Positions 1 to 64,000 of a stretch of 64,000 nucleotides of DNA are shown here, in pieces. The position numbers and the translations under genes are program-made. Source of the stretch: a bacterium (lineage in GTDB: Bacteria > Actinomycetota > Acidimicrobiia > Spongiisociales > Spongiisociaceae); the NCBI GenBank assembly GCA_026710435.1, contig JAPOQZ010000244.1, positions 1 to 64,000 of the forward strand, given 5' to 3'. The notes below the pieces were generated by a model. The model searched no databases, was not told the DNA's origin, and saw only the letters and a list, made by a program, of their open reading frames with translations. Numbering within the stretch: the first letter of the stretch is position 1; each line of letters starts with the position of its first letter.

Positions 1-16
1 CCAGCCCCTCGCAGAG

Positions 17-119
17 GGTACGGCGGGACGCGTTCGACGCCGAGGAGGGGGCGGTTGGGGGAGGGCCCGCCGGAGGGGACCACCTCGACGGGTTTCGCGG
101 TCTCGGCTCCCCGGAACCG
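17..119 (+). repeat. Dispersed repeat R3, copy 1
   Basis: GC-rich non-coding stretch that recurs in recognisable form near 10077-10195 and 15296-15412. Shared blocks include GCGGGACGCGTT, CGCCGAGGAGG and CCCGCCGGAGG, followed by a TTTCGC block. No gene is supported in bases 1-170. The copy is close to the left window edge and may extend beyond it. Confidence 0.6.
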
Positions 120-170
120 GTGCGTGCCAGGCAGAGGAGGCTATCTCCAGCGAATTCCCGATACAGGACA

Positions 171-310
171 CTAGGGCGCGTTCACGCTATGTGGCAGTCG
201 TTTTGGTATCGCGCGGTCGCGTGGCTGGTCTGTGGGGCAGCGGTGGGATATGGCGCCGATAGCGGTCCAGAGCACGCCGCCCGCAACGCAGACCGACCAC
301 GATCAAACTA
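171..310 (+). repeat. Dispersed repeat R2, copy 1
   Basis: It starts with CTAGGGCGCGTTCACGCTA and ends with GACCGACCACGATCAAACTA. The same ends occur at 2016-2126 and, inverted, at 44683-44747. The interior (AGAGCACGCCGCCCGCAACG block) is shared with the 2016 copy. The last three bases (CTA) are the TAG stop codon of the minus-strand dehydrogenase gene at 308-1090. Confidence 0.75.
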
Positions 311-1090
311 ATAGGGTGTATCTCCTCCATCGACGTTGATAGCTTGGCCCCTGATGATCAGGGCATCGTCCGACAGGAGGAAGGCGATCACCTTGCCTAC
401 CTCCAGCGGGCTGACCCGCCTGCCCAGTTGCGCCGGTCCCATCCCCGACAGGAGCTCGTCCGCCGGCATGTCGAGACGGGGTGACAACCACTCAGCCACC
501 CCGCGCAGCATCGGCGTGTCGACACCTCCCGGGCAAACCGCGTTCACGTTGATGCCGAGCTCCGCCCACTCCATCGAAAGGGAGCGGGTGAGGCCAATCA
601 CGGCGGCCTTGGAGGCGTTGTAGGCGGCCATGTTGCGGTAACCCACCTTGCCGCAGTTGGACGAGACGTTGACGATGGCACCCCCGCCCGCCGCCTTCAG
701 GTGCACGCCTACGGCCTGCGCCACCAGGAACGACCCGGTCACGTTCACATCCAGTTGGCGGTTCCAGTCGCCGCCGGTCGCGTCCCAGGCCTCATCCAGC
801 GTCACCGTCCCGGCGTTGTTGACCGCCCCGTCGAGGCGCCCGAAACGGTCCAACGTCTCTCGAACTACGGCGGCAACATGGGAGGTCGAGGAGACATCCC
901 CCTCGAAAGCGCAGGTCGAGGAGCCCTCGGAGTCGACCATCGCGGCGACCCTCTCCGCTCGGTCGAGGTCCAGGTCCATCAGCGCCACCAGGCCGCCCTC
1001 GTCCAGGATCGCTTGGGTGATTCCGGCACCTATCCCTCCGGCGGCGCCGGTCACCAGGTAGACGCGTCCCGCCAGCATGCAGCCGCTCAT
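308..1090 (-). CDS. Short-chain dehydrogenase/reductase (SDR)
   Basis: A 260-residue classical SDR of usual family length. It has the N-terminal dinucleotide-binding motif TGAAGGIG (from about residue 14), the NNAG motif, an active-site Ser in NVSSNCG and the catalytic YNASK pair near residues 157-161. SDRs of this FabG-like class oxidise or reduce hydroxyl/keto groups with NAD(P)(H); the substrate cannot be read from sequence. It lies 10 bp downstream of a second SDR on the same strand, so the two are probably one operon. Starts at MSGCML or four codons later are both possible; the ribosome site is weak. The stop codon TAG is the outermost triplet of repeat R2. Confidence 0.85.
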   Translation of the reverse strand: MSGCMLAGRVYLVTGAAGGIGAGITQAILDEGGLVALMDLDLDRAERVAAMVDSEGSSTCAFEGDVSSTSHVAAVVRETLDRFGRLDGAVNNAGTVTLDEAWDATGGDWNRQLDVNVTGSFLVAQAVGVHLKAAGGGAIVNVSSNCGKVGYRNMAAYNASKAAVIGLTRSLSMEWAELGINVNAVCPGGVDTPMLRGVAEWLSPRLDMPADELLSGMGPAQLGRRVSPLEVGKVIAFLLSDDALIIRGQAINVDGGDTPY

Positions 1091-1100
1091 TTCAGCACCA

Positions 1101-1874
1101 TCACCAGGTAGGCCGGCTGAGTACGCCGCCGTCCACCACCAGGTTGGTCCCTGTGACCCAGCGGGCCAGGTCGGAGCAGAGGAAGACGCAAGCGTCGCCT
1201 ATGTCCTCCGGTGTACCGAGCCTCCCCATCGGGCATGCGTCCCGCCAGCGCCGGACGCCCTCCGGCCAGGCTGAGACTATCCCGGGGCGGGTTATCAGAC
1301 CGGGCGAGACGGTGTTCACCCGGATGCCCGCAGGCCCGTACGCGAGTGCCGCTGCCCGGGCGTGCATTATGAGCCCGGCCTTGGAAACCGAGTAGTGCCC
1401 GTGGCCCGGCGCCGGATTGGTGCCCTCGATCGACGAGATATGGACGACCGACCCACCCCTGCCTCCGGAAACCATGGCAGAGGCAGCCGCCTGGGTGAGA
1501 CGGTGGACCGCGGTGAGGTTGGTGTCGATCATTTCCGACCATTCCCCATCGGTGAGGTCCGCGAAGGGCGCCACCGGTTGGATACCGGCGTTGTTGACGA
1601 GCGCGTCCAAGCGACCGAGATTCTGCACGACCATCTCAACCAGTTCACCCGGACCGTCGGCCGTGGTGAGGTCGGCTACCACTCCGGCCAAGGGCTCCCC
1701 GCCCCGATCGCGCAGGTGGCTCACCGGCGAGGAGCGAGTGTGCGCTACCACCGTGGCGCCGGTGGCCACCAACCGGCGGGCGATTCCGGACCCGATGTTG
1801 CCGCCGGCACCGGTGACCACCACAACCCGGCCGGCGAGGTCGACCATCTCGGCAGGAGAGGGAAGGTCACTCAT
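1101..1874 (-). CDS. Short-chain dehydrogenase/reductase (SDR)
   Basis: A 257-residue classical SDR. Visible are TGAGGNIG at about residue 20, NNAG, the active-site Ser in HISSIEG and the catalytic YSVSK. The start MSDLPS was chosen because AGAGGAG lies 6 bases upstream; longer reading would run into repeat R1. It is the first gene of a probable two-SDR operon with 308-1090. Both are FabG-like but are clearly different proteins, not a recent duplication. Substrate unknown. The promoter region is largely occupied by repeat R1 (1914-2019), which begins only 39 bp upstream of the start codon. Confidence 0.85.
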   Translation of the reverse strand: MSDLPSPAEMVDLAGRVVVVTGAGGNIGSGIARRLVATGATVVAHTRSSPVSHLRDRGGEPLAGVVADLTTADGPGELVEMVVQNLGRLDALVNNAGIQPVAPFADLTDGEWSEMIDTNLTAVHRLTQAAASAMVSGGRGGSVVHISSIEGTNPAPGHGHYSVSKAGLIMHARAAALAYGPAGIRVNTVSPGLITRPGIVSAWPEGVRRWRDACPMGRLGTPEDIGDACVFLCSDLARWVTGTNLVVDGGVLSRPTW

Positions 1875-1913
1875 TACTTGCTCCTCTCGGTTGTTCGCGC
1901 CCGGGACAGGGGA

Positions 1914-2019
1914 CCAGGAGGGTACTGAGCAATCCACCAGCGCCTGCCAGGCGCCGACATGCTTCCTGGGTTGGCGGGCGACAGGCCCGAGCAACCGTCA
2001 CTGTTCAGCACCCTCCTCG
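1914..2019 (-). mobile_element. MITE-like repeat R1, copy 1 (degenerate)
   Basis: Inverted copy of the R1 element, with ends CCAGGAGGGTACTGAGCAAT and ATTGTT-type TTCAGCACCCTCCTCG. The terminal inverted repeats are slightly decayed compared with the copies at 6212, 59449 and 63446. Its right end (CTCG, from CTAG) is shared with the left end of repeat R2 at 2016. Confidence 0.75.
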
Positions 2020-2126
2020 GGCGCGTTCACGCTGTACGCAGTCGTAACGGTACCGCGGGTCCTGTGCATCGGCGGTGGCGGTCCAGAGCACGCCGCCCGC
2101 AACGCAGACCGACCACGATCGAACTA
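2016..2126 (+). repeat. Dispersed repeat R2, copy 2
   Basis: Starts CTCGGGCGCGTTCACGCTG and ends GACCGACCACGATCGAACTA, nearly identical to 171-310 at both ends. The final CTA is the TAG stop codon of the minus-strand cupin gene at 2124-2570. It is fused at its left end to repeat R1. Confidence 0.75.
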
Positions 2127-2570
2127 CTCCCTAACGTAGCCGGGGATCCGGTCGGCGGCAGCCGGGTACCGGCCCATCAGTTCGACCGCTTCGCCCAGCT
2201 CGAATCCCTCCTCGCGGTAGGGCGGGGCCATGGTGGCGCCTACCAGTGACCAGGCACCCGCTGTCCGAGCTCCCATCCACACACCGGCCCGTACCGCCAC
2301 GCATGGTCGTTCCCCTGCGGCCAGATCGTCACCGAGCACGGGGGCCTGCATGCCACCTTCCGGCTCCAGCAGCAGCATCTCCACCGGGTCCCCCGCGTAG
2401 TGATGCCATAGTTCCGCCGCGTCGAGACGGTGCAGCGCCGAGAAGTCGCCGGGCTGGAGGAGGTAGTAGATACCGCTTCCATGCTCGTCCTGCCAGGTGC
2501 GCGCCCACATCCCCCCTTCCTCGGGAAGCGGCAACAACCCGAGCAGAGCGACCACTTCGGCGCCGGTCAC
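2124..2570 (-). CDS. Cupin-superfamily protein (DUF985 type)
   Basis: A 148-residue protein matching the small DUF985-like cupin family, with recognisable segments YYLLQPGDFSALHRL, ELWHHYAGDP and the C-terminal GATMAPPYREEGFELG. Cupins of this family are beta-barrel proteins of poorly defined, possibly sugar- or nucleoside-related function. The start is a GTG whose GTGA overlaps the TGA stop of the upstream amidohydrolase, so translation is coupled. This suggests a role linked to that deaminase, but the role is not known. The TAG stop is the first triplet of repeat R2. Confidence 0.8.
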   Translation of the reverse strand: MTGAEVVALLGLLPLPEEGGMWARTWQDEHGSGIYYLLQPGDFSALHRLDAAELWHHYAGDPVEMLLLEPEGGMQAPVLGDDLAAGERPCVAVRAGVWMGARTAGAWSLVGATMAPPYREEGFELGEAVELMGRYPAAADRIPGYVRE

Positions 2571-3871
2571 CCGGCCAGCCGCCTCGCCCGTCGCACCATC
2601 TCGGACCGCACCGACGAGGTGTCGATCGAGATCACCCGACCGTCCTCGACCACCTGGCGTCCTCCCACCCAAACCGACCGGACTGCTCTCGGCGATCCGG
2701 ACCAGACGACTCGGGCGACCGGATCGTCCTCGCCGGGGATCACCGGATGCAGCGCCGGCTCGGAGGCCGATACCTGCACCATGTCAGCCCGCGAACCGGG
2801 AGCGAGGCGCCCGAGGTCGGCACGGTCGATGCAGTCGGCAGCTCCGGCGGTGGCCATATGGAGAGCTTGCTGGGCCGGGAGGACGCCGGCGTCTCCTGCT
2901 TTCTGGCGCGCGAGGCGGATCGCCATCCTCATCTCCTCGAACAGGTCGAGGCGGTGGTGGGACGCAGGCCCGTCGGTGCCCAGACCCACCCGGACACCTG
3001 CCTCTGTCAGGTCCAGCACTCTCGCCACGCCGGAGCCGTGCTTGGAATTCGAACACGGGCAGTGGGCCACCGCCACCCCGTTCCGCGCCAGGGTCTCGAT
3101 GTCATCGTCCGACATCCAGACGGCATGGGCAGCCAGCGCCCTGCCTTCCAGAAGTCCCAGTGACTCGAGGTACGCAGGCGCGGACATCCCGGACCGGCCA
3201 CGCACCGCACTGTCTTCCCATTCCTGCTCTGCCACATGGATGTGTACCAGCATGCCCGTCTCGGAAGCGATCTCAGCGATCCGCCGGAGGCACTCGTCGG
3301 ACAGCGAGTAGGCGGCGTGGGGACCCAGACCCACCTCGATCAGATCGTTCGACGCCCAACGCTCCCGGGTGGCCACCATTTCTTCCAACTGCCCCTCCCA
3401 GGTGCCGAACCTGTCAAGCTGCGCATCCTCGATCACCGGAGCGGTCACCAGGCACCTCAGGCCGGCGCCTGCCGCGCCTCTCGCCACGGCGTCTCCGTGG
3501 AAGTACATCTCGACCGAAGTGGTAATCCCGTTGGCGAGCAACTCCGCGGCGCCGGCCTGCATCCCGACCCGTACGTCCTCCGGGGTCAGGCGACCCTCCC
3601 GGGGCCACATGACCTCGTGCAGCCAACGGTCGACGGGCAAACCCTCCCCGGCTCCCCTGAGCAGGACCATCGGCGTGTGGCAGTGGATGTTGACCATTCC
3701 CGGCATCAGGATGCCGTCGATGCGGTGAACCGTTGCGTCGCCGCGGTCGGGTGCTCCGGAAGCCGGCCCCGACCAGACAACCCGTCCCCCGTCCACATCC
3801 ACCACCCCGTCCGGGATAGGACTCTGGTCGCCGGACATGGTCAACAGCAGGTCTGCTCGGTAACGCTCCAT
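2567..3871 (-). CDS. mtaD: Amidohydrolase, probable 5'-methylthioadenosine/S-adenosylhomocysteine deaminase
   Basis: A 434-residue amidohydrolase of the TrzA/MtaD group. Metal ligands are visible as HCH (residues 63 and 65) in MVNIHCHTPM, a later His in HIHVAEQ, another in AHAVWM and the Asp in GLGTDGPAS. These bind a divalent metal that activates water for deamination. The family converts MTA to methylthioinosine and SAH to S-inosylhomocysteine, but also includes other aminohydrolases. The MTA/SAH assignment rests on family resemblance and on divergent transcription with mtnA only 62 bp away. A GGAGACGAAG site precedes the ATG. Coupled to the downstream cupin by a 4-base overlap. Confidence 0.8.
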   Translation of the reverse strand: MERYRADLLLTMSGDQSPIPDGVVDVDGGRVVWSGPASGAPDRGDATVHRIDGILMPGMVNIHCHTPMVLLRGAGEGLPVDRWLHEVMWPREGRLTPEDVRVGMQAGAAELLANGITTSVEMYFHGDAVARGAAGAGLRCLVTAPVIEDAQLDRFGTWEGQLEEMVATRERWASNDLIEVGLGPHAAYSLSDECLRRIAEIASETGMLVHIHVAEQEWEDSAVRGRSGMSAPAYLESLGLLEGRALAAHAVWMSDDDIETLARNGVAVAHCPCSNSKHGSGVARVLDLTEAGVRVGLGTDGPASHHRLDLFEEMRMAIRLARQKAGDAGVLPAQQALHMATAGAADCIDRADLGRLAPGSRADMVQVSASEPALHPVIPGEDDPVARVVWSGSPRAVRSVWVGGRQVVEDGRVISIDTSSVRSEMVRRARRLAG

Positions 3872-3933
3872 CTTCGTCTCCGTTTCGGACTTTCCAGTAC
3901 CTTAGAATCGGTAACCGGACCGGGGAGACAATC

Positions 3934-4986
3934 GTGCAATCGCTAGGAGGCCGTTCACTCGACTGGGTTGACGGGGCCGTCCTCATGGTCGACCAGACCC
4001 GGCTCCCCGACTCGTACGAGACGCTGCGAATCGAGTCGGTACCCGACATGGTCGCGGCCATCCGCCGCCTGTCCGTACGGGGCGCCCCCGCGATCGGGGT
4101 GGCAGGAGCTCTGGGGGTTGTCTTAGCAATGCAGGCTCATGGCACATCGGGCGAAGGACTCGACTCCGCCGTCGCCTTCCTCAGGCAAGCCCGCCCCACC
4201 GCGGTGAACCTGGCGCGCATGGTGGACCGGGTTGCAGCCTTAGCCGGGCAGGGTATCGACCGGGCCTTACGGGAGGCCCTGCGCATTCGGGACGAGGAGA
4301 TCGCCGCGTCGATATCGATGGGCGAGTACGGAGCCGACCTGGTCTTGGAACTCGTCAACAAGCCCAGCGCTCGGGCCATGACCATCTGCAACACCGGCGG
4401 GCTGGCCACGATAGAGCGCGGCACGGCACTAGCGGTGATCCAGACCCTGCATGAGCGGGGGTCTCTTGCGGAGGCCCTGGCCCTGGAGACCAGGCCCCTC
4501 CTTCAAGGCGCTCGCCTCACGACCTGGGAACTCGGCCGGATGGGCGCTCCGCACCGTCTCCTTGTGGACTCGGCGGCTCCGTTCATGCTGGCCCGGCGCC
4601 AAGCAGACGTGGTACTCACAGGCGCCGACCGGGTCGCCGCCAACGGCGATACCGCCAACAAGATCGGGACCTTCTCCCTGGCCCTGGGAGCGCGCAACGC
4701 GGGGGTTCCATTCATCGTGGTGGCACCCGAGTCGACCCTGGACTTCGAAACCCCCGACGGTCAATCCATACCTATCGAGGATCGGGATGGCGACGAGGTG
4801 GTGTCTGTCCGGACCGCAACCACAGCCCCGGAGAACACTAGGGCGGCCAACCCGGCCTTCGACATCACGCCGGTCTCGCTGATAACCGCGATAGTTACCG
4901 ATAGGCGGGTAGTCCGTTTGGATAGGGGTGATAACCTGGACTCGGTTCCGCTCGGTGAGTTGCGCTCGCCACATGCTGAGCTGTGA
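3934..4986 (+). CDS. mtnA: S-methyl-5-thioribose-1-phosphate isomerase
   Basis: A 350-residue MtnA of normal length. It isomerises methylthioribose-1-phosphate to methylthioribulose-1-phosphate in methionine salvage. Diagnostic motifs are RGAPAIGVAGALG, the catalytic-Cys segment ICNTGGLAT, TGADRVAANGDTANKIGT (active-site Asp) and the C-terminal NPAFDITP. The GTG start is preceded by GGGGAGA. Divergent from the deaminase at 2567-3871. No MTA phosphorylase gene is adjacent, so phosphorolysis must come from elsewhere; the phosphorylase at 16968 is one candidate. Confidence 0.95.
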   Translation: MQSLGGRSLDWVDGAVLMVDQTRLPDSYETLRIESVPDMVAAIRRLSVRGAPAIGVAGALGVVLAMQAHGTSGEGLDSAVAFLRQARPTAVNLARMVDRVAALAGQGIDRALREALRIRDEEIAASISMGEYGADLVLELVNKPSARAMTICNTGGLATIERGTALAVIQTLHERGSLAEALALETRPLLQGARLTTWELGRMGAPHRLLVDSAAPFMLARRQADVVLTGADRVAANGDTANKIGTFSLALGARNAGVPFIVVAPESTLDFETPDGQSIPIEDRDGDEVVSVRTATTAPENTRAANPAFDITPVSLITAIVTDRRVVRLDRGDNLDSVPLGELRSPHAEL

Positions 4987-5060
4987 TGAACGCTAGAAAC
5001 CGGGTCTCGATCCCGGGTCTTTCCGATCGATCATCGACCGGAAAGGGAGGAGATTGCACA

Positions 5061-6179
5061 ATGAAGAAACCCCGGAAAATCCTCATCCTCATGGCCTTGG
5101 TCGCCTTGGTGGCCGTTGCCTGCGGAGAGTCGGAGGAAGAAACAACGACAACTGCAGCAGCCACTACGGCTGCGCCCACCACCGAGGCGGCACCCGAAAC
5201 GACCGCCGCGCCTGCCACCGAAGCTCCAACGACCACCGCCGCGGTCGAACCGGTCAGCCTGATCTATGTCAGCCCCAACCCGTTGGGCGTGAACAACTTC
5301 CTGATCCTGGGCGAGGTGGGGACCCAGCGGGTGGCCGAGCGGCGAGGTGGCACCTGGAAGACATTCGAGTCGGTGGATGACTCCACCCGGCGCGCCAACA
5401 TCGAGGCGGCCATCGAGGAGGCGCCGGACGTCATCGTTCTGACCACGTTCACGCTTGTCGAGATGGCCGACGAGTACTCCAAGGCCAATCCCGACCAGAA
5501 GTTCATCATCATCGACGCCTGCCCGGACGAGCCGGCGCCCAACCTGCACTGCGGAGTCTTCCGGGAGCATGAGGGCGCGTTCCTGCTCGGAGTGATGGCC
5601 GGTCATCTCTCCGAGGCCAAGCAGATCGGGTCGGTTGCGGCGCTCGACATCCCGTTCTTCAAGCGGTGGTGGCAGAGCTTCGCCGAGGGAGCGCAGTCGG
5701 TTGATCCCGACATCGCCAACTCGGTGGTGTTCATCGCCGGCGACAACCCGTTCTCCGACCCCGCCCGCGCCAAGGAACTGGCCCTCTCGCTGGCCGCGCA
5801 GGGCCCTGACCACATCTTCGCGGTCGGCGCCGGGTCCAATGGTGGTGTGTTCGAGGCCGCCGAGGAGGCCGGCTTTCTCTCGTACGGTGTGGACGTGAAC
5901 GAGTGCCCCAGCGCGCCCGGCTACATCGTCGACAACAACCTGAAGGTGGTCGACGCGGTGGTCGAGCAACTCCTCGATCAGGTACTCGACGGAACTGCCG
6001 GTCCCGTAGTGTCCTTCGGTCTGGCCGAGGGCGGCACCGGAGTGATGGCTCTGCAACCGGACCTGGCTGACAGCCAGTGTGTGATCGCCGACCATCCCGA
6101 CATCGTTGAGGAGGTCCGCGCAGTAGCCGAGGGAATCATCGACGGCTCGATCGTGGTCAACGATCCTCTGTTCGGCTGA
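5061..6179 (+). CDS. BMP-family nucleoside-binding lipoprotein of an ABC importer
   Basis: A 372-residue Med/BmpA-type substrate-binding lipoprotein. It has a basic N-terminus, a hydrophobic signal segment and a lipobox ending at Cys21 (VAVAC), then a Thr/Ala/Glu-rich linker (about residues 25-65) and the periplasmic-binding fold. Conserved pieces are IDACPDEPAPN, GAFLLGVMAG, GSNGGVFEAAEEAG and VDVNE. BMP proteins bind purine nucleosides or related compounds. The ATG was chosen because GGGAGGAG lies 8 bases upstream. Followed by an ATPase and two permeases, giving a complete importer. Exported and anchored to the outer face of the membrane. Confidence 0.92.
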   Translation: MKKPRKILILMALVALVAVACGESEEETTTTAAATTAAPTTEAAPETTAAPATEAPTTTAAVEPVSLIYVSPNPLGVNNFLILGEVGTQRVAERRGGTWKTFESVDDSTRRANIEAAIEEAPDVIVLTTFTLVEMADEYSKANPDQKFIIIDACPDEPAPNLHCGVFREHEGAFLLGVMAGHLSEAKQIGSVAALDIPFFKRWWQSFAEGAQSVDPDIANSVVFIAGDNPFSDPARAKELALSLAAQGPDHIFAVGAGSNGGVFEAAEEAGFLSYGVDVNECPSAPGYIVDNNLKVVDAVVEQLLDQVLDGTAGPVVSFGLAEGGTGVMALQPDLADSQCVIADHPDIVEEVRAVAEGIIDGSIVVNDPLFG

Positions 6180-6211
6180 TCCGGAATAGTCGGCTTTCCA
6201 GGAGAACCGCG

Positions 6212-6317
6212 CTAGGAGGGTGCTGAACAATGACGATTGCTCGGGCCTGCCGCCCGCCGGCCCAGGCATTTTGCCGGCGGTTGGCAGGCCGCTGGTGGAT
6301 TGCTCAGCACCCCCTAG
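6212..6317 (+). mobile_element. MITE-like repeat R1, copy 2 (intact)
   Basis: A 106-bp near-palindrome. The left end is CTAGGAGGGTGCTGAACAAT, and the right end reads, inverted, CTAGGGGGTGCTGAGCAAT. The inner arms GGGCCTGCC and GGCAGGCC can also pair. It sits between the binding-lipoprotein gene and the ATPase gene of the same operon, and its right end is 13 bp from the ATPase start codon. No coding capacity. Confidence 0.85.
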
Positions 6318-6330
6318 CGGCTGAGATGCC

Positions 6331-7854
6331 GTGACACCGGCCCTCGAGTTCCGGGGAGTAACCAAGCGGTTCCCGGGAGTGCTTGCCAACGACGCCGTCG
6401 ACATGACGGTGAGCGCCGGGGAGATACACGCAGTGGTCGGGGAGAACGGGGCGGGCAAGACGACCCTTATGTCGATCCTGTTCGGCCTGTTCCCCGCCGA
6501 CGCCGGCCACATCCTCGTAAACGGTAAACCGGCGAGGTTCACATCCGCTCTGGACGCTATACGCGCCGGACTCGGGATGGTGCACCAGGCCTTCCGGCTC
6601 TTCCCCACATTGACGGTGGCTGACAACGTGGTTTTCCGCGAGGAACCCACCCGTGGTGGCCTGGTAGACCGGTCGGAGAGCATCCGGCAGGTGGAAGATG
6701 TCGCGAACCGGTATGGACTGGCAGTCGATCCGACCGAGGTGGTCGAGAATCTCCCGGTAGGCGTGTTGCAGAGGGTCGAGATCCTCAAAGCCCTCTACCG
6801 GGATGCGCAGATCCTCATCCTGGATGAACCGACCGCGGTGCTCACCCCCCAGGAACGGGACAAGCTGTTCGAGGTGATCAGGCTACTCAGGGACTCAGGA
6901 CGCACGATCCTGTTCATCACCCACAAGCTCGGGGAGGTGATGTCCCTGTCGGATCGAGTCACGGTTCTCCGCGACGGCAAGTCTGTGGCCCATCTCAACA
7001 CCGCCGACACGAGCCCTGAAGAAATCGCTCGGCACATGACCGGACGCGATGTCGATTTGCACCGGCGGGCGCCGCAACACAGCCCTGGAGATAGGGTGCT
7101 GGCCGTGTCGGACCTCAGCGCGACCGGGGAGCACGGGCGGCTAGCCGTCCACGAGGCGTCGTTGGAGGTTCGTTCAGGCGAGATAGTCGGGGTTGCAGGC
7201 ATTGCAGGAAACGGCCAGAGCGAACTCATCGAGGTGATTGCCGGGTTGCGGACACCTGACACAGGCTCGACCCGCCTCAACGGCGTCGATATCACCCACG
7301 CAGAAGTGTCGGCCCGGCGTTCCACCGGCATGGCCTACGTACCGGAGGACCGCCACGGGGTGGGGACCAGCCACCGGGCCTCGGTATGGGCCAACCTGCT
7401 GATGAGCCACCAGCGCGGACCGGCCTTCCAGCGGAGAGGCTGGTTCAACCTGCGTGCCATCCGCAAACATGCCCGCAGCCTCATCGACGCCTACGACATC
7501 CGATCGGGTCCGATCGGCAGTCCCGTCTCCACTCTGTCGGGCGGCAATCTCCAGAAGGTCGTAGTGGCGCGCGAGATGTCCCACGGGGCTCCTTTGCTCA
7601 TCGCCGAGCAGCCCACCAGAGGGCTCGACATCGCTGCGATCGAGTTCATACATAGCCGCCTGATTCGGTTCCGGGACAAGGGCGGAGCGGTGTTGCTGGT
7701 GTCGGCCGAGTTGTCCGAGATCCTTGCTCTGAGCACCCGGATCCTCGTCATGTTCGAAGGGCGGATCGTCGCCGAGTTGGACCCGGCCAAGGTCACCGAG
7801 GCCGGCATCGGCCTGTACATGACCGGAGCACACGCGGAGCGCTCGGATGGCTGA
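6331..7854 (+). CDS. ABC transporter ATP-binding protein, nucleoside importer (two NBDs)
   Basis: A 507-residue duplicated ATPase of the RbsA/NupA class. NBD1 has Walker A GENGAGKT, signature-like PVGVLQRVEI and Walker B ILILDEPT. NBD2 has the usual degenerate Walker A (GIAGNGQSE), signature LSGGNLQK and Walker B LLIAEQPT. It energises the importer formed with the BMP lipoprotein and the two permeases. The GTG start is assigned from the first conserved residues; a good ribosome site is not visible because repeat R1 ends just upstream. Overlaps the next gene by 8 bases. Confidence 0.92.
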   Translation: MTPALEFRGVTKRFPGVLANDAVDMTVSAGEIHAVVGENGAGKTTLMSILFGLFPADAGHILVNGKPARFTSALDAIRAGLGMVHQAFRLFPTLTVADNVVFREEPTRGGLVDRSESIRQVEDVANRYGLAVDPTEVVENLPVGVLQRVEILKALYRDAQILILDEPTAVLTPQERDKLFEVIRLLRDSGRTILFITHKLGEVMSLSDRVTVLRDGKSVAHLNTADTSPEEIARHMTGRDVDLHRRAPQHSPGDRVLAVSDLSATGEHGRLAVHEASLEVRSGEIVGVAGIAGNGQSELIEVIAGLRTPDTGSTRLNGVDITHAEVSARRSTGMAYVPEDRHGVGTSHRASVWANLLMSHQRGPAFQRRGWFNLRAIRKHARSLIDAYDIRSGPIGSPVSTLSGGNLQKVVVAREMSHGAPLLIAEQPTRGLDIAAIEFIHSRLIRFRDKGGAVLLVSAELSEILALSTRILVMFEGRIVAELDPAKVTEAGIGLYMTGAHAERSDG

Positions 7855-8956
7855 TACTCAACCGATGCATCGCCGCGGTGCCGGCCCCAGAATCGAGGCG
7901 ATACTGTCTCATCCGGTTCTCTTCTCGCTGGTATTCGCTTTCGCCCTGGGCTGGGCGATCGTCTACATGACGGGAAACGACCCCGGCTTCGCCTACCGGG
8001 AAATGTTCGACGGGGCGGTCACCGGCTCCGGGCTTCGCAACACCCTCGGAAGAGCTGTTCCGATCATCGGGATGGCCCTCGCTGTGTCGGTTGCGTTCCG
8101 GGCAGGGGTCATCAACCTGGGTGGGGAAGGCCAGATGGTCATGGGGGGCCTGGCCGGAAGCCTGGTGGCGATCTACACACCGGGACCGGGCGAGATCGTG
8201 ATCCCCCTGGCGATGGTCGCGGGGGCCTTGACAGGTGCAATGTGGGCGATGCTGCCCGCCTTCGGGCAGACCCGCCTGCGCCTACCCATTCTCATCACGA
8301 GCCTGCTGCTCAACTACGTGGCCAGAGCCGTGACCGGATACCTGGTGCGCTTCCACTTCCTGGACGACTCCGTGACTCTGACCTCCACCCGACAGGTTCC
8401 CGAGACCGCACGGATACCCAAGGTGCCGGTATTCGGAGGAGTGAGCCTGTCGCTGGTGCTGGTCATCCTGGCAGTGGTGGTCGCGTGGGTGGTCTATCGA
8501 CGCACCGTGCCTGGTTACGAGACGCAGATGGCCGGCTTCAACGGACGGTTCGCCCGCTACGGGGGAATCCAGGTGGAACGCCAAACCGTTGGAGTGATGG
8601 TCGCGGCCGGCGCCATCGGCGGGGTGATCGGAACCCACATGATCATCGGCGACGCATACCGCTTCATCGATGGGGAGTTGGTGGTGAGCGGTCTGGCCTG
8701 GACCGGCCTGCTGGTTGCGCTGCTGGCCGCCAACCATCCACCGATGATCCTGGTGGCCGGGCTCCTGTTCTCGGGTCTTCAGATCGGGGGGTTGGCCATG
8801 CAGCGCAACGCCGATGTGTCATGGCGCCTGGCCCAGGTACTCCAGGCGATGGTGATCGTCGCGGTGGCCAGCCGGCTGGCCTTCGACTTGTTCAAGCGAC
8901 GGCGAAAGAGTCCCACCACCAACGAGCTCGAGTCGGCCGCCGTGGGAGAAGTGTGA
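7847..8956 (+). CDS. ABC transporter permease, nucleoside importer
   Basis: A 369-residue polytopic membrane protein of the branched-chain amino acid/nucleoside permease class (BPD_transp_2). The motif VAFRAGVINLGGEGQMVMGG is typical of BMP-linked permeases. About eight to nine hydrophobic segments are visible, and the tail is basic and cytoplasmic. Overlaps the ATPase gene by 8 bases and shares a TGATG junction with the next permease, so it is translationally coupled on both sides. It forms half of the membrane channel. Confidence 0.92.
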   Translation: MADTQPMHRRGAGPRIEAILSHPVLFSLVFAFALGWAIVYMTGNDPGFAYREMFDGAVTGSGLRNTLGRAVPIIGMALAVSVAFRAGVINLGGEGQMVMGGLAGSLVAIYTPGPGEIVIPLAMVAGALTGAMWAMLPAFGQTRLRLPILITSLLLNYVARAVTGYLVRFHFLDDSVTLTSTRQVPETARIPKVPVFGGVSLSLVLVILAVVVAWVVYRRTVPGYETQMAGFNGRFARYGGIQVERQTVGVMVAAGAIGGVIGTHMIIGDAYRFIDGELVVSGLAWTGLLVALLAANHPPMILVAGLLFSGLQIGGLAMQRNADVSWRLAQVLQAMVIVAVASRLAFDLFKRRRKSPTTNELESAAVGEV

Positions 8957-9876
8957 TGTTCGATCAACTCTTTGACGCCGCCCTCCTGGAGTCAGTGGTC
9001 AGGGCAATGGTCCCGATCCTGCTGGCCGCCCTGGGCGGGATGATCTGCGAGCGGGCCGGCGTGTTCCAGATCGCAATGGAGGGAATGATGCTGTCCGGGG
9101 CCTTCGCGGCGATGGCCGGCTCATACCTGGCCGTGTCCAGCGGCTTGGGGGTGGTGTTCGGAGTGACCGCCGGAGTGCTCGTATCCCTGATGCTCGCATT
9201 CGGCACCGTCAGCCGCAAGGGGGATCCGATAGTGCTCGGCATCGCTCTCAACCTCATGGCGCTGGGGCTAACCGGATTCCTGCTCCCTCAGATATTCGGC
9301 GTGCGCGGCACGTTCCGCCACGAACGGATCGACGGGCTGGATCGCCTGGCGATTCCGGGGCTATCCGAGATCCCGTGGATCGGGTCGGTCCTCTTCGACC
9401 AGACAATTCTCGGTTACCTGGCCTTTCTTCTGGTGCCGGCCATCTGGCTCGTCCTATTCCGCACGCCGGTGGGTCTGCGCCTTCGAGGGGTGGGCGAGCG
9501 TCCGCTGGCGGCCGAGTCATTGGGTGTCAGTCCCACCGCCTACAAGTACGGTGCGGTGATCGCATCGGGTGTCCTGTCGGGACTAGCCGGAGCCCAGTTG
9601 GCGTTGGGCAACCTGGTGCTGTTCGCGGAGGGCATGTCGGCGGGACGCGGCTGGGTTGCGGTCGTGGCGGTGATGCTCGGACGGGCCCATCCCTTCGCGG
9701 TCTTCGGCGCCAGCCTGCTGTTCGCCTTCGCCGAAGGGCTCGGGTTCCGACTCCAGGGAAACGGCTTACCCGTCCAGATTACGGATGCCCTCCCCTTCGT
9801 GGTGACCCTGATCGCCCTCGTAGCCGCCCGTAAACGCTTCGCCCGCCTTCTGGACCTGACTACCGCCCAGAACTGA
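8956..9876 (+). CDS. ABC transporter permease, nucleoside importer
   Basis: A 306-residue second permease of the same class, with the motif ICERAGVFQIAMEGMMLSGAF near the N-terminus and about eight membrane segments. The ATG overlaps the upstream stop in TGATG. It pairs with the 7847-8956 permease. The four genes 5061-9876 make a complete BMP-type importer; the substrate is probably purine nucleosides, inferred from family and from the neighbouring purine/MTA enzymes. Confidence 0.92.
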   Translation: MFDQLFDAALLESVVRAMVPILLAALGGMICERAGVFQIAMEGMMLSGAFAAMAGSYLAVSSGLGVVFGVTAGVLVSLMLAFGTVSRKGDPIVLGIALNLMALGLTGFLLPQIFGVRGTFRHERIDGLDRLAIPGLSEIPWIGSVLFDQTILGYLAFLLVPAIWLVLFRTPVGLRLRGVGERPLAAESLGVSPTAYKYGAVIASGVLSGLAGAQLALGNLVLFAEGMSAGRGWVAVVAVMLGRAHPFAVFGASLLFAFAEGLGFRLQGNGLPVQITDALPFVVTLIALVAARKRFARLLDLTTAQN

Positions 9877-9889
9877 CAAGCCTCTCCGG

Positions 9890-9960
9890 TTCGGGCGCGT
9901 TCACGCTATGTGCAGTCGTCATGGAACCGCGGGTCCCGAGTTTTGGGTTACGGCTTGGAG
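9890..9960 (+). repeat. Dispersed repeat R2, partial copy
   Basis: TCGGGCGCGTTCACGCTATGTGCAGTCGT followed by GGAACCGCGGGTCC matches the left half of the R2 copies at 171 and 2016. The right end (CGATCGAACTA) is missing. It lies 14 bp after the stop of the second nucleoside permease. Confidence 0.6.
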
Positions 9961-9969
9961 TACCCGGTG

Positions 9970-9997
9970 CTATGACAGGAGGGCGGTCCTGTCATAG
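9970..9997 (+). terminator. Perfect 11-bp inverted repeat, possible terminator of the importer operon
   Basis: CTATGACAGGA, a 6-base loop GGGCGG, then TCCTGTCATAG. The arms are perfectly complementary. No T-run follows, so this may be part of a repeat rather than a true terminator. A decayed copy of the same hairpin occurs at 15158-15191. Confidence 0.45.
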
Positions 9998-10200
9998 GAG
10001 GTCGCCGAACAATGACGATTGCTCGGGCCTGCCACCCACCGACCCAGGAATCATGCCGACCGTGCGACCCAGGGGAATGGCGGGGCGCGTTTCGGGCGCC
10101 GATGAGGCGACGGCAGGGAAGGTGGGCCCCGCCCGAGGCGACAGGTCCAACGTTTTTCGCGTTCTCCAGACCCCAGGCCGGTGGTCCACTAGTGGTTAAG
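9994..10200 (+). repeat. Composite R1-like and R3 repeat
   Basis: Bases 9994-10070 match the left half of R1 (ATAGGAGGTCGCCGAACAAT, then GACGATTGCTCGGGCCTGCC). Bases 10041-10195 match the R3 copy at 15255-15412 (ATCATGCCGACCG, GCGGGGCGCGTTTCGG, GCGACGGCAGGG, TTTTTCGCG). No gene is supported between 9877 and 10277; the whole gap is repeat sequence plus about 75 bp of unremarkable DNA. Confidence 0.6.
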
Positions 10201-10277
10201 GAGTTGATCGGCGAATCTGCGAATCAGGACAAGGGCACCACTGGGGTATTGAACCGGGAAGTGCAGGGCAGTAACGG

Positions 10278-11177
10278 CTATCCGCCACCGGATGTGTCGG
10301 CCGCACCGATCAGTTTCATGAGCTTGCTCGCCCGCGGGTCGAGTTCTGCGTCCGATCTCCAGACCCCTTCGATCCGGCGCAACGCCACCAGAGGTCCCTC
10401 CTCGAGATCGGGATAACCCTCTCCGGATGCTGCTACCTGGCGAGGCAGCACGGTACGGGCGTAGCCGAACACGGCCATCTGGCGCAGTACCGACGGATTG
10501 CCGGATTCCAGCGCCACCTGGTATGGGATCCCGAGCCGAGCGAGACCCTGGTCGACCAGGAGCCGGGTTCGGGAGTCGGGCGGGTAGAAGGCCCAGGCGT
10601 CCGGGCTCCCCCCATCCCGCCCGCTTCGTATCGCCTCCACCGGAGGAGAACCCGGGCGCGAGTAGACATGCATACGCTCGGTGGTTATCTGGGTTGAGTT
10701 GTACTGCGGCCCCGCGGGACCCACCACGAACGCCAGATCCAACTCGTAGTCGTCCAGCATCGAGAGCAACTCTCCGGACTCGTCCACCACCAGTTGCAGT
10801 TCGATCGAGGAGTGCTCCTCCTGCATCCGCAACAGAGCTACCGGGATGGTGTACAGACCTACCGTGTCGATCATTCCCACCCTTAGCGACCCGACCTCCC
10901 CCTTCTCCCAGCTATCCAGCCATCGGAGCAGGTCGGTCGTCTGGCCCAGAACGTGGTCTGCGTACCGGGCGACTCTGTACCCGCCCTCGGTCAGCACCCG
11001 CCGGCGGCCGTCCTTCCTGAACAACGGCGCCCCCAAACGCTTGGCGAGCTCGGCCAGAGAGTGTGAGAGGGCAGGCTGGCTGATCCCAAGTTCCCATGCT
11101 GCTTCCGTGAACGATCCAGAGCGCTCCACTGCCTGCAGGCAACGGAGGCTCCTGAAGTTGAGCGGGGGAATATCCAT
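10278..11177 (-). CDS. LysR-family transcriptional regulator
   Basis: A 299-residue protein with the standard LysR layout. The N-terminal winged helix-turn-helix spans residues about 8-66 (SGSFTEAAWELGISQPALSH, then RLGAPLFRKDGR), followed by a linker helix and a periplasmic-binding-like effector domain to the C-terminus. LysR proteins typically regulate a divergent neighbour and themselves; the divergent gene here is ino1, 74 bp away. A perfect 9-bp inverted repeat overlaps its own start codon. The effector is not predictable. Confidence 0.9.
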   Translation of the reverse strand: MDIPPLNFRSLRCLQAVERSGSFTEAAWELGISQPALSHSLAELAKRLGAPLFRKDGRRRVLTEGGYRVARYADHVLGQTTDLLRWLDSWEKGEVGSLRVGMIDTVGLYTIPVALLRMQEEHSSIELQLVVDESGELLSMLDDYELDLAFVVGPAGPQYNSTQITTERMHVYSRPGSPPVEAIRSGRDGGSPDAWAFYPPDSRTRLLVDQGLARLGIPYQVALESGNPSVLRQMAVFGYARTVLPRQVAASGEGYPDLEEGPLVALRRIEGVWRSDAELDPRASKLMKLIGAADTSGGG

Positions 11178-11194
11178 AAGTGTTCCTTATGGAT
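11172..11194. promoter_or_regulatory. Inverted repeat at the LysR start, candidate operator
   Basis: ATCCATAAG, 5-base spacer, CTTATGGAT: a perfect 9-bp inverted repeat in an AT-rich island within GC-rich DNA. It overlaps the lysR start codon. A TATACT box for lysR lies at 11198-11203 on the minus strand. The position suggests autoregulation and possibly control of the divergent ino1. This is inference from position and symmetry. Confidence 0.5.
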
Positions 11195-11251
11195 CAGTAT
11201 AAACCTATCTATTTGACTTAAGTAAAGCACCCGTCGAGCCTTAGGCACCTC

Positions 11252-12343
11252 ATGGACGGAGAGGAACCGAAGGTGCAAGAAATCAGAGTGGCGATCGTGG
11301 GCGTCGGCAACTGCGCATCGTCCCTCATCCAAGGCGTCGAGTTCTACCGGGATGCCCCCTCCGACGAGACAATCCCCGGACTTATGCATCCCGTGCTGGG
11401 CGGATACCACGTCGGGGACATCCGCTTCGTCGCCGCCTTCGATGTCGATGCGGCCAAGGTAGGACAGGATCTCTCCAAGGCGGTGACTTCAGGGCCGAAC
11501 AACACCATCCCGTTCGCCGATGTCCCCCACCTGAACGTCGCCGTGCAGCGAGGCCCAACCCTCGACGGGATCGGCGCTTACATCGCCGACGTCGTGGAGG
11601 AGTCGGCCGCCCCGGAAGTGGACGTGGCCGAGGAACTCCGGAAGGCCCGGGCAGACGTAGTCGTCTCCTATCTGCCGGTCGGATCGCAGGAGGCCACCGA
11701 GTTCTACGCAGAGCAGGCCTTGGCAGCCGGTTGCGCCTTCGTCAACTGCATACCCGTATTCATCGCACGGACCGACGAGTGGGCTGATCGTTTCCGGACG
11801 GCGGGACTGCCCATAGTGGGTGACGACATCAAGTCACAGGTGGGCGCCACGATCCTTCATCGCACTCTGGTGAACCTGTTCCAGGACCGCGGGGTAAAAG
11901 TGGATCGCACGTACCAGTTGAACTTCGGCGGCAACACCGACTTCCTCAACATGCTGGAGCGAACCCGGTTGGTGTCGAAGAAGGAATCCAAGACCAAGGC
12001 GGTCACGAGCCAGTTGGAAACCCGGGTGCAGGTTGAGAATGTCCACATCGGACCCTCAGACCATGTTCCGTGGCTCACCGACCGCAAGTGGGCTCACATC
12101 CGCCTTGAAGGAACCGGTTTCGGCAATACACCCCTCAACGCGGAGTTGAAGCTTGAAGTTTGGGACAGCCCCAATTCGGCCGGCGTCGTCATCGACGCGC
12201 TGCGGTGTGCCAAGTTGGGCTTGGACCGAGGACTGTCAGGCCCGCTTCACGAGGCAAGCGCCTATTTCATGAAGTCGCCCCCCCGCCAGATGCGAGACGA
12301 GGTTGCCCGCGCGGCAGTCGAGACCTTCATCGCAGGCTCGTAG
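11252..12343 (+). CDS. ino1: Inositol-3-phosphate synthase (actinobacterial type)
   Basis: A 363-residue Ino1 that converts glucose-6-phosphate to 1L-myo-inositol-1-phosphate using NAD internally. It has the NAD-binding motif [15 protein letters not shown], the central [20 protein letters not shown] and [24 protein letters not shown] (lysine-containing active site) and [12 protein letters not shown]. Length and sequence fit the shorter actinobacterial enzymes. It supplies inositol for phosphatidylinositol, mycothiol or soluble inositol phosphates, consistent with the PimB'-like enzyme at 42419. The start may instead be GTG at 11273, which has GGAGAGGA about 8 bases upstream; the ATG at 11252 has no clear ribosome site. 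Confidence 0.95.
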
Positions 12344-12682
12344 GCAGGCGCTGCGATGGCACCCAAGGCGGGGACCGTGGGAAAACCTACCGCATCCTCA
12401 AACAGTACGTTCCTGGATCGTCGCTCGACGACTCTCGCGCGGTCATCGAGCGGTGGACCGGGGAGAAGGCTCCTCCTCGGCCTCCTCCCCGGCATTCAAG
12501 CGGCTTCTGGAGGGGTACAGATCAGCGTTTGGTAGCTCCGTCGCCCAACTCGAGTTCCTGATCAGCGAGCGGCGGAACAGCCACAATGCCCGTTGCTCGA
12601 ACCCCTCCAGCCGCTTCAGAGTCCCAGAAGGGTGCTGTGCATTCGCAATACGGAGGACGAGCAGCACGCCGGCGGGCGAACG
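12344..12682. other. Non-coding gap with possible decayed coding sequence
   Basis: A 339-bp interval between two converging genes. In one plus frame a stretch reads KTYRILKQYVPGSSLDDSR and continues RAVIERWTGE. After a shift of frame near 12470 another reads FKRLLEGYRSAFG and continues SSVAQLEFLISE. Both look more protein-like than random high-GC translation and could be a frameshifted remnant, but no family is recognised. No terminator with a T-run is visible. Confidence 0.3.
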
Positions 12683-15001
12683 TCACCGTGCTGATCGTGC
12701 CACGATCACGATCTCCGGAGGGTCGAATGCGCTGTGGCCCGGAGGCTCACCCAGCCACTTCTCGACCCGCACCAGGCACGTGTGAGCAGTGGGTCCTTGG
12801 GCCAGACTGGAAGTACCCTCGTCGGAGGTGAGCGCGTTCGGGTTGCCGTGCAAGCACATGCCTTCCAGATCCGGTCCGCTACCCGGTGCGAACCAGGCAC
12901 CTGTGGAGAGTTGCACGACTCCTCTCCGCACCTGATCAGTAGCCAGCGCACCAGCCAGGCAAGCCCCCCGGTCGTTGAAGACCCGTACCACATCTCCGGA
13001 AAGGATCCCGCGCCGGGCCGCGTCGTCAGGGTGGATCCGAAGTGGTTCGTGACCCCGGACCTTGGCCTCCCGACTCGTCGATCCATGGTCCCACTGGCTG
13101 TGTAGACGGGTCCGGGGCTGGTTGGAGACGAGGTGGAGATCGAGTCCTTCAACCGCTTCTCCGAGCCACTCACGGGGAGGCATCCAAGCCGGATGGGGCG
13201 GGCAATCGTCATATCCGAACCCGGCGATCGTCTTGGAGTAGAGCTCTATCCTGCCGGACGGCGTAGCGAGCGGATGCGCAACGGGATCCTCACGAAAGTC
13301 CTCCATCAGCACCTGCTTGGGTTCATCCCCGGCGTAGCGCCTGTCTAGGAACCCTGCCCGCCAGAATTCATCGAAGGGCGGGCAACCCGGTTCCCGCTTC
13401 CGCAGCTTGCGGTAGAGATGCCGCACCCACTGGTCCGCGTTCCGACCTTCGGAGAACTCCTCCCCAGCCCCCAACCGGTCTGCCAGCCCGCCGAATATCT
13501 CGTAGTCGTTCCTGGCACCGCCGACCGGACGGATGGCCTGGTGCATCGCGAAGAGGAGGGTGTCGTTCGGAGCACCCCCGAGATCGTTGCGTTCGAGCGC
13601 GGTGGTGGATGGGAACACGATGTCCGCATGCTTGGCCGTCGCCGTCCAGAACGGTTCGTTCACCACCACCGTGTCGGGTTTCTGCCACGCTCGGCGGAGC
13701 CGGTTGAGATCCTGGTGATGGTGGAACGGGTTACCTCCCGACCAGTAGACGAGGCGGATGTCGGGATACGTGTAGGCGCCGCCGTTGTAGGTGTATTCCT
13801 CGCCGGGCTGCAGCAGCATGTCGGTGATACGCGCCACCGGAATGAACGATGTGGGTGGCCTTCCCCGATCCAGGAAAGGTAGCCAGGCGGTGCCGGAGCC
13901 GTTGCCGACCGACGCCACCGCTCCGTAGCCGACGCCGAATCCCCCGCCGGGACGGCCGATCTGGCCGATGGCCGCCGCCAGAGCTATGGCCGTCCAGATC
14001 ACATGTTCGCCGTGATGGCATCGTTGCAGAGACCAACTGACGTTAATCAACGACCGTCTCTTCACCAGCGATCTGGCCAGGGATCTGATCTCGGACGGTT
14101 CGATGGTGGTAATGCGGGAGGCCCATTCCGCGTCCTTAGCAACCCCGTCCGCCTCTCCGGTGAGGTAGGCGGCCAGCGTGTCCCACCCCGTGCAGTACCT
14201 GTGTACGAAATCACGGTCGTACGTTCCGTCGTCGATCAACGTATGAATCAGGGCCAGCATCAAGGCCGTGTCGGTTCCCGGTCTGATCGGCATCCACACC
14301 GGCCGGAGCGAGCCTTCCAAGTCGTCCGCTATGGGAGAAACGTTCACGAAGCGGGTTCCTCGCTCCGCCCACCGGTGCAGCCAGCCACGGAGTTCGTGCC
14401 GGCCCACCCCTCCGTAGTTGATCTGGCTGTTCTTGAGGGGAATCCCCCCGAAGGCGACCACCAGGTCGGTTTCGTCCCCGATCACGTCCCATGAGGTATG
14501 AGCGTTCTGGAATCTCCACCACCCCATACCAACAACGTGGGGCACGATGACCTCGGCAGCGGCGAGACTGTACGTATTGACCGAACCGGTGTACCCACCT
14601 ATGACGTTCATGAAACGGTGGAGTAGTGTCGGAGCGTGGTGGAAGCGGCCGGCGCTGGCCCAGCCATAGGATCCGGCGTATAGCGCGTCTTTCCCGTGCC
14701 CCTTCCTCACCCGATCAAGCTCAGCGGCCACCAGATCCAGCGCTTCGTCCCATCCGACCTCGACGAACCGCTCCCTACCCCTCAGCTCGGGAGCAGCCGC
14801 CGGTCCGCCCTCAAGCCAACTCTCCCGCACCGAAGGCATGCGGACCCTGCATCGTTCGACATCGACCATGGAGTTCCCGATCGGGGAAGGATCGGGATCG
14901 TCGCGAAACGGTCGCACTGCCCGGATGGCCCCATCCGATGACTCCACCTCGTAGGCACCCCAGTGGGTAAGGGTGAGGGCGACGGCCCGCTTATCGTTCA
15001 C
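12683..15001 (-). CDS. Molybdopterin oxidoreductase, biotin sulfoxide/TMAO reductase type
   Basis: A 772-residue DMSO-reductase-family enzyme of the BisC/TorA branch, which reduce S- or N-oxides at a bis-MGD molybdenum centre. AGSYGWASAGRFHH (Tyr112, Trp114) and the following GGYTGSVNTYS place Ser145 where the molybdenum-ligating Ser of DMSO reductase lies. There is no N-terminal 4Fe-4S cysteine cluster and no twin-arginine signal, so it is probably cytoplasmic like BisC (about 740-780 residues). The GTG start follows GGAGGGG. No cytochrome or chaperone partner is adjacent. A methionine-sulfoxide or biotin-sulfoxide role is plausible but unproven. Confidence 0.85.
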   Translation of the reverse strand: MNDKRAVALTLTHWGAYEVESSDGAIRAVRPFRDDPDPSPIGNSMVDVERCRVRMPSVRESWLEGGPAAAPELRGRERFVEVGWDEALDLVAAELDRVRKGHGKDALYAGSYGWASAGRFHHAPTLLHRFMNVIGGYTGSVNTYSLAAAEVIVPHVVGMGWWRFQNAHTSWDVIGDETDLVVAFGGIPLKNSQINYGGVGRHELRGWLHRWAERGTRFVNVSPIADDLEGSLRPVWMPIRPGTDTALMLALIHTLIDDGTYDRDFVHRYCTGWDTLAAYLTGEADGVAKDAEWASRITTIEPSEIRSLARSLVKRRSLINVSWSLQRCHHGEHVIWTAIALAAAIGQIGRPGGGFGVGYGAVASVGNGSGTAWLPFLDRGRPPTSFIPVARITDMLLQPGEEYTYNGGAYTYPDIRLVYWSGGNPFHHHQDLNRLRRAWQKPDTVVVNEPFWTATAKHADIVFPSTTALERNDLGGAPNDTLLFAMHQAIRPVGGARNDYEIFGGLADRLGAGEEFSEGRNADQWVRHLYRKLRKREPGCPPFDEFWRAGFLDRRYAGDEPKQVLMEDFREDPVAHPLATPSGRIELYSKTIAGFGYDDCPPHPAWMPPREWLGEAVEGLDLHLVSNQPRTRLHSQWDHGSTSREAKVRGHEPLRIHPDDAARRGILSGDVVRVFNDRGACLAGALATDQVRRGVVQLSTGAWFAPGSGPDLEGMCLHGNPNALTSDEGTSSLAQGPTAHTCLVRVEKWLGEPPGHSAFDPPEIVIVARSAR

Positions 15002-15157
15002 AACGCCCCTCCTTCGCTAGTCGGGAACATCCTAGGAGATGCTGAGAGACCCGGTACAGAGGCGTCGCCCCTACCTAGCGGAGCTTGTATCGGACAGTAT
15101 GCCCGGCGATGGACCCCGCTTCTGTCCCGAATCGTATTTCTGTTGCGCTTGGAGGAC

Positions 15158-15191
15158 CGGTGCCGTGACACGAGGATCGGTTCTGTCATAG
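15158..15191 (+). repeat. Decayed copy of the 9962-9998 hairpin
   Basis: CGGTGCCGTGACACGA, then GGATCGGTTCTGTCATAG. It aligns base for base with CGGTGCTATGACAGGA / GGGCGGTCCTGTCATAG at 9965-9997, with a few substitutions that break the pairing. Both copies precede R3 sequence by about 60-100 bp, so they may be parts of one larger composite repeat. Confidence 0.55.
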
Positions 15192-15254
15192 ACCCTTCTC
15201 ATACTGGTGGGTAACCGCAAAGCACCAAGCGGTCCGTTATTCGGTTCCTACCGG

Positions 15255-15412
15255 GCCGGGCTGGGATCATGCTGACCGACCGCCCCGGTAGGGGGATGGC
15301 GGGACGCGTTTCGGCGCCGAGGAGGCGGCGGCAGGGGGTGGGAACCCGCCGGAGGCAAGAGGGCCGGTGTTTTCGCCCAATCGGGTCCCCCTGGCAGCAG
15401 TCCGGCGATGGG
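15255..15412 (+). repeat. Dispersed repeat R3, copy 3
   Basis: GGGATCATGCTGACCGACCG, GATGGCGGGACGCGTTTCGG, GCGCCGAGGAGGCGGCGGCAG and GTGTTTTCGCCC match the 10041-10195 copy and, in part, 17-119. Non-coding. Confidence 0.65.
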
Positions 15413-15729
15413 CACGGATACCGTCAAAGAATCGGATCGGGACACGAGAGCGTTTCTCGGCCCCTCCTAGGACGCATCTGAGACGGAAGGACGACTCCTC
15501 CCCGTCGTTATCCGACACCCTACGAACCTGCTCAAGAACCCGTCCAAACGGCTCACAGTTAGCCAGTGACTTGAGGAACGGGTAGTTTGCCAACCTGGGA
15601 ACCCCCGCAAGAGCGGTACGTCGATTAGAAGGAGAGCGGCGAGGATTGCCGCTCGGATCGGGGATGGTCGCTTCATAAGCCACTGTCCGCCGCCAGAACC
15701 ACTACTTCGATCAGCCGGAGCCCTGCCGA

Positions 15730-16821
15730 ATGCACGACGAACCATTGGCCACCGAACTGGACGATCTAATTGCAACGATGCCCAAGGCCGAGTTGCACGT
15801 CCACTTGGAAGGCACCATCCAACCCGCTACCGCGGTGGAACTGGCCAAGCGCCACGGCTTGGAGGCCACCCTTCCCACCACCGACCCCGATCGGCTCGGC
15901 GACTGGTTCGTGTTCAGGAACTTCAAAGACTTCATCCGGGTGATACGGAGCATCCAGGACCTGATCCGCACCCCGGATGACTTCGCCCTCATCACCTACG
16001 AAGCGGGCGCCGACATGGCGGAACAGAACATCCGCTACCGCGAGTTCACCGTCACCCCCTACAACCACACCCACCTATTCGACAAGGGACTTTCCATTCG
16101 GCACGTCCTTCATGGCTTGGAAGAAGGGCGGCGGAGTGCCCGTGCCGACTTCGGTGTCGAGATCCGATGGGTGTTCGACGTCCCGCGGAACTTCAGCTTC
16201 TCCCGGCCGGGTGGCACCTACGATCCGGAACCGGCGGAGGTAACCCTGCGCCATGCACTGGCCGGGCAGGAGCAGGGAGTCATCGGACTCGGCATAGGAG
16301 GCGACGAGCACGGGAGACCTCCACAGCCGTTCGCACATGCCTTCCGCGAGGCTAAGCGAGCAGGCCTCAAGAGTCTGCCCCACGCCGGCGAGTCTCTCAG
16401 ACCGTGGGGCGCCGACCACGTCAGGGAGTCCATCGAGGTGCTGGAGGCGGACCGCATCGGCCACGGTGTCGGGGCCATCCGGGATCCACACCTTCTCGCG
16501 CTCATGCTTGACCGGGCCATCCCCCTGGAGGTCTGTCCCACCAGCAACCTCAGCACCCGGGTATGCGAGATGATCGCACTACACCCCCTCCGGCACCTCG
16601 ACCGCATGGGGTTGACCGTTACGGTGAACAGCGACGACCCACCTCTCTTCGGGACCACGCTGAACAACGAGTACCGGCTGCTGGCCACCGGATTCGGCTA
16701 CGGAGCGACCGACCTGGTCCGGATCGCTCGCAATGCCTTCACATCCGCCATGTGCCAACCGGAACTCCGGTCGTCCCTCCTGCACGAGTTCGACGCTTGG
16801 AGCCGTTCGCAGAACATCTGA
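15730..16821 (+). CDS. Adenosine deaminase family protein
   Basis: A 363-residue ADA-family amidohydrolase with a full set of active-site motifs: HVHLEG (zinc ligands His23 and His25), GIGGDE, HAGE (zinc His and catalytic Glu), RIGHG, CPTSN and NSDDP (zinc Asp plus catalytic Asp). It deaminates adenosine or a close relative such as adenine or a modified nucleoside. The GIGGDE segment departs from the usual GxDLxGxE, so substrate specificity is open. It precedes a nucleoside phosphorylase (147 bp gap), which fits stepwise nucleoside breakdown after import by the 5061-9876 transporter. Confidence 0.9.
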   Translation: MHDEPLATELDDLIATMPKAELHVHLEGTIQPATAVELAKRHGLEATLPTTDPDRLGDWFVFRNFKDFIRVIRSIQDLIRTPDDFALITYEAGADMAEQNIRYREFTVTPYNHTHLFDKGLSIRHVLHGLEEGRRSARADFGVEIRWVFDVPRNFSFSRPGGTYDPEPAEVTLRHALAGQEQGVIGLGIGGDEHGRPPQPFAHAFREAKRAGLKSLPHAGESLRPWGADHVRESIEVLEADRIGHGVGAIRDPHLLALMLDRAIPLEVCPTSNLSTRVCEMIALHPLRHLDRMGLTVTVNSDDPPLFGTTLNNEYRLLATGFGYGATDLVRIARNAFTSAMCQPELRSSLLHEFDAWSRSQNI

Positions 16822-16967
16822 ACCCTGGCACGAAGCCGGGGCACTTGCTCAGGGCCAACCTCCCAGGCTTAGCAGGCTCGGAGAACCGGACTCTGTCACT
16901 ATTGTTGCCTTGCTGTCCTGCGCGATGTCGGCGAAGGTGCGTGCAATAGACCGAGGGATGGACGATC

Positions 16968-17765
16968 ATGGCGGCGTTCGACAAGTCGGCAGTCGGCAGG
17001 GACGCACTGCAGTACGCCACCCGGATCCGGCAGGGAGACGTAGGCCGTTACGTGCTCCTACCGGGCGATCCGGCTCGCGTCGATCGGATCGCGGCCCATC
17101 TGGACGATCCCACCCTGGTGGCGCACAGCCGCGAGTTCCGGACTGTCACCGGCTCCTACCGGGACATCGAGCTCAGTGCCATGTCCACCGGTGTAGGGTG
17201 CCCCTCCGCTTCCATCGCAGTCGAGGAGTTGGTGAACGCCGGCGCCACCCATTTCATCAGGGTGGGCAGTACCGCGGGCCTCCAACCCGAGGTCAAGACG
17301 GGGGACATAGTCATCAACACCGGCACGGTCCGCAACGACGGAACCACGCGCGCCTACGTACCGGACAACTACCCGGCCATCGCCGACCACTTCCTGGTCC
17401 ATGCCCTAATCGAGGTTGCCCGGGAGCGACAGCGGGAGGGCGGCTTCGTTCTGCACATCGGATTGGGCGCCTGTGACGACGCCTTCTATGCCGAGACACC
17501 CGAGTGGATCGAACGCCATGCCAGGCTCGGACTCCTCAACATCGAGATGGAGAGTTCGGCGATCTTCACGGTGGCACAGCTCCGGGGAGTCCATGCTGCG
17601 ATGGTGTGCGGCGTGTCCGGGAACCTCACGGTGGCCGACTTCGACTACGACCGGGGGGAGCATGCCAACCTGCGGCTTGTCGGGGCGTGGGAGAACGCGA
17701 TCATGATCGCCCTGGAAGCGATCGTCAGATACGACGCGGAGAATTCCACGCCCCCGACGGGGTGA
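16968..17765 (+). CDS. Nucleoside phosphorylase (uridine phosphorylase/PNP family)
   Basis: A 265-residue PNP_UDP-family enzyme that cleaves a nucleoside with phosphate to base and pentose-1-phosphate. Motifs are LLPGDPARVDRIA (phosphate binding), STGVGCPSASIAVEEL, IRVGSTAGLQPEVKTGDIVI and NIEMESSAIF (ribose-binding Glu-Met-Glu). The length is typical of the hexameric uridine phosphorylase branch; base preference cannot be settled by eye. GAGGGATGGACGATC precedes the ATG. A GTGA overlap couples it to a short broken frame that starts like an adenosine deaminase. Inosine, methylthioinosine and uridine are all possible substrates. Confidence 0.88.
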   Translation: MAAFDKSAVGRDALQYATRIRQGDVGRYVLLPGDPARVDRIAAHLDDPTLVAHSREFRTVTGSYRDIELSAMSTGVGCPSASIAVEELVNAGATHFIRVGSTAGLQPEVKTGDIVINTGTVRNDGTTRAYVPDNYPAIADHFLVHALIEVARERQREGGFVLHIGLGACDDAFYAETPEWIERHARLGLLNIEMESSAIFTVAQLRGVHAAMVCGVSGNLTVADFDYDRGEHANLRLVGAWENAIMIALEAIVRYDAENSTPPTG

Positions 17766-17881
17766 GAGTGAACGGCACGACGGATCCCGACACCTTGGAT
17801 GGCTCCATCGCGGAGATACCCAAGGCCGAACTGTGGGACCGGATGCTGACTGACGTTTGTGACGATGCCGATATAGTATAG
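17762..17881 (+). pseudogene. Truncated adenosine-deaminase-like gene start
   Basis: A 39-codon frame whose GTG overlaps the phosphorylase stop (GTGA). It reads DGSIAEIPKAEL, matching the start of ADA-family proteins (compare IATMPKAELHVHLEG in the gene at 15730), then departs into WDRMLTDVCDDADIV and stops at TAG. The catalytic HxHLEG never appears. The simplest reading is a deaminase gene cut off where the RES toxin-antitoxin cassette begins; the last 15 residues and the stop overlap that cassette's promoter. The intact role is lost. Confidence 0.6.
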
Positions 17882-17890
17882 TGATCGTCA
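17860..17890 (+). promoter_or_regulatory. Candidate promoter/operator of the RES toxin-antitoxin operon
   Basis: TGACGAT, 17 bases, ATCGTCA: a 7-bp inverted repeat flanking ATATAGTATAG, which contains a TATAGT -10-like box. An operator wrapped around the -10 is usual for autoregulated toxin-antitoxin operons. The antitoxin start is about 60 bp downstream. Inferred from symmetry and position. Confidence 0.5.
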
Positions 17891-17951
17891 GCTATAAGGG
17901 GTTTGGCATGGCCGGTCCGCCGCAACTACATGCCCGGTCGGTGGCTCAGAA

Positions 17952-18626
17952 GTGAACGTCGACGATGAACGTCGGGGCGAGGAATCGGTCGAGTCTGGAG
18001 TCCCAAGGGCCCGCGAGGCACGGATGTCACCTACCCGATTAGCAGTCAATTGGACAGGTAACGAGACCGAACTCTTGGACGCCGCGGCATCCATAGCAGC
18101 CCGGCATAGGGCGTTGAAGGGCCAGGAAGTTCGCCTGCAGGGATTTCTGCGTCTGCTCACGATTCGAGGCGATCTGGCGAAGAAGCTGGGCGGCGAGCCG
18201 CTCGATGTGCTGGATGGCTTCGAGCGGACAGTTGCTGCGGGTGCCTACTTGCAGGGCGAAGCGATTCGGACGATTTGGGCCGAGCCGATGCTGAAGGCCA
18301 AGGACACCGCTGTGGCGCTCGGGGTACGCGCAACGAATCGTGAGAAGGTCCGGAGGTTACGCCAACGGTCGGCGATCCTGGGGCTGCCACACGGAAACGG
18401 ATTCCTGTACCCGGCGTTCCAGTTCGACTCCCTTACACGGGACGTCTTCCCCGAAGTACGGTTGGTCAACAAGCAACTGGTAGCCGTTGACGACCCGTGG
18501 GGTGTCGCTTCGTGGTGGATGTCCCGCCACTCTCGACTCGGTGCGCGGCCCGTCGACCTCGTGGGGACAGACCGGGGGAATACCCTCGTAGCGATCGCCA
18601 GAGCTGCGGTGGAGCCTCTGGGATAG
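17952..18626 (+). CDS. Antitoxin of a RES-type toxin-antitoxin pair (MbcA/Xre-like)
   Basis: A 224-residue protein directly upstream (7 bp) of a RES-domain toxin. The middle has a helix-turn-helix-like stretch (DTAVALGVRATNREKVRRLR). The C-terminal WGVASWWMSRHSRLGARPVDLVG resembles the toxin-binding end of MbcA/DUF2384 antitoxins (W..T.N..LGGR.PLDLL). It probably binds the toxin and represses the operon through the 17860-17890 site. The start could be GTG 17952 or ATG 18024; neither has a strong ribosome site. It is longer than mycobacterial MbcA, so the N-terminal 100 residues are an unassigned addition. Confidence 0.75.
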   Translation: MNVDDERRGEESVESGVPRAREARMSPTRLAVNWTGNETELLDAAASIAARHRALKGQEVRLQGFLRLLTIRGDLAKKLGGEPLDVLDGFERTVAAGAYLQGEAIRTIWAEPMLKAKDTAVALGVRATNREKVRRLRQRSAILGLPHGNGFLYPAFQFDSLTRDVFPEVRLVNKQLVAVDDPWGVASWWMSRHSRLGARPVDLVGTDRGNTLVAIARAAVEPLG

Positions 18627-18633
18627 CCTCCGA

Positions 18634-19299
18634 ATGTCTCCCAATCAAGAGCCACCCAAGAGTTACGAAGGCACGCCCGCGTATCTGTTGGTTCCAGCTA
18701 GAACAAGATTGACAAGGATATATAGCGTCCAGTTTGGTGTCACCGAGTTCAATCCGACAGTTGCCAAGAGCCCCTTTGCGGGAGGGCGTTTCGATGCCAA
18801 CGAAAACGACGAGTACGCCTTCCTGTACGCTGCCGACGATGACAGAACAGCCATCTCGGAAGCTGTTCTGCGCGACCTCCCGATCAATGAGCGGGGTGCA
18901 CGCCTACTCCCCAGGGCCAGATTCTCCGGTCTCAAGATCAGTTGGCTGGTCACAAACCTGGACATGCAATTGGTCTCCCTCCGCTCCGGTGAGGACCTGG
19001 CGTCGGTTGGACAGGATGCATGGCTTACCGTCGCTCCGCCAACTGAGTATCCGGTAACGCGCCGCTGGGCTTCGGCGATCCGGACTTGGGCGCCCGAGGC
19101 TGCGGGCCTGACATGGAGGTCGCTTCGGGAACCCGCGGGCTTCGCTTTCGTATTCTTCTCCGATCGCTGCGAGCGTGGCGCGTTTGCCGAGTCCCGGGAT
19201 GACCTACCCGTACCAACCGGTGAGCAGGAGATGGACGCTGGTCCGGCTCGTGTCTACGTGGAGGAGATACTCGTTCGTTACCGGGTTGCGCTCATGTGA
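18634..19299 (+). CDS. RES-domain toxin
   Basis: A 221-residue protein with the RES family layout: an Arg in RIYSVQFG, GRFD (the GGR.. segment), YAADDDRTAISEAVLRD and a later Ser/Glu-containing region. RES toxins such as MbcT degrade or ADP-ribosylate NAD-linked targets and stop growth. Co-transcribed with the antitoxin upstream. The coding sequence is less GC-biased than its neighbours, in keeping with horizontal acquisition. It ends 13 bp from the converging acetate kinase gene. Confidence 0.8.
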   Translation: MSPNQEPPKSYEGTPAYLLVPARTRLTRIYSVQFGVTEFNPTVAKSPFAGGRFDANENDEYAFLYAADDDRTAISEAVLRDLPINERGARLLPRARFSGLKISWLVTNLDMQLVSLRSGEDLASVGQDAWLTVAPPTEYPVTRRWASAIRTWAPEAAGLTWRSLREPAGFAFVFFSDRCERGAFAESRDDLPVPTGEQEMDAGPARVYVEEILVRYRVALM

Positions 19300-19312
19300 C
19301 CTGACAAATCGC

Positions 19313-20497
19313 TCATTGATGGATCAGATCGGCCGTGTCACGGGCTATGAGCAACTCCTCGTCGGTGGGGATCACCCAGATGTCTGTGGTACTTCTGCCG
19401 GTAGAGATGCGCCTTTCTCCGTTGCCCCGGTTGCGGGATCCGTCAACGACCAGGCCGAGGCTCTCCAGACCTGCCAGGACGAGTTGGCGGACCTCGTGGC
19501 TGTTCTCCCCGATGCCACCCGCGAAGACCACCGCATCGCAGGGCGCCGCCTGTACCAGAAAGGCACCCAGATACCTCCGAATCCGGTGTACGAAGGTCTC
19601 CACCGCCAGGCTGGCGGATGGATCACCGGCTCGGGCACACTCGGAAACCCGCCGGAAGTCAGGGGAATCCCCGCTCAGACCCAGGAGGCCTCCCTTCCTT
19701 TCCAGACCCTGCCGGATCTCGGATGCCGGTAGTCCGGATTCCAGTAGATGGAATACCACCGCCGGATCGATGTCTCCGCTGCGGGTGCCCATCACCAAAC
19801 CCTCCAGGGGGGTCATGCCCATAGAGGTGTCCACCGCCTGCCCATCCCGGACCGCGCAGGCGGACGCCCCCGCGCCAAGATGGAGGGTCACCAGGTTGGG
19901 CCGGGGTTTGTCCAGCAGTAGGGCCGCTCTTTCGGCCAGGTACCGGTGGCTTATGCCGTGGAAGCCGTAGCGCCGCACTCCGAATTCTTCCCACCAACGA
20001 GCGGGGACCGCATACCGGTAGGCGTGAGGAGGGAGGGTCGAGAAGAAGGCCGTGTCGAAGACCGCCACCCCCGCGGCTCCGGGCAGAAGCTCGCGTGCCG
20101 CCCGGATTCCCGCCAGGTTGGCCGGGTTGTGGAGCGGGGCAAGGGTCTCCAGAGATTCGATCGCCTCGATCACCGCGCGGTCGATCACCGTCGACTCCGA
20201 GAAACGGTCACCGCCGTGCACGACACGGTGGCCTACTGCTGCGATCTCGGCCGGGTCGGTGATCGGTGGGGGCGACCCCCATTCTGTGAGCGCCTCGACG
20301 AGCCGGGATACCCCCTGGTCGTAATCACCGACCTCCGTCTCGGTCGTGACACGCCGGTCAGCGGCACGGTGGCGATGCGTCAGCCGCTTACCACCGATGC
20401 CTTCGATGACTCCCACCGCCAGGGTCTCTTCCGCTCCACGCCCGAACAGCTTGTACTTGATGGACGAACTGCCGCAGTTGATCACCAGTATCCGCAT
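19313..20497 (-). CDS. ackA: Acetate kinase
   Basis: A 394-residue AckA that interconverts acetyl phosphate plus ADP and acetate plus ATP. Motifs are VINCGSSSIKYKLF (N-terminal phosphate site), HRVVHGG, DTAFFSTLP (active-site Asp), YGFHGISHRY, LHLGAGASACAV, DTSMGMTPLEGL and the C-terminal FAGGIGENS. The start is the ATG before RILVIN, preceded by AGGG. It is the last gene of an operon behind the UGSC selenoprotein (49 bp gap) and its thioredoxin-fold partner. No phosphotransacetylase gene is in the window. The context suggests the acetyl phosphate may come from the upstream selenoprotein system. Confidence 0.95.
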   Translation of the reverse strand: MRILVINCGSSSIKYKLFGRGAEETLAVGVIEGIGGKRLTHRHRAADRRVTTETEVGDYDQGVSRLVEALTEWGSPPPITDPAEIAAVGHRVVHGGDRFSESTVIDRAVIEAIESLETLAPLHNPANLAGIRAARELLPGAAGVAVFDTAFFSTLPPHAYRYAVPARWWEEFGVRRYGFHGISHRYLAERAALLLDKPRPNLVTLHLGAGASACAVRDGQAVDTSMGMTPLEGLVMGTRSGDIDPAVVFHLLESGLPASEIRQGLERKGGLLGLSGDSPDFRRVSECARAGDPSASLAVETFVHRIRRYLGAFLVQAAPCDAVVFAGGIGENSHEVRQLVLAGLESLGLVVDGSRNRGNGERRISTGRSTTDIWVIPTDEELLIARDTADLIHQ

Positions 20498-20546
20498 CGG
20501 AACCCTGCCGTTGTCCATCAAGACCAGGACCGGTATGCGCCTGTGG

Positions 20547-21059
20547 TTAGACCGTCAGCGCTCCGATTATCTCGGGGAAAGCCGCTTCGGCGAGCGCCCG
20601 CATCTCCGCGTCGGTGCGGTCCTGGATCGGATGGCCGGTGAGCACCCGGCGGGGGTGCATGCCCAGGGACTGGCCCTGAGCCTCGGCCGCCTGAGCAAAG
20701 CGATCCGACGCCACGAACACGCCTGGCACACCGAGGTCCTCCAGATCGACTATGTCGTGCACACTGCACGACGCGCATGACCCTCAGTCGGCCAGTGCTT
20801 CGATCACCGCCCCGCACTCGGCCGCGATCTGGCGTCGTAGGTCCAGTGGCGCCGGCTTGGTGAACGTGGGCTTGCGGTAGTGCCGAACCGACACCCCGCG
20901 CTCGGCCAGCAACTCCTCGAGCCTGCTGATGAACACGTCGCCGCGCGGTTTGGAGATGTCCAGAAGGGCGACCGTCCCCTGGGTGAGATCGGGGATCCGG
21001 GGGCTCAGGCGCCGCTCGTGGGTGGTTCTTTCGCTGGTCGGGTCCAACAATGTCGTCAT
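20547..21059 (-). CDS. UGSC-family selenoprotein with in-frame UGA (Sec92)
   Basis: A continuous 171-codon frame interrupted once by TGA (20784-20786). Reading that UGA as selenocysteine gives a 170-residue protein with the motif U92-G-S-C95-A-S-C98 after EALAD. This matches the UGSC family, and its UxxCxxC pattern is the one seen in glycine reductase protein B. Sequence on both sides is of family type: KPRGDVFISRLEELLAERG before, and VDLEDLGVPGVFVASDRF and HPIQDRTDAEMR after. A hairpin begins 11 bases after the UGA. The start ATG has AGGGGAG upstream, 9 bp after the thioredoxin-fold gene. Predicted cytoplasmic redox catalyst; substrate unknown. Standard annotation would split it into two false small ORFs (21059-20784 and 20762-20547). 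Confidence 0.9.
20754..20772 (-). promoter_or_regulatory. SECIS-like hairpin for selenocysteine insertion
   Basis: Reading the minus strand from the UGA at 20786-20784, 11 bases (GGGTCATGCGC) are followed by GTCGTGCA-GTG-TGCACGAC, a perfect 8-bp stem with a GUG loop. Bacterial SECIS elements lie within the coding region just after the UGA and need a small apical loop containing GU for SelB binding; spacing to the loop here is 19 bases. The match in distance and loop is good; function is inferred. Confidence 0.75.
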
Positions 21060-21068
21060 CTGGCTCCC

Positions 21069-22511
21069 CTAGTAATCGATCGCAACGGTGGTCATCTCCG
21101 AGCCGGTCCTACCACCAACCCAGCCTGAGATTATCGCAGAGAACATCCCGGCGTCGCCTCCGGCGTGAACCAACCAGAGACCTTCCGGGCCGAACTTCGA
21201 AATCTCCGCCTTCTTGTCCGCCAACCAGCCAGGCATGCCCTCGGCCACCCCGCCCGCGCCGGCCACCATCTCCGACGTAGGGAAGGTGAGCAGCGAGTGC
21301 ATCTCCTGGCGGATCCGGTCCTTCGTCCATCCTGCCTCCCAGAACACCCTCGCATGCTCGGGAGAGACCACCACGATCGCTTCGGACATGCCGGCCAGCT
21401 TCGGATGCGCAACCATGCGCAACTGCAGGGCGAGAGTCCTTGCGAGGGCTTCGGGACTGCGGGCCTTCTGGTCGATTATCTCGAGCGGTCCGTGCCCGGC
21501 GAACAGCGTGACGGTCGACTCGTCCGGCGAGAAGCCCCGCTCGACGGCGAGCGACTCCCATGGCGAACCTTCCTCGTCCTCGGGGAAGCAGAAGGATAGC
21601 TTTCCGGGGTTGCCGAACGTCGCCTGGTCTACTCCTCCCGGTCGGGCACCACCGACGTTGCGGACCACCAGGTTGAATGCTCGGCCGATGGTGAGATTGG
21701 CCCGGTTGCCCTGACCGAGCGCGTTGATCCCCGAGTTCATCCCGATCACTCTTCGGACCGGCCCGTTGACTATCAGTACCGGACCCGTGAAGTAGGTGGT
21801 GGCCGAGATCCCGTGGATGTTGAAGGCGGTCCCGGCAGCCGCCTCCACGGCAGCGAGCACGACCGGCAGGTATTCGGGCCGGCAGCCGGCCATCACCGAG
21901 TTGATCGCGACCTTCTCCACGGTGCATTCGGCCAGGTCGGGCGGCAGAGTGCAGAGCACATGGTCAGCAGGGAGACGGGTACCCTCCAGCATCCTGGCAA
22001 CCCGTTCCTCGGTGGGCGGGACAACCGGAAGACCGTCCGTCCATCCCCGGGCGAAGGCCGCCTCGATGGGATCCTCCGAGGCGCCAAGCCCCACCCTGCG
22101 GGAGGACATCGGGTATGGCGAGTGGCGCCGGAGGAGTCTCTCGTAGGTCTCGGGGAGCATCGTGTCCGAACCGCATCCGGGGCGCTGAGCCGGAAGTCCC
22201 CGGCCCAGATCGGTCGCATCAGCCACCCGCTCCCATCCGTTCCTGTCCCATCCGACCTGCTGGTCGACCGCCTCTCCGCCTTCAATCCGGTAGATCGTGG
22301 GCGTCGTCTCGGTAGCGAGATGCCACGAGATGTCCAGTGCCCGGTCGTGGATCACGTCGAATCCGTCCGGGAAGTCGGCCCGATCCTGGGAAACGAGCGC
22401 AAGGGGTCCATCTCCCGAGGAGAGTTCGTCCAGTACGGGCACCACCAGATGGCAGGTCTCGCAGTCGTCCTTGACCACCACCAGCAGTCCGTCAGCGATA
22501 GGTAGGCTCAT
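21069..22511 (-). CDS. Thioredoxin-fold fusion protein, partner of the UGSC selenoprotein
   Basis: A 480-residue protein in two parts. Residues 1-110 look like a thioredoxin fold with the redox motif Cys17-Glu-Thr-Cys20 and the cis-Pro segment TTPTIYRI. Residues about 120-480 form a conserved domain I cannot name, with segments WTDGLPVVPPTEE, KVAINSVMAGCRPEYLP, NSGINALGQGNRANLTIGRA and FAGHGPLEIID. It has conserved Cys residues (CTLPPDLAEC, AGC). The ATG follows GAGGGG. It leads the operon with the UGSC selenoprotein 9 bp behind and ackA after that, so it most likely recycles or co-catalyses with the selenocysteine. Confidence 0.75.
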   Translation of the reverse strand: MSLPIADGLLVVVKDDCETCHLVVPVLDELSSGDGPLALVSQDRADFPDGFDVIHDRALDISWHLATETTPTIYRIEGGEAVDQQVGWDRNGWERVADATDLGRGLPAQRPGCGSDTMLPETYERLLRRHSPYPMSSRRVGLGASEDPIEAAFARGWTDGLPVVPPTEERVARMLEGTRLPADHVLCTLPPDLAECTVEKVAINSVMAGCRPEYLPVVLAAVEAAAGTAFNIHGISATTYFTGPVLIVNGPVRRVIGMNSGINALGQGNRANLTIGRAFNLVVRNVGGARPGGVDQATFGNPGKLSFCFPEDEEGSPWESLAVERGFSPDESTVTLFAGHGPLEIIDQKARSPEALARTLALQLRMVAHPKLAGMSEAIVVVSPEHARVFWEAGWTKDRIRQEMHSLLTFPTSEMVAGAGGVAEGMPGWLADKKAEISKFGPEGLWLVHAGGDAGMFSAIISGWVGGRTGSEMTTVAIDY

Positions 22512-22582
22512 TGATCGGTCCCCTCGGGTTTCGTCAGGTTAGAGACTACCGTCCAATTCCACCTCGGGCTTAGCGAAACGAG

Positions 22583-23590
22583 TCATGCGGCCCGCTCTGC
22601 GAGCAGGTTGACGACGAGGCGGACCATCAGGTCCTTGCCTCGCGGCGCGCTCTCTGCGATGAGCAGGGTCAGCGCGGTGAGCGCTTGGGGATTGAGCCGA
22701 TGCTCCACGCCCTCTTGTTCGAGATAGAGCAGGAACAACAGCGAGCCGATGCGCTTGTTGCCGTCGGTGAAAGGATGGTCCTTCACCAGGAAGTAGAGCA
22801 GGTTCGCGGCCTTCTCCTCCCGCGAGCGGTAGAGCGGCTCGCCGAACATGGTCTGTTCGACATTGCCGAGAATGCCTTTTAGCGCGTCACCGCGCGGATT
22901 GCCGAAAAGGGACGATGCTTCGCCCCGCGCAGCCAACTCGCGCTTGAAGTCAGCGATAGTCCCGACGGCGCGGTCGTAGTCCAGCGCGCTCCTGGCCGGT
23001 TTGGCATCGCCCGGCACGGCCAGCCGATCTTCGTCGAACTCCAGGAGCAGACGCCAGGTGTCGGCGTAACCAGAGATGAGATCCAGCACGGCCCGCCCGG
23101 TCGCGTCCACCAACGCCTGGTTCCGAAGCGTCCGGGCCAGGAGATCCAATGTCTCACGCGCCTCGCTCAGACCGCGCTCGGCAAGCCGACGCTCGTTCAG
23201 CGTGTAGCCGCGGACCAGATGTTCGCGCAAGGTGCGCGTGGCCCACCGACGAAAGTCCACAGCCCGCTTCGAGTTGACTCGGTAGCCCACAGAGATGATG
23301 GCGTCGAGGTCGTAGTGCCTGATGCGGCGCCTGACCCGTCTCCCGCCCTCAGATCGAACTACTAAGAAATCCTTAGTAGTTGCCTCCGCGTCCAACTCCT
23401 CGCTGGAAAACACATTCCGGAGGTGCATCAGTACGTTCTCGGGCGTGGTATCGAACACGTCGGCCATCTGCCGCTGGGTCAGCCAGACCGTCTCCCGGCC
23501 GAGGCGGACATCCACGCGCACTGCGCCGTCCGGGGCCCCGTAGACGACGATCCCCCCACCCGGGGACTGTTCATCCCTTGTGTCGCTCAT
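22583..23590 (-). CDS. RhuM-type virulence-associated protein fused to a Fic/DOC domain
   Basis: A 335-residue fusion. Residues about 15-150 are RhuM-like (VWLTQRQMADVF, ENVLMHLRNVF, TTKDFLVVRSEGGRRV, YDLDAIISVGYRVNS, FRRWATRTLREHLVRGY). Residues about 200-330 form a Fic domain with the full catalytic motif HPFTDGNKR (His272 to Arg280). Fic enzymes usually AMPylate target proteins. No separate antitoxin gene is adjacent, and no clear inhibitory (S/T)xxxE(G/N) helix was identified. The start MSDTRDE was chosen over longer options because similarity begins there. It lies 71 bp upstream of the UGSC operon on the same strand. Confidence 0.85.
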   Translation of the reverse strand: MSDTRDEQSPGGGIVVYGAPDGAVRVDVRLGRETVWLTQRQMADVFDTTPENVLMHLRNVFSSEELDAEATTKDFLVVRSEGGRRVRRRIRHYDLDAIISVGYRVNSKRAVDFRRWATRTLREHLVRGYTLNERRLAERGLSEARETLDLLARTLRNQALVDATGRAVLDLISGYADTWRLLLEFDEDRLAVPGDAKPARSALDYDRAVGTIADFKRELAARGEASSLFGNPRGDALKGILGNVEQTMFGEPLYRSREEKAANLLYFLVKDHPFTDGNKRIGSLLFLLYLEQEGVEHRLNPQALTALTLLIAESAPRGKDLMVRLVVNLLAERAA

Positions 23591-23710
23591 AGCTCGGGAT
23601 CGTACCTTGCGGATAGGACAGCCTGACACAACCATCGCCGCACACGACCCCGAAGGCACCGGGAATCGACCCTTGCCTTCGCATCGCGGCACAGTAGTTC
23701 CAAGCACCGC

Positions 23711-23746
23711 TTGGTCGCGGTGGTCCTGTTGGTCGCGGTGGTCCTG
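23711..23746 (+). repeat. Tandem duplication of an 18-bp unit
   Basis: TTGGTCGCGGTGGTCCTG occurs twice in a row in the 252-bp gap between the Fic gene and the SLC13 gene. No other feature was seen in the gap. Confidence 0.8.
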
Positions 23747-23842
23747 CGGAGGCTCGTTGGAAATGAGTAAGTAGGGGATCTGCCAGGGGGTCTTAGACAG
23801 GGGCCCGATGGGTCAGGTCTGCCCTGCCATTCACAGGCGCTG

Positions 23843-25609
23843 TCAGAACGCCCACAGGCGGGGAATGAAGATGACGGACAGGATGCAGAAGAGAATGTTG
23901 AGCGGCATCCCGGCGCGCAGGAAGTCGGTGTACCGGTATCCCCCGGGGACGTAGATCATGGTGTTGGTCTGGTAGCCGACCGGTGTGGAGAATCCGGTGG
24001 AGGCGGCGAAGGTAATGGCCATCAGGAGCGGCCGGGGATCCACTCCGATCTGCTCCGCGGTGGAGATGGCTATCGGAGCCAGCAGCACCGCCGCGGCCGC
24101 GTTGCTCATGGTTTCGGTCATGAGGGCGGCCAGCAGGTAGATCGCCGCCAGGACGGCCACGGGTCCCAGATCCCCCACCCATCCCACTGCGTGCTCGGCC
24201 ATGAAACCCGCCGCCCCGCTGGTGTGCATGGCGATGCCCAAGGGGAGCACCCCCGCCAGAAGGAAGATGACCTGCCAGTTGATGGCCTGGTAAACCTCCT
24301 CCGGACGGAGGACGCGGGTCATCACCAGGGCAACGCAGCCGAGAAGGGCAGCGACCAGTATGGGTAGAACGTCGAACGCCGCCAGACCCACAACCGCCAG
24401 GAGTATCCCGATGACCAGTGGGGCCTTGTCTCGGAGGGCGGTACCGGGCACCTCGTCGAGAACGATGAAGTCGCTGCTGCGGCGCAGATCCCGTATCGAC
24501 GCTTCGTGCGCCTGTATCAGCAGGGAGTCTCCCATGTTCAGTTTGACCGAACTGAGCTTGTCGTTGATGGTTTCGCCCTTGCGCCGCATCGCCAGCACCA
24601 GCGCCTTGTAGCGGTTACGGAAGTCCCGGTCCTTGAGCGTGCTTCCTATCAGTGCCGAACCGGGTGCTACCAAGGCTTGGACTAGGCGCAGGTCCTCGGT
24701 CTGGAGGGATTCGTCGCGTAGCGTGAAGTCGGCGTCTATCCGCAACCCCATCGTGCCGCGGAGGCGTATCAGGTCCGGCAGGGAGCAATGCACCAACAGC
24801 ACGTCATCGGGCTGGATCACCCGCCGAAGGGGAGCCCATCCTTCCTCACCCGCATCGAGCACCCGAAGAACCGTTATGTCGTGGTCCTCCCCGAGCTTGC
24901 TCTCGAGCACCGACTTGCCCACCAACGGGGAGTTGCCGCGGACCCTCAGTTCCGTCACGTAGTCGCCCAGCTGATACGTGGCCGCCAGTTCCCTCCTCTG
25001 GCGGTCGGGCAACAGCCACCGCCCAAATACCAGGAAGTAGGCAACCCCCGCGACGAAGAGGATCAATCCCATCCGGGTGAACTCGAACATGCTGAACGAC
25101 CCGAACCCGGCCTGCTCGGAGATCGAACTAACCAACAGATTGGTGGAAGTGCCGATCAGGGTGCATACCCCGCCGAACTGGGAGGCGTAGGAGAGGGGTA
25201 TCAGGAGCTTGGAAGCCGATATGCGCCGACGGTCGGCGAGGATGGTCACCAGGGGAATGAACACCGCGACCGCGGCCGTGTTGTTCACGAAGGCCGACAT
25301 GATCGTGACCGTCACCATGATGACCACCAGAGCCGTGAAGTGGTTCCGGCTGAATCGCACCATGAGTTGCCCCACGACCGCAGTGGCACCGGTTTTCTGA
25401 AGTCCGGCGCCCAGGACGAACATGCAGGCCACGGTCAGGGTCGCCGGGTTGCTGAAGCCGGAGAGTCCCTCCTGGAGCGTGACCAGACCGAGAACCAGCA
25501 GCACCCCCAGCCCCAGCATGGCCACAATGTCCAGGGGGAACTTCTCGGAGACGAACAGGGCCACGATCCCGACGAGAATCACCACCACCAGGATGCCCTC
25601 GAAAGTCAC
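23843..25609 (-). CDS. SLC13-family anion transporter with two TrkA-C domains
   Basis: A 588-residue protein. N-terminal membrane segments (about 1-190, including FSNPATLTVACMFVLGAGL and SAFVNNTAAVAVFIP) are followed by two soluble RCK/TrkA-C domains (about residues 205-290 and 300-375). A second membrane half carries ETMSNAAAAVLLAPIA and FAASTGFSTPVGYQTN, the paired SNT motifs of DASS transporters. Proteins of this layout import sulfate, phosphate or dicarboxylates, usually with Na+. The TrkA-C domains suggest control by a nucleotide or other ligand. The GTG start has only a weak ribosome site. Stands alone. Confidence 0.85.
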   Translation of the reverse strand: MTFEGILVVVILVGIVALFVSEKFPLDIVAMLGLGVLLVLGLVTLQEGLSGFSNPATLTVACMFVLGAGLQKTGATAVVGQLMVRFSRNHFTALVVIMVTVTIMSAFVNNTAAVAVFIPLVTILADRRRISASKLLIPLSYASQFGGVCTLIGTSTNLLVSSISEQAGFGSFSMFEFTRMGLILFVAGVAYFLVFGRWLLPDRQRRELAATYQLGDYVTELRVRGNSPLVGKSVLESKLGEDHDITVLRVLDAGEEGWAPLRRVIQPDDVLLVHCSLPDLIRLRGTMGLRIDADFTLRDESLQTEDLRLVQALVAPGSALIGSTLKDRDFRNRYKALVLAMRRKGETINDKLSSVKLNMGDSLLIQAHEASIRDLRRSSDFIVLDEVPGTALRDKAPLVIGILLAVVGLAAFDVLPILVAALLGCVALVMTRVLRPEEVYQAINWQVIFLLAGVLPLGIAMHTSGAAGFMAEHAVGWVGDLGPVAVLAAIYLLAALMTETMSNAAAAVLLAPIAISTAEQIGVDPRPLLMAITFAASTGFSTPVGYQTNTMIYVPGGYRYTDFLRAGMPLNILFCILSVIFIPRLWAF

Positions 25610-26007
25610 GTCAGCCCGTCACTGGAAACACGAGAGGATCGGAACGGCTTTCATCCGCAACGAGGTTACCCGCTACGCAGTCGCCCTCATCCACGTTCAG
25701 TAACTTGCTATAAGACTGAGAGCGTGCGCGGATAGCTCCGGACTTGGGTAAACGCACGACCGCCGAGGATGGAGGTATTGGTCCTGACCAGGGACTTTGA
25801 AGTCCGATCCAGTGGCAACACGCTGACGGCGCCCACAGGAACCCCACCTATCCGCGCATCCTCTGAATCCACGCTTGTTTGGATGTGACTGCCGCCAGGG
25901 GGGTGCGGGTAGTTTGCGGATGCGCGCTGGTTGGAGTCGGGGAAGGAGCACCTTGCCCTCAGTCAGCCGTGACCACTCTTCTCCGGTAGGTGGACACATG
26001 GGCTAGA
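25610..26007. other. Intergenic region, no gene seen
   Basis: A 398-bp gap between the SLC13 gene start and the end of the VapC45-like toxin, both on the minus strand. Short open frames here have no recognisable motifs. It should include the SLC13 promoter. No strong hairpin with a T-run was found. Confidence 0.4.
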
Positions 26008-26439
26008 TCAAACGTCTGATCCGGAGAGGCCTCTGATCGGCATCTTCCTAATCTCGCTGCGATAGACAGCAATCATGAAGGGTCCGGGTCGGCTGCAAGC
26101 CCTAACGATAGTTAGGAGATTCCGCAGGTATCTCCTAGCCATCTCGCTCGCAGCAAGATCCTGTCTGGCGAGATAGAAGCAACGTACCTTGTGTTCAATC
26201 AGGGCTTCGCGGTTTCTTGCTTGCAAGCGAATTCCCTCGTCCTTGGTGAAGGCTACCCAGTCGTTCGAGCCGACGAGTTCAAGCCATTCCGGGTCTGCAA
26301 CGGCCTGGTCTGCTGGTGTTCCATAGTGTTCAGCCATCGTTACGAGGTCCAAGCCCGCCTCGCGTAGCCGTCTGGGTACCTGGACCGATCCGAGGCTGCG
26401 GTCGAGGAAGAGCCTAGGCAGCCCTTCGGGATGCGACAC
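26008..26439 (-). CDS. VapC45-like PIN-domain toxin
   Basis: A 143-residue protein of the VapC45-type PIN-like family. Acidic residues expected of a PIN nuclease are visible: Asp in LFLDRSLGS near the start, ADPEWLELVGSNDWVAFTKDE in the middle, and a basic tail segment. These usually coordinate Mg2+ for RNA cleavage. The GTG at 26439 was chosen because GGAGGA lies 9-10 bases upstream; it overlaps the end of the antitoxin gene by 26 bp. Translational coupling and the partner's DUF433-like end support the pair. Confidence 0.78.
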   Translation of the reverse strand: MSHPEGLPRLFLDRSLGSVQVPRRLREAGLDLVTMAEHYGTPADQAVADPEWLELVGSNDWVAFTKDEGIRLQARNREALIEHKVRCFYLARQDLAASEMARRYLRNLLTIVRACSRPGPFMIAVYRSEIRKMPIRGLSGSDV

Positions 26440-27163
26440 GGATCGCGTCCTCCACATGGGATGCCGGCACACCGAACTCCATGGTCAGCTCCTGCACTGT
26501 CTCCCCGGCCCGGTATCGATACAGGACGTCTTTTACCCGGCACCCTCCCCTTGCGAAAATAGGAGCACCAGACGAGCGGTGAGGATCGACGACGATCTCA
26601 GCTTGCTCGTATCCGGGTACTTGGATGAGTTTCACATATCCGTCTGGGGCATACTCGAATCTCTGCAAGTACTCCTCAATCACATCGGAGAACACGTGCT
26701 GGTTGTTCCGAACGACAACCAGCTGTCGCGTTACACGGGCAACTTGCGAATCGGGATGGCTCTCCGAGTAGTCGAATAGCAATTCTGCACCGTCGCTGTA
26801 GAGCCTCCTCGAAGCGAGCGCATACTGAAGGCCCAACCCCTTCTCTAGTTGCGCGAGCGCAGGTCGAATCCGCTGCATCGGAACCCCACTCTTGCGTATG
26901 GCCGCCAAGACCATGGCTTCGGTGAGCCCAACGAAGGGGATTGACCGGAGCTTGGACCGAGCGGTGACCGATGCGCGCGTGATAATCGGCCCACCGCCTG
27001 CACGCGCCCCTCGTAGCTGCACCGCCACCCGTCCGCACGCCCACGTGCGGAACGTCGAAGCTGGTACGTCAACGATGCGGGCCGCTTCCGACATCGTGTA
27101 CAGAGGATCTCTGAACCGAGATGGATCAAAAGTGGTGATGGATACCTCCTCCCTCATGCCCAT
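26414..27163 (-). CDS. VapB45-like antitoxin (HTH plus DUF433)
   Basis: A 249-residue protein with an N-terminal MerR-like helix-turn-helix (YTMSEAARIVDVPASTFRTWA, about residues 22-42). A middle region of unknown role follows, and then a C-terminal DUF433 domain (residues about 195-245: VVDPHRSSGAPIFARGGCRV, then VKDVLYRYRAGETVQELTMEFGVPASHVEDAIR). This layout matches mycobacterial VapB45. It should bind the PIN toxin and repress the operon. The start may be either of two ATGs two codons apart; the mRNA may be leaderless because no ribosome site is visible. Confidence 0.82.
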   Translation of the reverse strand: MGMREEVSITTFDPSRFRDPLYTMSEAARIVDVPASTFRTWACGRVAVQLRGARAGGGPIITRASVTARSKLRSIPFVGLTEAMVLAAIRKSGVPMQRIRPALAQLEKGLGLQYALASRRLYSDGAELLFDYSESHPDSQVARVTRQLVVVRNNQHVFSDVIEEYLQRFEYAPDGYVKLIQVPGYEQAEIVVDPHRSSGAPIFARGGCRVKDVLYRYRAGETVQELTMEFGVPASHVEDAIRVASRRAA

Positions 27164-27218
27164 TCAAGCATCAGGGAGGGACACTCCCTGGTAACCCTCG
27201 TCGGAAGTGGACTGTCTG

Positions 27219-28718
27219 TCAGATTCCGGCGGTGACTACTTTGGCGGCTTCGGCGAATATGCCGGCTAGCTGGAAGGGTAGGATGCCGGCGACGATCACG
27301 AACAGGACTGAGATACCCAGCGCCAGGGCGAGGGAACCGCTGAGGGGACGGGTCCGGAGGGTGGTTTCGGGGGCGTCTTCGGGGAGGGGGTCCATCCACA
27401 TGGTCTTGGCGACCCGGGCGTAGTAGACGAGGGCGACCACGGCGTTGACCGCGGCGATCACCGCCAGCGCGGTCGTCCATGCGTTGGCGGGGCGGAGGAT
27501 GGCCAGGAACATGGCGAACTTGGCGTACCAACCGGCCAGGGGCGGGATCCCGGCGAGCGAGAAGAAGAAGACGGCGCCGAGGGTGGCGACCCGGGGTGCG
27601 TAGCGCCACATACCGGCCCAACCGTCGATCATGGTGGTGCCGGTACGGCGGGCGGCGGCGATCACCACCGCGAAGGCACCCAGGTTCATGAAGGCATAGA
27701 TGATCACATAGACGATGGTGGCCGAGGCCGCCTCCTCGATGATGCCTCGGTCGCTGGTGACGGCCGCGGCGGCGAAGGGAACCAGGATGAAACCACCCTG
27801 CGCGATGGAGGAGTAGGCAAGCATCCGCACGATGTTGTCCTGCCGCAGGGCCGTCAGGTTGCCCAGCGTCATCGACAGGGCAGCCAATACCCACAGGGCC
27901 GGCCCCCAGATCTCGGTCACCGACGGGAAGGCCTTGTAGCACAGCAGCAGCAGCCCCACGAAACCGGCCACCTTGGAACCAACAGACAGGTAGGCAGTCA
28001 CCGGAGTCGGGGAACCCTCGTACGTGTCGGGCGCCCAGAAGTGGAACGGCACCGCGGTGATCTTGAACCCGAACCCCACGATGGTGAACAGGACAGCCAA
28101 GCGGAACGCTCCGCTATCGAGCAGATCTGCGCTGGCGCTGCGGATGCCGTCATAGGTCACCGATCCGGTGAGTCCGTAGAGGAAGGACATCCCGTAGAGA
28201 AGGATCGCGGTCGAGAGGACACCGAGGATGAAGAACTTGAGGGAAGCCTCGTTGGACTTGGCGTCGCCCTTCCGCCAGCCGGCCAGCAGGAACAGGGGTC
28301 CGGTCACCAACTCAAGACCCACGAACAGGGTGATCAGATCGCGGGAGGACGCCATGATGAGCGAACCAAGGATCGACGTGAGCAGGAGCAGGTAGTACTC
28401 GCCCTGGTAGTAGCGGTCGCTCTCGATGTAGGACACCGACATCAGGAGCACCAGGTAGCCGCCCACGATGAACACCGCCTTGAGCACCAGTGCGAAGTCG
28501 TCCACGACGTAGGCGCCGCCCAGCATCGACCTGGTGCTGGCGCCTCCCCCGAATGCCAGCGTGACCAGCGGCACGGCAGCGAACGCCAGACCCAGAACGC
28601 CGGCGAAGGCGGTCCAGTACTTGCGGGGCCGAGGCAGCGCTACGTCGAGACCCAGCACCGCCAGGATCGTGACGGCTACGACGATCTCGGGCGCCAGGGC
28701 GTGGTAGTCGAGGTCCAC
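27219..28718 (-). CDS. nuoN: NADH-quinone oxidoreductase subunit N
   Basis: A 499-residue antiporter-like membrane subunit of complex I with about 14 hydrophobic segments. It carries the conserved LLTSILGSLIMASSRDLITLFVGLEL, the FHFWAPDTYEGSPTPVTAYLS loop and KRML-equivalent DNIVRMLAYSSIAQGGF. It is the last gene of the operon; GTG start 4 bp after nuoM. It is one of three proton-pumping subunits. Confidence 0.93.
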   Translation of the reverse strand: MDLDYHALAPEIVVAVTILAVLGLDVALPRPRKYWTAFAGVLGLAFAAVPLVTLAFGGGASTRSMLGGAYVVDDFALVLKAVFIVGGYLVLLMSVSYIESDRYYQGEYYLLLLTSILGSLIMASSRDLITLFVGLELVTGPLFLLAGWRKGDAKSNEASLKFFILGVLSTAILLYGMSFLYGLTGSVTYDGIRSASADLLDSGAFRLAVLFTIVGFGFKITAVPFHFWAPDTYEGSPTPVTAYLSVGSKVAGFVGLLLLCYKAFPSVTEIWGPALWVLAALSMTLGNLTALRQDNIVRMLAYSSIAQGGFILVPFAAAAVTSDRGIIEEAASATIVYVIIYAFMNLGAFAVVIAAARRTGTTMIDGWAGMWRYAPRVATLGAVFFFSLAGIPPLAGWYAKFAMFLAILRPANAWTTALAVIAAVNAVVALVYYARVAKTMWMDPLPEDAPETTLRTRPLSGSLALALGISVLFVIVAGILPFQLAGIFAEAAKVVTAGI

Positions 28719-28722
28719 CTGA

Positions 28723-30306
28723 TCAGCCTCCGAAAGCAGTCCGGGCCAGGTTCACGACCGCGTCTGTGGTGGCGCCGAAGATGATCCGCGGATACACGCC
28801 GATCGCCACGATGGCAACGATCAGTGGCGCCCACGCCAACCATTCGTAGGTCCCCACGTCGTCGAACTCGTGACCTGCCCACTCGTCCTTCGGCTCACCC
28901 AGGTTCACCCGCTGGAGCATCCACAGCATGTACCCGGCGGTGAGGACGGTGCCGATGGCCCCGATCACCATGAAGGTCTGGAACTGGTTGACGCTGAGCC
29001 CGGAGAGCGGCCGGTAAGCGCCCAGCAGTGACATGAACTCACCCCAGAACCCGGCCAGACCGGGGAGCCCGAGGGACGCCATAGCGGTGAAGGCCAGGAT
29101 CCCACCCATCCAGGGCATCAGCTTCTGGTTGCCGCCCAGGCGAGAGATCTCCCGGGTGTGGTAGCGATGGTGCAACGACCCGGCCACGAAGAAGAGAAGC
29201 CCGGTGATGAGGCCGTGGGCGACCATCCCGATCAGCGAGGCGTTGAAGCCGACATCTGTCATCGTGGCGATCCCCAGCATCACGAAGCCCATGTGCCCCA
29301 CCGAGGAGAATGCGATCAGCCGTTTGACATCGGTCTGGGCCAGGCAGGCCAGAGAGCCGTAGATGATCCCGATCACCGCCAGCAGACCGATGAACGGCGC
29401 CCATTCGCGGGCCATGTCGGGAAGGATCGGGATCGAGATGCGCAGGAAGGCGTAGGAGCCGAGCTTCAGCAGGATCGCTGCCAAGAGCACCGAACCCACG
29501 GTGGGAGCGGCGGTGTGGGCGTCCGGCAGCCAGGTGTGGAAGGGCCACATCGGGACCTTCACGGCGAACCCGAGGAACATGGCCCCGAAGACGAGGAAGG
29601 CGAATGTACCGCTCCCGAAGGCGTTCTCGGACCCGAGAGCGATGAGGGCCGGGATGTCGAACGTGTTCTCACCCAGGAAGTCGCCCGAGCGGAAGTACAG
29701 GGCCAGGAAGCCGAGCAGCATGAACGCCGAGCCGAACAGGGTGAAGATGAAGAACTTGATGGCGGCGTAGAGGCGCATGGTCACGGTGCGGCCCAGCACC
29801 GGGATCCGCCGCTGGCTGCTGTCGCCCCAGATGCCGATCATGAAATACATCGGCAGCAGCACCAACTCGAAGAAGATGAAGAACAGGACCAGGTCGAGGG
29901 CTACGAAGGTCCCGTTCATGCCGGTCAGGAGCAACAGCATCAGGGCGAGGAAACCCCTCACGTTGCGGGGCTCTTCCCAGTGGTCCCACGAGTACACCAC
30001 GGCCAGCAACGTCACCACGGAGGACAGGACGAGAAGCGGCAGGCTGATGCCGTCCACCCCGATGTGGTAGTTGGCCCCGATGGCGGGGATCCAGCTCTCC
30101 GACACCTCGAACTGGAAGCGCTCCGAGGCCCGGTAGTCGAACGAGGATGCAACCAGAACCGACAGGGCGCTGGTCGCCCCCGTGACGAGTAAGGCTGTCC
30201 ACTTCTGGGCGGTCTCGTTGGCTTTCGGGAAGGCGAACAGCGCCAGCGCTCCCGCCGCGGGCAGGAACACGATGAGGCTGAGCCCCGCGGATTCGAACCA
30301 GGCCAT
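28723..30306 (-). CDS. nuoM: NADH-quinone oxidoreductase subunit M
   Basis: A 527-residue antiporter-like membrane subunit. Typical segments are GVDGISLPLLVLSSVVTLL, FELVLLPMYFMIGIWG, PMWPFHTWLPDAHTAAPT (pump-channel helix) and DVKRLIAFSSVGHMGFV with the conserved Lys. About 14 membrane helices. The ATG is preceded by GAGGAAGGA. The 66-bp gap to nuoL is pyrimidine-rich and holds no gene. Confidence 0.95.
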   Translation of the reverse strand: MAWFESAGLSLIVFLPAAGALALFAFPKANETAQKWTALLVTGATSALSVLVASSFDYRASERFQFEVSESWIPAIGANYHIGVDGISLPLLVLSSVVTLLAVVYSWDHWEEPRNVRGFLALMLLLLTGMNGTFVALDLVLFFIFFELVLLPMYFMIGIWGDSSQRRIPVLGRTVTMRLYAAIKFFIFTLFGSAFMLLGFLALYFRSGDFLGENTFDIPALIALGSENAFGSGTFAFLVFGAMFLGFAVKVPMWPFHTWLPDAHTAAPTVGSVLLAAILLKLGSYAFLRISIPILPDMAREWAPFIGLLAVIGIIYGSLACLAQTDVKRLIAFSSVGHMGFVMLGIATMTDVGFNASLIGMVAHGLITGLLFFVAGSLHHRYHTREISRLGGNQKLMPWMGGILAFTAMASLGLPGLAGFWGEFMSLLGAYRPLSGLSVNQFQTFMVIGAIGTVLTAGYMLWMLQRVNLGEPKDEWAGHEFDDVGTYEWLAWAPLIVAIVAIGVYPRIIFGATTDAVVNLARTAFGG

Positions 30307-30372
30307 TCGCTCGTCCTTCCTCTGTCTTCTTTCTGTCCTGTGCCTTTGGTTTTCTGCTATTACGGTCTTCTG

Positions 30373-32436
30373 CTACGTAACGATCACGAATACGACCACG
30401 AGCAGCAGAGCGCCCAACACGAAGGCGCCCGCATACTGCTGCACTTTGCCCGTTTGCACCAAGCCGAGCCGCTTGCCCGCTCCCCTCGTGCCACCCGCCG
30501 CCGCATTCAGTACCAGGTCGATGCCCTGCTGGTCCAACCGGCCGTAGACCAGGTTGCCCAGCCAGGCGGTGACGAACCCGGCGCCGTTGACGATCGCGTC
30601 GATCACGTAACCGTTCACCCAATCGACGCCTCTGGCGATGGGACCCTTGATCGGGTTGACCACACCGTTCATGTACAGGTCGTCTAGGTAGTACTTGCGG
30701 CGCAGGAGCGGGTAGAGCACCGGCACCTCCAGCCGGTCGCGAGCCCTCTGGGTCTCAGCCTCCGGCGAGAAGATCAACCATCCGAGAAGGATCCCCGCCA
30801 CTGCTGCCGCCAGCCCGTAGGCGGCCAGATCCCACTCGATGGCGGATGGATGGTAATCACCCATCGGCACGACCCGTGCGCCCACCCAGTCGGTGAAGTT
30901 GCGAATCGGACCCCAGGACACGCCGGGAATGTTCAGGAGCCCGGCGATGACGCTGGGAACCGCCAGCGCAACCAGGGGCCCGGTCATCACCTTCGGTGAT
31001 TCGTGGGGGTGGCCATGGCCCTTGTAGGTACCGAAGAAGGTCAGGCCCACCGCCCGGGTCATGTAGAACGCGGTTACGAAGGCCCCGGCAATCGCCACCC
31101 ACATGAAACCGGTGTAGCCCTCGTGTCCGAGTGTCGCCAGGATCTCGTCCTTCGACCAGAAACCGGCGAACGGGATCACGCCTGCCAGCGAGACCGATCC
31201 GATCACGAAGGTCCAGAAGGTGACCGGCATCTTTCGACGGAGGCCCCCCATGTCGCTCATGTTGTTCGAGTGGACGGCGTGGATAACCGACCCGGCGCCG
31301 AGGAAGAGCAGGGCCTTGAAGAACGCGTGGGTGAACAGGTGGAACAGACCGGCCGTGTAGCCGCCGGCCGCTACGGCCGCCATCATGTATCCCAATTGCG
31401 AGACGGTCGAGTAGGCGAGGACCCGCTTCAGGTCGTCGGCCACCAGTGCCAGGAAGCCGAGGACGAACAGAGTGATGACGCCGATCGTCACCATCCAGGG
31501 TCGGGCCTCGGTGGCCATCTCGTGGTAGAGGGGGAAGGTCCGGGCCATCAGGTAGATACCGGCGGTGACCATAGTGGCCGCGTGCATCAGGGCCGAGACC
31601 GGGGTGGGTCCGGCCATGGCGTCGGGCAGCCAGACGTGCAGGGGAAACTGGGCCGACTTTCCCATCGCCCCGAAGAAGAGGAGCAGGCCGGCGGCGAACG
31701 CCACTACTCCCAGCGTGTCGCTATGGGCGGCGGCAGCCTCGTTGAGCGCCGAGAACCGGAAGGATCCCAAGACGACTCCCAGCAGGATGGTCCCGAGGAT
31801 GAGCCCGACATCCGCCACCTTGTTGGTCAGGAAGGCTTTGACGGCTGCGTCGCTGTTCTCCTTCTGCTCCCAGTAGTGACCGATCAGCAGGTAGCTGGCC
31901 AGCCCGACCCCCTCCCAGCCGATTATCAACTGGATCAGGTTGGGCGCCCCCACAAGCACCAGCATGGATCCGGCGAAGAGCGACAGGGAGGCGAAGAACC
32001 ACGGAACCCGAACATCCCCCTTCATGTACCCCACCGCGTACAGGAAGACCAGGAAGCCCACGAAGGCCACCACCCAGTACATCATGATGGACAATCCGTC
32101 CACCACGAACCCCAACTCGAACGACAGGCTGTGGCCGCCCAGCGTGCCAATCTCGCCGATCCCGAGGTTCACCTCCCGGTATATGCCTTCGACCATGTTC
32201 TGTACGAACAGCACCGATGCCCACAGCAGGTTGATGCCCATCGCCCCGACCGCCAACTCGGACCCCTGGCCCTTCATGCGCTTCCCCACCAGCACGATCG
32301 CCAGGAAGGCTACGAAGGGAAGCACCAGCATGATCCAGGCCGTCTCGGCGAAGAAGCCACCCGCCGAGAGTTCGGGGGCATGGCCGTCGGACTCGGCGGC
32401 CACGATCAGGGGCGCGGATGCGATCGAGTTCAGCAC
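30373..32436 (-). CDS. nuoL: NADH-quinone oxidoreductase subunit L
   Basis: A 687-residue subunit, the largest pump, with the C-terminal lateral helix extension expected of NuoL (after about residue 500). Motifs are FVVDGLSIMMYWVVAFVGFL, GWEGVGLASYLLIGHY, AQFPLHVWLPDAMAGPTPVSALMHAATMV and DLKRVLAYSTVSQLGYM. The GTG start has a weak ribosome site, and the N-terminal 25 residues are not conserved in type, so the start is uncertain. It sits between nuoK and nuoM in normal operon order. Confidence 0.95.
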   Translation of the reverse strand: MLNSIASAPLIVAAESDGHAPELSAGGFFAETAWIMLVLPFVAFLAIVLVGKRMKGQGSELAVGAMGINLLWASVLFVQNMVEGIYREVNLGIGEIGTLGGHSLSFELGFVVDGLSIMMYWVVAFVGFLVFLYAVGYMKGDVRVPWFFASLSLFAGSMLVLVGAPNLIQLIIGWEGVGLASYLLIGHYWEQKENSDAAVKAFLTNKVADVGLILGTILLGVVLGSFRFSALNEAAAAHSDTLGVVAFAAGLLLFFGAMGKSAQFPLHVWLPDAMAGPTPVSALMHAATMVTAGIYLMARTFPLYHEMATEARPWMVTIGVITLFVLGFLALVADDLKRVLAYSTVSQLGYMMAAVAAGGYTAGLFHLFTHAFFKALLFLGAGSVIHAVHSNNMSDMGGLRRKMPVTFWTFVIGSVSLAGVIPFAGFWSKDEILATLGHEGYTGFMWVAIAGAFVTAFYMTRAVGLTFFGTYKGHGHPHESPKVMTGPLVALAVPSVIAGLLNIPGVSWGPIRNFTDWVGARVVPMGDYHPSAIEWDLAAYGLAAAVAGILLGWLIFSPEAETQRARDRLEVPVLYPLLRRKYYLDDLYMNGVVNPIKGPIARGVDWVNGYVIDAIVNGAGFVTAWLGNLVYGRLDQQGIDLVLNAAAGGTRGAGKRLGLVQTGKVQQYAGAFVLGALLLVVVFVIVT

Positions 32437-32500
32437 CGGACCGTCACCGCTCTCATCCTCGGCGCCTCATCTTCGGCAAATCCCTCGGTAGGCGCATTCC

Positions 32501-32806
32501 TCACCACCTCAGCAGATCCAGTTGATCGATGTTGCTGGAGGCGCGGTTGCGGAACACCAGCAGGATGATGGCCAAGCCGATCCCCACCTCGGCGGCGGCA
32601 ATGGTTATCACGAAGATGGCGAAGATCTGTCCGTGGGCGGCGGCCGTGTTCCAGAAGGCTTCGAAGGCCACCAGGTTGATGTTCACCGCGGCCAGCATCA
32701 ACTCGACCGCAAGAAGCACGGTCACCGCGTTGCGGCGGGACAGCAGCCCGTAGATGCCGAGCGCGAACAGGATCGCTCCTATTACCAGGAACTGTGTGAG
32801 TACCAT
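32501..32806 (-). CDS. nuoK: NADH-quinone oxidoreductase subunit K
   Basis: A 101-residue three-helix subunit. The conserved membrane Glu residues are visible in VLLAVELMLAAVNINLVAF and TIAAAEVGIGLAIILLVFR, which are part of the proton path. The ATG follows GGGGGCGGGTGA. Usual length. Confidence 0.95.
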   Translation of the reverse strand: MVLTQFLVIGAILFALGIYGLLSRRNAVTVLLAVELMLAAVNINLVAFEAFWNTAAAHGQIFAIFVITIAAAEVGIGLAIILLVFRNRASSNIDQLDLLRW

Positions 32807-32823
32807 TCACCCGCCCCCGACGA

Positions 32824-33390
32824 TCATACGCTCTGCCCTTCCTCTTCCTCGGCAGGCGTCAGGTCTTTGCGGGCCAGCGTTATCCCGCCGATCAGGGCGG
32901 CCAGCAGCACGAACCCAACCGCCTCGAAGGGGATCAGGTACCGGTTGATGAACCCTTCGCCGAGGATGCCGGTGTCCGTGGCGGTGCCCACGGCCGGAAG
33001 GGTGTCGGCGTAGCCCTCGATCTGCTCCGAAGCCACCAGGATCAGCCACAGCGTGACCCCCAGCACCGCGAGAGAGGCCAGAGCGGCGGGCCAGCGGGTC
33101 GTGTGGCTCAGGTTGGTCTCCCGCCCGACGGGAGCCCGGGTGATCATTATGCCGAACAGGAACAGCACCACCACCGCGCCGATGTAGACCAGTACCAGCA
33201 CCCACGCTACGAACTCCGCGGACAGGAGGATGAACAGGGCGGCTGAGGCCGCCAGGGTCAGCACTAGGAACAGGGCGGCGTGGACCACGTTGCGGCTGGT
33301 CACCACCCGCAAGGCGGCCACCACCAGCGGGATCGAGACCGCGAGGAACGCCCAGTTGACGGGCTCGGCCAGCCAGTCGGAGAAGGTCAC
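32824..33390 (-). CDS. nuoJ: NADH-quinone oxidoreductase subunit J
   Basis: A 188-residue five-helix membrane subunit with the family segments VHAALFLVLTLAASAALFILL and FVAWVLVLVYIGAVVVLFLFGIMI (the conserved Gly/Tyr pi-bulge helix), and a hydrophobic C-terminal helix GFVLLAALIGGITLARKD. The GTG is preceded by GAGGACG. It lies between nuoI and nuoK. Confidence 0.95.
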   Translation of the reverse strand: MTFSDWLAEPVNWAFLAVSIPLVVAALRVVTSRNVVHAALFLVLTLAASAALFILLSAEFVAWVLVLVYIGAVVVLFLFGIMITRAPVGRETNLSHTTRWPAALASLAVLGVTLWLILVASEQIEGYADTLPAVGTATDTGILGEGFINRYLIPFEAVGFVLLAALIGGITLARKDLTPAEEEEGQSV

Positions 33391-33436
33391 TGACGGTCGT
33401 CCTCACTGGCCGTCTCGGGCCGATGCGTGTGCCAGG

Positions 33437-33958
33437 TCATGACTGCGCTCCGTAACCGGCGGGTACCGTCGGCATCCAGTCCTGCAACCGGTCCATGTCG
33501 TGCATCATCGGCCCCATGTCGTACTCCGAGTACTCGTACTCCGGGGTCCAGAAAAGGGCGTCGAAGGGGCACACCTCCACGCATATCCCGCAGTACATGC
33601 ACAGCGCGTAGTCGATGTCGAAGCGGTCTAGGGTTGCCCGCGCCCGGGGGCGGCCGCCGGGTCGGGTGGGGGGTTTCATCTCCTTGTGACCCTCGATGTA
33701 TATGCACCAGTCGGGACAGGAACGGGCGCACAGCATGCACACCGTGCAGGCCTCCTGTTCGAGGGCGATCACGCCCCGCGCCCTCGGCACGGGCGTCTCC
33801 TTGACGACGGGGTAGTTGATCGTTGCCCGCAGACCCACCTTCCCACCGCTCAGGTTGAAGGCCCAGGTGCGGAGCATGGTCGTGAACGTGACCCGCATCC
33901 CGGTGAGCATTCCCAGCTTCGGAAGCCCGCCGAGGCTGCGCAATCCGGGAAGTTTCAT
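33437..33958 (-). CDS. nuoI: NADH-quinone oxidoreductase subunit I (two 4Fe-4S clusters)
   Basis: A 173-residue ferredoxin-like subunit with both cluster motifs, CTVCMLCARSCP and CMYCGICVEVCP, holding N6a and N6b. The start ATG (MKLPGLRS) was chosen because AAGGTGGTGG lies just upstream; a GTG four codons earlier is possible. In a complex lacking the NuoEFG module, this subunit would be the natural docking point for a ferredoxin or other donor. Confidence 0.93.
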   Translation of the reverse strand: MKLPGLRSLGGLPKLGMLTGMRVTFTTMLRTWAFNLSGGKVGLRATINYPVVKETPVPRARGVIALEQEACTVCMLCARSCPDWCIYIEGHKEMKPPTRPGGRPRARATLDRFDIDYALCMYCGICVEVCPFDALFWTPEYEYSEYDMGPMMHDMDRLQDWMPTVPAGYGAQS

Positions 33959-33960
33959 CT

Positions 33961-34029
33961 TTACCACCACCTTCGGGCCGGCCGTGCTCCGCTCCGGCGG
34001 TGCAGGGCATGGACGTTCTCACGCTTCAT
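33961..34029 (-). CDS. Possible 22-codon minigene between nuoH and nuoI
   Basis: The ATG directly follows the nuoH stop (TAGATG) and has GAAGGTGGTGG upstream. The frame reads MKRENVHALHRRSGARPARRWW and stops at TAA two bases before nuoI. The sequence GAAGGTGGTGGTTTAGATGAA at the nuoH end is repeated as GAAGGTGGTGGTAAAGATGAA before nuoI. This may be a local duplication that left a short translated spacer aiding coupling. It may not encode a functional peptide. Confidence 0.3.
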   Translation of the reverse strand: MKRENVHALHRRSGARPARRWW

Positions 34030-35037
34030 CTAAACCACCACCTTCAGAACCGCCGTAACCAGGATGTTCACTATCGAGATCGGGATCAGCCACTTCCAGG
34101 CCAGCGTCTGGAGTTGGTCCTCGCGGAGGCGGGGCAGCGTCCAGCGCAGCCAGATCATGAGGAACAGCAGCACGCCCACCTTCGCGAACAGGATGACCGG
34201 AGAGAGCAGGTTGGAAGGGTCAAGGCCCCATATCGCGTAACCGCCGAGGAAGAGGGTGGCGGCGATGGCAGACATCGAGAACATGTTGGTGAACTCGGCC
34301 AGGAAGAAGAAGAGGAAACGGAACCCTGAGTACTCGGTCACGTAGCCCATCACGAGTTCCGACTCGGCGATGGGCATGTCGAATGGCAACCGCGTCAACT
34401 CGGCGAGGGCGGCGATCATGAAGATGGCGAAGCCGACGAACTGGGTTAGCAGGAAGGGCCATCCCTGGGCGACCTGCGCCTGGACTATTCCCTGCATGGA
34501 CATGGTGCCGGCCTGGATTACCACCCCTACGGTGGCGAGCACGAGGGGGAGTTCGTAGGCGATCAACTGGCCGGCGGCACGAAGCCCCCCGATCATGGAG
34601 TACTTGTTGGCCGATGACCATCCCGCCATGAGCACGCCGATGGTGCTCACCGACGATATGGCCAGCGCGTAGAAGATGCCGACGTCGAGGTCGCGCACGA
34701 TGCCGTTGGTCGACGGGTGCAGGGGAATGATGACCAGCAGGGCCATGGTCCCCAGGAAGACCAGGGCGGGCGCCCACTTGAACACCGGCCGATCCGCCTC
34801 GGCCGGAATGATGTCCTCCTTCTGGATGAACTTGACGCCGTCGGCGATCAACTGCGCCCATCCGTAACGACCGCCGGCGAAGTAGGGGCCCACCCTGCTC
34901 TGCATATGGGCCGACAGCTTCATCTCTCCGTAGCCGATCACCATCCCGATCAGGGGCACGACGGCTGCCACGACCACCAGCTTGATTCCGAGGTCCAGCC
35001 AGAAGACCAACCCGAGCGTCATCGGTACCAGAGTCAT
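34030..35037 (-). CDS. nuoH: NADH-quinone oxidoreductase subunit H
   Basis: A 335-residue quinone-site membrane subunit with MQSRVGPYFAGGRYGWAQLIADGVKFIQKEDIIP (conserved first loop), ELTRLPFDMPIAESELVMGYVTEYSG (acidic quinone loop) and LRWTLPRLREDQLQTLAWKWLIP near the end. The ATG overlaps the nuoD stop (ATGA). The direct junction with nuoD is unusual: nuoE, nuoF and nuoG, which lie here in most 14-gene operons, are absent. Confidence 0.95.
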   Translation of the reverse strand: MTLVPMTLGLVFWLDLGIKLVVVAAVVPLIGMVIGYGEMKLSAHMQSRVGPYFAGGRYGWAQLIADGVKFIQKEDIIPAEADRPVFKWAPALVFLGTMALLVIIPLHPSTNGIVRDLDVGIFYALAISSVSTIGVLMAGWSSANKYSMIGGLRAAGQLIAYELPLVLATVGVVIQAGTMSMQGIVQAQVAQGWPFLLTQFVGFAIFMIAALAELTRLPFDMPIAESELVMGYVTEYSGFRFLFFFLAEFTNMFSMSAIAATLFLGGYAIWGLDPSNLLSPVILFAKVGVLLFLMIWLRWTLPRLREDQLQTLAWKWLIPISIVNILVTAVLKVVV

Positions 35038-36221
35038 CGGTCGACGTCACCCAGCACGAAGTCGAGCGATCCCATGATGGCGATGAAGTCAGGCACCAGG
35101 GCGTTCTCGAGTATCCAGGGCAGGATCGAGAGGTTGGAGAAGGAGGCCGAGCGGATCTTCAGCCGGTAAGGGCCGAGGCCGCCCAACGAAACCAGGTGGT
35201 AGCCCATCTCCCCCTTCGGGTTCTCGGCCCGCACGTAGGTCTCGCCGGCCGGGACCTTGATTATCCGGGGGACCTTGGCCTGGAGGGGACCGGACGGGAT
35301 GCCGTCGATGGCTTGGCGGATGATGCGGGTCGACTGGCGGACTTCCTCGAGGCGCACCCACCACCGGTCCCAGCAGTCCCCGTTCGCACCGACCGGAATG
35401 TCGAAGTCGAAGTCGTCGTAGGGGAGGTAGTCGGACACTTTGCGCAGGTCGAATCCGCAACCGGAAGCGCGCATGTTGGGGCCCGACACGCCGTAGGAGG
35501 CACCCACGTCCACGGGCATGACCCCGACGCCCTTGGTGCGGGCCAGGAACACCTCGTTGCCTGCGACCAGGTCCTCGATCTCCTTACAGGTAGCCACCAC
35601 CTTGTCCATGGCGTCGCGGGTCTCAGCCAGGAACCCGGAGGGGATATCCATCCCGGCCTTCTTGGTGGTGGGGCCTGCCGCATACACCGGCTTCACCCCA
35701 CCGATGCGGTTGAAGTTGGGATGGAAGCGGCCCCCGGTCACCGACTCGAGCAGGTCAAGCACCCGTTCGCGCTCCCGCAGCGCGAAGAACAGCGGCGTGG
35801 CGGCCCCGAGTTCCAGAGGGTAGGAGGCCATGAACACCAGATGTGAGGAGATGCGGGCCATCTCGCTGAGCACCAGCCTGATCCACTGTGCCCGTGGCGG
35901 GGCCTCCACACCCATGAGACGCTCGGCCGCCACGATGAAGGGCACCTCGTTGGCGAATCCCGACACCCAGTCGATCCGGTTGATGATGGTGGTGATCTGC
36001 GGATAGGTACGGACCTCGGCCAGCTTCTCGTATCCCCGGTGCATGTACCCGATCACGGGACGGACGTTGGTGGCCCTCTCTCCGTCAACGGTTGCTACGA
36101 GCCGGAGTACTCCGTGGGTCGAGGGGTGCTGGGGCCCGATGTTGAGGGTCATGCCCTCGGTCTCCAACTCGACCGACACCGCAACCTCGGAGAGATGGTG
36201 CGCCAGAGTGCGGTCCATCAT
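35034..36221 (-). CDS. nuoD: NADH-quinone oxidoreductase subunit D
   Basis: A 395-residue 49-kDa-type subunit related to [NiFe] hydrogenase large subunits. It has NIGPQHPSTHGVLRLV (quinone-site His), GYMHRGYEKLAE, IDWVSGFANE and the C-terminal GSLDFVLGDVDR. Length is usual. Overlaps nuoC (ATGATG junction) and nuoH by four bases each. Confidence 0.95.
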   Translation of the reverse strand: MMDRTLAHHLSEVAVSVELETEGMTLNIGPQHPSTHGVLRLVATVDGERATNVRPVIGYMHRGYEKLAEVRTYPQITTIINRIDWVSGFANEVPFIVAAERLMGVEAPPRAQWIRLVLSEMARISSHLVFMASYPLELGAATPLFFALRERERVLDLLESVTGGRFHPNFNRIGGVKPVYAAGPTTKKAGMDIPSGFLAETRDAMDKVVATCKEIEDLVAGNEVFLARTKGVGVMPVDVGASYGVSGPNMRASGCGFDLRKVSDYLPYDDFDFDIPVGANGDCWDRWWVRLEEVRQSTRIIRQAIDGIPSGPLQAKVPRIIKVPAGETYVRAENPKGEMGYHLVSLGGLGPYRLKIRSASFSNLSILPWILENALVPDFIAIMGSLDFVLGDVDR

Positions 36222-36820
36222 GCTTGAGGATTCTCGGTGGACGGCCCGGCGCCGTTCTCGGGCATGTCCTCGACGTCGACCTTGCCTGGCCAGGGCTTCA
36301 CCTCGCGGCTCAGCAGCGGGAAGCTCTTACGCAGGGGATGGCCCTCGAAGCCGTCGGGAAGGTAGAGGTTGATGAGATCCGGATGACCGACGAAATCGAT
36401 GCCGAACATCTCCGCCGCCTCCCGCTCGTGCCAGTTGGCGCCTGCGAACACATCTGTGACGCTCTCGATCGAAGGTTCCTCATGGTCGATGTCAGCCGAG
36501 ATGACGACCAGCGTGCCATCCGTCAGGTTCGACAGGGCGCATAGCATCTCGTAGCGTTCCTCGACCGGCTCATCCGGCTGGTCGCCCACCGCCACGTCGT
36601 TGCGCCAGTCGATCGCCGAGAGCCACGAGAGGAATGCAAGGCCGAAGCCGTCCCGGGCTGCACTGATGGCTTCCTTCCAGCGCGACGCCGGCACCCGTAC
36701 CTTGGCCGTTCCGTGGGTTACTTCCGCTCTACCGCCCACCGAGAAAGCGAGGGACTCGGCCACTTCGCCGACTGCTGGAATCTCCGGGGCGACGGCGGTT
36801 TCAGACGGGTTGGCGGTCAC
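36218..36820 (-). CDS. nuoC: NADH-quinone oxidoreductase subunit C
   Basis: A 200-residue 30-kDa-type subunit with the signature [20 protein letters not shown] and [10 protein letters not shown]. The GTG start overlaps the end of nuoB by 20 bp. It binds NuoD and NuoB at the base of the quinone-reducing module. Confidence 0.93.
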
Positions 36821-37301
36821 GCTGTTTCCATTTCTCGCGCACGTCCTCTTGGGCGATCTTGCGTTGCAGGAGGACTATCCCGTCCATCAGAGCCTCCGGA
36901 CGGGGCGGGCAACCGGGTACGTACACATCGACCGGGATGATCTGGTCTACACCTTTGGTGACCGAATACGAGTCCCAGTAGGGACCTCCGCAGTTCGAGC
37001 AGGACCCCATGGATATCACGTACTTGGGCTCGGGCATCTGCTCGTAGAGGCGCTTGACGGCAGGCGCCATCTTGTCGGTGACCGTTCCGGCCACCACCAT
37101 CAAGTCAGCCTGTCGCGGCGAGGCGGGAAGGGGAATGATACCGAAGCGCATGAAGTCGTACCGGGGACCGGACGCGGCCATCATCTCGATCGCGCAGCAG
37201 GCCAGTCCGAACTGGAACAACCAGAGCGAATAGCGCCGGGACCAGTTGAGTAGCCAGGAAACCGGCTTGAGTCCTCCGAAGCGTTCCGCGACTACACCCA
37301 C
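36801..37301 (-). CDS. nuoB: NADH-quinone oxidoreductase subunit B (cluster N2)
   Basis: A 166-residue PSST-type subunit with the N2 cluster ligands in [18 protein letters not shown] and [11 protein letters not shown]. The GTG at 37301 was chosen because similarity begins at [13 protein letters not shown] and it lies just after the nuoA stop. The upstream open frame overlaps nuoA and is not real coding sequence. Confidence 0.93.
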
Positions 37302-37311
37302 GGCGCCACCG

Positions 37312-37677
37312 TCACTCCCACTTGAGCACCCCTTTCCGGACCGCATAGAGGAGGCCTTCGAGGAGGGTGAGTATGAAAATCGCGATGGCCACCACCCCTG
37401 CGATACCGAGTTCCTCGGACATGATCGCCCACGGGAAGATGAACACCGCCTCCACGTCGAACAGCACGAAGAGGAGGCCGAAGATGTAATAGCGGACGAA
37501 CGTCTGGTTCCATCCTTCTCCAACCGGGTCCACGCCGCACTCGTAGGTGGTCAGCTTTTCCTTGCTGGGATTCGAGGGACGCACCAGGTAGGTGGCGCCC
37601 AGGGTGAGAGCCACCAGCACGACCCCGAAAGCGGCGAATGCGGCCACTGCGATGTAGTCCTGGAAGTATTCGGTCAC
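37312..37677 (-). CDS. nuoA: NADH-quinone oxidoreductase subunit A
   Basis: A 121-residue three-helix subunit with the family motif [41 protein letters not shown]. The GTG start has GGAG six bases upstream. It is the first gene of the complex I operon; the promoter should lie in 37678-37943, which it shares with a divergent hydrolase gene. Confidence 0.95.
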
Positions 37678-37754
37678 GGTCGCTCCGCCATCGGTTCTCG
37701 GTTGCCTGCTCCGGCCGTTGGGATATGTTCACACACCGTTGTGCCCGGGTCCGA

Positions 37755-37779
37755 CCGGGTATCTCCCCGGATTACCCGG
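37755..37779. promoter_or_regulatory. Inverted repeat in the nuoA/hydrolase divergent region
   Basis: CCGGGTA, 11 bases, TACCCGG, in the 266-bp region between divergent genes. It may be an operator or a 5' UTR hairpin. No clear -10/-35 pair was identified, and nothing else was recognised in this gap. Confidence 0.3.
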
Positions 37780-37943
37780 ACCCTGGCGAGTATAGGTGCC
37801 AAGACCCGACCGATGAATTCGACCGACCGGCTACGACTCTGCAAGAGGACACGACGGGTACGGCCCCAGCACAGAGCCTTACGCGGAAGGGCCGGGGTTC
37901 ATGCCGCAGCGCATCCCACCGACTGACCGCTAGCGTGCGAGGC

Positions 37944-39071
37944 GTGACCGGCACCGCCCTCAGCCTCATCCCGGATTACTCGGGAGGATCGCTCAGCAAC
38001 CTGATGGCCGAATTGGAAGTCCGGCTCGCCGGCACTTCCGTCAATCCTGGCCTGTACGAACCACTTGCGGACCAGATCCCGCAAGCGGCCACCTACGTGT
38101 TGGTGCTGATCGATGGCCTCGGAGCCCGGCAGCTGGACCATCCCGCTGCGGGCCCGCTGGCCTATTCCCGGCGGGCCACCATCGACGCACCGTTCCCCAC
38201 AACCACAACGGTCAGCCTGGCTACCGTGGCTACAGCCCTCCCCCCGAGCCAGCACGGTTTGATCGGGCACTTCCTGCTGCTGCACGGTCATCCACGGCCC
38301 GTCAACGGGCTCAGGTGGGTCGATACAGGAGGCCAGGCGGTCCCCTCCTACGCTCCCGGTGTCCTCCCCGCCCCCAATCTCTGGGAGCGGCTCGGGAGGG
38401 CCGGAGTCGAATCCATCACCGTACAGCCGGCCGGATTCGAGGGAACACCGCTCACCAGAGCGCTGTACCGGGGCTGCCGCTTTGAAGCGGTGACGACCAC
38501 TCGCGAATGGTTCCGGGCCACCTTGGACCTTGCAATGGTTCCCGGACGTCTGATCTTCGCCTACCACCCGGCAGTCGACATCGCCGCACACATGCACGGT
38601 CCTCAGAGTCCCGAGTACGCCAGAGCACTGGCGGATGTGGCGAACGCCTGGGAACGGATGGCGGATCGGCTTCCGGGCCATGCAACCATGATCGGGACCG
38701 CTGACCACGGTGTGGTTCCGATCCCCAAGTCAGGCAAGCATCTCCTGCACAGCTACCAGACCCGCGGCCTGACACTGTTCGGGGATCCGAGATCCCTGTA
38801 CGTCAAGGGCCCCCGATCCCTCATCGAGGAACTAGGTACGCATCTTCCAGGCGAATGGCACCCGCGTTCGGTCCTCAGGAAACTCTGGGGACCCGAACCG
38901 GCGGATGGGAACCGTCGTACGGCGCTACCCGTCCTCCAACCGGACGGCGCATGGCTCGCCCACGAAGGGAGGGCCCTCCTTCCCGGCCATATGGACAGAC
39001 GCCTGGTCGGGTATCACGGCGGCCTCGACCCCCGAGAATTGGAGATCCCGCTGCTTGTTGCATCTCGCTAA
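37944..39071 (+). CDS. Alkaline-phosphatase-superfamily phosphodiesterase/pyrophosphatase
   Basis: A 375-residue protein of the nucleotide pyrophosphatase/AP family. Metal and nucleophile motifs are LIDGLGARQLD (Asp), FPTTTTVSLATVATALPPSQHGLIGH (Thr nucleophile), YHPAVDIAAHMHGPQSPEY (Asp/His) and GTADHGVVPIPK (Asp-His). No signal peptide, so it is probably cytoplasmic. The GTG at 37944 was chosen because similarity begins there; a GTG three codons earlier is equally possible. The substrate may be a nucleotide, phosphodiester or phosphonate. Divergent from nuoA. Confidence 0.85.
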   Translation: MTGTALSLIPDYSGGSLSNLMAELEVRLAGTSVNPGLYEPLADQIPQAATYVLVLIDGLGARQLDHPAAGPLAYSRRATIDAPFPTTTTVSLATVATALPPSQHGLIGHFLLLHGHPRPVNGLRWVDTGGQAVPSYAPGVLPAPNLWERLGRAGVESITVQPAGFEGTPLTRALYRGCRFEAVTTTREWFRATLDLAMVPGRLIFAYHPAVDIAAHMHGPQSPEYARALADVANAWERMADRLPGHATMIGTADHGVVPIPKSGKHLLHSYQTRGLTLFGDPRSLYVKGPRSLIEELGTHLPGEWHPRSVLRKLWGPEPADGNRRTALPVLQPDGAWLAHEGRALLPGHMDRRLVGYHGGLDPRELEIPLLVASR

Positions 39072-39171
39072 TCACTGTTCGCGGGATCGTTCCGGTAGCA
39101 ACCCGGAAGATGGAACCAACGGCGTCCCGGAGACAAGCTATTCTCTTTCTTCGGGCAGAAAGGACTGGACC

Positions 39172-39663
39172 TTGGATTTCGGGAATCTCGCTCTAGCAAT
39201 CCTCCGGATCTGGGTCGGGATCGTGATGTTCGTCCATGGGGCCAACCACGCTCGTACGTTGGCCGGTACGGGACGCTGGCTCAGCAGAGTGGGATGGCGA
39301 GCCCCGCGGTTCCAGGCGCGGTTGCTGGCAGTCGTAGAGATCGCGATCGGCATAGGCCTTATTCTCGGTTTGATGACGACTCCGGCTGCTTCTGGAGCGG
39401 TGGCTGTCGTGCTGGTTGCATTTGCGACGGAACACCTTCGAAACGGCTTCTTCATATTCAACAAGGGCCAAGGCTACGAATACGTGGTAACGCTTGCGGT
39501 AGCAGGTGCGGCCCTTGCCTTGCTCGGTGGAGGTGGCTGGTCCCTGGACTCGCTACTCGATGTCAAGCTGACCGGCGCCCACAATGGCCGGATCCTTCTT
39601 GCCGCTATCGCCTTGGGCGCCGTCCATGTAGCCGCTTCACGGAGGCCCGGCCGGAATAGCTAG
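39172..39663 (+). CDS. DoxX-family membrane protein
   Basis: A 163-residue small membrane protein with four hydrophobic helices: ILRIWVGIVMFVHGANH (typical DoxX start), LLAVVEIAIGIGLILGLMTT, SGAVAVVLVAFA and VTLAVAGAALALLGGG. DoxX-like proteins have loosely defined redox or membrane roles. A TTG start is proposed, with AAAGGA seven bases upstream; no in-frame ATG or GTG fits. It sits 100 bp after the AP-superfamily gene on the same strand. Confidence 0.75.
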   Translation: MDFGNLALAILRIWVGIVMFVHGANHARTLAGTGRWLSRVGWRAPRFQARLLAVVEIAIGIGLILGLMTTPAASGAVAVVLVAFATEHLRNGFFIFNKGQGYEYVVTLAVAGAALALLGGGGWSLDSLLDVKLTGAHNGRILLAAIALGAVHVAASRRPGRNS

Positions 39664-39711
39664 CCGACAGTTGACGTCACCCCCCGTGGTTCTGCGTGTC
39701 ATTACTGTCGG

Positions 39712-39727
39712 GCATTCCAAGGAATGC
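39712..39727. terminator. Small hairpin between converging genes
   Basis: GCATTCC-AA-GGAATGC in the 90-bp gap between the DoxX-like gene and the converging deacetylase gene. The stem is 7 bp with no T-run. A weak bidirectional terminator candidate. Confidence 0.35.
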
Positions 39728-39753
39728 GGGTGCGAGTCTCCGGCAGCTGGCTG

Positions 39754-41163
39754 TCAGACGCACAGGGGCTCGTAGCGCAGGTCCAAGTCGGCTAGGCGGT
39801 CGAGGAGCATCTCAAGCCCCCGCACCGTCTGGGTGCGGTTCCCGCCCCCGTCGTGCATCAAAACAACCGACCCTGCGGTGACCTGTGACTCGATCCTGTT
39901 GGCGATCTCGGTGGCGTTGAGACCGAGCCAATCGTTGGCGCTGACCGACCAGAGATGAACCTCCAGCCCGTATTCCGCGGCCCACTCCCGTGTATGGCTA
40001 CCGGTTGCCGCATAGGGAGGCCTGAGGCAAGGTGTAGCGTGGTCACCGAGAATCTCTTCCGTCCGGCTTATGGTCTCGTCAAACTCCGCCTTGGTCAGCC
40101 TGGCAAGGTTCTCGTGACGCCACGTATGGTTGGCCACGGTGTGCCCCTCCGCAACGATCCGCTGGAAGATGCCCGGATACCTCTCCACAAGTGATCCAAT
40201 GACGAAGAAGGTCGCTCTTGCACCGTGACGAGCGAGGATATCCAGCACCTCCGGTGTGTGGTTGGGGTTGGGACCGTCGTCGAAAGTGAGATAGACCACG
40301 TCGCCAGGCCGGATGCTTCGCCTTGCCGTCCTTGTCGATGGAGTGGACCGGACCGGTTCCGGATCAGGCGGACCGATCCTGATCGTCAACTTGTATTCGC
40401 CGGGCTCCTCGCCTGACGAGGTCACGCTCAGCGCCAGATCCCCTCCTCTGGCTAGCGTGGTCTCCAGTCTCCGGGGTTCGTCGTGCCCCACGTAGAGAAC
40501 CTCATCTCCGTGACGAACTTCCAAACTCACACCGGGTGGAGCTGCCAGGGCAGCTTCCAACTTCTGCCCGGCCTTTCCCGCCAATGCATACACCTGTGGT
40601 CGGCTTCCGACCGTACCGGTCACCAAGGCCCGGGTCACGCCGTCGTCCACCCGCACGTTCATGTCGGGTCTGTACAACCCTGATATCTGGATGCTGTTCA
40701 GCAGGTCGGGTCCGCCGACAGCAGACTCCACCGACGCGGCGACGGGGTCGGAGCTTGTGTCGAGCACGGTGGTGACAGGAACCGCGTCCACCGGGTCCTC
40801 GGCGTCGGTGCTCGAGACTGCCGTGTCGGGTGTAGCGGCGCCGGTTGTGGAGACCTCTGCCACACGGACCTCCGGTTGGGTGACCGGGGTCACCGCGGGC
40901 GGGGAGGTGTCCCGAGTGTGCGCCGACTCAGGCCCCGAGCGGCCATCGCCGGGCGCGGGCCCATGCTCGGAAGGCTCGGCCGGCGCCGGTATTCCCGGTT
41001 CGGGATCCTCGTCGCCAACGGACTCTGCCGGGCCCGTAACCGGAGGGAGGACCACAGTCGCGGCAACCGATTCGGAAGGGCCATCGGACGTTGCTGTGCA
41101 CGCGGCCACAACGGCCAACACGACCACGGCCGTGAACAATCCGGCACTGTGGCGCAAAGTCAC
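39754..41163 (-). CDS. Secreted polysaccharide deacetylase (NodB domain) lipoprotein
   Basis: A 469-residue exported protein. Its signal peptide has a lipobox ending at Cys22 (VVAAC), then a long Pro/Ser/Thr/Glu-rich region (about 25-150), a beta-rich middle domain of unknown type (about 155-275) and a NodB catalytic domain. The catalytic motifs are TFDDGPNPNHTPE (base and metal Asp), HTWRHENL (metal His pair), LRPPYAATGSHT, a W..S.NDW segment and VLMHDGGG (catalytic His). It removes acetyl groups from peptidoglycan or another surface glycan. GTG start with GGAG at proper spacing. Confidence 0.9.
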   Translation of the reverse strand: MTLRHSAGLFTAVVVLAVVAACTATSDGPSESVAATVVLPPVTGPAESVGDEDPEPGIPAPAEPSEHGPAPGDGRSGPESAHTRDTSPPAVTPVTQPEVRVAEVSTTGAATPDTAVSSTDAEDPVDAVPVTTVLDTSSDPVAASVESAVGGPDLLNSIQISGLYRPDMNVRVDDGVTRALVTGTVGSRPQVYALAGKAGQKLEAALAAPPGVSLEVRHGDEVLYVGHDEPRRLETTLARGGDLALSVTSSGEEPGEYKLTIRIGPPDPEPVRSTPSTRTARRSIRPGDVVYLTFDDGPNPNHTPEVLDILARHGARATFFVIGSLVERYPGIFQRIVAEGHTVANHTWRHENLARLTKAEFDETISRTEEILGDHATPCLRPPYAATGSHTREWAAEYGLEVHLWSVSANDWLGLNATEIANRIESQVTAGSVVLMHDGGGNRTQTVRGLEMLLDRLADLDLRYEPLCV

Positions 41164-41415
41164 CGCGTCACTCCACTGGCTGGGGACTCCAGCAGATCGG
41201 GCCCGAGAGTTGCTGCCATTCGCCCACCGAGACTACAACTGTCATCGCGAGATTCGCGGCACCTCGGACACCGTTCCAGTGTCGTAACGGAGGGTCAGGG
41301 GCGAGGAGGATCGGCTCCTGGCTTGGCACCGGGGAAGCAAACCCGACGAACTCGAGGTGTCCGGGGTGTAGGGCTCGGCAGTCAGGGAGACGTCGGCTAA
41401 GTACCGACTGAACTC

Positions 41416-42381
41416 CTAAGGGTCGATAAGGATCTTCCCGGTCGTAGCCCGACTCTCTATGGCCCTGTGGGCGTCTGCGGCATCCTCCAGGCGATACCGA
41501 CCACCGATCCGCACATCCAGACCATCCGCTATCCATGCGAAGAGTTGCTCGGACTTGGCGAGCAGCGTTTCGCGTTCCGCGACATGATCGAACAGGGTGG
41601 GACGGGTGAAGAACAGGGAGCCGTTGGCGGTCAACACGAGGGGGTCGACCGGGTCCACCGCCCCCGAAGCATTGCCGAAAGCCACCATGAGGCCGAAGCG
41701 GCGTAGAAGACCCAGCCCCGCCGGGACCGTAGCCTTGCCCACCCCGTCGTACACAACATCCAAGGGCCGGTCACCCCCGATCTCCCGTACCCTCTCGGCG
41801 AAGTCCTCCCGCCTGTACGCGATCACGTGATCTGCGCCTGCAGCCCGGGCGATCTCTGCCTTCTCGTCGCTGCCGACGGTCGTGTACACGGTGGCCCCGA
41901 GACGCTTGGCGATCTGGATGAGCAGCAGGCCGACCCCTCCGGCACCGGCGTGGACGAGGCAACTGGCGCCGGCCTCCAGCGGGTAGGTCGAGGTAGCCAG
42001 ATACACGGCGGTGAGACCCTGGACCATTGACGCTGCGGCGGTGTCGGAGGACACGTCATCCGGCACCGGCACCAAGTCCGCAGCCGGGACAAGGGCCCGC
42101 TCGGCGTAGGCGCCGAGGCTGGAACAGAATGCCACCCTGTCTCCCTCGGTCAAGTCGGAGACGCCCGGACCAGTGGAGCGAACCGTGCCGGCAGCCTCGA
42201 GACCCGGCGTGAAGGGCACGGCGACCGGATACAAGCCGCTGCGTTGGTATGTGTCGATGAAGTTGAGCCCGGCAGCCGCCACTTCGACAACCACCTCGCC
42301 GGCTCCCGGTACGGGGGCCTCGACCTCCTCGACCTCCAATACCTCGGGTCCGCCCGTCCGACGGATCACGACTGCTCGCAT
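41416..42381 (-). CDS. NADPH:quinone oxidoreductase (zinc-free MDR)
   Basis: A 321-residue medium-chain dehydrogenase/reductase of the quinone oxidoreductase type. Motifs are AAAGLNFIDTYQRSGLYP, PFTPGLEAAGTV and the nucleotide-binding HAGAGGVGLLLIQIAKRLGATV; the zinc-binding Cys cluster of alcohol dehydrogenases is absent. It reduces quinones or activated alkenals with NADPH. The start MRAVVIRR has GAGGAGG at good spacing, so the 12 extra upstream codons are rejected. Same strand as, and 37 bp upstream-adjacent to, the glycosyltransferase end. Confidence 0.9.
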   Translation of the reverse strand: MRAVVIRRTGGPEVLEVEEVEAPVPGAGEVVVEVAAAGLNFIDTYQRSGLYPVAVPFTPGLEAAGTVRSTGPGVSDLTEGDRVAFCSSLGAYAERALVPAADLVPVPDDVSSDTAAASMVQGLTAVYLATSTYPLEAGASCLVHAGAGGVGLLLIQIAKRLGATVYTTVGSDEKAEIARAAGADHVIAYRREDFAERVREIGGDRPLDVVYDGVGKATVPAGLGLLRRFGLMVAFGNASGAVDPVDPLVLTANGSLFFTRPTLFDHVAERETLLAKSEQLFAWIADGLDVRIGGRYRLEDAADAHRAIESRATTGKILIDP

Positions 42382-42418
42382 GGACCTACCTCCTCTGCTC
42401 ATCGCACTTCGAAGCACG

Positions 42419-43513
42419 CTAGCGTCCGGAATCCGCTCCGCAGACAGCTACCCTGGCCAGGGCTGCGTCGAGGCGTCTCGCTACAGCCTCCCACGAGTAC
42501 TGATCAACCGCATGCGCTCGCGCCGCGGAGCCCATCTCGGGGCGCCTAACGGCGACCAGAGAGACCGCTTCCACGATCTCGGGCACCGATCCCGCCACGT
42601 ATCCCGTGACGCCCGGCACCACGGTCTCGGGCGCTCCTCCCGATGTTCCGGCAACGACCGGGATGCCAGAAGCCGAGGCTTCCAGGTACACGATTCCCAG
42701 CCCTTCGGCCTCCAGACCCAGCCACCGGGAACGTGCCGGCATGACGAACACGTCGCAGCTCCGGTACAGATCGGGGAGATTGTCCCATGGCACGTCGGAT
42801 TCGACCCTTACCGGCACCGTGGCCCGAGCGGCCGCCCGCCTTATCCGCGCTTCGAGTCGTCCCTTCCCGGCCAGCAGAACCTCCACCTCCAGACCTCCGT
42901 CCCGGAGCCGTTCCGCAGCATCGAGAACGCGTAGGTGGCCCTTGCGGGGGACGAAGCGGGAGATGCACCCGATCACCAGCGGGCGCCCTTCCGAACCATT
43001 ACCTGACCGCCCACCGGGGCGGAACAGAGACAGATCGACTCCCGCGCCGAGGACTTCGGTCTCGAGCGCGCCAAGGCCGCCTACCCGGCCCGCGGTGAAG
43101 GAGGAAACCGTGAGCACCAGGGCCGCCCTCCGGAAGGTCCAGCGGAGCATCTGGCGCAGCAGCGGCACCGCGGCGGGAAGGGTCACCTCCGCTCCGTGCG
43201 CGATTACCACGTAGGGTATCCCTGAGACCCTGGCGAGCCTCGGCCCCATCTGAGCCAGAGGGTGCGGGGCTCCGAACACCACGACGTCCGGGTCGAAGTC
43301 ACGGATCTGATCCGACACCCAGCGGTAGGTCCGCCGTGTGGGAAGCATGTAGGCGTAGCGGCCGCGCACGACATGCGGCTCAGGCGGCGCTCCGGCATGG
43401 CGAGGTCCGAGAACGCGTATGGAAACGGAGGAATGGGCCACCAGGTTTGACAGGTACTGCTGTATCCCCCCGGCCTTCGGGGGATAATCGTTGGTCACGA
43501 GAAGGGCGCGCAC
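42419..43513 (-). CDS. GT4 glycosyltransferase, PimB'-like mannosyltransferase
   Basis: A 364-residue GT-B enzyme. The N-terminal LLVTNDYPPKAGGIQQYL is the donor/acceptor loop typical of PimB' (phosphatidylinositol monomannoside mannosyltransferase). Later segments are IGCISRFVPRKGHLRVLDA, LLAGKGRLEARI and the nucleotide-sugar motif EGLGIVYLEASASGIPVVAG. Together with ino1 this suggests inositol mannolipid synthesis, though other GT4 targets are possible. A GTG start is proposed where similarity begins; the ribosome site is weak. Divergent from the C45-type gene. Confidence 0.85.
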   Translation of the reverse strand: MRALLVTNDYPPKAGGIQQYLSNLVAHSSVSIRVLGPRHAGAPPEPHVVRGRYAYMLPTRRTYRWVSDQIRDFDPDVVVFGAPHPLAQMGPRLARVSGIPYVVIAHGAEVTLPAAVPLLRQMLRWTFRRAALVLTVSSFTAGRVGGLGALETEVLGAGVDLSLFRPGGRSGNGSEGRPLVIGCISRFVPRKGHLRVLDAAERLRDGGLEVEVLLAGKGRLEARIRRAAARATVPVRVESDVPWDNLPDLYRSCDVFVMPARSRWLGLEAEGLGIVYLEASASGIPVVAGTSGGAPETVVPGVTGYVAGSVPEIVEAVSLVAVRRPEMGSAARAHAVDQYSWEAVARRLDAALARVAVCGADSGR

Positions 43514-43600
43514 GTACCCGACGGTACCCGACGACATTGCCATAGCCGGCAGGCCGACCTCGCGCAGCCGGGCAGGGCGCCATGGGACTACGCTCATTGC

Positions 43601-44686
43601 ATGCGACGGCCCCCTATCCGGATCCTCGATGTCGCCGGTAGTCCGGGGGCGATGGGCCATATCCATGGCGCCACGTACGCAGATGAGATCCGTGCCTATG
43701 CCAAGGAGCGGGTGGAACTGGTGGCGGAGGGTCTTTGGAGCGGCGTCCCGCTCGACCGTGGAGAGGTTCTGGAAGTTGCCGCGGCGTGCCTTGAAGCACA
43801 CGAGCGCCAGTCGGCCCCTCTGTACGAGGAGATGGAGGCCATGGCGGCGAGTGCCGGCATTTCTCTCGCCGAATCGGTGGTGGTGGGAGGCTTCACTGAC
43901 TTCGTAGACACGATCCGGGCCGAGGTGGGAAGCCACCATCCTCGCCGGGTCATGGAGGACACCTGCACCGCGTTCATCGTTCCGGACAGTCGAGCAAGTG
44001 GGGCCGGCTTCTTCGGCCAGACATGGGACATGCACGCGTCCGCAACTGACCATGTCATCCTCATGCGAACGAGACCGGACGACGGGCCGGGTGCCGTGGT
44101 CTTCACCACTACCGGCTGCCTCGGCCAGATCGGGATGAACGAACTCGGTGTATGCGTAGGCATCAACAATCTCACGGCGGCCGACGGCCGGAGAGGTGTC
44201 ATGTGGCCCACCGTGATCCGCCAGGTGCTGCTCGCGGAGAGCGCGGAGGAGGCCCGCGACGTGATCCTCTCGGCGGACCTAGCAGGAGGCCACAACTACC
44301 TCGTATTCGACGGGGACGGCACCGGTTTCAACATCGAGGCCATGCCGACGGTCAGGCCCGTCACCGGCCTTCGATCCGAGGCGTTGGTGCACACCAACCA
44401 CACCACCACCGCGGACACCGATGCCGTTCAAGGCAACAGGTCGCCGGACCTGCAGGAGAGCTCCCGGCGCCGCATGGTCGCCGCGGCGGACCATCTGGAT
44501 CGCCGTGTCGTGTCGGTCGATGATCTCATGGAACTCACGCGCAACCAGGTGTGCCAGGTTTCGGAACCGCCATACCATATCGAGACGTCAGGCGCCGCGG
44601 TGATGCGACCGAAGACCGCCGACTTCTGGGCGGTGTGGGGCCTCCCCAGCATGAACGACTACGTCAGGGTCGGCTTCCTTAGCTAG
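43601..44686 (+). CDS. C45-type acyltransferase/peptidase (acyl-CoA:6-APA acyltransferase-like)
   Basis: A 361-residue protein of the C45/AAT Ntn-hydrolase family. The nucleophile Cys122 lies in MEDTCTAF after a typical N-terminal segment (GAMGHIHGATYADEI), followed by GQTWDMH, TTTGCLGQIGMNELGVCVGINNL and VHTNHTT. Family members self-cleave before the Cys to expose the nucleophile and then transfer or hydrolyse acyl groups on amines or amides. The substrate is unknown. The TAG stop (44684-44686) is the outer triplet of repeat R2. Confidence 0.85.
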   Translation: MRRPPIRILDVAGSPGAMGHIHGATYADEIRAYAKERVELVAEGLWSGVPLDRGEVLEVAAACLEAHERQSAPLYEEMEAMAASAGISLAESVVVGGFTDFVDTIRAEVGSHHPRRVMEDTCTAFIVPDSRASGAGFFGQTWDMHASATDHVILMRTRPDDGPGAVVFTTTGCLGQIGMNELGVCVGINNLTAADGRRGVMWPTVIRQVLLAESAEEARDVILSADLAGGHNYLVFDGDGTGFNIEAMPTVRPVTGLRSEALVHTNHTTTADTDAVQGNRSPDLQESSRRRMVAAADHLDRRVVSVDDLMELTRNQVCQVSEPPYHIETSGAAVMRPKTADFWAVWGLPSMNDYVRVGFLS

Positions 44687-44747
44687 TTCGATCGTGGTCG
44701 GTCCGCGTTGGTACGAAACTACTGCGCGTAGCGTGAACACGCCCTAG
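44683..44747 (-). repeat. Dispersed repeat R2, copy 3 (short)
   Basis: CTAGTTCGATCGTGGTCGGTC at the left and, inverted at the right, CTAGGGCGTGTTCACGCTACG: 65 bp bounded by CTAG on both sides. The left CTAG contains the stop codon of the C45-type gene. The right CTAG is shared with repeat R4. Confidence 0.8.
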
Positions 44748-44985
44748 CCTTGATTCTTCATGTTTCCAGACACACCCGCGGCAGCGTGCCACATCAACCA
44801 CGTCATCGGGACGGGGACGGGCTTCACCAGACGGGTGAAGCACCAGACGGGTGAAGCACCAGACGGGTGAAGGTCGCGCCGTTCCGGGACGGGACTAGCG
44901 AAACACAATAGTCCCTGGTCAGCAGCTCATGTCCTACGCCCCGCTCGCGTCCAGTGCAAACCCCCGCATGAGAAACCAGGGCTAG
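44744..44985 (-). repeat. Dispersed repeat R4, copy 1 (inverted)
   Basis: A 242-bp element bounded by CTAG at both ends. Read on the minus strand it runs from a CATGCGGGGGTTTG block through GGACATGAGC, GCGCGACCTTCACC and GTGGTTGATGTGGCA to GGAAACATGAAGAATC, matching 51484-51690 and 59553-59763. It lies between the C45-type gene and potA. No coding capacity. It contains a three-unit tandem repeat absent from the other copies. Confidence 0.8.
44825..44872 (+). repeat. Tandem repeat, 16 bp x 3
   Basis: CACCAGACGGGTGAAG repeated three times without change, inside repeat R4. The flanking GCTT and the unit give overlapping inverted repeats (CTTCACC/GGTGAAG). It is an expansion of a segment present once, in altered form, in the other R4 copies. 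Confidence 0.9.
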
Positions 44986-45072
44986 GACGGTGATGTCCGG
45001 ACACTATCCTGCGTCCGTGGCTACCCGGTCCGGGCGGCCACACGGGACATGGCAGCAACGGGAGGGATCAGG

Positions 45073-46143
45073 ATGCCATCCGTGACGCCGGCAGTTGGCC
45101 TGTATGGCATCACCAAACGGTTCGGAGAGGTCACCGCCGTCGATCAAGTAGACCTCGAGATCGGCGACGGAGAGTTCTTCGCTCTACTCGGACCATCGGG
45201 CTGCGGCAAGACCACCACCCTGCGCCTCGTAGCGGGCCTGGAGTTCCCGACCGAGGGCAGCCTTCAGATCTTCGGCGACGAAGTGGGAACCCTCCCGCCC
45301 AACAAGCGGCCGGTCAACACCGTATTCCAGAACTACGCCCTATTCCCTCACATGACCGTGGAGGAGAATGTGGGATTCGGGCTTCGAATGCAACGAGTTC
45401 CCAAAGACCGGATCGCAGCACGGGTCCGGGACGCCATCGGTCTGGTACACATGGAGGGAATGGAGCACCGCCGCTCGAACCAGCTGTCGGGTGGCCAGCA
45501 GCAGCGTGTTGCGCTGGCTCGGGCCCTGGTCAACAGCCCCAAGGTGTTGCTACTGGACGAACCGCTCGGAGCACTCGACCTCAAGCTTCGCCAAGCCATG
45601 CAGACCGAACTCAAAGGACTCCAGCGCGAGGTGGGTATTACCTTCGTCTTCGTAACCCACGACCAGGGCGAGGCACTCGCCATGAGCGATCGGATGGGGG
45701 TGATGGACAGCGGCCGCCTCCTGCAGGTCGGTACCCCCGAGGAGATATACTCCCGGCCCGCCAACCGCTTCGTAGCCGACTTCATCGGCCAGACGAACCT
45801 GCTGGATGCGATGGTGATGGACCACGAGACAGTGACCCTGACCAACGGTATCCGCATCCCCGCCGCGTCCGAGGTAGCACCCGGCACGAAGGTGTCCATC
45901 AGCCTGAGACCGGAGCAGGCCATGATTAGCCGGTTGGGCGAGGCGCCCTCGCAACACACGTCGGTGGACGGGTGCATCGAGCAGATCACCTACCTCGGGA
46001 ACGCGCTCGTCTACAGAGTGGTCTTCGAGTGGATGACCATGGATGTCCGGGCCGAGAACCGCCCGGGTGTGGAGCAGGCGAGCGTGGGCGACAACGTCAG
46101 CGTGTCTTGGGAGCCGGCCGCGGCCACCGTGGTCCAGGACTGA
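45073..46143 (+). CDS. potA: Spermidine/putrescine ABC transporter ATP-binding protein
   Basis: A 356-residue ATPase with Walker A GPSGCGKTT, Q-loop FQNYALFPHMTV, signature LSGGQQQRVALARAL, Walker B VLLLDEPLGALD, the H-loop His in THDQGEA and a C-terminal TOBE domain (from about 275). The ATG at 45073 has GGAGGG seven bases upstream and is preferred to an ATG eight codons earlier. First gene of potABCD. Confidence 0.93.
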   Translation: MPSVTPAVGLYGITKRFGEVTAVDQVDLEIGDGEFFALLGPSGCGKTTTLRLVAGLEFPTEGSLQIFGDEVGTLPPNKRPVNTVFQNYALFPHMTVEENVGFGLRMQRVPKDRIAARVRDAIGLVHMEGMEHRRSNQLSGGQQQRVALARALVNSPKVLLLDEPLGALDLKLRQAMQTELKGLQREVGITFVFVTHDQGEALAMSDRMGVMDSGRLLQVGTPEEIYSRPANRFVADFIGQTNLLDAMVMDHETVTLTNGIRIPAASEVAPGTKVSISLRPEQAMISRLGEAPSQHTSVDGCIEQITYLGNALVYRVVFEWMTMDVRAENRPGVEQASVGDNVSVSWEPAAATVVQD

Positions 46144-46146
46144 GCG

Positions 46147-47082
46147 GTGACGACGGTAACCGGAACGCCCCCGTCCCCGCCCTCGGGGGCAGGAAGCTCG
46201 GGCCCGACCAGCCTGCAGGCGACTCCGGAGTTCGAGAAGGCTGCCGCCCGCGCTGCCGCCCGCAGGGGACTCCTGCTGTCCCTGCCTGCCTACGTCTACC
46301 TCGTGCTGTTCTTCGCCATCCCGTTCGGGATCGTGATCGTGTACTCGGTGGCTACCCGCAACCGTATCGGTGGCACCGACCTGGCCGGTTGGAACCTGGA
46401 GTCCTACCGAAGGCTGGGAGAGCCGATCGTAAGAGATATCCTGTTCCGGTCGGTGTGGATCGCCCTGCTGACCACCGTGATCTGCCTGGTCGTGGCCTAC
46501 CCGTTCTCCTACTTCCTGTCCACGCGTTCGGCAACGGTCCGCAATGTGATGCTGGTGTTCGTGATGATCCCTTTCTGGACCAACTTCCTGGTCCGGAACT
46601 ACGCCTGGCGGGTGATCCTTGGCACCGAGGGACCCCTCAGCACCGTCAGCCAAGCGTTGGGACTGGGTCCCCAGGAGATACTCTTCACCCACTCGGCGGT
46701 GGTAGTCGGGCTGGTCTACGGGTTCCTCCCCTTTATGATCCTGCCTCTCTACGCGGCCATCGAGCGCATCGATCTCAGCCTCCTGGAAGCGAGCCGTGAC
46801 CTGTACGCGTCGGGCGCCCAGGCCTTCCGCCGTGTACTGCTGCCGCTGTCCATGCCGGGAGTGGTAGCCGGATCCATCCTGGTGTTCGTGCCCAGCCTTG
46901 GCGCCTACGTGACACCGCAGATCCTCGGCGGAGGAAAGTCCACCATGCTCGGTTCGTACATCGTCGTGCAGTTCCTGACCGCCCGGAACTGGCCGTTGGG
47001 AGCCTCGCTCTCCTTCGTGCTGATGACCGTGATGCTGGCGGCGACCCTCATCTACTTCCGTACCGGGGGAAGAAACCTGTGA
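46147..47082 (+). CDS. potB: Spermidine/putrescine ABC transporter permease
   Basis: A 311-residue permease with six membrane segments, the PotB-type FVMIPFWTNFLVRNYAWRVIL and the EAA loop (LEASRDLYASGAQAFRRVLLPLSMPG) that contacts the ATPase. GTG start three bases after potA. Confidence 0.93.
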   Translation: MTTVTGTPPSPPSGAGSSGPTSLQATPEFEKAAARAAARRGLLLSLPAYVYLVLFFAIPFGIVIVYSVATRNRIGGTDLAGWNLESYRRLGEPIVRDILFRSVWIALLTTVICLVVAYPFSYFLSTRSATVRNVMLVFVMIPFWTNFLVRNYAWRVILGTEGPLSTVSQALGLGPQEILFTHSAVVVGLVYGFLPFMILPLYAAIERIDLSLLEASRDLYASGAQAFRRVLLPLSMPGVVAGSILVFVPSLGAYVTPQILGGGKSTMLGSYIVVQFLTARNWPLGASLSFVLMTVMLAATLIYFRTGGRNL

Positions 47083-47942
47083 GCGGCAGCGCGGTCCGAC
47101 CGCGGGGCGCCACGAGAGCGGTCCTCACCGGAGGCTCGTGGCTGGGGTACACCTTCTTCTACGCGCCTATCGTGTTGCTGGTGGTCTTCTCGTTCAGCGA
47201 CGACCGCAACGTGGGTCGATGGGGCGGGTTCACCCTCTCATGGTACGAGGACTTCATCCAGCATTCCCAGCTCCAGAACTCGCTCTGGGTATCCATACGG
47301 GTGGCGGTGCTCTCCACCATCGTCTCGGTAGTGCTCGGCACCCTGTCGGCGCTGGCACTCGAACGGTTCCGGTTCCGGGGGCGGCGGGTCTTCGATGCCC
47401 TTCTCTCCCTGCCGATCATCATCCCCGACGTAACGATGGCAGTGATGATGCTGCTGTTCTTCTCGGAGGCGATCCGCGTCGGCGAGGCCCTCCTGGGGTT
47501 GGAGCTCTCCAAGGGCTTCACGACCATCACCATCAGCCACATTGCCTTCAACATCAGCTTCGTGTCGGTGGTGGTCCGGGCGCGGCTGTCGGGCATGGAC
47601 GAGAACCTGGAGGAGGCGGCCCTCGACCTGTATGCCACGCGCTGGCGGAGCTTCCGCTACGTCACGTTCCCACAGATCGCGCCGGGTATCGCCGGCGGCG
47701 CCCTTCTGGCCCTCACCCTGTCGCTCGACGATGTGGTGGTGACCCAGTTCGCGTCGGGACCGGGCTCCACCACCCTACCCGTCTTCGTCTTCGGGATGAT
47801 CCGCCGCGGAGTCACGCCGCTGATCAATGCCGTATCCGTGATAATGCTGGTGGCCTCGGTGGTCCTGGTGTTCATGTCGCTGGCGGTCCAGCGGCTCCGT
47901 TCCGGCGAATCCATCCGCGGTCCCACCGACCAATCACGGTGA
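47079..47942 (+). CDS. potC: Spermidine/putrescine ABC transporter permease
   Basis: A 287-residue second permease with six membrane segments, LPIIIPDVTMAVMMLLFF and the EAA loop LEEAALDLYATRWRSFRYVTFPQIAPG. The GTG start shares GTGA with the potB stop. 141 bp separate it from potD, without a gene. Confidence 0.93.
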   Translation: MSGSAVRPRGATRAVLTGGSWLGYTFFYAPIVLLVVFSFSDDRNVGRWGGFTLSWYEDFIQHSQLQNSLWVSIRVAVLSTIVSVVLGTLSALALERFRFRGRRVFDALLSLPIIIPDVTMAVMMLLFFSEAIRVGEALLGLELSKGFTTITISHIAFNISFVSVVVRARLSGMDENLEEAALDLYATRWRSFRYVTFPQIAPGIAGGALLALTLSLDDVVVTQFASGPGSTTLPVFVFGMIRRGVTPLINAVSVIMLVASVVLVFMSLAVQRLRSGESIRGPTDQSR

Positions 47943-48083
47943 GCGGTCGACCTTTGCAGGCTTTCTTCCCGGTCATTGACTACACGACACGGGTAGCCTG
48001 CATGGACCGGGCATTGAGTCCGGTGGTTGGCGGTCGTCTTGCCGCCGGCAGTTGACCATTCCGAGGAGGAAAGGGAGTCATTG

Positions 48084-49193
48084 ATGAGATCCATCGCTAC
48101 GAGCAGGTGGGTGGCTGCGGTATTGACGTTGAGTTTGCTGACCCTGGCTTGCGCCGGAGACGACGGTGACGCGATCACCGCGGCCGACTGCAGTGTCGAC
48201 CAGACCGACGGCGACCTGAACATCTTCAACTGGGCGGAGTACATCGACCCTGACCTACTGGACGCATTCGCAGCGGAATACGGGGTGAAAGTGACGATTG
48301 ACGTCTACGATTCGAACGAGGCCATGCAGCCCATCATCTCGGCCGGGAACTCCGGATACGATCTGATCGTGCCGTCGGACTACATGGTGGCCATCCTCAT
48401 CGCCGGCGAGGACATCCAGCCTCTTAACAGGGACGCGATTCCCAACGCCGCCAACATCTCGTCGGACTTCGAGAACCTGATCTACGATCCGGAAGGTGAG
48501 TACTCCGTTCCGTACCAGTGGGGCACCACCGGCATAGCGGTCGACACAGCCGTGGTGGGGACCGACTTCCCGCGGTCGTGGTCGATCATCTTCGACCCGA
48601 GCGTCGCCGATGCCCACTCCGGTCGCATCTCGCTGTTGAACGACCCGCGGGAGACCTTGGGCGCAGCGCTCAAGTACCTCGGTTACTCGCTCAACAGCAC
48701 CGACGAGGGTGAACTGGAGGAGGCCAAGAATCTGGTGACCGAGGCCCGCGGACGGATAGCCGCGTTCGACACCGACCAGGCCGACGAGTTACTGACGACC
48801 GGTGAGACGGTGATCGCCCATGGGTACTCGGGTGACATGTTCACCCAGTTCCTTGAGACGGACGACCCGTCCCGGTATGTGTACTTCGTGCCGGAGGAGG
48901 GTGGGACCCGCTGGATCGACAACATGGCGATCCCTCATGACTCCCCCAACCCCTGCACGGCTCACACGTTCATCAACTGGATCCTCGACGGGGATAACGG
49001 CGCAGCGCTGTCCAACTACAACTACTACTCGACGCCCAACGAGGCGGCACTCGACGGACTGGACGAGGAACTCCTGGACTTCGTCAACGATCCGAACGTG
49101 ATCCCGGGCGGGGTGGGCTCGCTTGAGGAGATCCAGGACACCGGCGACTTCGAGATCAACTTCACCGACGCCTTCATCGAGGCTGTCGGATGA
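48084..49193 (+). CDS. potD: Spermidine/putrescine-binding lipoprotein
   Basis: A 369-residue PotD-type binding lipoprotein with a signal peptide ending in lipobox LTLAC (Cys23). It has NIFNWAEYIDPDLLDAFAAEYG at the start of the mature domain (polyamine-site Trp), YDLIVPSDYMVA, YQWGTTGIAVD and the closing WIDNMAIPHDSPN. GAGGAGGAAAGGGA precedes the ATG. It completes the importer; polyamine use is supported by family only. The flavoprotein at 51704 could oxidise the imported amine. Confidence 0.93.
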   Translation: MRSIATSRWVAAVLTLSLLTLACAGDDGDAITAADCSVDQTDGDLNIFNWAEYIDPDLLDAFAAEYGVKVTIDVYDSNEAMQPIISAGNSGYDLIVPSDYMVAILIAGEDIQPLNRDAIPNAANISSDFENLIYDPEGEYSVPYQWGTTGIAVDTAVVGTDFPRSWSIIFDPSVADAHSGRISLLNDPRETLGAALKYLGYSLNSTDEGELEEAKNLVTEARGRIAAFDTDQADELLTTGETVIAHGYSGDMFTQFLETDDPSRYVYFVPEEGGTRWIDNMAIPHDSPNPCTAHTFINWILDGDNGAALSNYNYYSTPNEAALDGLDEELLDFVNDPNVIPGGVGSLEEIQDTGDFEINFTDAFIEAVG

Positions 49194-49235
49194 GGGAGCA
49201 GCCAGCCGAGCAGTCCTGATAGCCCGCCTGAGATC

Positions 49236-49251
49236 CCCCGCAATCGCGGGG
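49236..49251 (+). terminator. GC hairpin after potD
   Basis: CCCCGC-AATC-GCGGGG: a perfect 6-bp GC stem with a 4-base loop, 43 bp after the potD stop. No T-run follows. Confidence 0.45.
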
Positions 49252-49273
49252 ACGGCGAGGCCGGAGGCTGTGG

Positions 49274-49304
49274 CCCCGGAGGGAACAGGGGCTTCCTTCC
49301 GGGG
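49274..49304. terminator. Strong hairpin between potD and queG
   Basis: CCCCGGAGGGAA, a 7-base loop, TTCCTTCCGGGG: a 12-bp stem with one G-U pair, positioned between converging genes. It probably terminates both transcripts. Confidence 0.6.
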
Positions 49305-49313
49305 CAGGCGCCC

Positions 49314-50447
49314 TTACGCGGAGGGGGCGGTCCGTGGTGGAACCTGCCTATCCAGTTCGGCACGCACCAGCGGATCCTCCGTATGCTCGAGAGCCTCCAG
49401 TGGCAGCCCGAGACGGCGTGCGCACCAGACCGCGTGGGCCCGCACCAGCGGATCGGGGTGGACCAGAGCCTGATCCACCGCGGTACGTACGAGCGGGTGG
49501 GAGGGATCTCCCACGTTGCCCAGCGCTACGAGCGCGTTCCTCCTCAGGTATCTGGGTTGGCGGTGGGGGATGTACCAGCGGCCGAAGCGGGCCGTCAGGT
49601 CCTCGTCAGAAGCCTCGAGCATGTCGATCAGCGACACCCAGGCGCTTTCGGTCCGTCCCCGACCGCGTCGCTCGGCCCTGCGACTCTCGATCCGGATCCT
49701 AACCCGGTTGGGAGGGCATACGTCGGCGCAGTCGTCACAACCGTAAATGCGATCACCGAGTGCCACTCGAAAGTCGGGATCGAACACACCGCTGGTCTGG
49801 ACCAGCCAGGCGAGACAGCGGCGGGCGTCCACCGTGCCGGGAGCGATGATGGCGCCCGTCGGGCACCCGTCGACGCACTGGCGGCACGACCCGCAACCGT
49901 CCGGCATCGGGTCAGGGTCTATCTCGCAGAATTCGGCATCGGTGACCACAGCTCCGAGGACAACCATGCTCCCCGCGCCCGGTACCAGGATGTTGGAACT
50001 CTTGCCCCACCATCCGATGCCGGCCCGGTGAGCGGCGGCCCTGTCCACCAGGTGGTTCTGATCCGCCACCACCACCGCCCGATTGCCGGCTGCACGTAGC
50101 GGGTCGGCCACGGACTCGAGGGCGGTTCTCAGCACCGAGTAGTGGTCGGTTCTCGCGTAGGAAGCCACCCGGCCGTAGGGCAGGCCGTCGGTAGGTCGCT
50201 CGGGCCCTTCCCGCCAGAAGTCGAGCGCGCCCACCACGAGGCTGGCCGCTCCCGGGAGCACCCGCTCCGGGTCAGTGGAGCGCTCCGGGTTGCGATAGGT
50301 GAACTGCATCCCGCCGTGCAGTCCCTCCCGCTTGCGCCGCCGCAGAACGCGTGCCGCCTCGGCGAAGGGCTCAGCCCTGCAAACGCCCACCGCGCGCAGG
50401 CCGGCCCGACGCCCGATATCGATGAGGAGGTCGGCAGTGACGGTCAT
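49314..50447 (-). CDS. queG: Epoxyqueuosine reductase
   Basis: A 377-residue cobalamin-dependent enzyme that performs the last step of tRNA queuosine synthesis. It has the DUF1730 N-terminal region (DHYSVLRTALESVADPL, DQNHLVDRAAAHRAGIGWWGKSSNIL) and two 4Fe-4S motifs, CGSCRQCVDGCPTGAI and CDDCADVCP. The C-terminal helical repeats (about 280-377) bind tRNA. The ATG follows GGAGAG. Usual length; no other queuosine gene is adjacent. Confidence 0.93.
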   Translation of the reverse strand: MTVTADLLIDIGRRAGLRAVGVCRAEPFAEAARVLRRRKREGLHGGMQFTYRNPERSTDPERVLPGAASLVVGALDFWREGPERPTDGLPYGRVASYARTDHYSVLRTALESVADPLRAAGNRAVVVADQNHLVDRAAAHRAGIGWWGKSSNILVPGAGSMVVLGAVVTDAEFCEIDPDPMPDGCGSCRQCVDGCPTGAIIAPGTVDARRCLAWLVQTSGVFDPDFRVALGDRIYGCDDCADVCPPNRVRIRIESRRAERRGRGRTESAWVSLIDMLEASDEDLTARFGRWYIPHRQPRYLRRNALVALGNVGDPSHPLVRTAVDQALVHPDPLVRAHAVWCARRLGLPLEALEHTEDPLVRAELDRQVPPRTAPSA

Positions 50448-50538
50448 CTCTCCATCGTGGCAGATCCGAAATCCGAACGACGAGCCTTGCGTTGTAACCG
50501 TGCCGGTCGGCCACCACCCTGGTCAGGCCGGCCCTGCG

Positions 50539-51231
50539 TCACGGTTGCCTCGACAGGCTCCCTGCTTTGAGGAACCTGACGCCAAGCGTGATGCTCCAGA
50601 GGACCCATGGGAAGTAGCAGAGCCTGGCAAGTGTGATCATGTCCTCGTTCGGACCACTCTGGCCGGCAATGAGGGCGATGACCGAGACACCGGATACCAC
50701 GAAGATAACCAGAGCGGCGATCTTGTTGAAGCCAATGGGGTCCCGGGCCGACAGACCCAGGCTGAGCGCCATGATTCCCAACGAGACGGCGATACTCGCA
50801 ATGAAGGTGAGGCCGGCAGCCGTCTGCGCAGTCGCAACTGCCGCTTGGAGCGCCTGCTCAGATCGGATCTGGGTCTCGACAAGGACATGAGTCAGCCCGT
50901 TGGACATGATCCAACCGAAAGCGCCCATGGTCGCGGTCAGGATGCCGAATCGGGACAAGGCGGAGGCGGTGTCGTCCTCGACGAGGACGATCAGCCGATT
51001 GAGACCGGTCAACCCGTAGATCATGACGATCAGGCCGAGGGGGACCATGAGCCCGGCAACGTGAGCCATGGTCGCGTTGGACGCCAAGGCCTGAACCCTC
51101 CCGATGTAATCGGTCGAGTCCACGCTGTCGATGAGCAGTCCACCCGGCTGAAGGAGGAAGAAGAGCAGGGCCAGAACCGGCCCCACGATAAGCGCCCATG
51201 CTTCGAACCTGTTGACCGAACCCGCTTTCAT
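50539..51231 (-). CDS. Integral membrane protein of unknown function
   Basis: A 230-residue protein with about six hydrophobic segments (for example WALIVGPVLALLFFLLQPGG, HVAGLMVPLGLIVMIYGL, IGIMALSLGLS and VIFVVSGVSVIALIAG). It is not assignable to a known family by eye; it resembles DUF4386-like small membrane proteins in layout only. The start MKAGSVN was chosen because GGGGTGG lies just upstream. Codon use matches the surroundings. Confidence 0.7.
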   Translation of the reverse strand: MKAGSVNRFEAWALIVGPVLALLFFLLQPGGLLIDSVDSTDYIGRVQALASNATMAHVAGLMVPLGLIVMIYGLTGLNRLIVLVEDDTASALSRFGILTATMGAFGWIMSNGLTHVLVETQIRSEQALQAAVATAQTAAGLTFIASIAVSLGIMALSLGLSARDPIGFNKIAALVIFVVSGVSVIALIAGQSGPNEDMITLARLCYFPWVLWSITLGVRFLKAGSLSRQP

Positions 51232-51483
51232 AGTCCACCCCGATCCATTCCAGTCTCGCCGGTAGGTAGTCACCAGTGGCAAGAACCCGCTTCCTAAGGG
51301 AGGCTAATTGAAGGGATGACAGGTCGGAGTGCTCCCGGTATCGACCGTATCTGCGAGGAGCGTTCCCCGACTTGGCAAGGAACTCATGATTGCAGGCCGC
51401 AGGTCGGTCGTCGGTGGAACAAGGTCCCACTCGACACCGGGACTCTCCGGCCGACGTACACGAGCCTTGTCCTGAGGCGCGCC

Positions 51484-51690
51484 GGCCCCGATTCTTCGTG
51501 CGGGGGTTTGTTGTGGGCGAACGGGGTGCGGGACATGAGCTTCTGGTCAGGGATGACGGCCCACTCGATTGTCCGGTCTCGGCCGAGAGCGACCTTCACC
51601 CGCCGGGTTAAACCCAGCCCGCCCGCCATGATGCGGTTGATGTGGCATGTTGCCGCGGGGTGTCTGGAAACCCGAAGAGTCGGAGCCAGG
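51484..51690 (+). repeat. Dispersed repeat R4, copy 2
   Basis: About 207 bp aligning with 59553-59763 and the reverse of 44744-44985. Shared blocks are GTGCGGGGGTTTG, GGGCGAACGGGGTG, GACATGAGCTTCTGGTCAGG, GCGACCTTCACC, GGTTGATGTGGCATG and GTGTCTGGAAAC. The bounding CTAG is lost at both ends. The right end is 14 bp from the stop of the minus-strand flavoprotein gene. The remainder of 51232-51703 shows nothing recognisable. Confidence 0.78.
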
Positions 51691-51703
51691 ATCGTCGTCC
51701 GGC

Positions 51704-53080
51704 TCAGCGGCGGAGCAGCCGGTAGGCGGTAACGCCCACCCGAGACGGGCGGCCCGTCCTGAACTCGCTGCGGTCGGCCCACCCCATCACAGCCCTGGTC
51801 CCACGGATCCCCAGCCAGCGAAGGGGCTCGGGCTCCCAGGGACGGGACTCGACGCCTACCCATGCAAGGCGGACCAACTCGGAATCGGTGCCCGTGATGA
51901 GATCGGCCAGGGTCCGGCCGGCCAGATTGGATGGGGCGACTCCCTCCCCCACGTAGCCCCCCGCGGTACCGAATCCTCGCTCCGGGTCGAAACGAACCGA
52001 CGGCGTCCAGTTGCGCGGAGCTCCGAGCACACCGCCCCATCGGTGAGTGATCTCTACACCGGACAGCACCGGGAAGATGTCCACCAATACCCTCCGGATC
52101 AGATCGTGGGAACGCCGATCCCGCTCCGTGGCGGGGCTGATCCGGGAACCGTACAGATAAGGTACCGCCCGGCCCCCGAAGGCGATCCGGTCGTCCGCTG
52201 TCCGCTGACCGTAGATCACCGCGTACCGGTCGTCGGCGAAGGTCGGCCTGGTCTTGAGGCCGATCGCGTCCAGCGTTGCCGGGTCAAGTGGTTCGGTGGC
52301 GATCATCAGCGAGTAGAGGGGGACGAGGGTTCGGCGCTCTCCGGGAAGGTCGCGGGTGTAGGCCTCGGTAGCCCTGATCACCACGGGCGCGGTGACAGTC
52401 CCTCCGGTGGTGGCCACCCGGCCCTCGTCGATCGAAGTCGCCGCCGTCTGCTCGACGATGCGAACGCCGCGCCGCTCGACCGCCTCGGCCAGCCCTCGGA
52501 CCAACTGAGCGGGATCGAGCGCCGCGCACGGCTCGTAGAAGATACCGCTGTGAAGGCTCGTGGGGTGGGCGTACTCTTCTACCTCGTCGGGAGACAGCAG
52601 CCGGATGATGTCGTCGCCTATCCCGTGGGCGCGGTGGTGTTCGATCTCGGACACCTGGCGCTCAGCCTGGGCCCGGTTGCGCGCGAAGCGGATCACGCCC
52701 CCCTTGGCAAAACCGCAGTCGATCGACTCGGCTGCGACCACCCGGCCGACCTCGTCTACCGAACCGTGGACGTAGTCGATCAGCCTCCGGGCGGCGCCAT
52801 GGTTACTGAGCCGGGCATATCCCTCGACGCCGGCCACCAACTCCCCGACACACCATCCACCGTTGCGTCCCGAAGCCCCGAAACCGCAGATGTCACGCTC
52901 TATCACCACTATGGAGAGCGACGGGTCCCGCTCGGTCAGGTAGTAGGCCGTCCAAAGTCCGGTGAACCCGCCCCCCACGATGGCCACATCCGCCTCGCTA
53001 TCGCCGTCGAGTGGGGGGCGGGGTTCGAGACTTCCCGGGAAGGTCGCCAGCCACAGCGAAAGGTCGGAGTAATCCACCAC
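51704..53080 (-). CDS. FAD-dependent amine/amino-acid oxidase (DAO family, PuuB-like)
   Basis: A 458-residue flavoprotein with the FAD-binding VAIVGGGFTGLWTAYYL (about 32-50), VVIERDICGFGASGRNGGWC, typical of gamma-glutamylputrescine oxidase and related enzymes, and the C-terminal GYVGEGVAPSNLAGRTLADLI. It oxidises an amine or amino acid with release of H2O2 and ammonia or an aldehyde. Three genes separate it from potABCD, so a link to polyamine breakdown is plausible only. The GTG start is one of two adjacent GTG codons. Divergent from the acetyltransferase gene by 23 bp. Confidence 0.85.
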   Translation of the reverse strand: MVDYSDLSLWLATFPGSLEPRPPLDGDSEADVAIVGGGFTGLWTAYYLTERDPSLSIVVIERDICGFGASGRNGGWCVGELVAGVEGYARLSNHGAARRLIDYVHGSVDEVGRVVAAESIDCGFAKGGVIRFARNRAQAERQVSEIEHHRAHGIGDDIIRLLSPDEVEEYAHPTSLHSGIFYEPCAALDPAQLVRGLAEAVERRGVRIVEQTAATSIDEGRVATTGGTVTAPVVIRATEAYTRDLPGERRTLVPLYSLMIATEPLDPATLDAIGLKTRPTFADDRYAVIYGQRTADDRIAFGGRAVPYLYGSRISPATERDRRSHDLIRRVLVDIFPVLSGVEITHRWGGVLGAPRNWTPSVRFDPERGFGTAGGYVGEGVAPSNLAGRTLADLITGTDSELVRLAWVGVESRPWEPEPLRWLGIRGTRAVMGWADRSEFRTGRPSRVGVTAYRLLRR

Positions 53081-53091
53081 CGGTGGAAGTA

Positions 53092-53097
53092 TATGAT
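53092..53097 (+). promoter_or_regulatory. -10 box for a leaderless transcript
   Basis: TATGAT followed by six bases and then the GTG start of the acetyltransferase gene. This spacing places the transcription start at the start codon, the pattern of leaderless actinobacterial genes. No ribosome site is present. Confidence 0.5.
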
Positions 53098-53103
53098 CCT
53101 GTC

Positions 53104-53721
53104 GTGACCCAAGACCTGCGCTACTGCAGAATCCGGTCCGAGTGGGCCGACGACCTCGAGGCTCTCGAACTCCGGGCGTTCCCGAGTGTCGATCCGACCG
53201 ACCTGTACTCGGCGCCCGAACTGGTAGACCTAGCCGAGGTGTTCCCGGAAGGCAACTTCGTAGTGTTGGACAACGATGATCCGATTGCCATGGGTCTCGG
53301 GGTACGCGTCCAGTTCGATCTCAGCCGCCCCCAGCACCGGCTCAAGGATCTCATGGCTGAGGGCGGTAAGGCCGGGCACAACCCGGAGGGCGAGTGGTAC
53401 TACGGAACCGACATCTCGGTGGACCCCCGCTACCGGCGCCGTGGGATAGGCAGCCGCCTATACGACTTGCGCAAGGGAGTATGCCGTGAACTGGGATTGC
53501 GGGGCATCATCGCGGGCGGCGTGATCCCCGGTTACGCCGAGCACAAGGACTCAATGACCGCGGCGGAATACGTGGAGAGAGTCGCGGCCGGGGAAATCTA
53601 CGACCGCACGCTCACCTTCCAGGTCAGGAACGGATTCGAAGTCCGGGGAGTGCTGGAGAACTACATGCACGACCCGACGGTCGATAGCTGGGCGTCTCTC
53701 ATCGTCTGGATGAAGGAGTGA
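53104..53721 (+). CDS. GNAT-family N-acetyltransferase
   Basis: A 205-residue acetyltransferase. The acetyl-CoA motif is YGTDISVDPRYRRRGIGSRLYDLRK (the R-R-x-G-I-G loop), preceded by the FVVLDNDDPIAMGLGVRV strand pair. The C-terminal NGFEVRGVLENYMHD is typical of GNAT motif B. Substrate unknown. Divergently paired with an amine oxidase, which may point to an amine substrate. GTG start, probably leaderless. Confidence 0.85.
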   Translation: MTQDLRYCRIRSEWADDLEALELRAFPSVDPTDLYSAPELVDLAEVFPEGNFVVLDNDDPIAMGLGVRVQFDLSRPQHRLKDLMAEGGKAGHNPEGEWYYGTDISVDPRYRRRGIGSRLYDLRKGVCRELGLRGIIAGGVIPGYAEHKDSMTAAEYVERVAAGEIYDRTLTFQVRNGFEVRGVLENYMHDPTVDSWASLIVWMKE

Positions 53722-53822
53722 GCGGCGGTCCGGAGCCTTCGAATCTTCTCTTGACTCCTATCGGGTAGCCCGTACCACGTCAGCGTACGGTCGGGGTCGC
53801 GGGCGGGGTAGGAACTGGTTTC

Positions 53823-53868
53823 TTAGGAGGGTGCTGACCAATGACGATTGTTCAAGCGCCCCTCCTAG
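53823..53868 (+). mobile_element. R1 mini-copy (internal deletion)
   Basis: TTAGGAGGGTGCTGACCAAT, GACGATTGTTCAAG, then CGCCCCTCCTAG: only the left end, a short stretch of interior and about 12 bases of the right end remain (46 bp). The right CTAG supplies the TAG stop of tpx. Confidence 0.7.
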
Positions 53869-54365
53869 CCCAGCGCAGCCAGAGCAGAGTCGTAGTCGGG
53901 CTCGTCGACGATCTCCGGAACCATGCGGGAGTGCAGGACCGTACCGTCGGAGTCGATGACCACGACGGCTCTGGCGCATAGCCCTTCGAGCGGACCATCG
54001 ATCATGCCGACGCCATAGTCGTCCATGAACTCCCGGTTGCGGAACACCGAGCCGGTGATGACGTTGTCGATCCCCTCCGCTTCGCAGAACCTTCCGGCGG
54101 CGAAGGGCAGATCGGCCGAGACGCATACAACCGTGGTGTTGTCGAGTCCGGCAGCACGCTCGTTGAATGCGCGGACACTCGCCGCGCAGGTGCCGGTGTC
54201 CACCGAGGGGAAGATGTTCAGCACCACGCGTCCACCCCCGAGGTCCCCGGACGAGATCGATCCTAGGTCCTTCGTGGTGAGCGTGAAGGCGGGCGCCGTC
54301 GAGCCGACCGCGGGAAGGTCCCCGCTCGTGTCGACGGCATTGCCGTGGAGTGCCGTTCTTGCCAT
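53865..54365 (-). CDS. tpx: Thiol peroxidase (atypical 2-Cys peroxiredoxin)
   Basis: A 166-residue Tpx that reduces organic peroxides in the cytoplasm with thioredoxin. The peroxidatic Cys60 lies in [12 protein letters not shown] and the resolving Cys94 in GRFCEAEG, the same spacing as the E. coli enzyme. The ATG is preceded by CAGGAGA. The gene ends GGC TAG, and that TAG belongs to the end of an R1 mini-element. Confidence 0.95.
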
Positions 54366-54452
54366 GCGTGTCTCCTGATCGTTTCGTGACTTGAACGCCG
54401 GTGAAACCTCACCTGGCAGTCTGATGCCGACCCGCAGGCCGGCCCCTTCAGG

Positions 54453-55703
54453 TTAGCCGGGGAGGTGGTGCTGATCAGTTTCGAGGTGGCCGGTGGTGTT
54501 GTAGGTAGCCAGAACAGGCTTGCCGCTCCCCTGTACTACGACTCGGGTGACCGAGGCGTTGGCAAGGGACCCGAGCATCCGGGCCTTTCGGGATGCGAAG
54601 CCGAGCACCGAACCGGCGCAGGCCCTGATGACGCCTCCGTGGGACACCGCAGCCACTCGCTGGCCAAGATGGACATCCGGCAGGGTTCCCAAAAAGGACG
54701 ACGTCCTGCTTTGAACCTCGCGCCACGTCTCTCCCGTGTTACCAGGCCCGCTGCGGCTCTCGTCCCTCACCCGACTCCCGCCACGGTCCCCGAGTCGGAC
54801 TTCGGGCCACGAGTCGGCACTCGATTCTCCCAGATCTATCTCCCCCAACCCCGGAACCGGGACAGGAGCCTGGCCGAACACCATCCGGGCCATGCCGGCG
54901 GCCCGACCCGAAGGAGAGCAGTAGACCTCGTCGACTTCCCCGATCCCGCCCTGCAGCCAGGTGGCCTCAGCTCTACCCCCGGGATGCCGGCGATCCCTGC
55001 AGCGGCGGCCACTACGTTCCGGGTTGGCGGGGGAAGTCTCGCACCGGACAAGTTCGAGTACCACGCCTCGAGTCAGGCGCGTCTCTGCGGACCCGATGGC
55101 ACGACGACCCAGATGTGCCGCGTCGTTGAATGTGCGGATAGCGGCATCACCGGCTCGGAATGTCAACTCGCACAAGGCGGTGTTGGATACCACACCGATG
55201 CGCCGGCGGTCGGTGGGCAGATCGAGCAAGCGCCTCAGGAGGGCTCCGATAAGACCCGCATGTGTTACGACCAAGGCGGTCTGTCCCTCGTCCAGCCGGT
55301 CCACCAATTCGTGGACGGCCTCGAGGCTCCGCCTTGCCACTTCCCCGGACGACTCGCCGGTCACACCTACCGGCATGTCGTAGTCGTGGTGGAGGCGCTC
55401 CAATTCCTTGCCGAAGCGGGTCGTGACGTAGTCCCGGTCGCGGCCTTCCCACTCACCCACGTCTCCCTCCCGCCAGGCAACCCGGGACTCGGGCTCGAAG
55501 CCGGCCGCACGAGCCGTATCGATGCAGCGCTGCAGGTCTGACGACTCGACGAGTGCGATGGACCGTGCAGCGAGCCTTGGTCCGGCTCGCTCCGCCTGGA
55601 GACGGCCCTTGGCTGTCAAGGCGCTGGAACCTATGCCCTGCCACACCCCTCGGGCATTGGCTTCGGACTCGCCGTGCCGCATCAGTATCACGTTCTTGGC
55701 CAC
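54453..55703 (-). CDS. Two-domain histidine phosphatase, second domain degenerate
   Basis: A 416-residue protein made of two phosphoglycerate-mutase-like domains. Domain 1 (residues 1-210) keeps RHGESEANAR (His10), ESSDLQRCIDTA, GEWEG and the second catalytic His in VVTHAGLIG. Domain 2 (about 215-416) has lost the nucleophile: the expected R-H-G is R220-C221-E222, and the GEWEG segment is replaced, though SHGGVIRACAG remains. It is about 40-50% similar along its length to the gene just upstream (55738-56982), so the two are a tandem duplication. GTG start with GGGAGAG. Substrate unknown. Confidence 0.85.
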   Translation of the reverse strand: MAKNVILMRHGESEANARGVWQGIGSSALTAKGRLQAERAGPRLAARSIALVESSDLQRCIDTARAAGFEPESRVAWREGDVGEWEGRDRDYVTTRFGKELERLHHDYDMPVGVTGESSGEVARRSLEAVHELVDRLDEGQTALVVTHAGLIGALLRRLLDLPTDRRRIGVVSNTALCELTFRAGDAAIRTFNDAAHLGRRAIGSAETRLTRGVVLELVRCETSPANPERSGRRCRDRRHPGGRAEATWLQGGIGEVDEVYCSPSGRAAGMARMVFGQAPVPVPGLGEIDLGESSADSWPEVRLGDRGGSRVRDESRSGPGNTGETWREVQSRTSSFLGTLPDVHLGQRVAAVSHGGVIRACAGSVLGFASRKARMLGSLANASVTRVVVQGSGKPVLATYNTTGHLETDQHHLPG

Positions 55704-55737
55704 GGTGCGCTCTCCCGTCTTGCCGGCTCCGGCCGGC

Positions 55738-56982
55738 CTAGCCGGCCCGCCCCCCTTCGAGGTGCGTAGTGACGTTGTAGGTGGCTATGGCGGGTTTGCC
55801 GTCGGTCGAAGCAACGACTTGCGTCACGGCGGTGTTGCCCACGAATCCGATCAGCCGGGCCTTGTCGAACCCGAACCCGAGCACCGAGCCTGCGTAGGCA
55901 CGTATCGCTCCCCCGTGGGAGGCTACCGCCACCCGGCCGCCCGGATGGGACTCGTGGAGGCGATTGACGAAACCCGAGACCCTTTGCTGGACATCCGACC
56001 AGGTCTCTCCAGTGTGTCCCCGGCGGATGTCGTTGCCATCGGCCGGGTACCCGCCTAGCTTTCCGGCCGCCTCCAGATCCGCCCACATCTGCCCTTCCCA
56101 TTCGCCCAGGCTGATCTCTACCATCGCTTCAACAGGGATGGGGGATCTCCCGAAGACGATCTCAGCAGTGGCCCTGGCCCTTCCAAGCGGGGACGAGTAG
56201 ACCTCATCCACCTCCCCGATCCACTCTCCGAGCCTCCGGGATTGGGCATGTCCCTCCGGATGGAGGCCCTCGTCTCGCCGCCCCTGGACCCTCCGCTCCA
56301 GATTGGCGTGCGTAACCCCGTGGCGGATCAGGTCGACCACTGCCGCGCCTTGCATGCGCATGAAGGTGGCCCAGTCGGTAACCGCTCCCAGATGGCCGGC
56401 ATCGTTGTAGCGCGTGAGAGCCGGGCCGTGGTCATGGAAGGCCAGTTCGCAGATGGCCGTGTTGCTCAGCTGAGCCAGCCTGCGGCGGTCCGCAGGCAGA
56501 TCCAGCAGTCTCCAGAGCACCGCGCCGATCAGACCACCATGGGTGACGACCAGAGCGGTCTCTCCATCGTGCAGGCGGCCGACCAGATCATGTAGCACCG
56601 CACACCCGCGGTCGGCGACCTGCCTGGGCGATTCACCGGTCACCCCCATCCGCATCTCGTAGTCCCAGTGGAGCCGTGCGATCTCTTCGGCGTAGCTGTC
56701 CTGGGCAAGCCTCTCAGAAATGCCTTCCCACCGACCGATGTCGCCTTCCCTCCACCCGGACCGCTGGAACGGCTCGAATCCAGCGAGGCGAGCCGTTTCG
56801 ACGGCCCGCTCGAGGTCGGAGGACTCGACGATGGCGAACCGGCGCTCCGCCAGCCTCTTTCCGGCCTTTCCGGCCTGGGCGCGCCCTCTCACCGTCAGAG
56901 GAGTCGATCCGGCACCCTGGAACAACTGACGTGCGTTGGCCTCGGACTCGCCGTGGCGCAACAGGATCACATGCCTTGCCAT
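55738..56982 (-). CDS. Two-domain histidine phosphatase, both domains intact
   Basis: A 414-residue fusion of two histidine-phosphatase domains. Domain 1 has RHGESEANAR (His10), ESSDLERAVETA and VVTHGGLIG (His148). Domain 2 has RHGVTHANLE (His221), SSPLGRARATA, GEWEGQMW and ASHGGAIRAY. A single polypeptide with two complete domains is uncommon; most family members have one domain of about 200 residues. Possible substrates are sugar phosphates or phospho-cofactors. The ATG follows GGAGG. The gap to the second gene is 34 bp, so they form one operon. Confidence 0.88.
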   Translation of the reverse strand: MARHVILLRHGESEANARQLFQGAGSTPLTVRGRAQAGKAGKRLAERRFAIVESSDLERAVETARLAGFEPFQRSGWREGDIGRWEGISERLAQDSYAEEIARLHWDYEMRMGVTGESPRQVADRGCAVLHDLVGRLHDGETALVVTHGGLIGAVLWRLLDLPADRRRLAQLSNTAICELAFHDHGPALTRYNDAGHLGAVTDWATFMRMQGAAVVDLIRHGVTHANLERRVQGRRDEGLHPEGHAQSRRLGEWIGEVDEVYSSPLGRARATAEIVFGRSPIPVEAMVEISLGEWEGQMWADLEAAGKLGGYPADGNDIRRGHTGETWSDVQQRVSGFVNRLHESHPGGRVAVASHGGAIRAYAGSVLGFGFDKARLIGFVGNTAVTQVVASTDGKPAIATYNVTTHLEGGRAG

Positions 56983-57096
56983 GGACCTCCGTCCGCGGCC
57001 CTAACGCCCATGCGCATGCCTAACCACTTGCAATGGCCGGAGCGGCTGGGATCCGCCTGGCCTTCCAGAACCCGATTCTCCTTGAATCCGTCTGCG

Positions 57097-59160
57097 TCAG
57101 ATGAAAGCCGCAGCGAAGATGAGGGAGACGATCGTCATTACCTTGATCACGATGTTCATAGCCGGTCCCGACGTGTCTTTGAACGGGTCTCCGATCGTGT
57201 CGCCGATGACAGCCGCCTTGTGCTGATCCGATCCCTTCCCTCCGAAGGCCCCCGATTCGATCAGCTTCTTCGCGTTGTCCCACGCACCGCCTGCGTTGGC
57301 CATGAAGATGGCCAGGAGGAATCCGGTGACCAGCGCCCCGGCCAGAAAGCCTCCGAGTGCTTCCACGTCGATGAATCCCACCACTAGGGGGAGTGCGATC
57401 GCAAGAGCGCCCGGAACGATCATCTCCCGCAGCGCCGAACCGGTTGCAATGTCGACCGCCTTGGCATACTCGGGCTTTGCGTCCGGATCTCCCTTGAGGA
57501 GCCCGGGGATCTCCCGGAACTGGCGTCTGACTTCCTCGATCATCCGGAAGGCCGCCCGACTTACGGCATTGATCGTGAGGGATGCGAACAGGAACGGGAA
57601 CATCGCCCCGAGGAACAGGCCCACGGTGGTACCCACGTTGGTGATGTCGATCGAGTCGAGCCCCACGGCCTTTGTGAAGGCGGCGAACAGGGCAAGAGCG
57701 GTGACCGCTGCCGAACCGATGGCGAACCCCTTGCCAAGAGCAGCGGTGGTGTTGCCGAGGGCGTCCAACTCGTCGGTGGCTTCCCGTACCTCCGGAGGTA
57801 GGTGCGCCATCTCGGCAATGCCCCCGGCGTTGTCGGCGATCGGACCGTAGGCGTCGACCGCGACGGTGATGCCCAGCGTGGAGAGCACGCCGATGGCCGC
57901 GATGGCCACCCCGTAGATCCCCCCGCCGTCACCGATCGCCCAGTCCCCGGCTGCATACGCGCCGGCGATCCCCGCCGCTACCACGATGACCGAAAAGGCG
58001 GCGGAGCGCATTCCCTCGGCTATTCCCGCGAGCACCACGGTCGCGGGGCCGGTCTCCGACTGCCGGGCGATCTCCTTTACTGTCTTGTAGTGGTCCGATG
58101 TGAAGATTTCCGAGATCTTGCCGACCACGATGCCGACCACCAGGCCGACCAGCACCGCCAGAGCCAAACCGAAGGGGTTCTCCACCCCGCTCCCGTCTCC
58201 GAATATCACGAACGTGAGGATCAAGGTACCGATGACCGTAAGGACGACCGCCACGTTGTTTCCCCTGTGCAAAGCCTTGGCCAGGTTGTCACCCGTCACC
58301 CGGACGAAGAAGGACCCGATAATGGCCGCCAGCATTCCAACCGCCGCAATTGCAAGAGGAAACACGATGGTCTCGACCCCGAACGAAGTCGAGGCGAAGA
58401 CGATGGCCGCGTAGGCGATCGGGGCGACGATCGAACCCACGTAAGACTCGAACAGATCGGCACCCATGCCTGCCACATCGCCGACATTGTCACCCACGTT
58501 GTCTGCGATCACGGCCGGATTCCGGGGATCATCCTCGGGAATCCCGGCCTCTATCTTTCCAACCAGATCGGCGCCCACATCGGCGGCCTTCGTGTAGATG
58601 CCTCCCCCGACTCTGGCGAACAGTGCGATGGACGAGCCACCCAGGCCGATAGCGGCGATGATGTTGTACTGGTCGGCGTCCGCAATGTCGAGAATGTTCA
58701 CGAACAGGATGTATCCGATCGTCACGCCGAGCAATCCCAGCCCGGCCACACTGAATCCCATCACCGCGCCGCCCCGAAATGCCACCGGCAGCGCCTGTTT
58801 GACACCGCCGACCCGGGCTGCCTCCGTAGTGCGCGAGTTGGCGGAAGTGGCGATCCTCATGCCCACGAAGCCGGCCCCGGCCGATAGAACCGCCCCGAAG
58901 ACATAGGCGACCGATCCCCAGGGAGCCCCCCACGGCAGGACCACCGAGATCAGAATCGCCAGTGCCACGACGAAGACGGCCACCCAGGTGTACTCGCGCT
59001 TCATGAAGGCGTTGGCCCCTTCGCGGATTGCTGCTGACAGCTCTCGCATCCGATCACTTCCTGGATCGGCCGCCATGACGACCCTCGCGTAGTAGACAGC
59101 AAGAGCGAGTGCGGCCAATCCGGCGAGCAGCGCGATCACCAGTACAGCGTCTGAAGACAT
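57097..59160 (-). CDS. hppA: Membrane-bound proton- or sodium-pumping pyrophosphatase
   Basis: A 687-residue HppA with about 16 membrane helices. The pyrophosphate site motifs are YTKAADVGADLVGKIEAGIPEDDPRNPAVIADNVGDNVGD, then DNAGGIAEMAHLPPEVR and the C-terminal GDTIGDPFKDTSGPAMNI. The segment GNTTAALGKGFAIGSA has Ala where potassium-independent enzymes have Lys, which points to the potassium-dependent class. It uses PPi hydrolysis to pump H+ or Na+. The start MSSDAVL has AAGGAAGG eight bases upstream; the longer open frame is rejected. Confidence 0.95.
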   Translation of the reverse strand: MSSDAVLVIALLAGLAALALAVYYARVVMAADPGSDRMRELSAAIREGANAFMKREYTWVAVFVVALAILISVVLPWGAPWGSVAYVFGAVLSAGAGFVGMRIATSANSRTTEAARVGGVKQALPVAFRGGAVMGFSVAGLGLLGVTIGYILFVNILDIADADQYNIIAAIGLGGSSIALFARVGGGIYTKAADVGADLVGKIEAGIPEDDPRNPAVIADNVGDNVGDVAGMGADLFESYVGSIVAPIAYAAIVFASTSFGVETIVFPLAIAAVGMLAAIIGSFFVRVTGDNLAKALHRGNNVAVVLTVIGTLILTFVIFGDGSGVENPFGLALAVLVGLVVGIVVGKISEIFTSDHYKTVKEIARQSETGPATVVLAGIAEGMRSAAFSVIVVAAGIAGAYAAGDWAIGDGGGIYGVAIAAIGVLSTLGITVAVDAYGPIADNAGGIAEMAHLPPEVREATDELDALGNTTAALGKGFAIGSAAVTALALFAAFTKAVGLDSIDITNVGTTVGLFLGAMFPFLFASLTINAVSRAAFRMIEEVRRQFREIPGLLKGDPDAKPEYAKAVDIATGSALREMIVPGALAIALPLVVGFIDVEALGGFLAGALVTGFLLAIFMANAGGAWDNAKKLIESGAFGGKGSDQHKAAVIGDTIGDPFKDTSGPAMNIVIKVMTIVSLIFAAAFI

Positions 59161-59448
59161 GATTCGAACCTTCCTTGGCGCGGGTGGGCTTGAGTATATG
59201 GCGCACGCCGGACAGCTCAGCCGCTTACGAACCCTGCAGCCGGGGCCTCCGGAAGGTTCACAGGACGTCGATGGACGGCAGGTCGCCGGTGCCCGCCACC
59301 GGACCACCTGCCGCGTTCAACCCAGACCCTTGGAGGGTGTGCGGATAGGGCGGACGCGATCAGCTTCCCGGCAGGATCCCTGCGCGTTTCCACGCGGGAG
59401 TCGCTGGTCAGGGCTGTGGTGCCGTCGACCTTCGTATTCACCCTTCCC

Positions 59449-59556
59449 TTAGGAGGGTGCTGAACAATGACGATTGCTCGGGCCTGCCGCCCCGCCGGCC
59501 CAGGCATTTTGCCGACGGTTGGCAGGCCGCTGGTGGATTGCTCAGCACCCTCCTAG
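59449..59556 (+). mobile_element. MITE-like repeat R1, copy 5 (intact)
   Basis: TTAGGAGGGTGCTGAACAAT at the left and CTAGGAGGGTGCTGAGCAAT (inverted) at the right, 108 bp, nearly identical in the interior to 6212-6317. The right CTAG is also the left end of repeat R4 (59553). It lies between hppA and glcB. Confidence 0.88.
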
Positions 59557-59763
59557 CCCCGAGTTCTCATGCGGGGGTTTGTATCGGGCGAACGGGGTGG
59601 GGGAAATGAGCTTCTGACCAGGGATTGCGGCCCCCTCAACAGTCCCGTCTCGGCCCGGCGCGACCTTCACCGCCTGCTGAAGCCCGGCCTGGTAGCGTTA
59701 TGTGGTTGATGTGGCATGCTGCCGCCGGTGTGTCGGGAAACATGAAGAAGAATCAGGATGTAG
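59553..59763 (+). repeat. Dispersed repeat R4, copy 3
   Basis: Starts CTAGCCCCGAGTTCTCATGC and ends AAACATGAAGAAGAATCAGG followed by GTAG. Aligns along its length with the copies at 44744 and 51484. It ends 8 bp before the stop codon of the minus-strand malate synthase gene. Confidence 0.82.
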
Positions 59764-59771
59764 GTGAGAAG

Positions 59772-61943
59772 TCATCCACGCAACCTCTTACGCTCTGCCC
59801 GCCACTCATGCAATATGGGTTCGGTGTATCCGGAGGGTTGCGAAGTTCCCTTGAACACCAGATCGCAGGCTGCCTTGAATGCCGGCCCGTCGAAGCGCGG
59901 AGCCATCGGCGTGTAGGCATCGTCCCCGGCGTTCTGGCCGTCGACCACCGTAGCCATCCTCTTCATCGTCTCGATGACCCGATCCTCGTCAACGATCCCG
60001 TGGCGAAGCCAGTTTGCGATGTGCTGGGATGATATCCGGCAAGTGGCCCGATCCTCCATCAGGGCCACATCACTGATATCGGGAACCTTCGAGCACCCGA
60101 TCCCCTGATCGATCCACCGCACCACGTAACCGAGGATGCCTTGAGCGTTGTTGTCGAGTTCGGCGGCGATCCGCTCGGGATCCAGGTCGGTCGCTTCCGC
60201 GACGGGGATGCCGAGCAGGTCGTCGATCGGACGGCGTTCCCGGCCTGCAATGTCCATTTGGCGTTGGACGACATCCACCCGGTGGTAGTGGGTGGCGTGC
60301 AGAGTGGCGGCCGTCGGCGAGGGAACCCAGGCACAGCTAGCTCCCGACCGGGGGTGTCCGATCTTCTGCTCGAGCATCGCCGACATCATGTCGGGCGCCG
60401 CCCACATGCCCTTGCCGATCTGGGCCCGTCCCCGAAGCCCGCATGCCAAGCCGACGTCCACGTTTCGGTCCTCGTAGGCGTCGATCCAGAACTGGTCCTT
60501 CATCTCGGTTTTGGGAACCATCGGACCGGCCTCCATGGATGTGTGGATCTCATCCCCGGTGCGATCGAGGAAGCCCGTGTTTATGAACACCAGCCTGGAG
60601 CGGGCCGCCCTGATGCACTCCTTCAGGTTGAGAGTGGTCCGCCGTTCCTCGTCCATCAATCCGAGTTTGATGGTGTTGCTCGGGAGCCCGAGTGTCCGCT
60701 CCACGCGGCGGAACACTTCGACGGCGAAGGCCACCTCCGCCGCACCGTGCAGTTTGGGCTTGACCACATAGACGGATCCCGCCCTGCTGTTTCGCTTCGA
60801 GGTGTTACCCCGCAGGTCGTGGCAGGCGATTAGCCCGGTGACCATGGCATCGACCAGACCTTCGAAGGCCTCGCTGCCCTCCCGGTCGCGGATCGCCGGA
60901 GTCGTCATCAGATGCCCGACGTTGCGAACCATGAGCAGCGAGCGACCCGGAAGGGTGAAGGGGTTCCCATCGATGTCGATGTAGGTACGATCCTCGGCCA
61001 GCTTCCGGGTGAAGGTACGCCCATCCTTGGTGACCTGAGCCGTCAGGTCGCCCCTCATCAGACCGAGGAGGTTCCGATAGGCGGTCACCTTGTCCTCCGC
61101 GTCGACCGTGGCGACCGAGTCCTCGAGGTCCATGATGGTCGTCACAGCGGACTCCAGCACGATGTCAGCCACTCCCGCCGGGTCGGAGGACCCGACGGGG
61201 TGGCGCGGGTTGATCACGATCTCGATGTGTAGGCCGTTGTTGCGCAAGAGTATGGAATCCGGCATCGTGGGATCCCCCGTGTAGCCCACCAATTGCGAGG
61301 AGCGGGCGAGTGTCGTGGCAGGACGGATCACCTGCTGGACAACGAGTTTCCCGTTCTTGATCCAGTAGCCGATAGCATCGCCATGGGCCCCGGCTCTGAG
61401 GGGCACCACATCATCGAGGAACCGACTGCACCATGCGACAACCCGCTCCCCTCTCCCGGCATCGTAGGGTCCTGTCCGGGGAGGCTGATCACCGAGAGCG
61501 TCGGTGCCGTAGAGAGCGTCGTAAAGGGAACCCCATCGGGCGTTGGCGGCGTTGGTGGCAAACCGGGCGTTGGTCACGGGCACGACCAACTGCGGCGCGG
61601 ACACGGAGCTGATCTCGATGTCGACGCCGACGGTGTCAATCGTGAAGTCGTCCCCTTCCGGTTCGATGTAGCCGATCTCCTCGAGGAACTCCCGGTAGGC
61701 GATACCGTCGAATGGCTCCTCCGAGTGCATGCGGTGCCATGCGTCGATCTTGGCCTGGAGTCCGGCACGATGGTCAAGGAGTTGCCGGTTGGTGGGGCCG
61801 CAATCATTGATCAGCGCGGCAAACCCCTTCCAGAAGGTGTCGGGATCGACACCGCTGCCGGGCAAGGCCTCCTCAGCGATGAACTCGAATAGTCCGGCGT
61901 CGACGGTCAGGCCTTTGACGGGGAGGCCCCGAGATGCTCTCAA
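59772..61943 (-). CDS. glcB: Malate synthase G
   Basis: A 723-residue malate synthase of the G type, which condenses glyoxylate with acetyl-CoA. Motifs are [31 protein letters not shown] (Mg2+ region), [29 protein letters not shown] (metal Glu-Arg), [21 protein letters not shown] (acetyl-CoA site) and [14 protein letters not shown]. The TTG at 61943 is proposed as start because AGGGA lies seven bases upstream and similarity begins soon after. It follows the FMN dehydrogenase gene by 17 bp, so the pair can turn glycolate into malate. Confidence 0.93.
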
Positions 61944-61960
61944 TTGTAGTTCCCTGATGG

Positions 61961-63175
61961 TTACGGGCGGCGGCGAACCAAGTCCCTGGTGATTTCCGCG
62001 ACGGAGCGTACACCGGTCAGAGCCATAGATCGGCGCATACCCTCCTCGAAGAAGTTCAGTACCCACTCGACACCCTTGAAGCCCCCCGCCCCTAACCCGT
62101 AGAGATACGGACGGCCCACCATCACGGAATCGGCGCCGAGAGCTATGGCCTTGATTATGTCGGCCCCCCGTCTTCCCCCTCCGTCGCAGATGATCTCCAC
62201 CTCGTCGCCCACCTCATCGGCGATCGGCTCGATCAACTCGATCGCCGTCGGGGCGCCCTCGAGTTGCCGTCCCCCGTGGTTGGACACGCAAATCGCCTGC
62301 ACTCCACAGTCGACGGCCCGGCGAGCGTCCGGCACCGATTGGATACCCTTGATAATGATCGGACCCTCCCATAGCGACCTGAACCATTCGATGTCGGCCC
62401 ACGAAAGGCTCGCATCGAATTGATCGTTGACCAGAGTGGACAGTGCAACAGCCGTCGAACCGTCTTCATCGTGGAAACCTACGATATTGGAGAAGGTGAT
62501 CGGGTCAGCGTTGAGGAAACGCCAGGTCCATCCAGGCTTGCGAACGCCCTCGACCATCATGCCCAGACCAAGTTTGGGGGGCAGAGTCATCCCGTTGCGG
62601 ACATCTCGCTCCCGCCGGCCCGGGACAACAAGGTCGACAGTGATGCACAGAACCTCGTAGCCGGACTTCTTGGCGCGCTCGATCATGTTACGGACCAGAT
62701 CGCGGTCCTTCCAGACGTAGACCTGGAACCAGTTGCGTCCGCCCGCGCCGGCTTCAGCTACCTCCTCGATCGATCGGGTGCTCAGAGTCGACAGAGCGTA
62801 CGGTATGTTCCGTTCCGCTGCGGCCCTGGCAACAGAGAGCTCCCCTGGAGGATCGACGATCCGGGTGAAGCCGGTGGGTGCCAGGATAAGCGGGAAGGGC
62901 ACTCGCCGCCCGAGAATCTCGGATGACGTATCGATCTTGCTGACATCGCGCATGACTGTCGGCACGAACTCCCAGTTGTGGAAGTCCCGCTCGTTCCTGT
63001 GGTAGGTGACCTCGTCCTCGGCACCCCCATCCACGTAATCGAACACTCCTCGCGGAAGTCGCCTCTGGGCAATCGCGCGCAGGTCGTTTACGTTCGCGGC
63101 CATCTGCATACGGCGAAGATCCGGATCCCGTTCGAAGGAACGGAAGCGGATAACTGAGCGCATAGTCTTTATCAT
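61961..63175 (-). CDS. FMN-dependent 2-hydroxyacid dehydrogenase/oxidase (lactate or glycolate)
   Basis: A 404-residue alpha-hydroxy-acid oxidase family TIM barrel. It has [38 protein letters not shown], the FMN Lys in IIIKGIQSV, the catalytic His-Arg pair [13 protein letters not shown] and [21 protein letters not shown]. Family members oxidise L-lactate, glycolate, mandelate or similar. Coupling with malate synthase favours glycolate to glyoxylate, but this is inference. Several ATG codons near the start are possible (63163, 63175, 63181). Confidence 0.88.
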
Positions 63176-63445
63176 TCCCATGCGGCCGGATGCTACAGGC
63201 TTGTCCCCCCTAGGACCAACAACCCCCGCAATCATCGTCGCACCGCTCAGCGGATCCAGGAGTCCTGTATGCCGGTCAGCTCGGTGTCAAAGAAGCTGAG
63301 AGTCTGCTGCTATCTGGCAATACCGAGGAGTCCGAGCCCTCGGTTCCCCGTCTGGACTCTTCGCGAATCGGGTGGTAAGACGACTCTCCCACTTCTCGTT
63401 CCAGGCATCCCTGGTACCTTCCACGGATTGCTAGCTGTCTATGAC

Positions 63446-63552
63446 TTAGGAGGGTGCTGAGCAATCCACCAGCGGCCTGCCAACCGCCGACAAAATGCAT
63501 GGGCCGGCGGGCGGCAGGCCCGACCAATCGTCATTGTTCAGCACCCTCCTAG
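63446..63552 (-). mobile_element. MITE-like repeat R1, copy 6 (intact, inverted)
   Basis: TTAGGAGGGTGCTGAGCAAT at the left and CTAGGAGGGTGCTGAACAAT (inverted) at the right, 107 bp. Interior is the reverse of the 6212 and 59449 copies. It ends 5 bp from the stop of the edge gene at 63558. The rest of 63236-63445 holds no supported gene; it is the upstream region of the FMN dehydrogenase gene. Confidence 0.88.
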
Positions 63553-63557
63553 ACATG

Positions 63558-64000
63558 TCATGGCAAGCGGCTTTTCCCCGCGCGGGGATGATTATCGGCC
63601 CGCGTTCCGGGAATCACCGACCGGACTCGACCAGGAGCCCATGCGTATCTGGGATGAGCCCCGCGCGGAGGCCAGTAGTCGTCCTTTCGATACGCCCAGT
63701 ACTCGAAGGGATTGTTGTAGTAGGCGAAGGTCTCGATAACCTGCCATAGGTGCCTCCGATCAGTGAGTATCCCGACGACCAACCCCGAGGCCCCCGCCAG
63801 CAGCATCCAGCCCAGATACACCGACGTGTACACAGGACCTAGGAGCCTGTTTTGGAGCAGATGGGTTCCCTCGTGCACATCCACCAAGCGTCGCCGACGG
63901 ACCACCCTTGGAGAGTCCCCGCGGAGTCCCACGGCCCCTCCACCGGCTGATACGACGTTGCCCAGAGCCAGCACGAAGCCGGCCCGGGCGCTAAACCCGC
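63558..64000 (-). CDS. Partial membrane protein with HEGTH motif (runs off the window)
   Basis: The 3' part of a gene; the frame stays open to the right edge, so the true start is outside. The visible end has RRLVDVHEGTHLLQNRLLGPVYTSVYLG, a membrane segment (GWMLLAGASGLVVGIL), ETFAYYNNPFEYWAYRKDDYWPP and a basic tail. It recalls small membrane proteins with HExGHxxQSxxLGPLY, sometimes called possible metalloproteases, but here the second motif position is Thr-His rather than Gly-His. Function unknown. Confidence 0.6.
   Translation of the reverse strand, partial: GFSARAGFVLALGNVVSAGGGAVGLRGDSPRVVRRRRLVDVHEGTHLLQNRLLGPVYTSVYLGWMLLAGASGLVVGILTDRRHLWQVIETFAYYNNPFEYWAYRKDDYWPPRGAHPRYAWAPGRVRSVIPGTRADNHPRAGKSRLP

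Follow-up and report, generated by a model that had tools for sequence, protein, structure and literature searches.

A UGSC-family selenoprotein and its near-constant partner gene as a candidate two-component selenoenzyme

The DNA analyzed here, a 64,000-nucleotide stretch of an actinomycetotal metagenome-assembled genome (MAG) that we call the window, holds a minus-strand frame of 171 codons (final TAA included) whose sole internal stop is a TGA within the motif ADUGSCASCS. The locus raises the question of whether this UGA is read as selenocysteine (Sec) and, if so, what the full-length protein does together with the genes beside it. A previous reading made from the letters of the window alone (the sequence-only reading) had described a 171-codon frame broken only by this TGA, with coordinates that proved exact. 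The features needed for the argument are the following.

20547..21059, minus strand: UGSC-family selenoprotein gene, 170 residues with predicted Sec at position 92 (Pfam and NCBIfam matches, predicted fold)
20784..20786, minus strand: in-frame TGA, the U of U-G-S-C-A-S-C, very likely Sec (Sec machinery in the genome, Cys in four relatives, purifying selection downstream)
20754..20772, minus strand: SECIS-like hairpin, 8-bp stem with GUG loop (place conserved in relatives, energy alone unremarkable)
21069..22511, minus strand: partner gene, 480 aa (predicted thioredoxin-like domain with CETC at C17-C20, Cys113, core of ~330 aa with invariant C210)
19313..20521, minus strand: acetate/propionate kinase gene (ackA), directly downstream of UGSC on the same strand

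The translation of the frame matched PF24696 in Pfam (E 1.9e-41, 142.5 bits against a cut-off of 25) and NF041046 (UGSC_fam) in NCBIfam (144.4 bits, cut-off 125), in both cases over most of its length, which confirms by two curated cut-offs the family identity claimed from the sequence alone. At E 0.001 the protein had no Pfam match besides PF24696, and thus none to PF07355. Residues 92-95 read UGSC; positions 92, 93, 95 and 98 are invariant in all 74 aligned rows (TGA read as C, three of 76 relatives left out), and S94 is kept in at least 90% of them. The UGSC search model was built from 84 motif-bearing matches. The family (seleno)protein was described in 2008 (PMC2398784), and a 2026 review (PMC13188914) credits the description to its own reference 60, both sources being cited throughout for the parts of their text available to us. 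The window selenoprotein is a new member of this already known family.

Decoding of the UGA as Sec is very likely on the sequence evidence. The sequence-only reading had predicted selA, selB, selC and selD in this genome, and had named the absence of selB and selC as what would speak against it. All four were found in the MAG (4.9 Mb in 270 contigs, 95.26% complete, 7.62% estimated contamination), each above its curated cut-off: selA (427.2 bits) and selB (344.9 bits) adjacent on contig C124, selD (374.9 bits) on C88 and tRNA-Sec (73.7 bits, anticodon TCA by ARAGORN) on C237. Because these contigs are not the one that carries UGSC, a contaminant origin of the Sec genes keeps some residual weight. 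The selD gene (L016; G000:C88:2731-3657) has one in-frame TGA of its own, and its product is probably a selenoprotein as well. In three other loci (L081, L083 and L116, at about 1820-4850) selA and selB, both above cut-off, immediately precede the partner gene on its own strand, with UGSC itself seen in L081 and L116, which links the Sec machinery to the UGSC/partner pair.

Purifying selection acts on the part of the gene beyond the UGA. Against four close relatives, dN is 0.054-0.115 vs dS 0.53-1.84 downstream of the UGA, and 0.130-0.159 with dS 0.59-1.31 upstream of it. Homologues remain conserved in this region, where dN is well below dS. The first codon of the motif is TGA in 76 of 76 complete motifs among loci L048-L127 (80 loci), and Cys occupies the site in four distant relatives (L018, L032, L035 and L036) whose frames are continuous, so that the claimed alternation of Sec and Cys was found. 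Termination at the UGA, with two short proteins as the products, is hardly credible: open frames of 91 aa and 71 aa do flank the TGA and the hairpin taken alone is unexceptional by energy, but the genome has the Sec machinery genes, the Cys homologues run uninterrupted across the site, the low downstream dN holds against all four relatives, and the TGA is kept in every complete motif of L048-L127. The sequence-only reading had expected automatic annotation to call two truncated frames; NF041046 is named '(seleno)protein', so NCBI annotation may already handle the gene.

A SECIS-like hairpin lies just 3′ of the UGA, as looked for in bacterial selenoproteins. Its arms GUCGUGCA/UGCACGAC form a perfect stem of 8 bp around a GUG loop and start 11 bases past the UGA, a geometry that agrees with the previous description. 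The folding energy gave z = -0.52 in the window, with 57 of 200 dinucleotide shuffles and 651 of 3000 codon-preserving randomizations folding as well or better. The exact 8-pair stem arises in 1307 of 100000 codon-preserving randomizations, and some stem of at least 8 pairs nearby in 1462 of 20000. Thus, the hairpin in the window alone is not remarkable, and conservation is what lifts it. Among 98 Sec-type sequences found, 89 were aligned (nine were identical to a kept row over 45 bases) and the statistics cover 83 distinct sequences, or 664 cells, of which 95.0% are paired; shuffled columns still pair at 93.1% because the stem columns are so conserved, and part of the stem follows from the protein sequence, in which the residues SCSVHD are conserved. 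Two-sided changes occur at four of the eight pairs, in 10 cells vs a shuffled mean of 1.7 (reached in 0 of 500 shuffles), and in L020 and L029, where Trp replaces the last motif Cys, the opposite arm of the stem has changed to match. Additional pair types do not stand out from the shuffles (90 of 500). Slid stems pair at 58.3% or less, with a similar covariation score for the +2 slide (0.102 vs 0.097). The four Cys homologues keep 4, 1, 4 and 3 of the 8 pairs, other stems of 6-8 pairs being possible. The SECIS-like reading of the hairpin is thus upheld by its conserved place and some two-sided changes, but not by its energy.

The upstream gene is a near-constant partner of UGSC. Its stop codon and the UGSC start codon are 9 nt apart, and neither Pfam nor NCBIfam gave a match to its product, even when the threshold was relaxed from E 0.001 to E 1. 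A search of genome contigs for the partner returned at least 586 relatives, of which the best 80 were kept as loci. UGSC is present in 77 of these best 80 (69 downstream on the same strand, eight divergent) and lies within 300 nt of the partner in 73, the distance being larger in L061, L068, L111 and L114; in L052 the contig ends before the UGSC motif. Two of the three loci without UGSC (L064 and L083) end at or within ~120 nt of the partner end, and L120 is the true exception among the best 80. Seen from the side of UGSC, PF24696 has 37 matches in 24 of the phylum's 296 genomes, counting that of the window (22 above cut-off), and 30 of these matches were fetched as loci first. The partner stands beside UGSC in 25 of the 30, the window's own copy (L037) counted, and in L038 and L039 the two share one reading frame, as fusions, the UGSC part of L039 being seen by Pfam only (29.2 bits) with no match to the rebuilt UGSC model. 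The remaining unpaired loci are below the family cut-off (L040, L041) or near a contig start (L047). Two of the seven other matches were fetched later, one of them paired (L158) and one fused (L164).

Some copies have a layout of their own. L158 (G000:C42, 1916-4994) is the second UGSC copy of the window's genome; it has the motif DUATC and lies behind a partner core matched at positions 146-357 only and a YibE/F-like gene. In L165 (G136:C25, 2361-4109), a UGSC-partner fusion, visual inspection shows Met at the Sec/Cys position (GDMGTSS), which makes a redox role of this copy doubtful. L080 (135-6934) holds three partner-like stretches in a row, and one of its overlapping frames has a second site resembling U-G-S-C. 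A UGSC fusion with a domain named Unknown_1 is mentioned in the available text of PMC2398784, and Unknown_1 could be the partner described here.

No third general neighbor was seen among the best 80 of the at least 586 partner relatives. The partner's own cluster covers 78 of these 80 loci, a 15-locus cluster resembles the UGSC start, and the largest other cluster is sufB in 12 of 80 (one member confirmed). The ackA frame starts ~25 nt past the UGSC stop. Of these 80 loci only L048 has ackA next to the pair, as the window does; acetate kinase was for this reason rejected as a general part of the system. Elsewhere in the window, a gene with RhuM-type and Fic/DOC domains (22583-23707, minus strand), which had no match in the fetched loci at 1e-10, lies directly upstream of the partner. 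At 17952-19299 on the plus strand a 224-aa gene without a family match is followed by a RES-domain gene, a layout that we take to be that of a toxin-antitoxin pair.

The AlphaFold2 model of the partner (mean pLDDT 90.3) starts with a thioredoxin-like domain that contains C17xxC20; C113 sits in the linker and C210 in the core. None of these four Cys varies across the 72 rows of the alignment, in which TGA counts as C and which leaves out eight of the 79 relatives available besides the window. Searched against the PDB, the partner profile hits thioredoxins (best E 2.6e-4), and other members gave weak matches to thioredoxin-type models along with a few at chance level. In distant relatives the match is confined to the core and does not include the thioredoxin-like domain, which makes the core the constant companion of UGSC. 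Two assignments of the partner were tried and rejected: a class I fumarase relationship, to which a weak Foldseek match pointed (7xky, E 4.9e-3), reached only 0.1% in hhalign with a profile holding only 7 of 25 fetched fumarases, and a GrdB-like or GrdE-like nature found no support in profile comparison (0.9% and 0.1%). At E 0.001 Foldseek returned nothing from the PDB for the whole partner model, and a PDB sequence search with the single partner protein gave nothing meaningful.

The C113 site carries an in-frame TGA in 9 of 94 partner copies and Cys in 82, where the 94 copies are 93 distinct ones with the window partner counted twice (window and L037). The three others fall outside the search pattern: Cys is present in L076, and this part of the protein is missing from L077 and L116. 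The nine loci with TGA comprise, judged by their record titles, six from Actinomycetota and three from Betaproteobacteria (L101, L105, L106, L108, L112, L122, L094, L107 and L117), and each has a predicted hairpin downstream of the resulting PG-U-GS site. Judging from these reading frames, the partner may act in these lineages as a second selenoprotein. Among the 119 selenoprotein families tabulated in PMC13188914, as far as its available text goes, none could be matched to this form.

The UGSC model (mean pLDDT 93.0) has five strands alternating with helices, with U92 just before a helix, and the predicted fold is Rossmann/flavodoxin-like, not thioredoxin-like. Its top PDB fold matches are a TIR domain, flavodoxins and other Rossmann-type proteins, with TM-scores of 0.52 or less, and no thioredoxin occurs among the 50 matches considered of 1816 at E 10. 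A viral fold library gave no informative match, and PDB sequence searches with the single UGSC protein and with the UGSC profile gave nothing meaningful. A thioredoxin-like fold was suggested for UGSC in PMC2398784 and repeated in PMC13188914, in the text of both available to us; it is not supported by the predicted model.

Profile comparison points to GrdB. In 15 full-length GrdB-like proteins of the phylum, U-G-T-[GS]-T-R-C stands just past the end of the PF07355 match. The UGSC profile (101 sequences) matched these 15 at 64.7% (score 39.3, shuffled maximum 24.1) and eight short GRDB-C proteins at 84.3% (score 42.6, shuffled maximum 28.3), after four and three loci, respectively, had been dropped as cut or truncated. 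Against the joint GrdB-like profile hhalign gave 94.6% with a score of 58.7, whereas 150 column shuffles did not exceed 21.7 and the reversed profile reached 21.8. Unrelated profiles remained low (partner 0.4%, class I fumarase alpha 0.6%, GrdE-like 3.0%). The similarity is confined to about 62-78 columns at the Sec motif, and shared Cys columns help it. We read the Sec halves of UGSC and GrdB as remotely homologous. No relative turned up in the PDB when one GrdB-like protein served as the sequence query. According to the available text of PMC13188914, GrdB of glycine reductase binds the substrate, has the UxxCxxC layout, and is said to interact with GrdA through this motif.

The window's genome also holds glycine-reductase-type genes of its own. 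On G000:C141:80000-91310 (L159, L193) and G000:C265:1-9000 (L160) there are a GrdA gene with an in-frame TGA and two GrdE-like/GrdB-like pairs. The GrdB-like gene of C141 has its TGA in a UGTGTRC motif and adjoins the binding protein of a peptide-type transporter. A glycine/sarcosine/betaine-type reductase looks unusual in this genome.

We propose that UGSC and its partner form a selenol/thiol reductase of two proteins, whose substrate would be a small molecule. The full-length, 170-residue Sec form of UGSC is probably one half of a two-protein enzyme whose other half is the product of the upstream gene. The proposal builds on the computed Sec frame, Sec machinery, pairing, fusions, Cys/TGA exchange at both sites and remote likeness of the UGSC Sec half to the GrdB Sec region; complex formation, the electron path and the chemistry are what we infer. 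The partner would take electrons from the cell's thioredoxin system via its own CxxC thioredoxin-like domain and relay them through Cys113 (putatively Sec in some relatives), while its core domain would bind the substrate. The selenolate of U92 would then attack a substrate carbon, as has been proposed for the selenolate of the PrdB subunit of D-proline reductase. C95 and C98 of UGSC would act as resolving thiols, and the product would be released by reduction. The GrdB-type layout of UGSC, coupled with the built-in thioredoxin-like domain of the partner, suggests a reductase that is complete in itself. Two or three UGSC matches, with some fragments among them, occur in several genomes, and multiple copies would fit different substrates.

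Two other accounts of the pair have to be weighed against this reductase. UGSC could be a general thioredoxin-type thiol/selenol oxidoreductase with the partner as its thioredoxin-like electron donor, an option suggested by the UxxC motif, by the match of the partner profile to PDB thioredoxins (best E 2.6e-4) and by the published placement of UGSC among thioredoxin-fold proteins, as far as the available text goes. We consider it unlikely, since the confident UGSC model is a five-strand alternating beta-alpha fold with no thioredoxin among its 50 considered matches of 1816, although at TM-scores of no more than 0.52, and distant partner relatives match in the core without the thioredoxin-like domain, so that the core is the constant companion. 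Less probable still is that the pair, in this lineage, feeds acetyl- or acyl-phosphate to the downstream acetate kinase in an energy-conserving route like that of glycine reductase. The closeness of ackA on the same strand fits such a route, as do the GrdA gene and the two GrdE-like/GrdB-like pairs in the same genome, but beyond the window ackA stands beside the pair in just one of the 80 loci. The two-protein reductase of UGSC and partner is the account that we carry forward.

It is important to separate what was known from what is new. The UGSC selenoprotein family is known; in the 2008 ocean survey (255 sequences) it was among the commoner selenoprotein families in aquatic metagenomes (PMC2398784), and the available text of the 2026 review (PMC13188914) lists it among predicted families with functions largely uncharacterized. 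What appears new is the near-constant partnership, the possible Sec form of the partner and the kinship of UGSC with GrdB; apart from the Unknown_1 fusion, which may involve this partner, the UGSC literature in the text available to us yielded no mention of the partner gene, of its possible Sec form or of a GrdB link. The sequence-only reading had brought up neither the partner gene nor the link to GrdB. The partner, the natural fusions and the GrdB kinship turn UGSC from an orphan into a two-protein system for co-expression, which can be screened against GrdB- and PrdB-type substrates. The results also argue against the suggested thioredoxin fold of UGSC, and the partner copies with TGA at the C113 site point to a possible new Sec-coding family. 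We lean slightly towards regarding UGSC and its partner as a new class of two-component selenoenzyme, distant kin of GrdB/PrdB with another substrate-binding subunit and present in many phyla, in which the partner would be an uncatalogued second selenoprotein (PG-U-GS) in some lineages.

Compared with the UGSC family (PF24696/NF041046), the window protein has the same Sec motif and is a member with no difference in kind. As regards thioredoxin (TIGR01068, PDB thioredoxins), the N-terminal domain of the partner family is alike, CxxC included; however, the likeness is limited to about the first 97 of 480 partner residues, and the core is matched without this domain in distant relatives. With GrdB and PrdB (PF07355), the Sec subunits of glycine, sarcosine, betaine and D-proline reductases, UGSC shares a Sec that is followed by a stretch containing E-x-x-G-[IV]-P, with a UxxCxxC layout where the 15 GrdB-like sequences have UGT[GS]TRC. 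Unlike GrdB and PrdB, UGSC has no PF07355 match at E 0.001; it counts 170 aa vs ~430 aa in GrdB and resembles the latter in the Sec half only. Unlike in the glycine-reductase set, its partner is not a GrdE-like pro-protein (0.1% against the GrdE-like profile).
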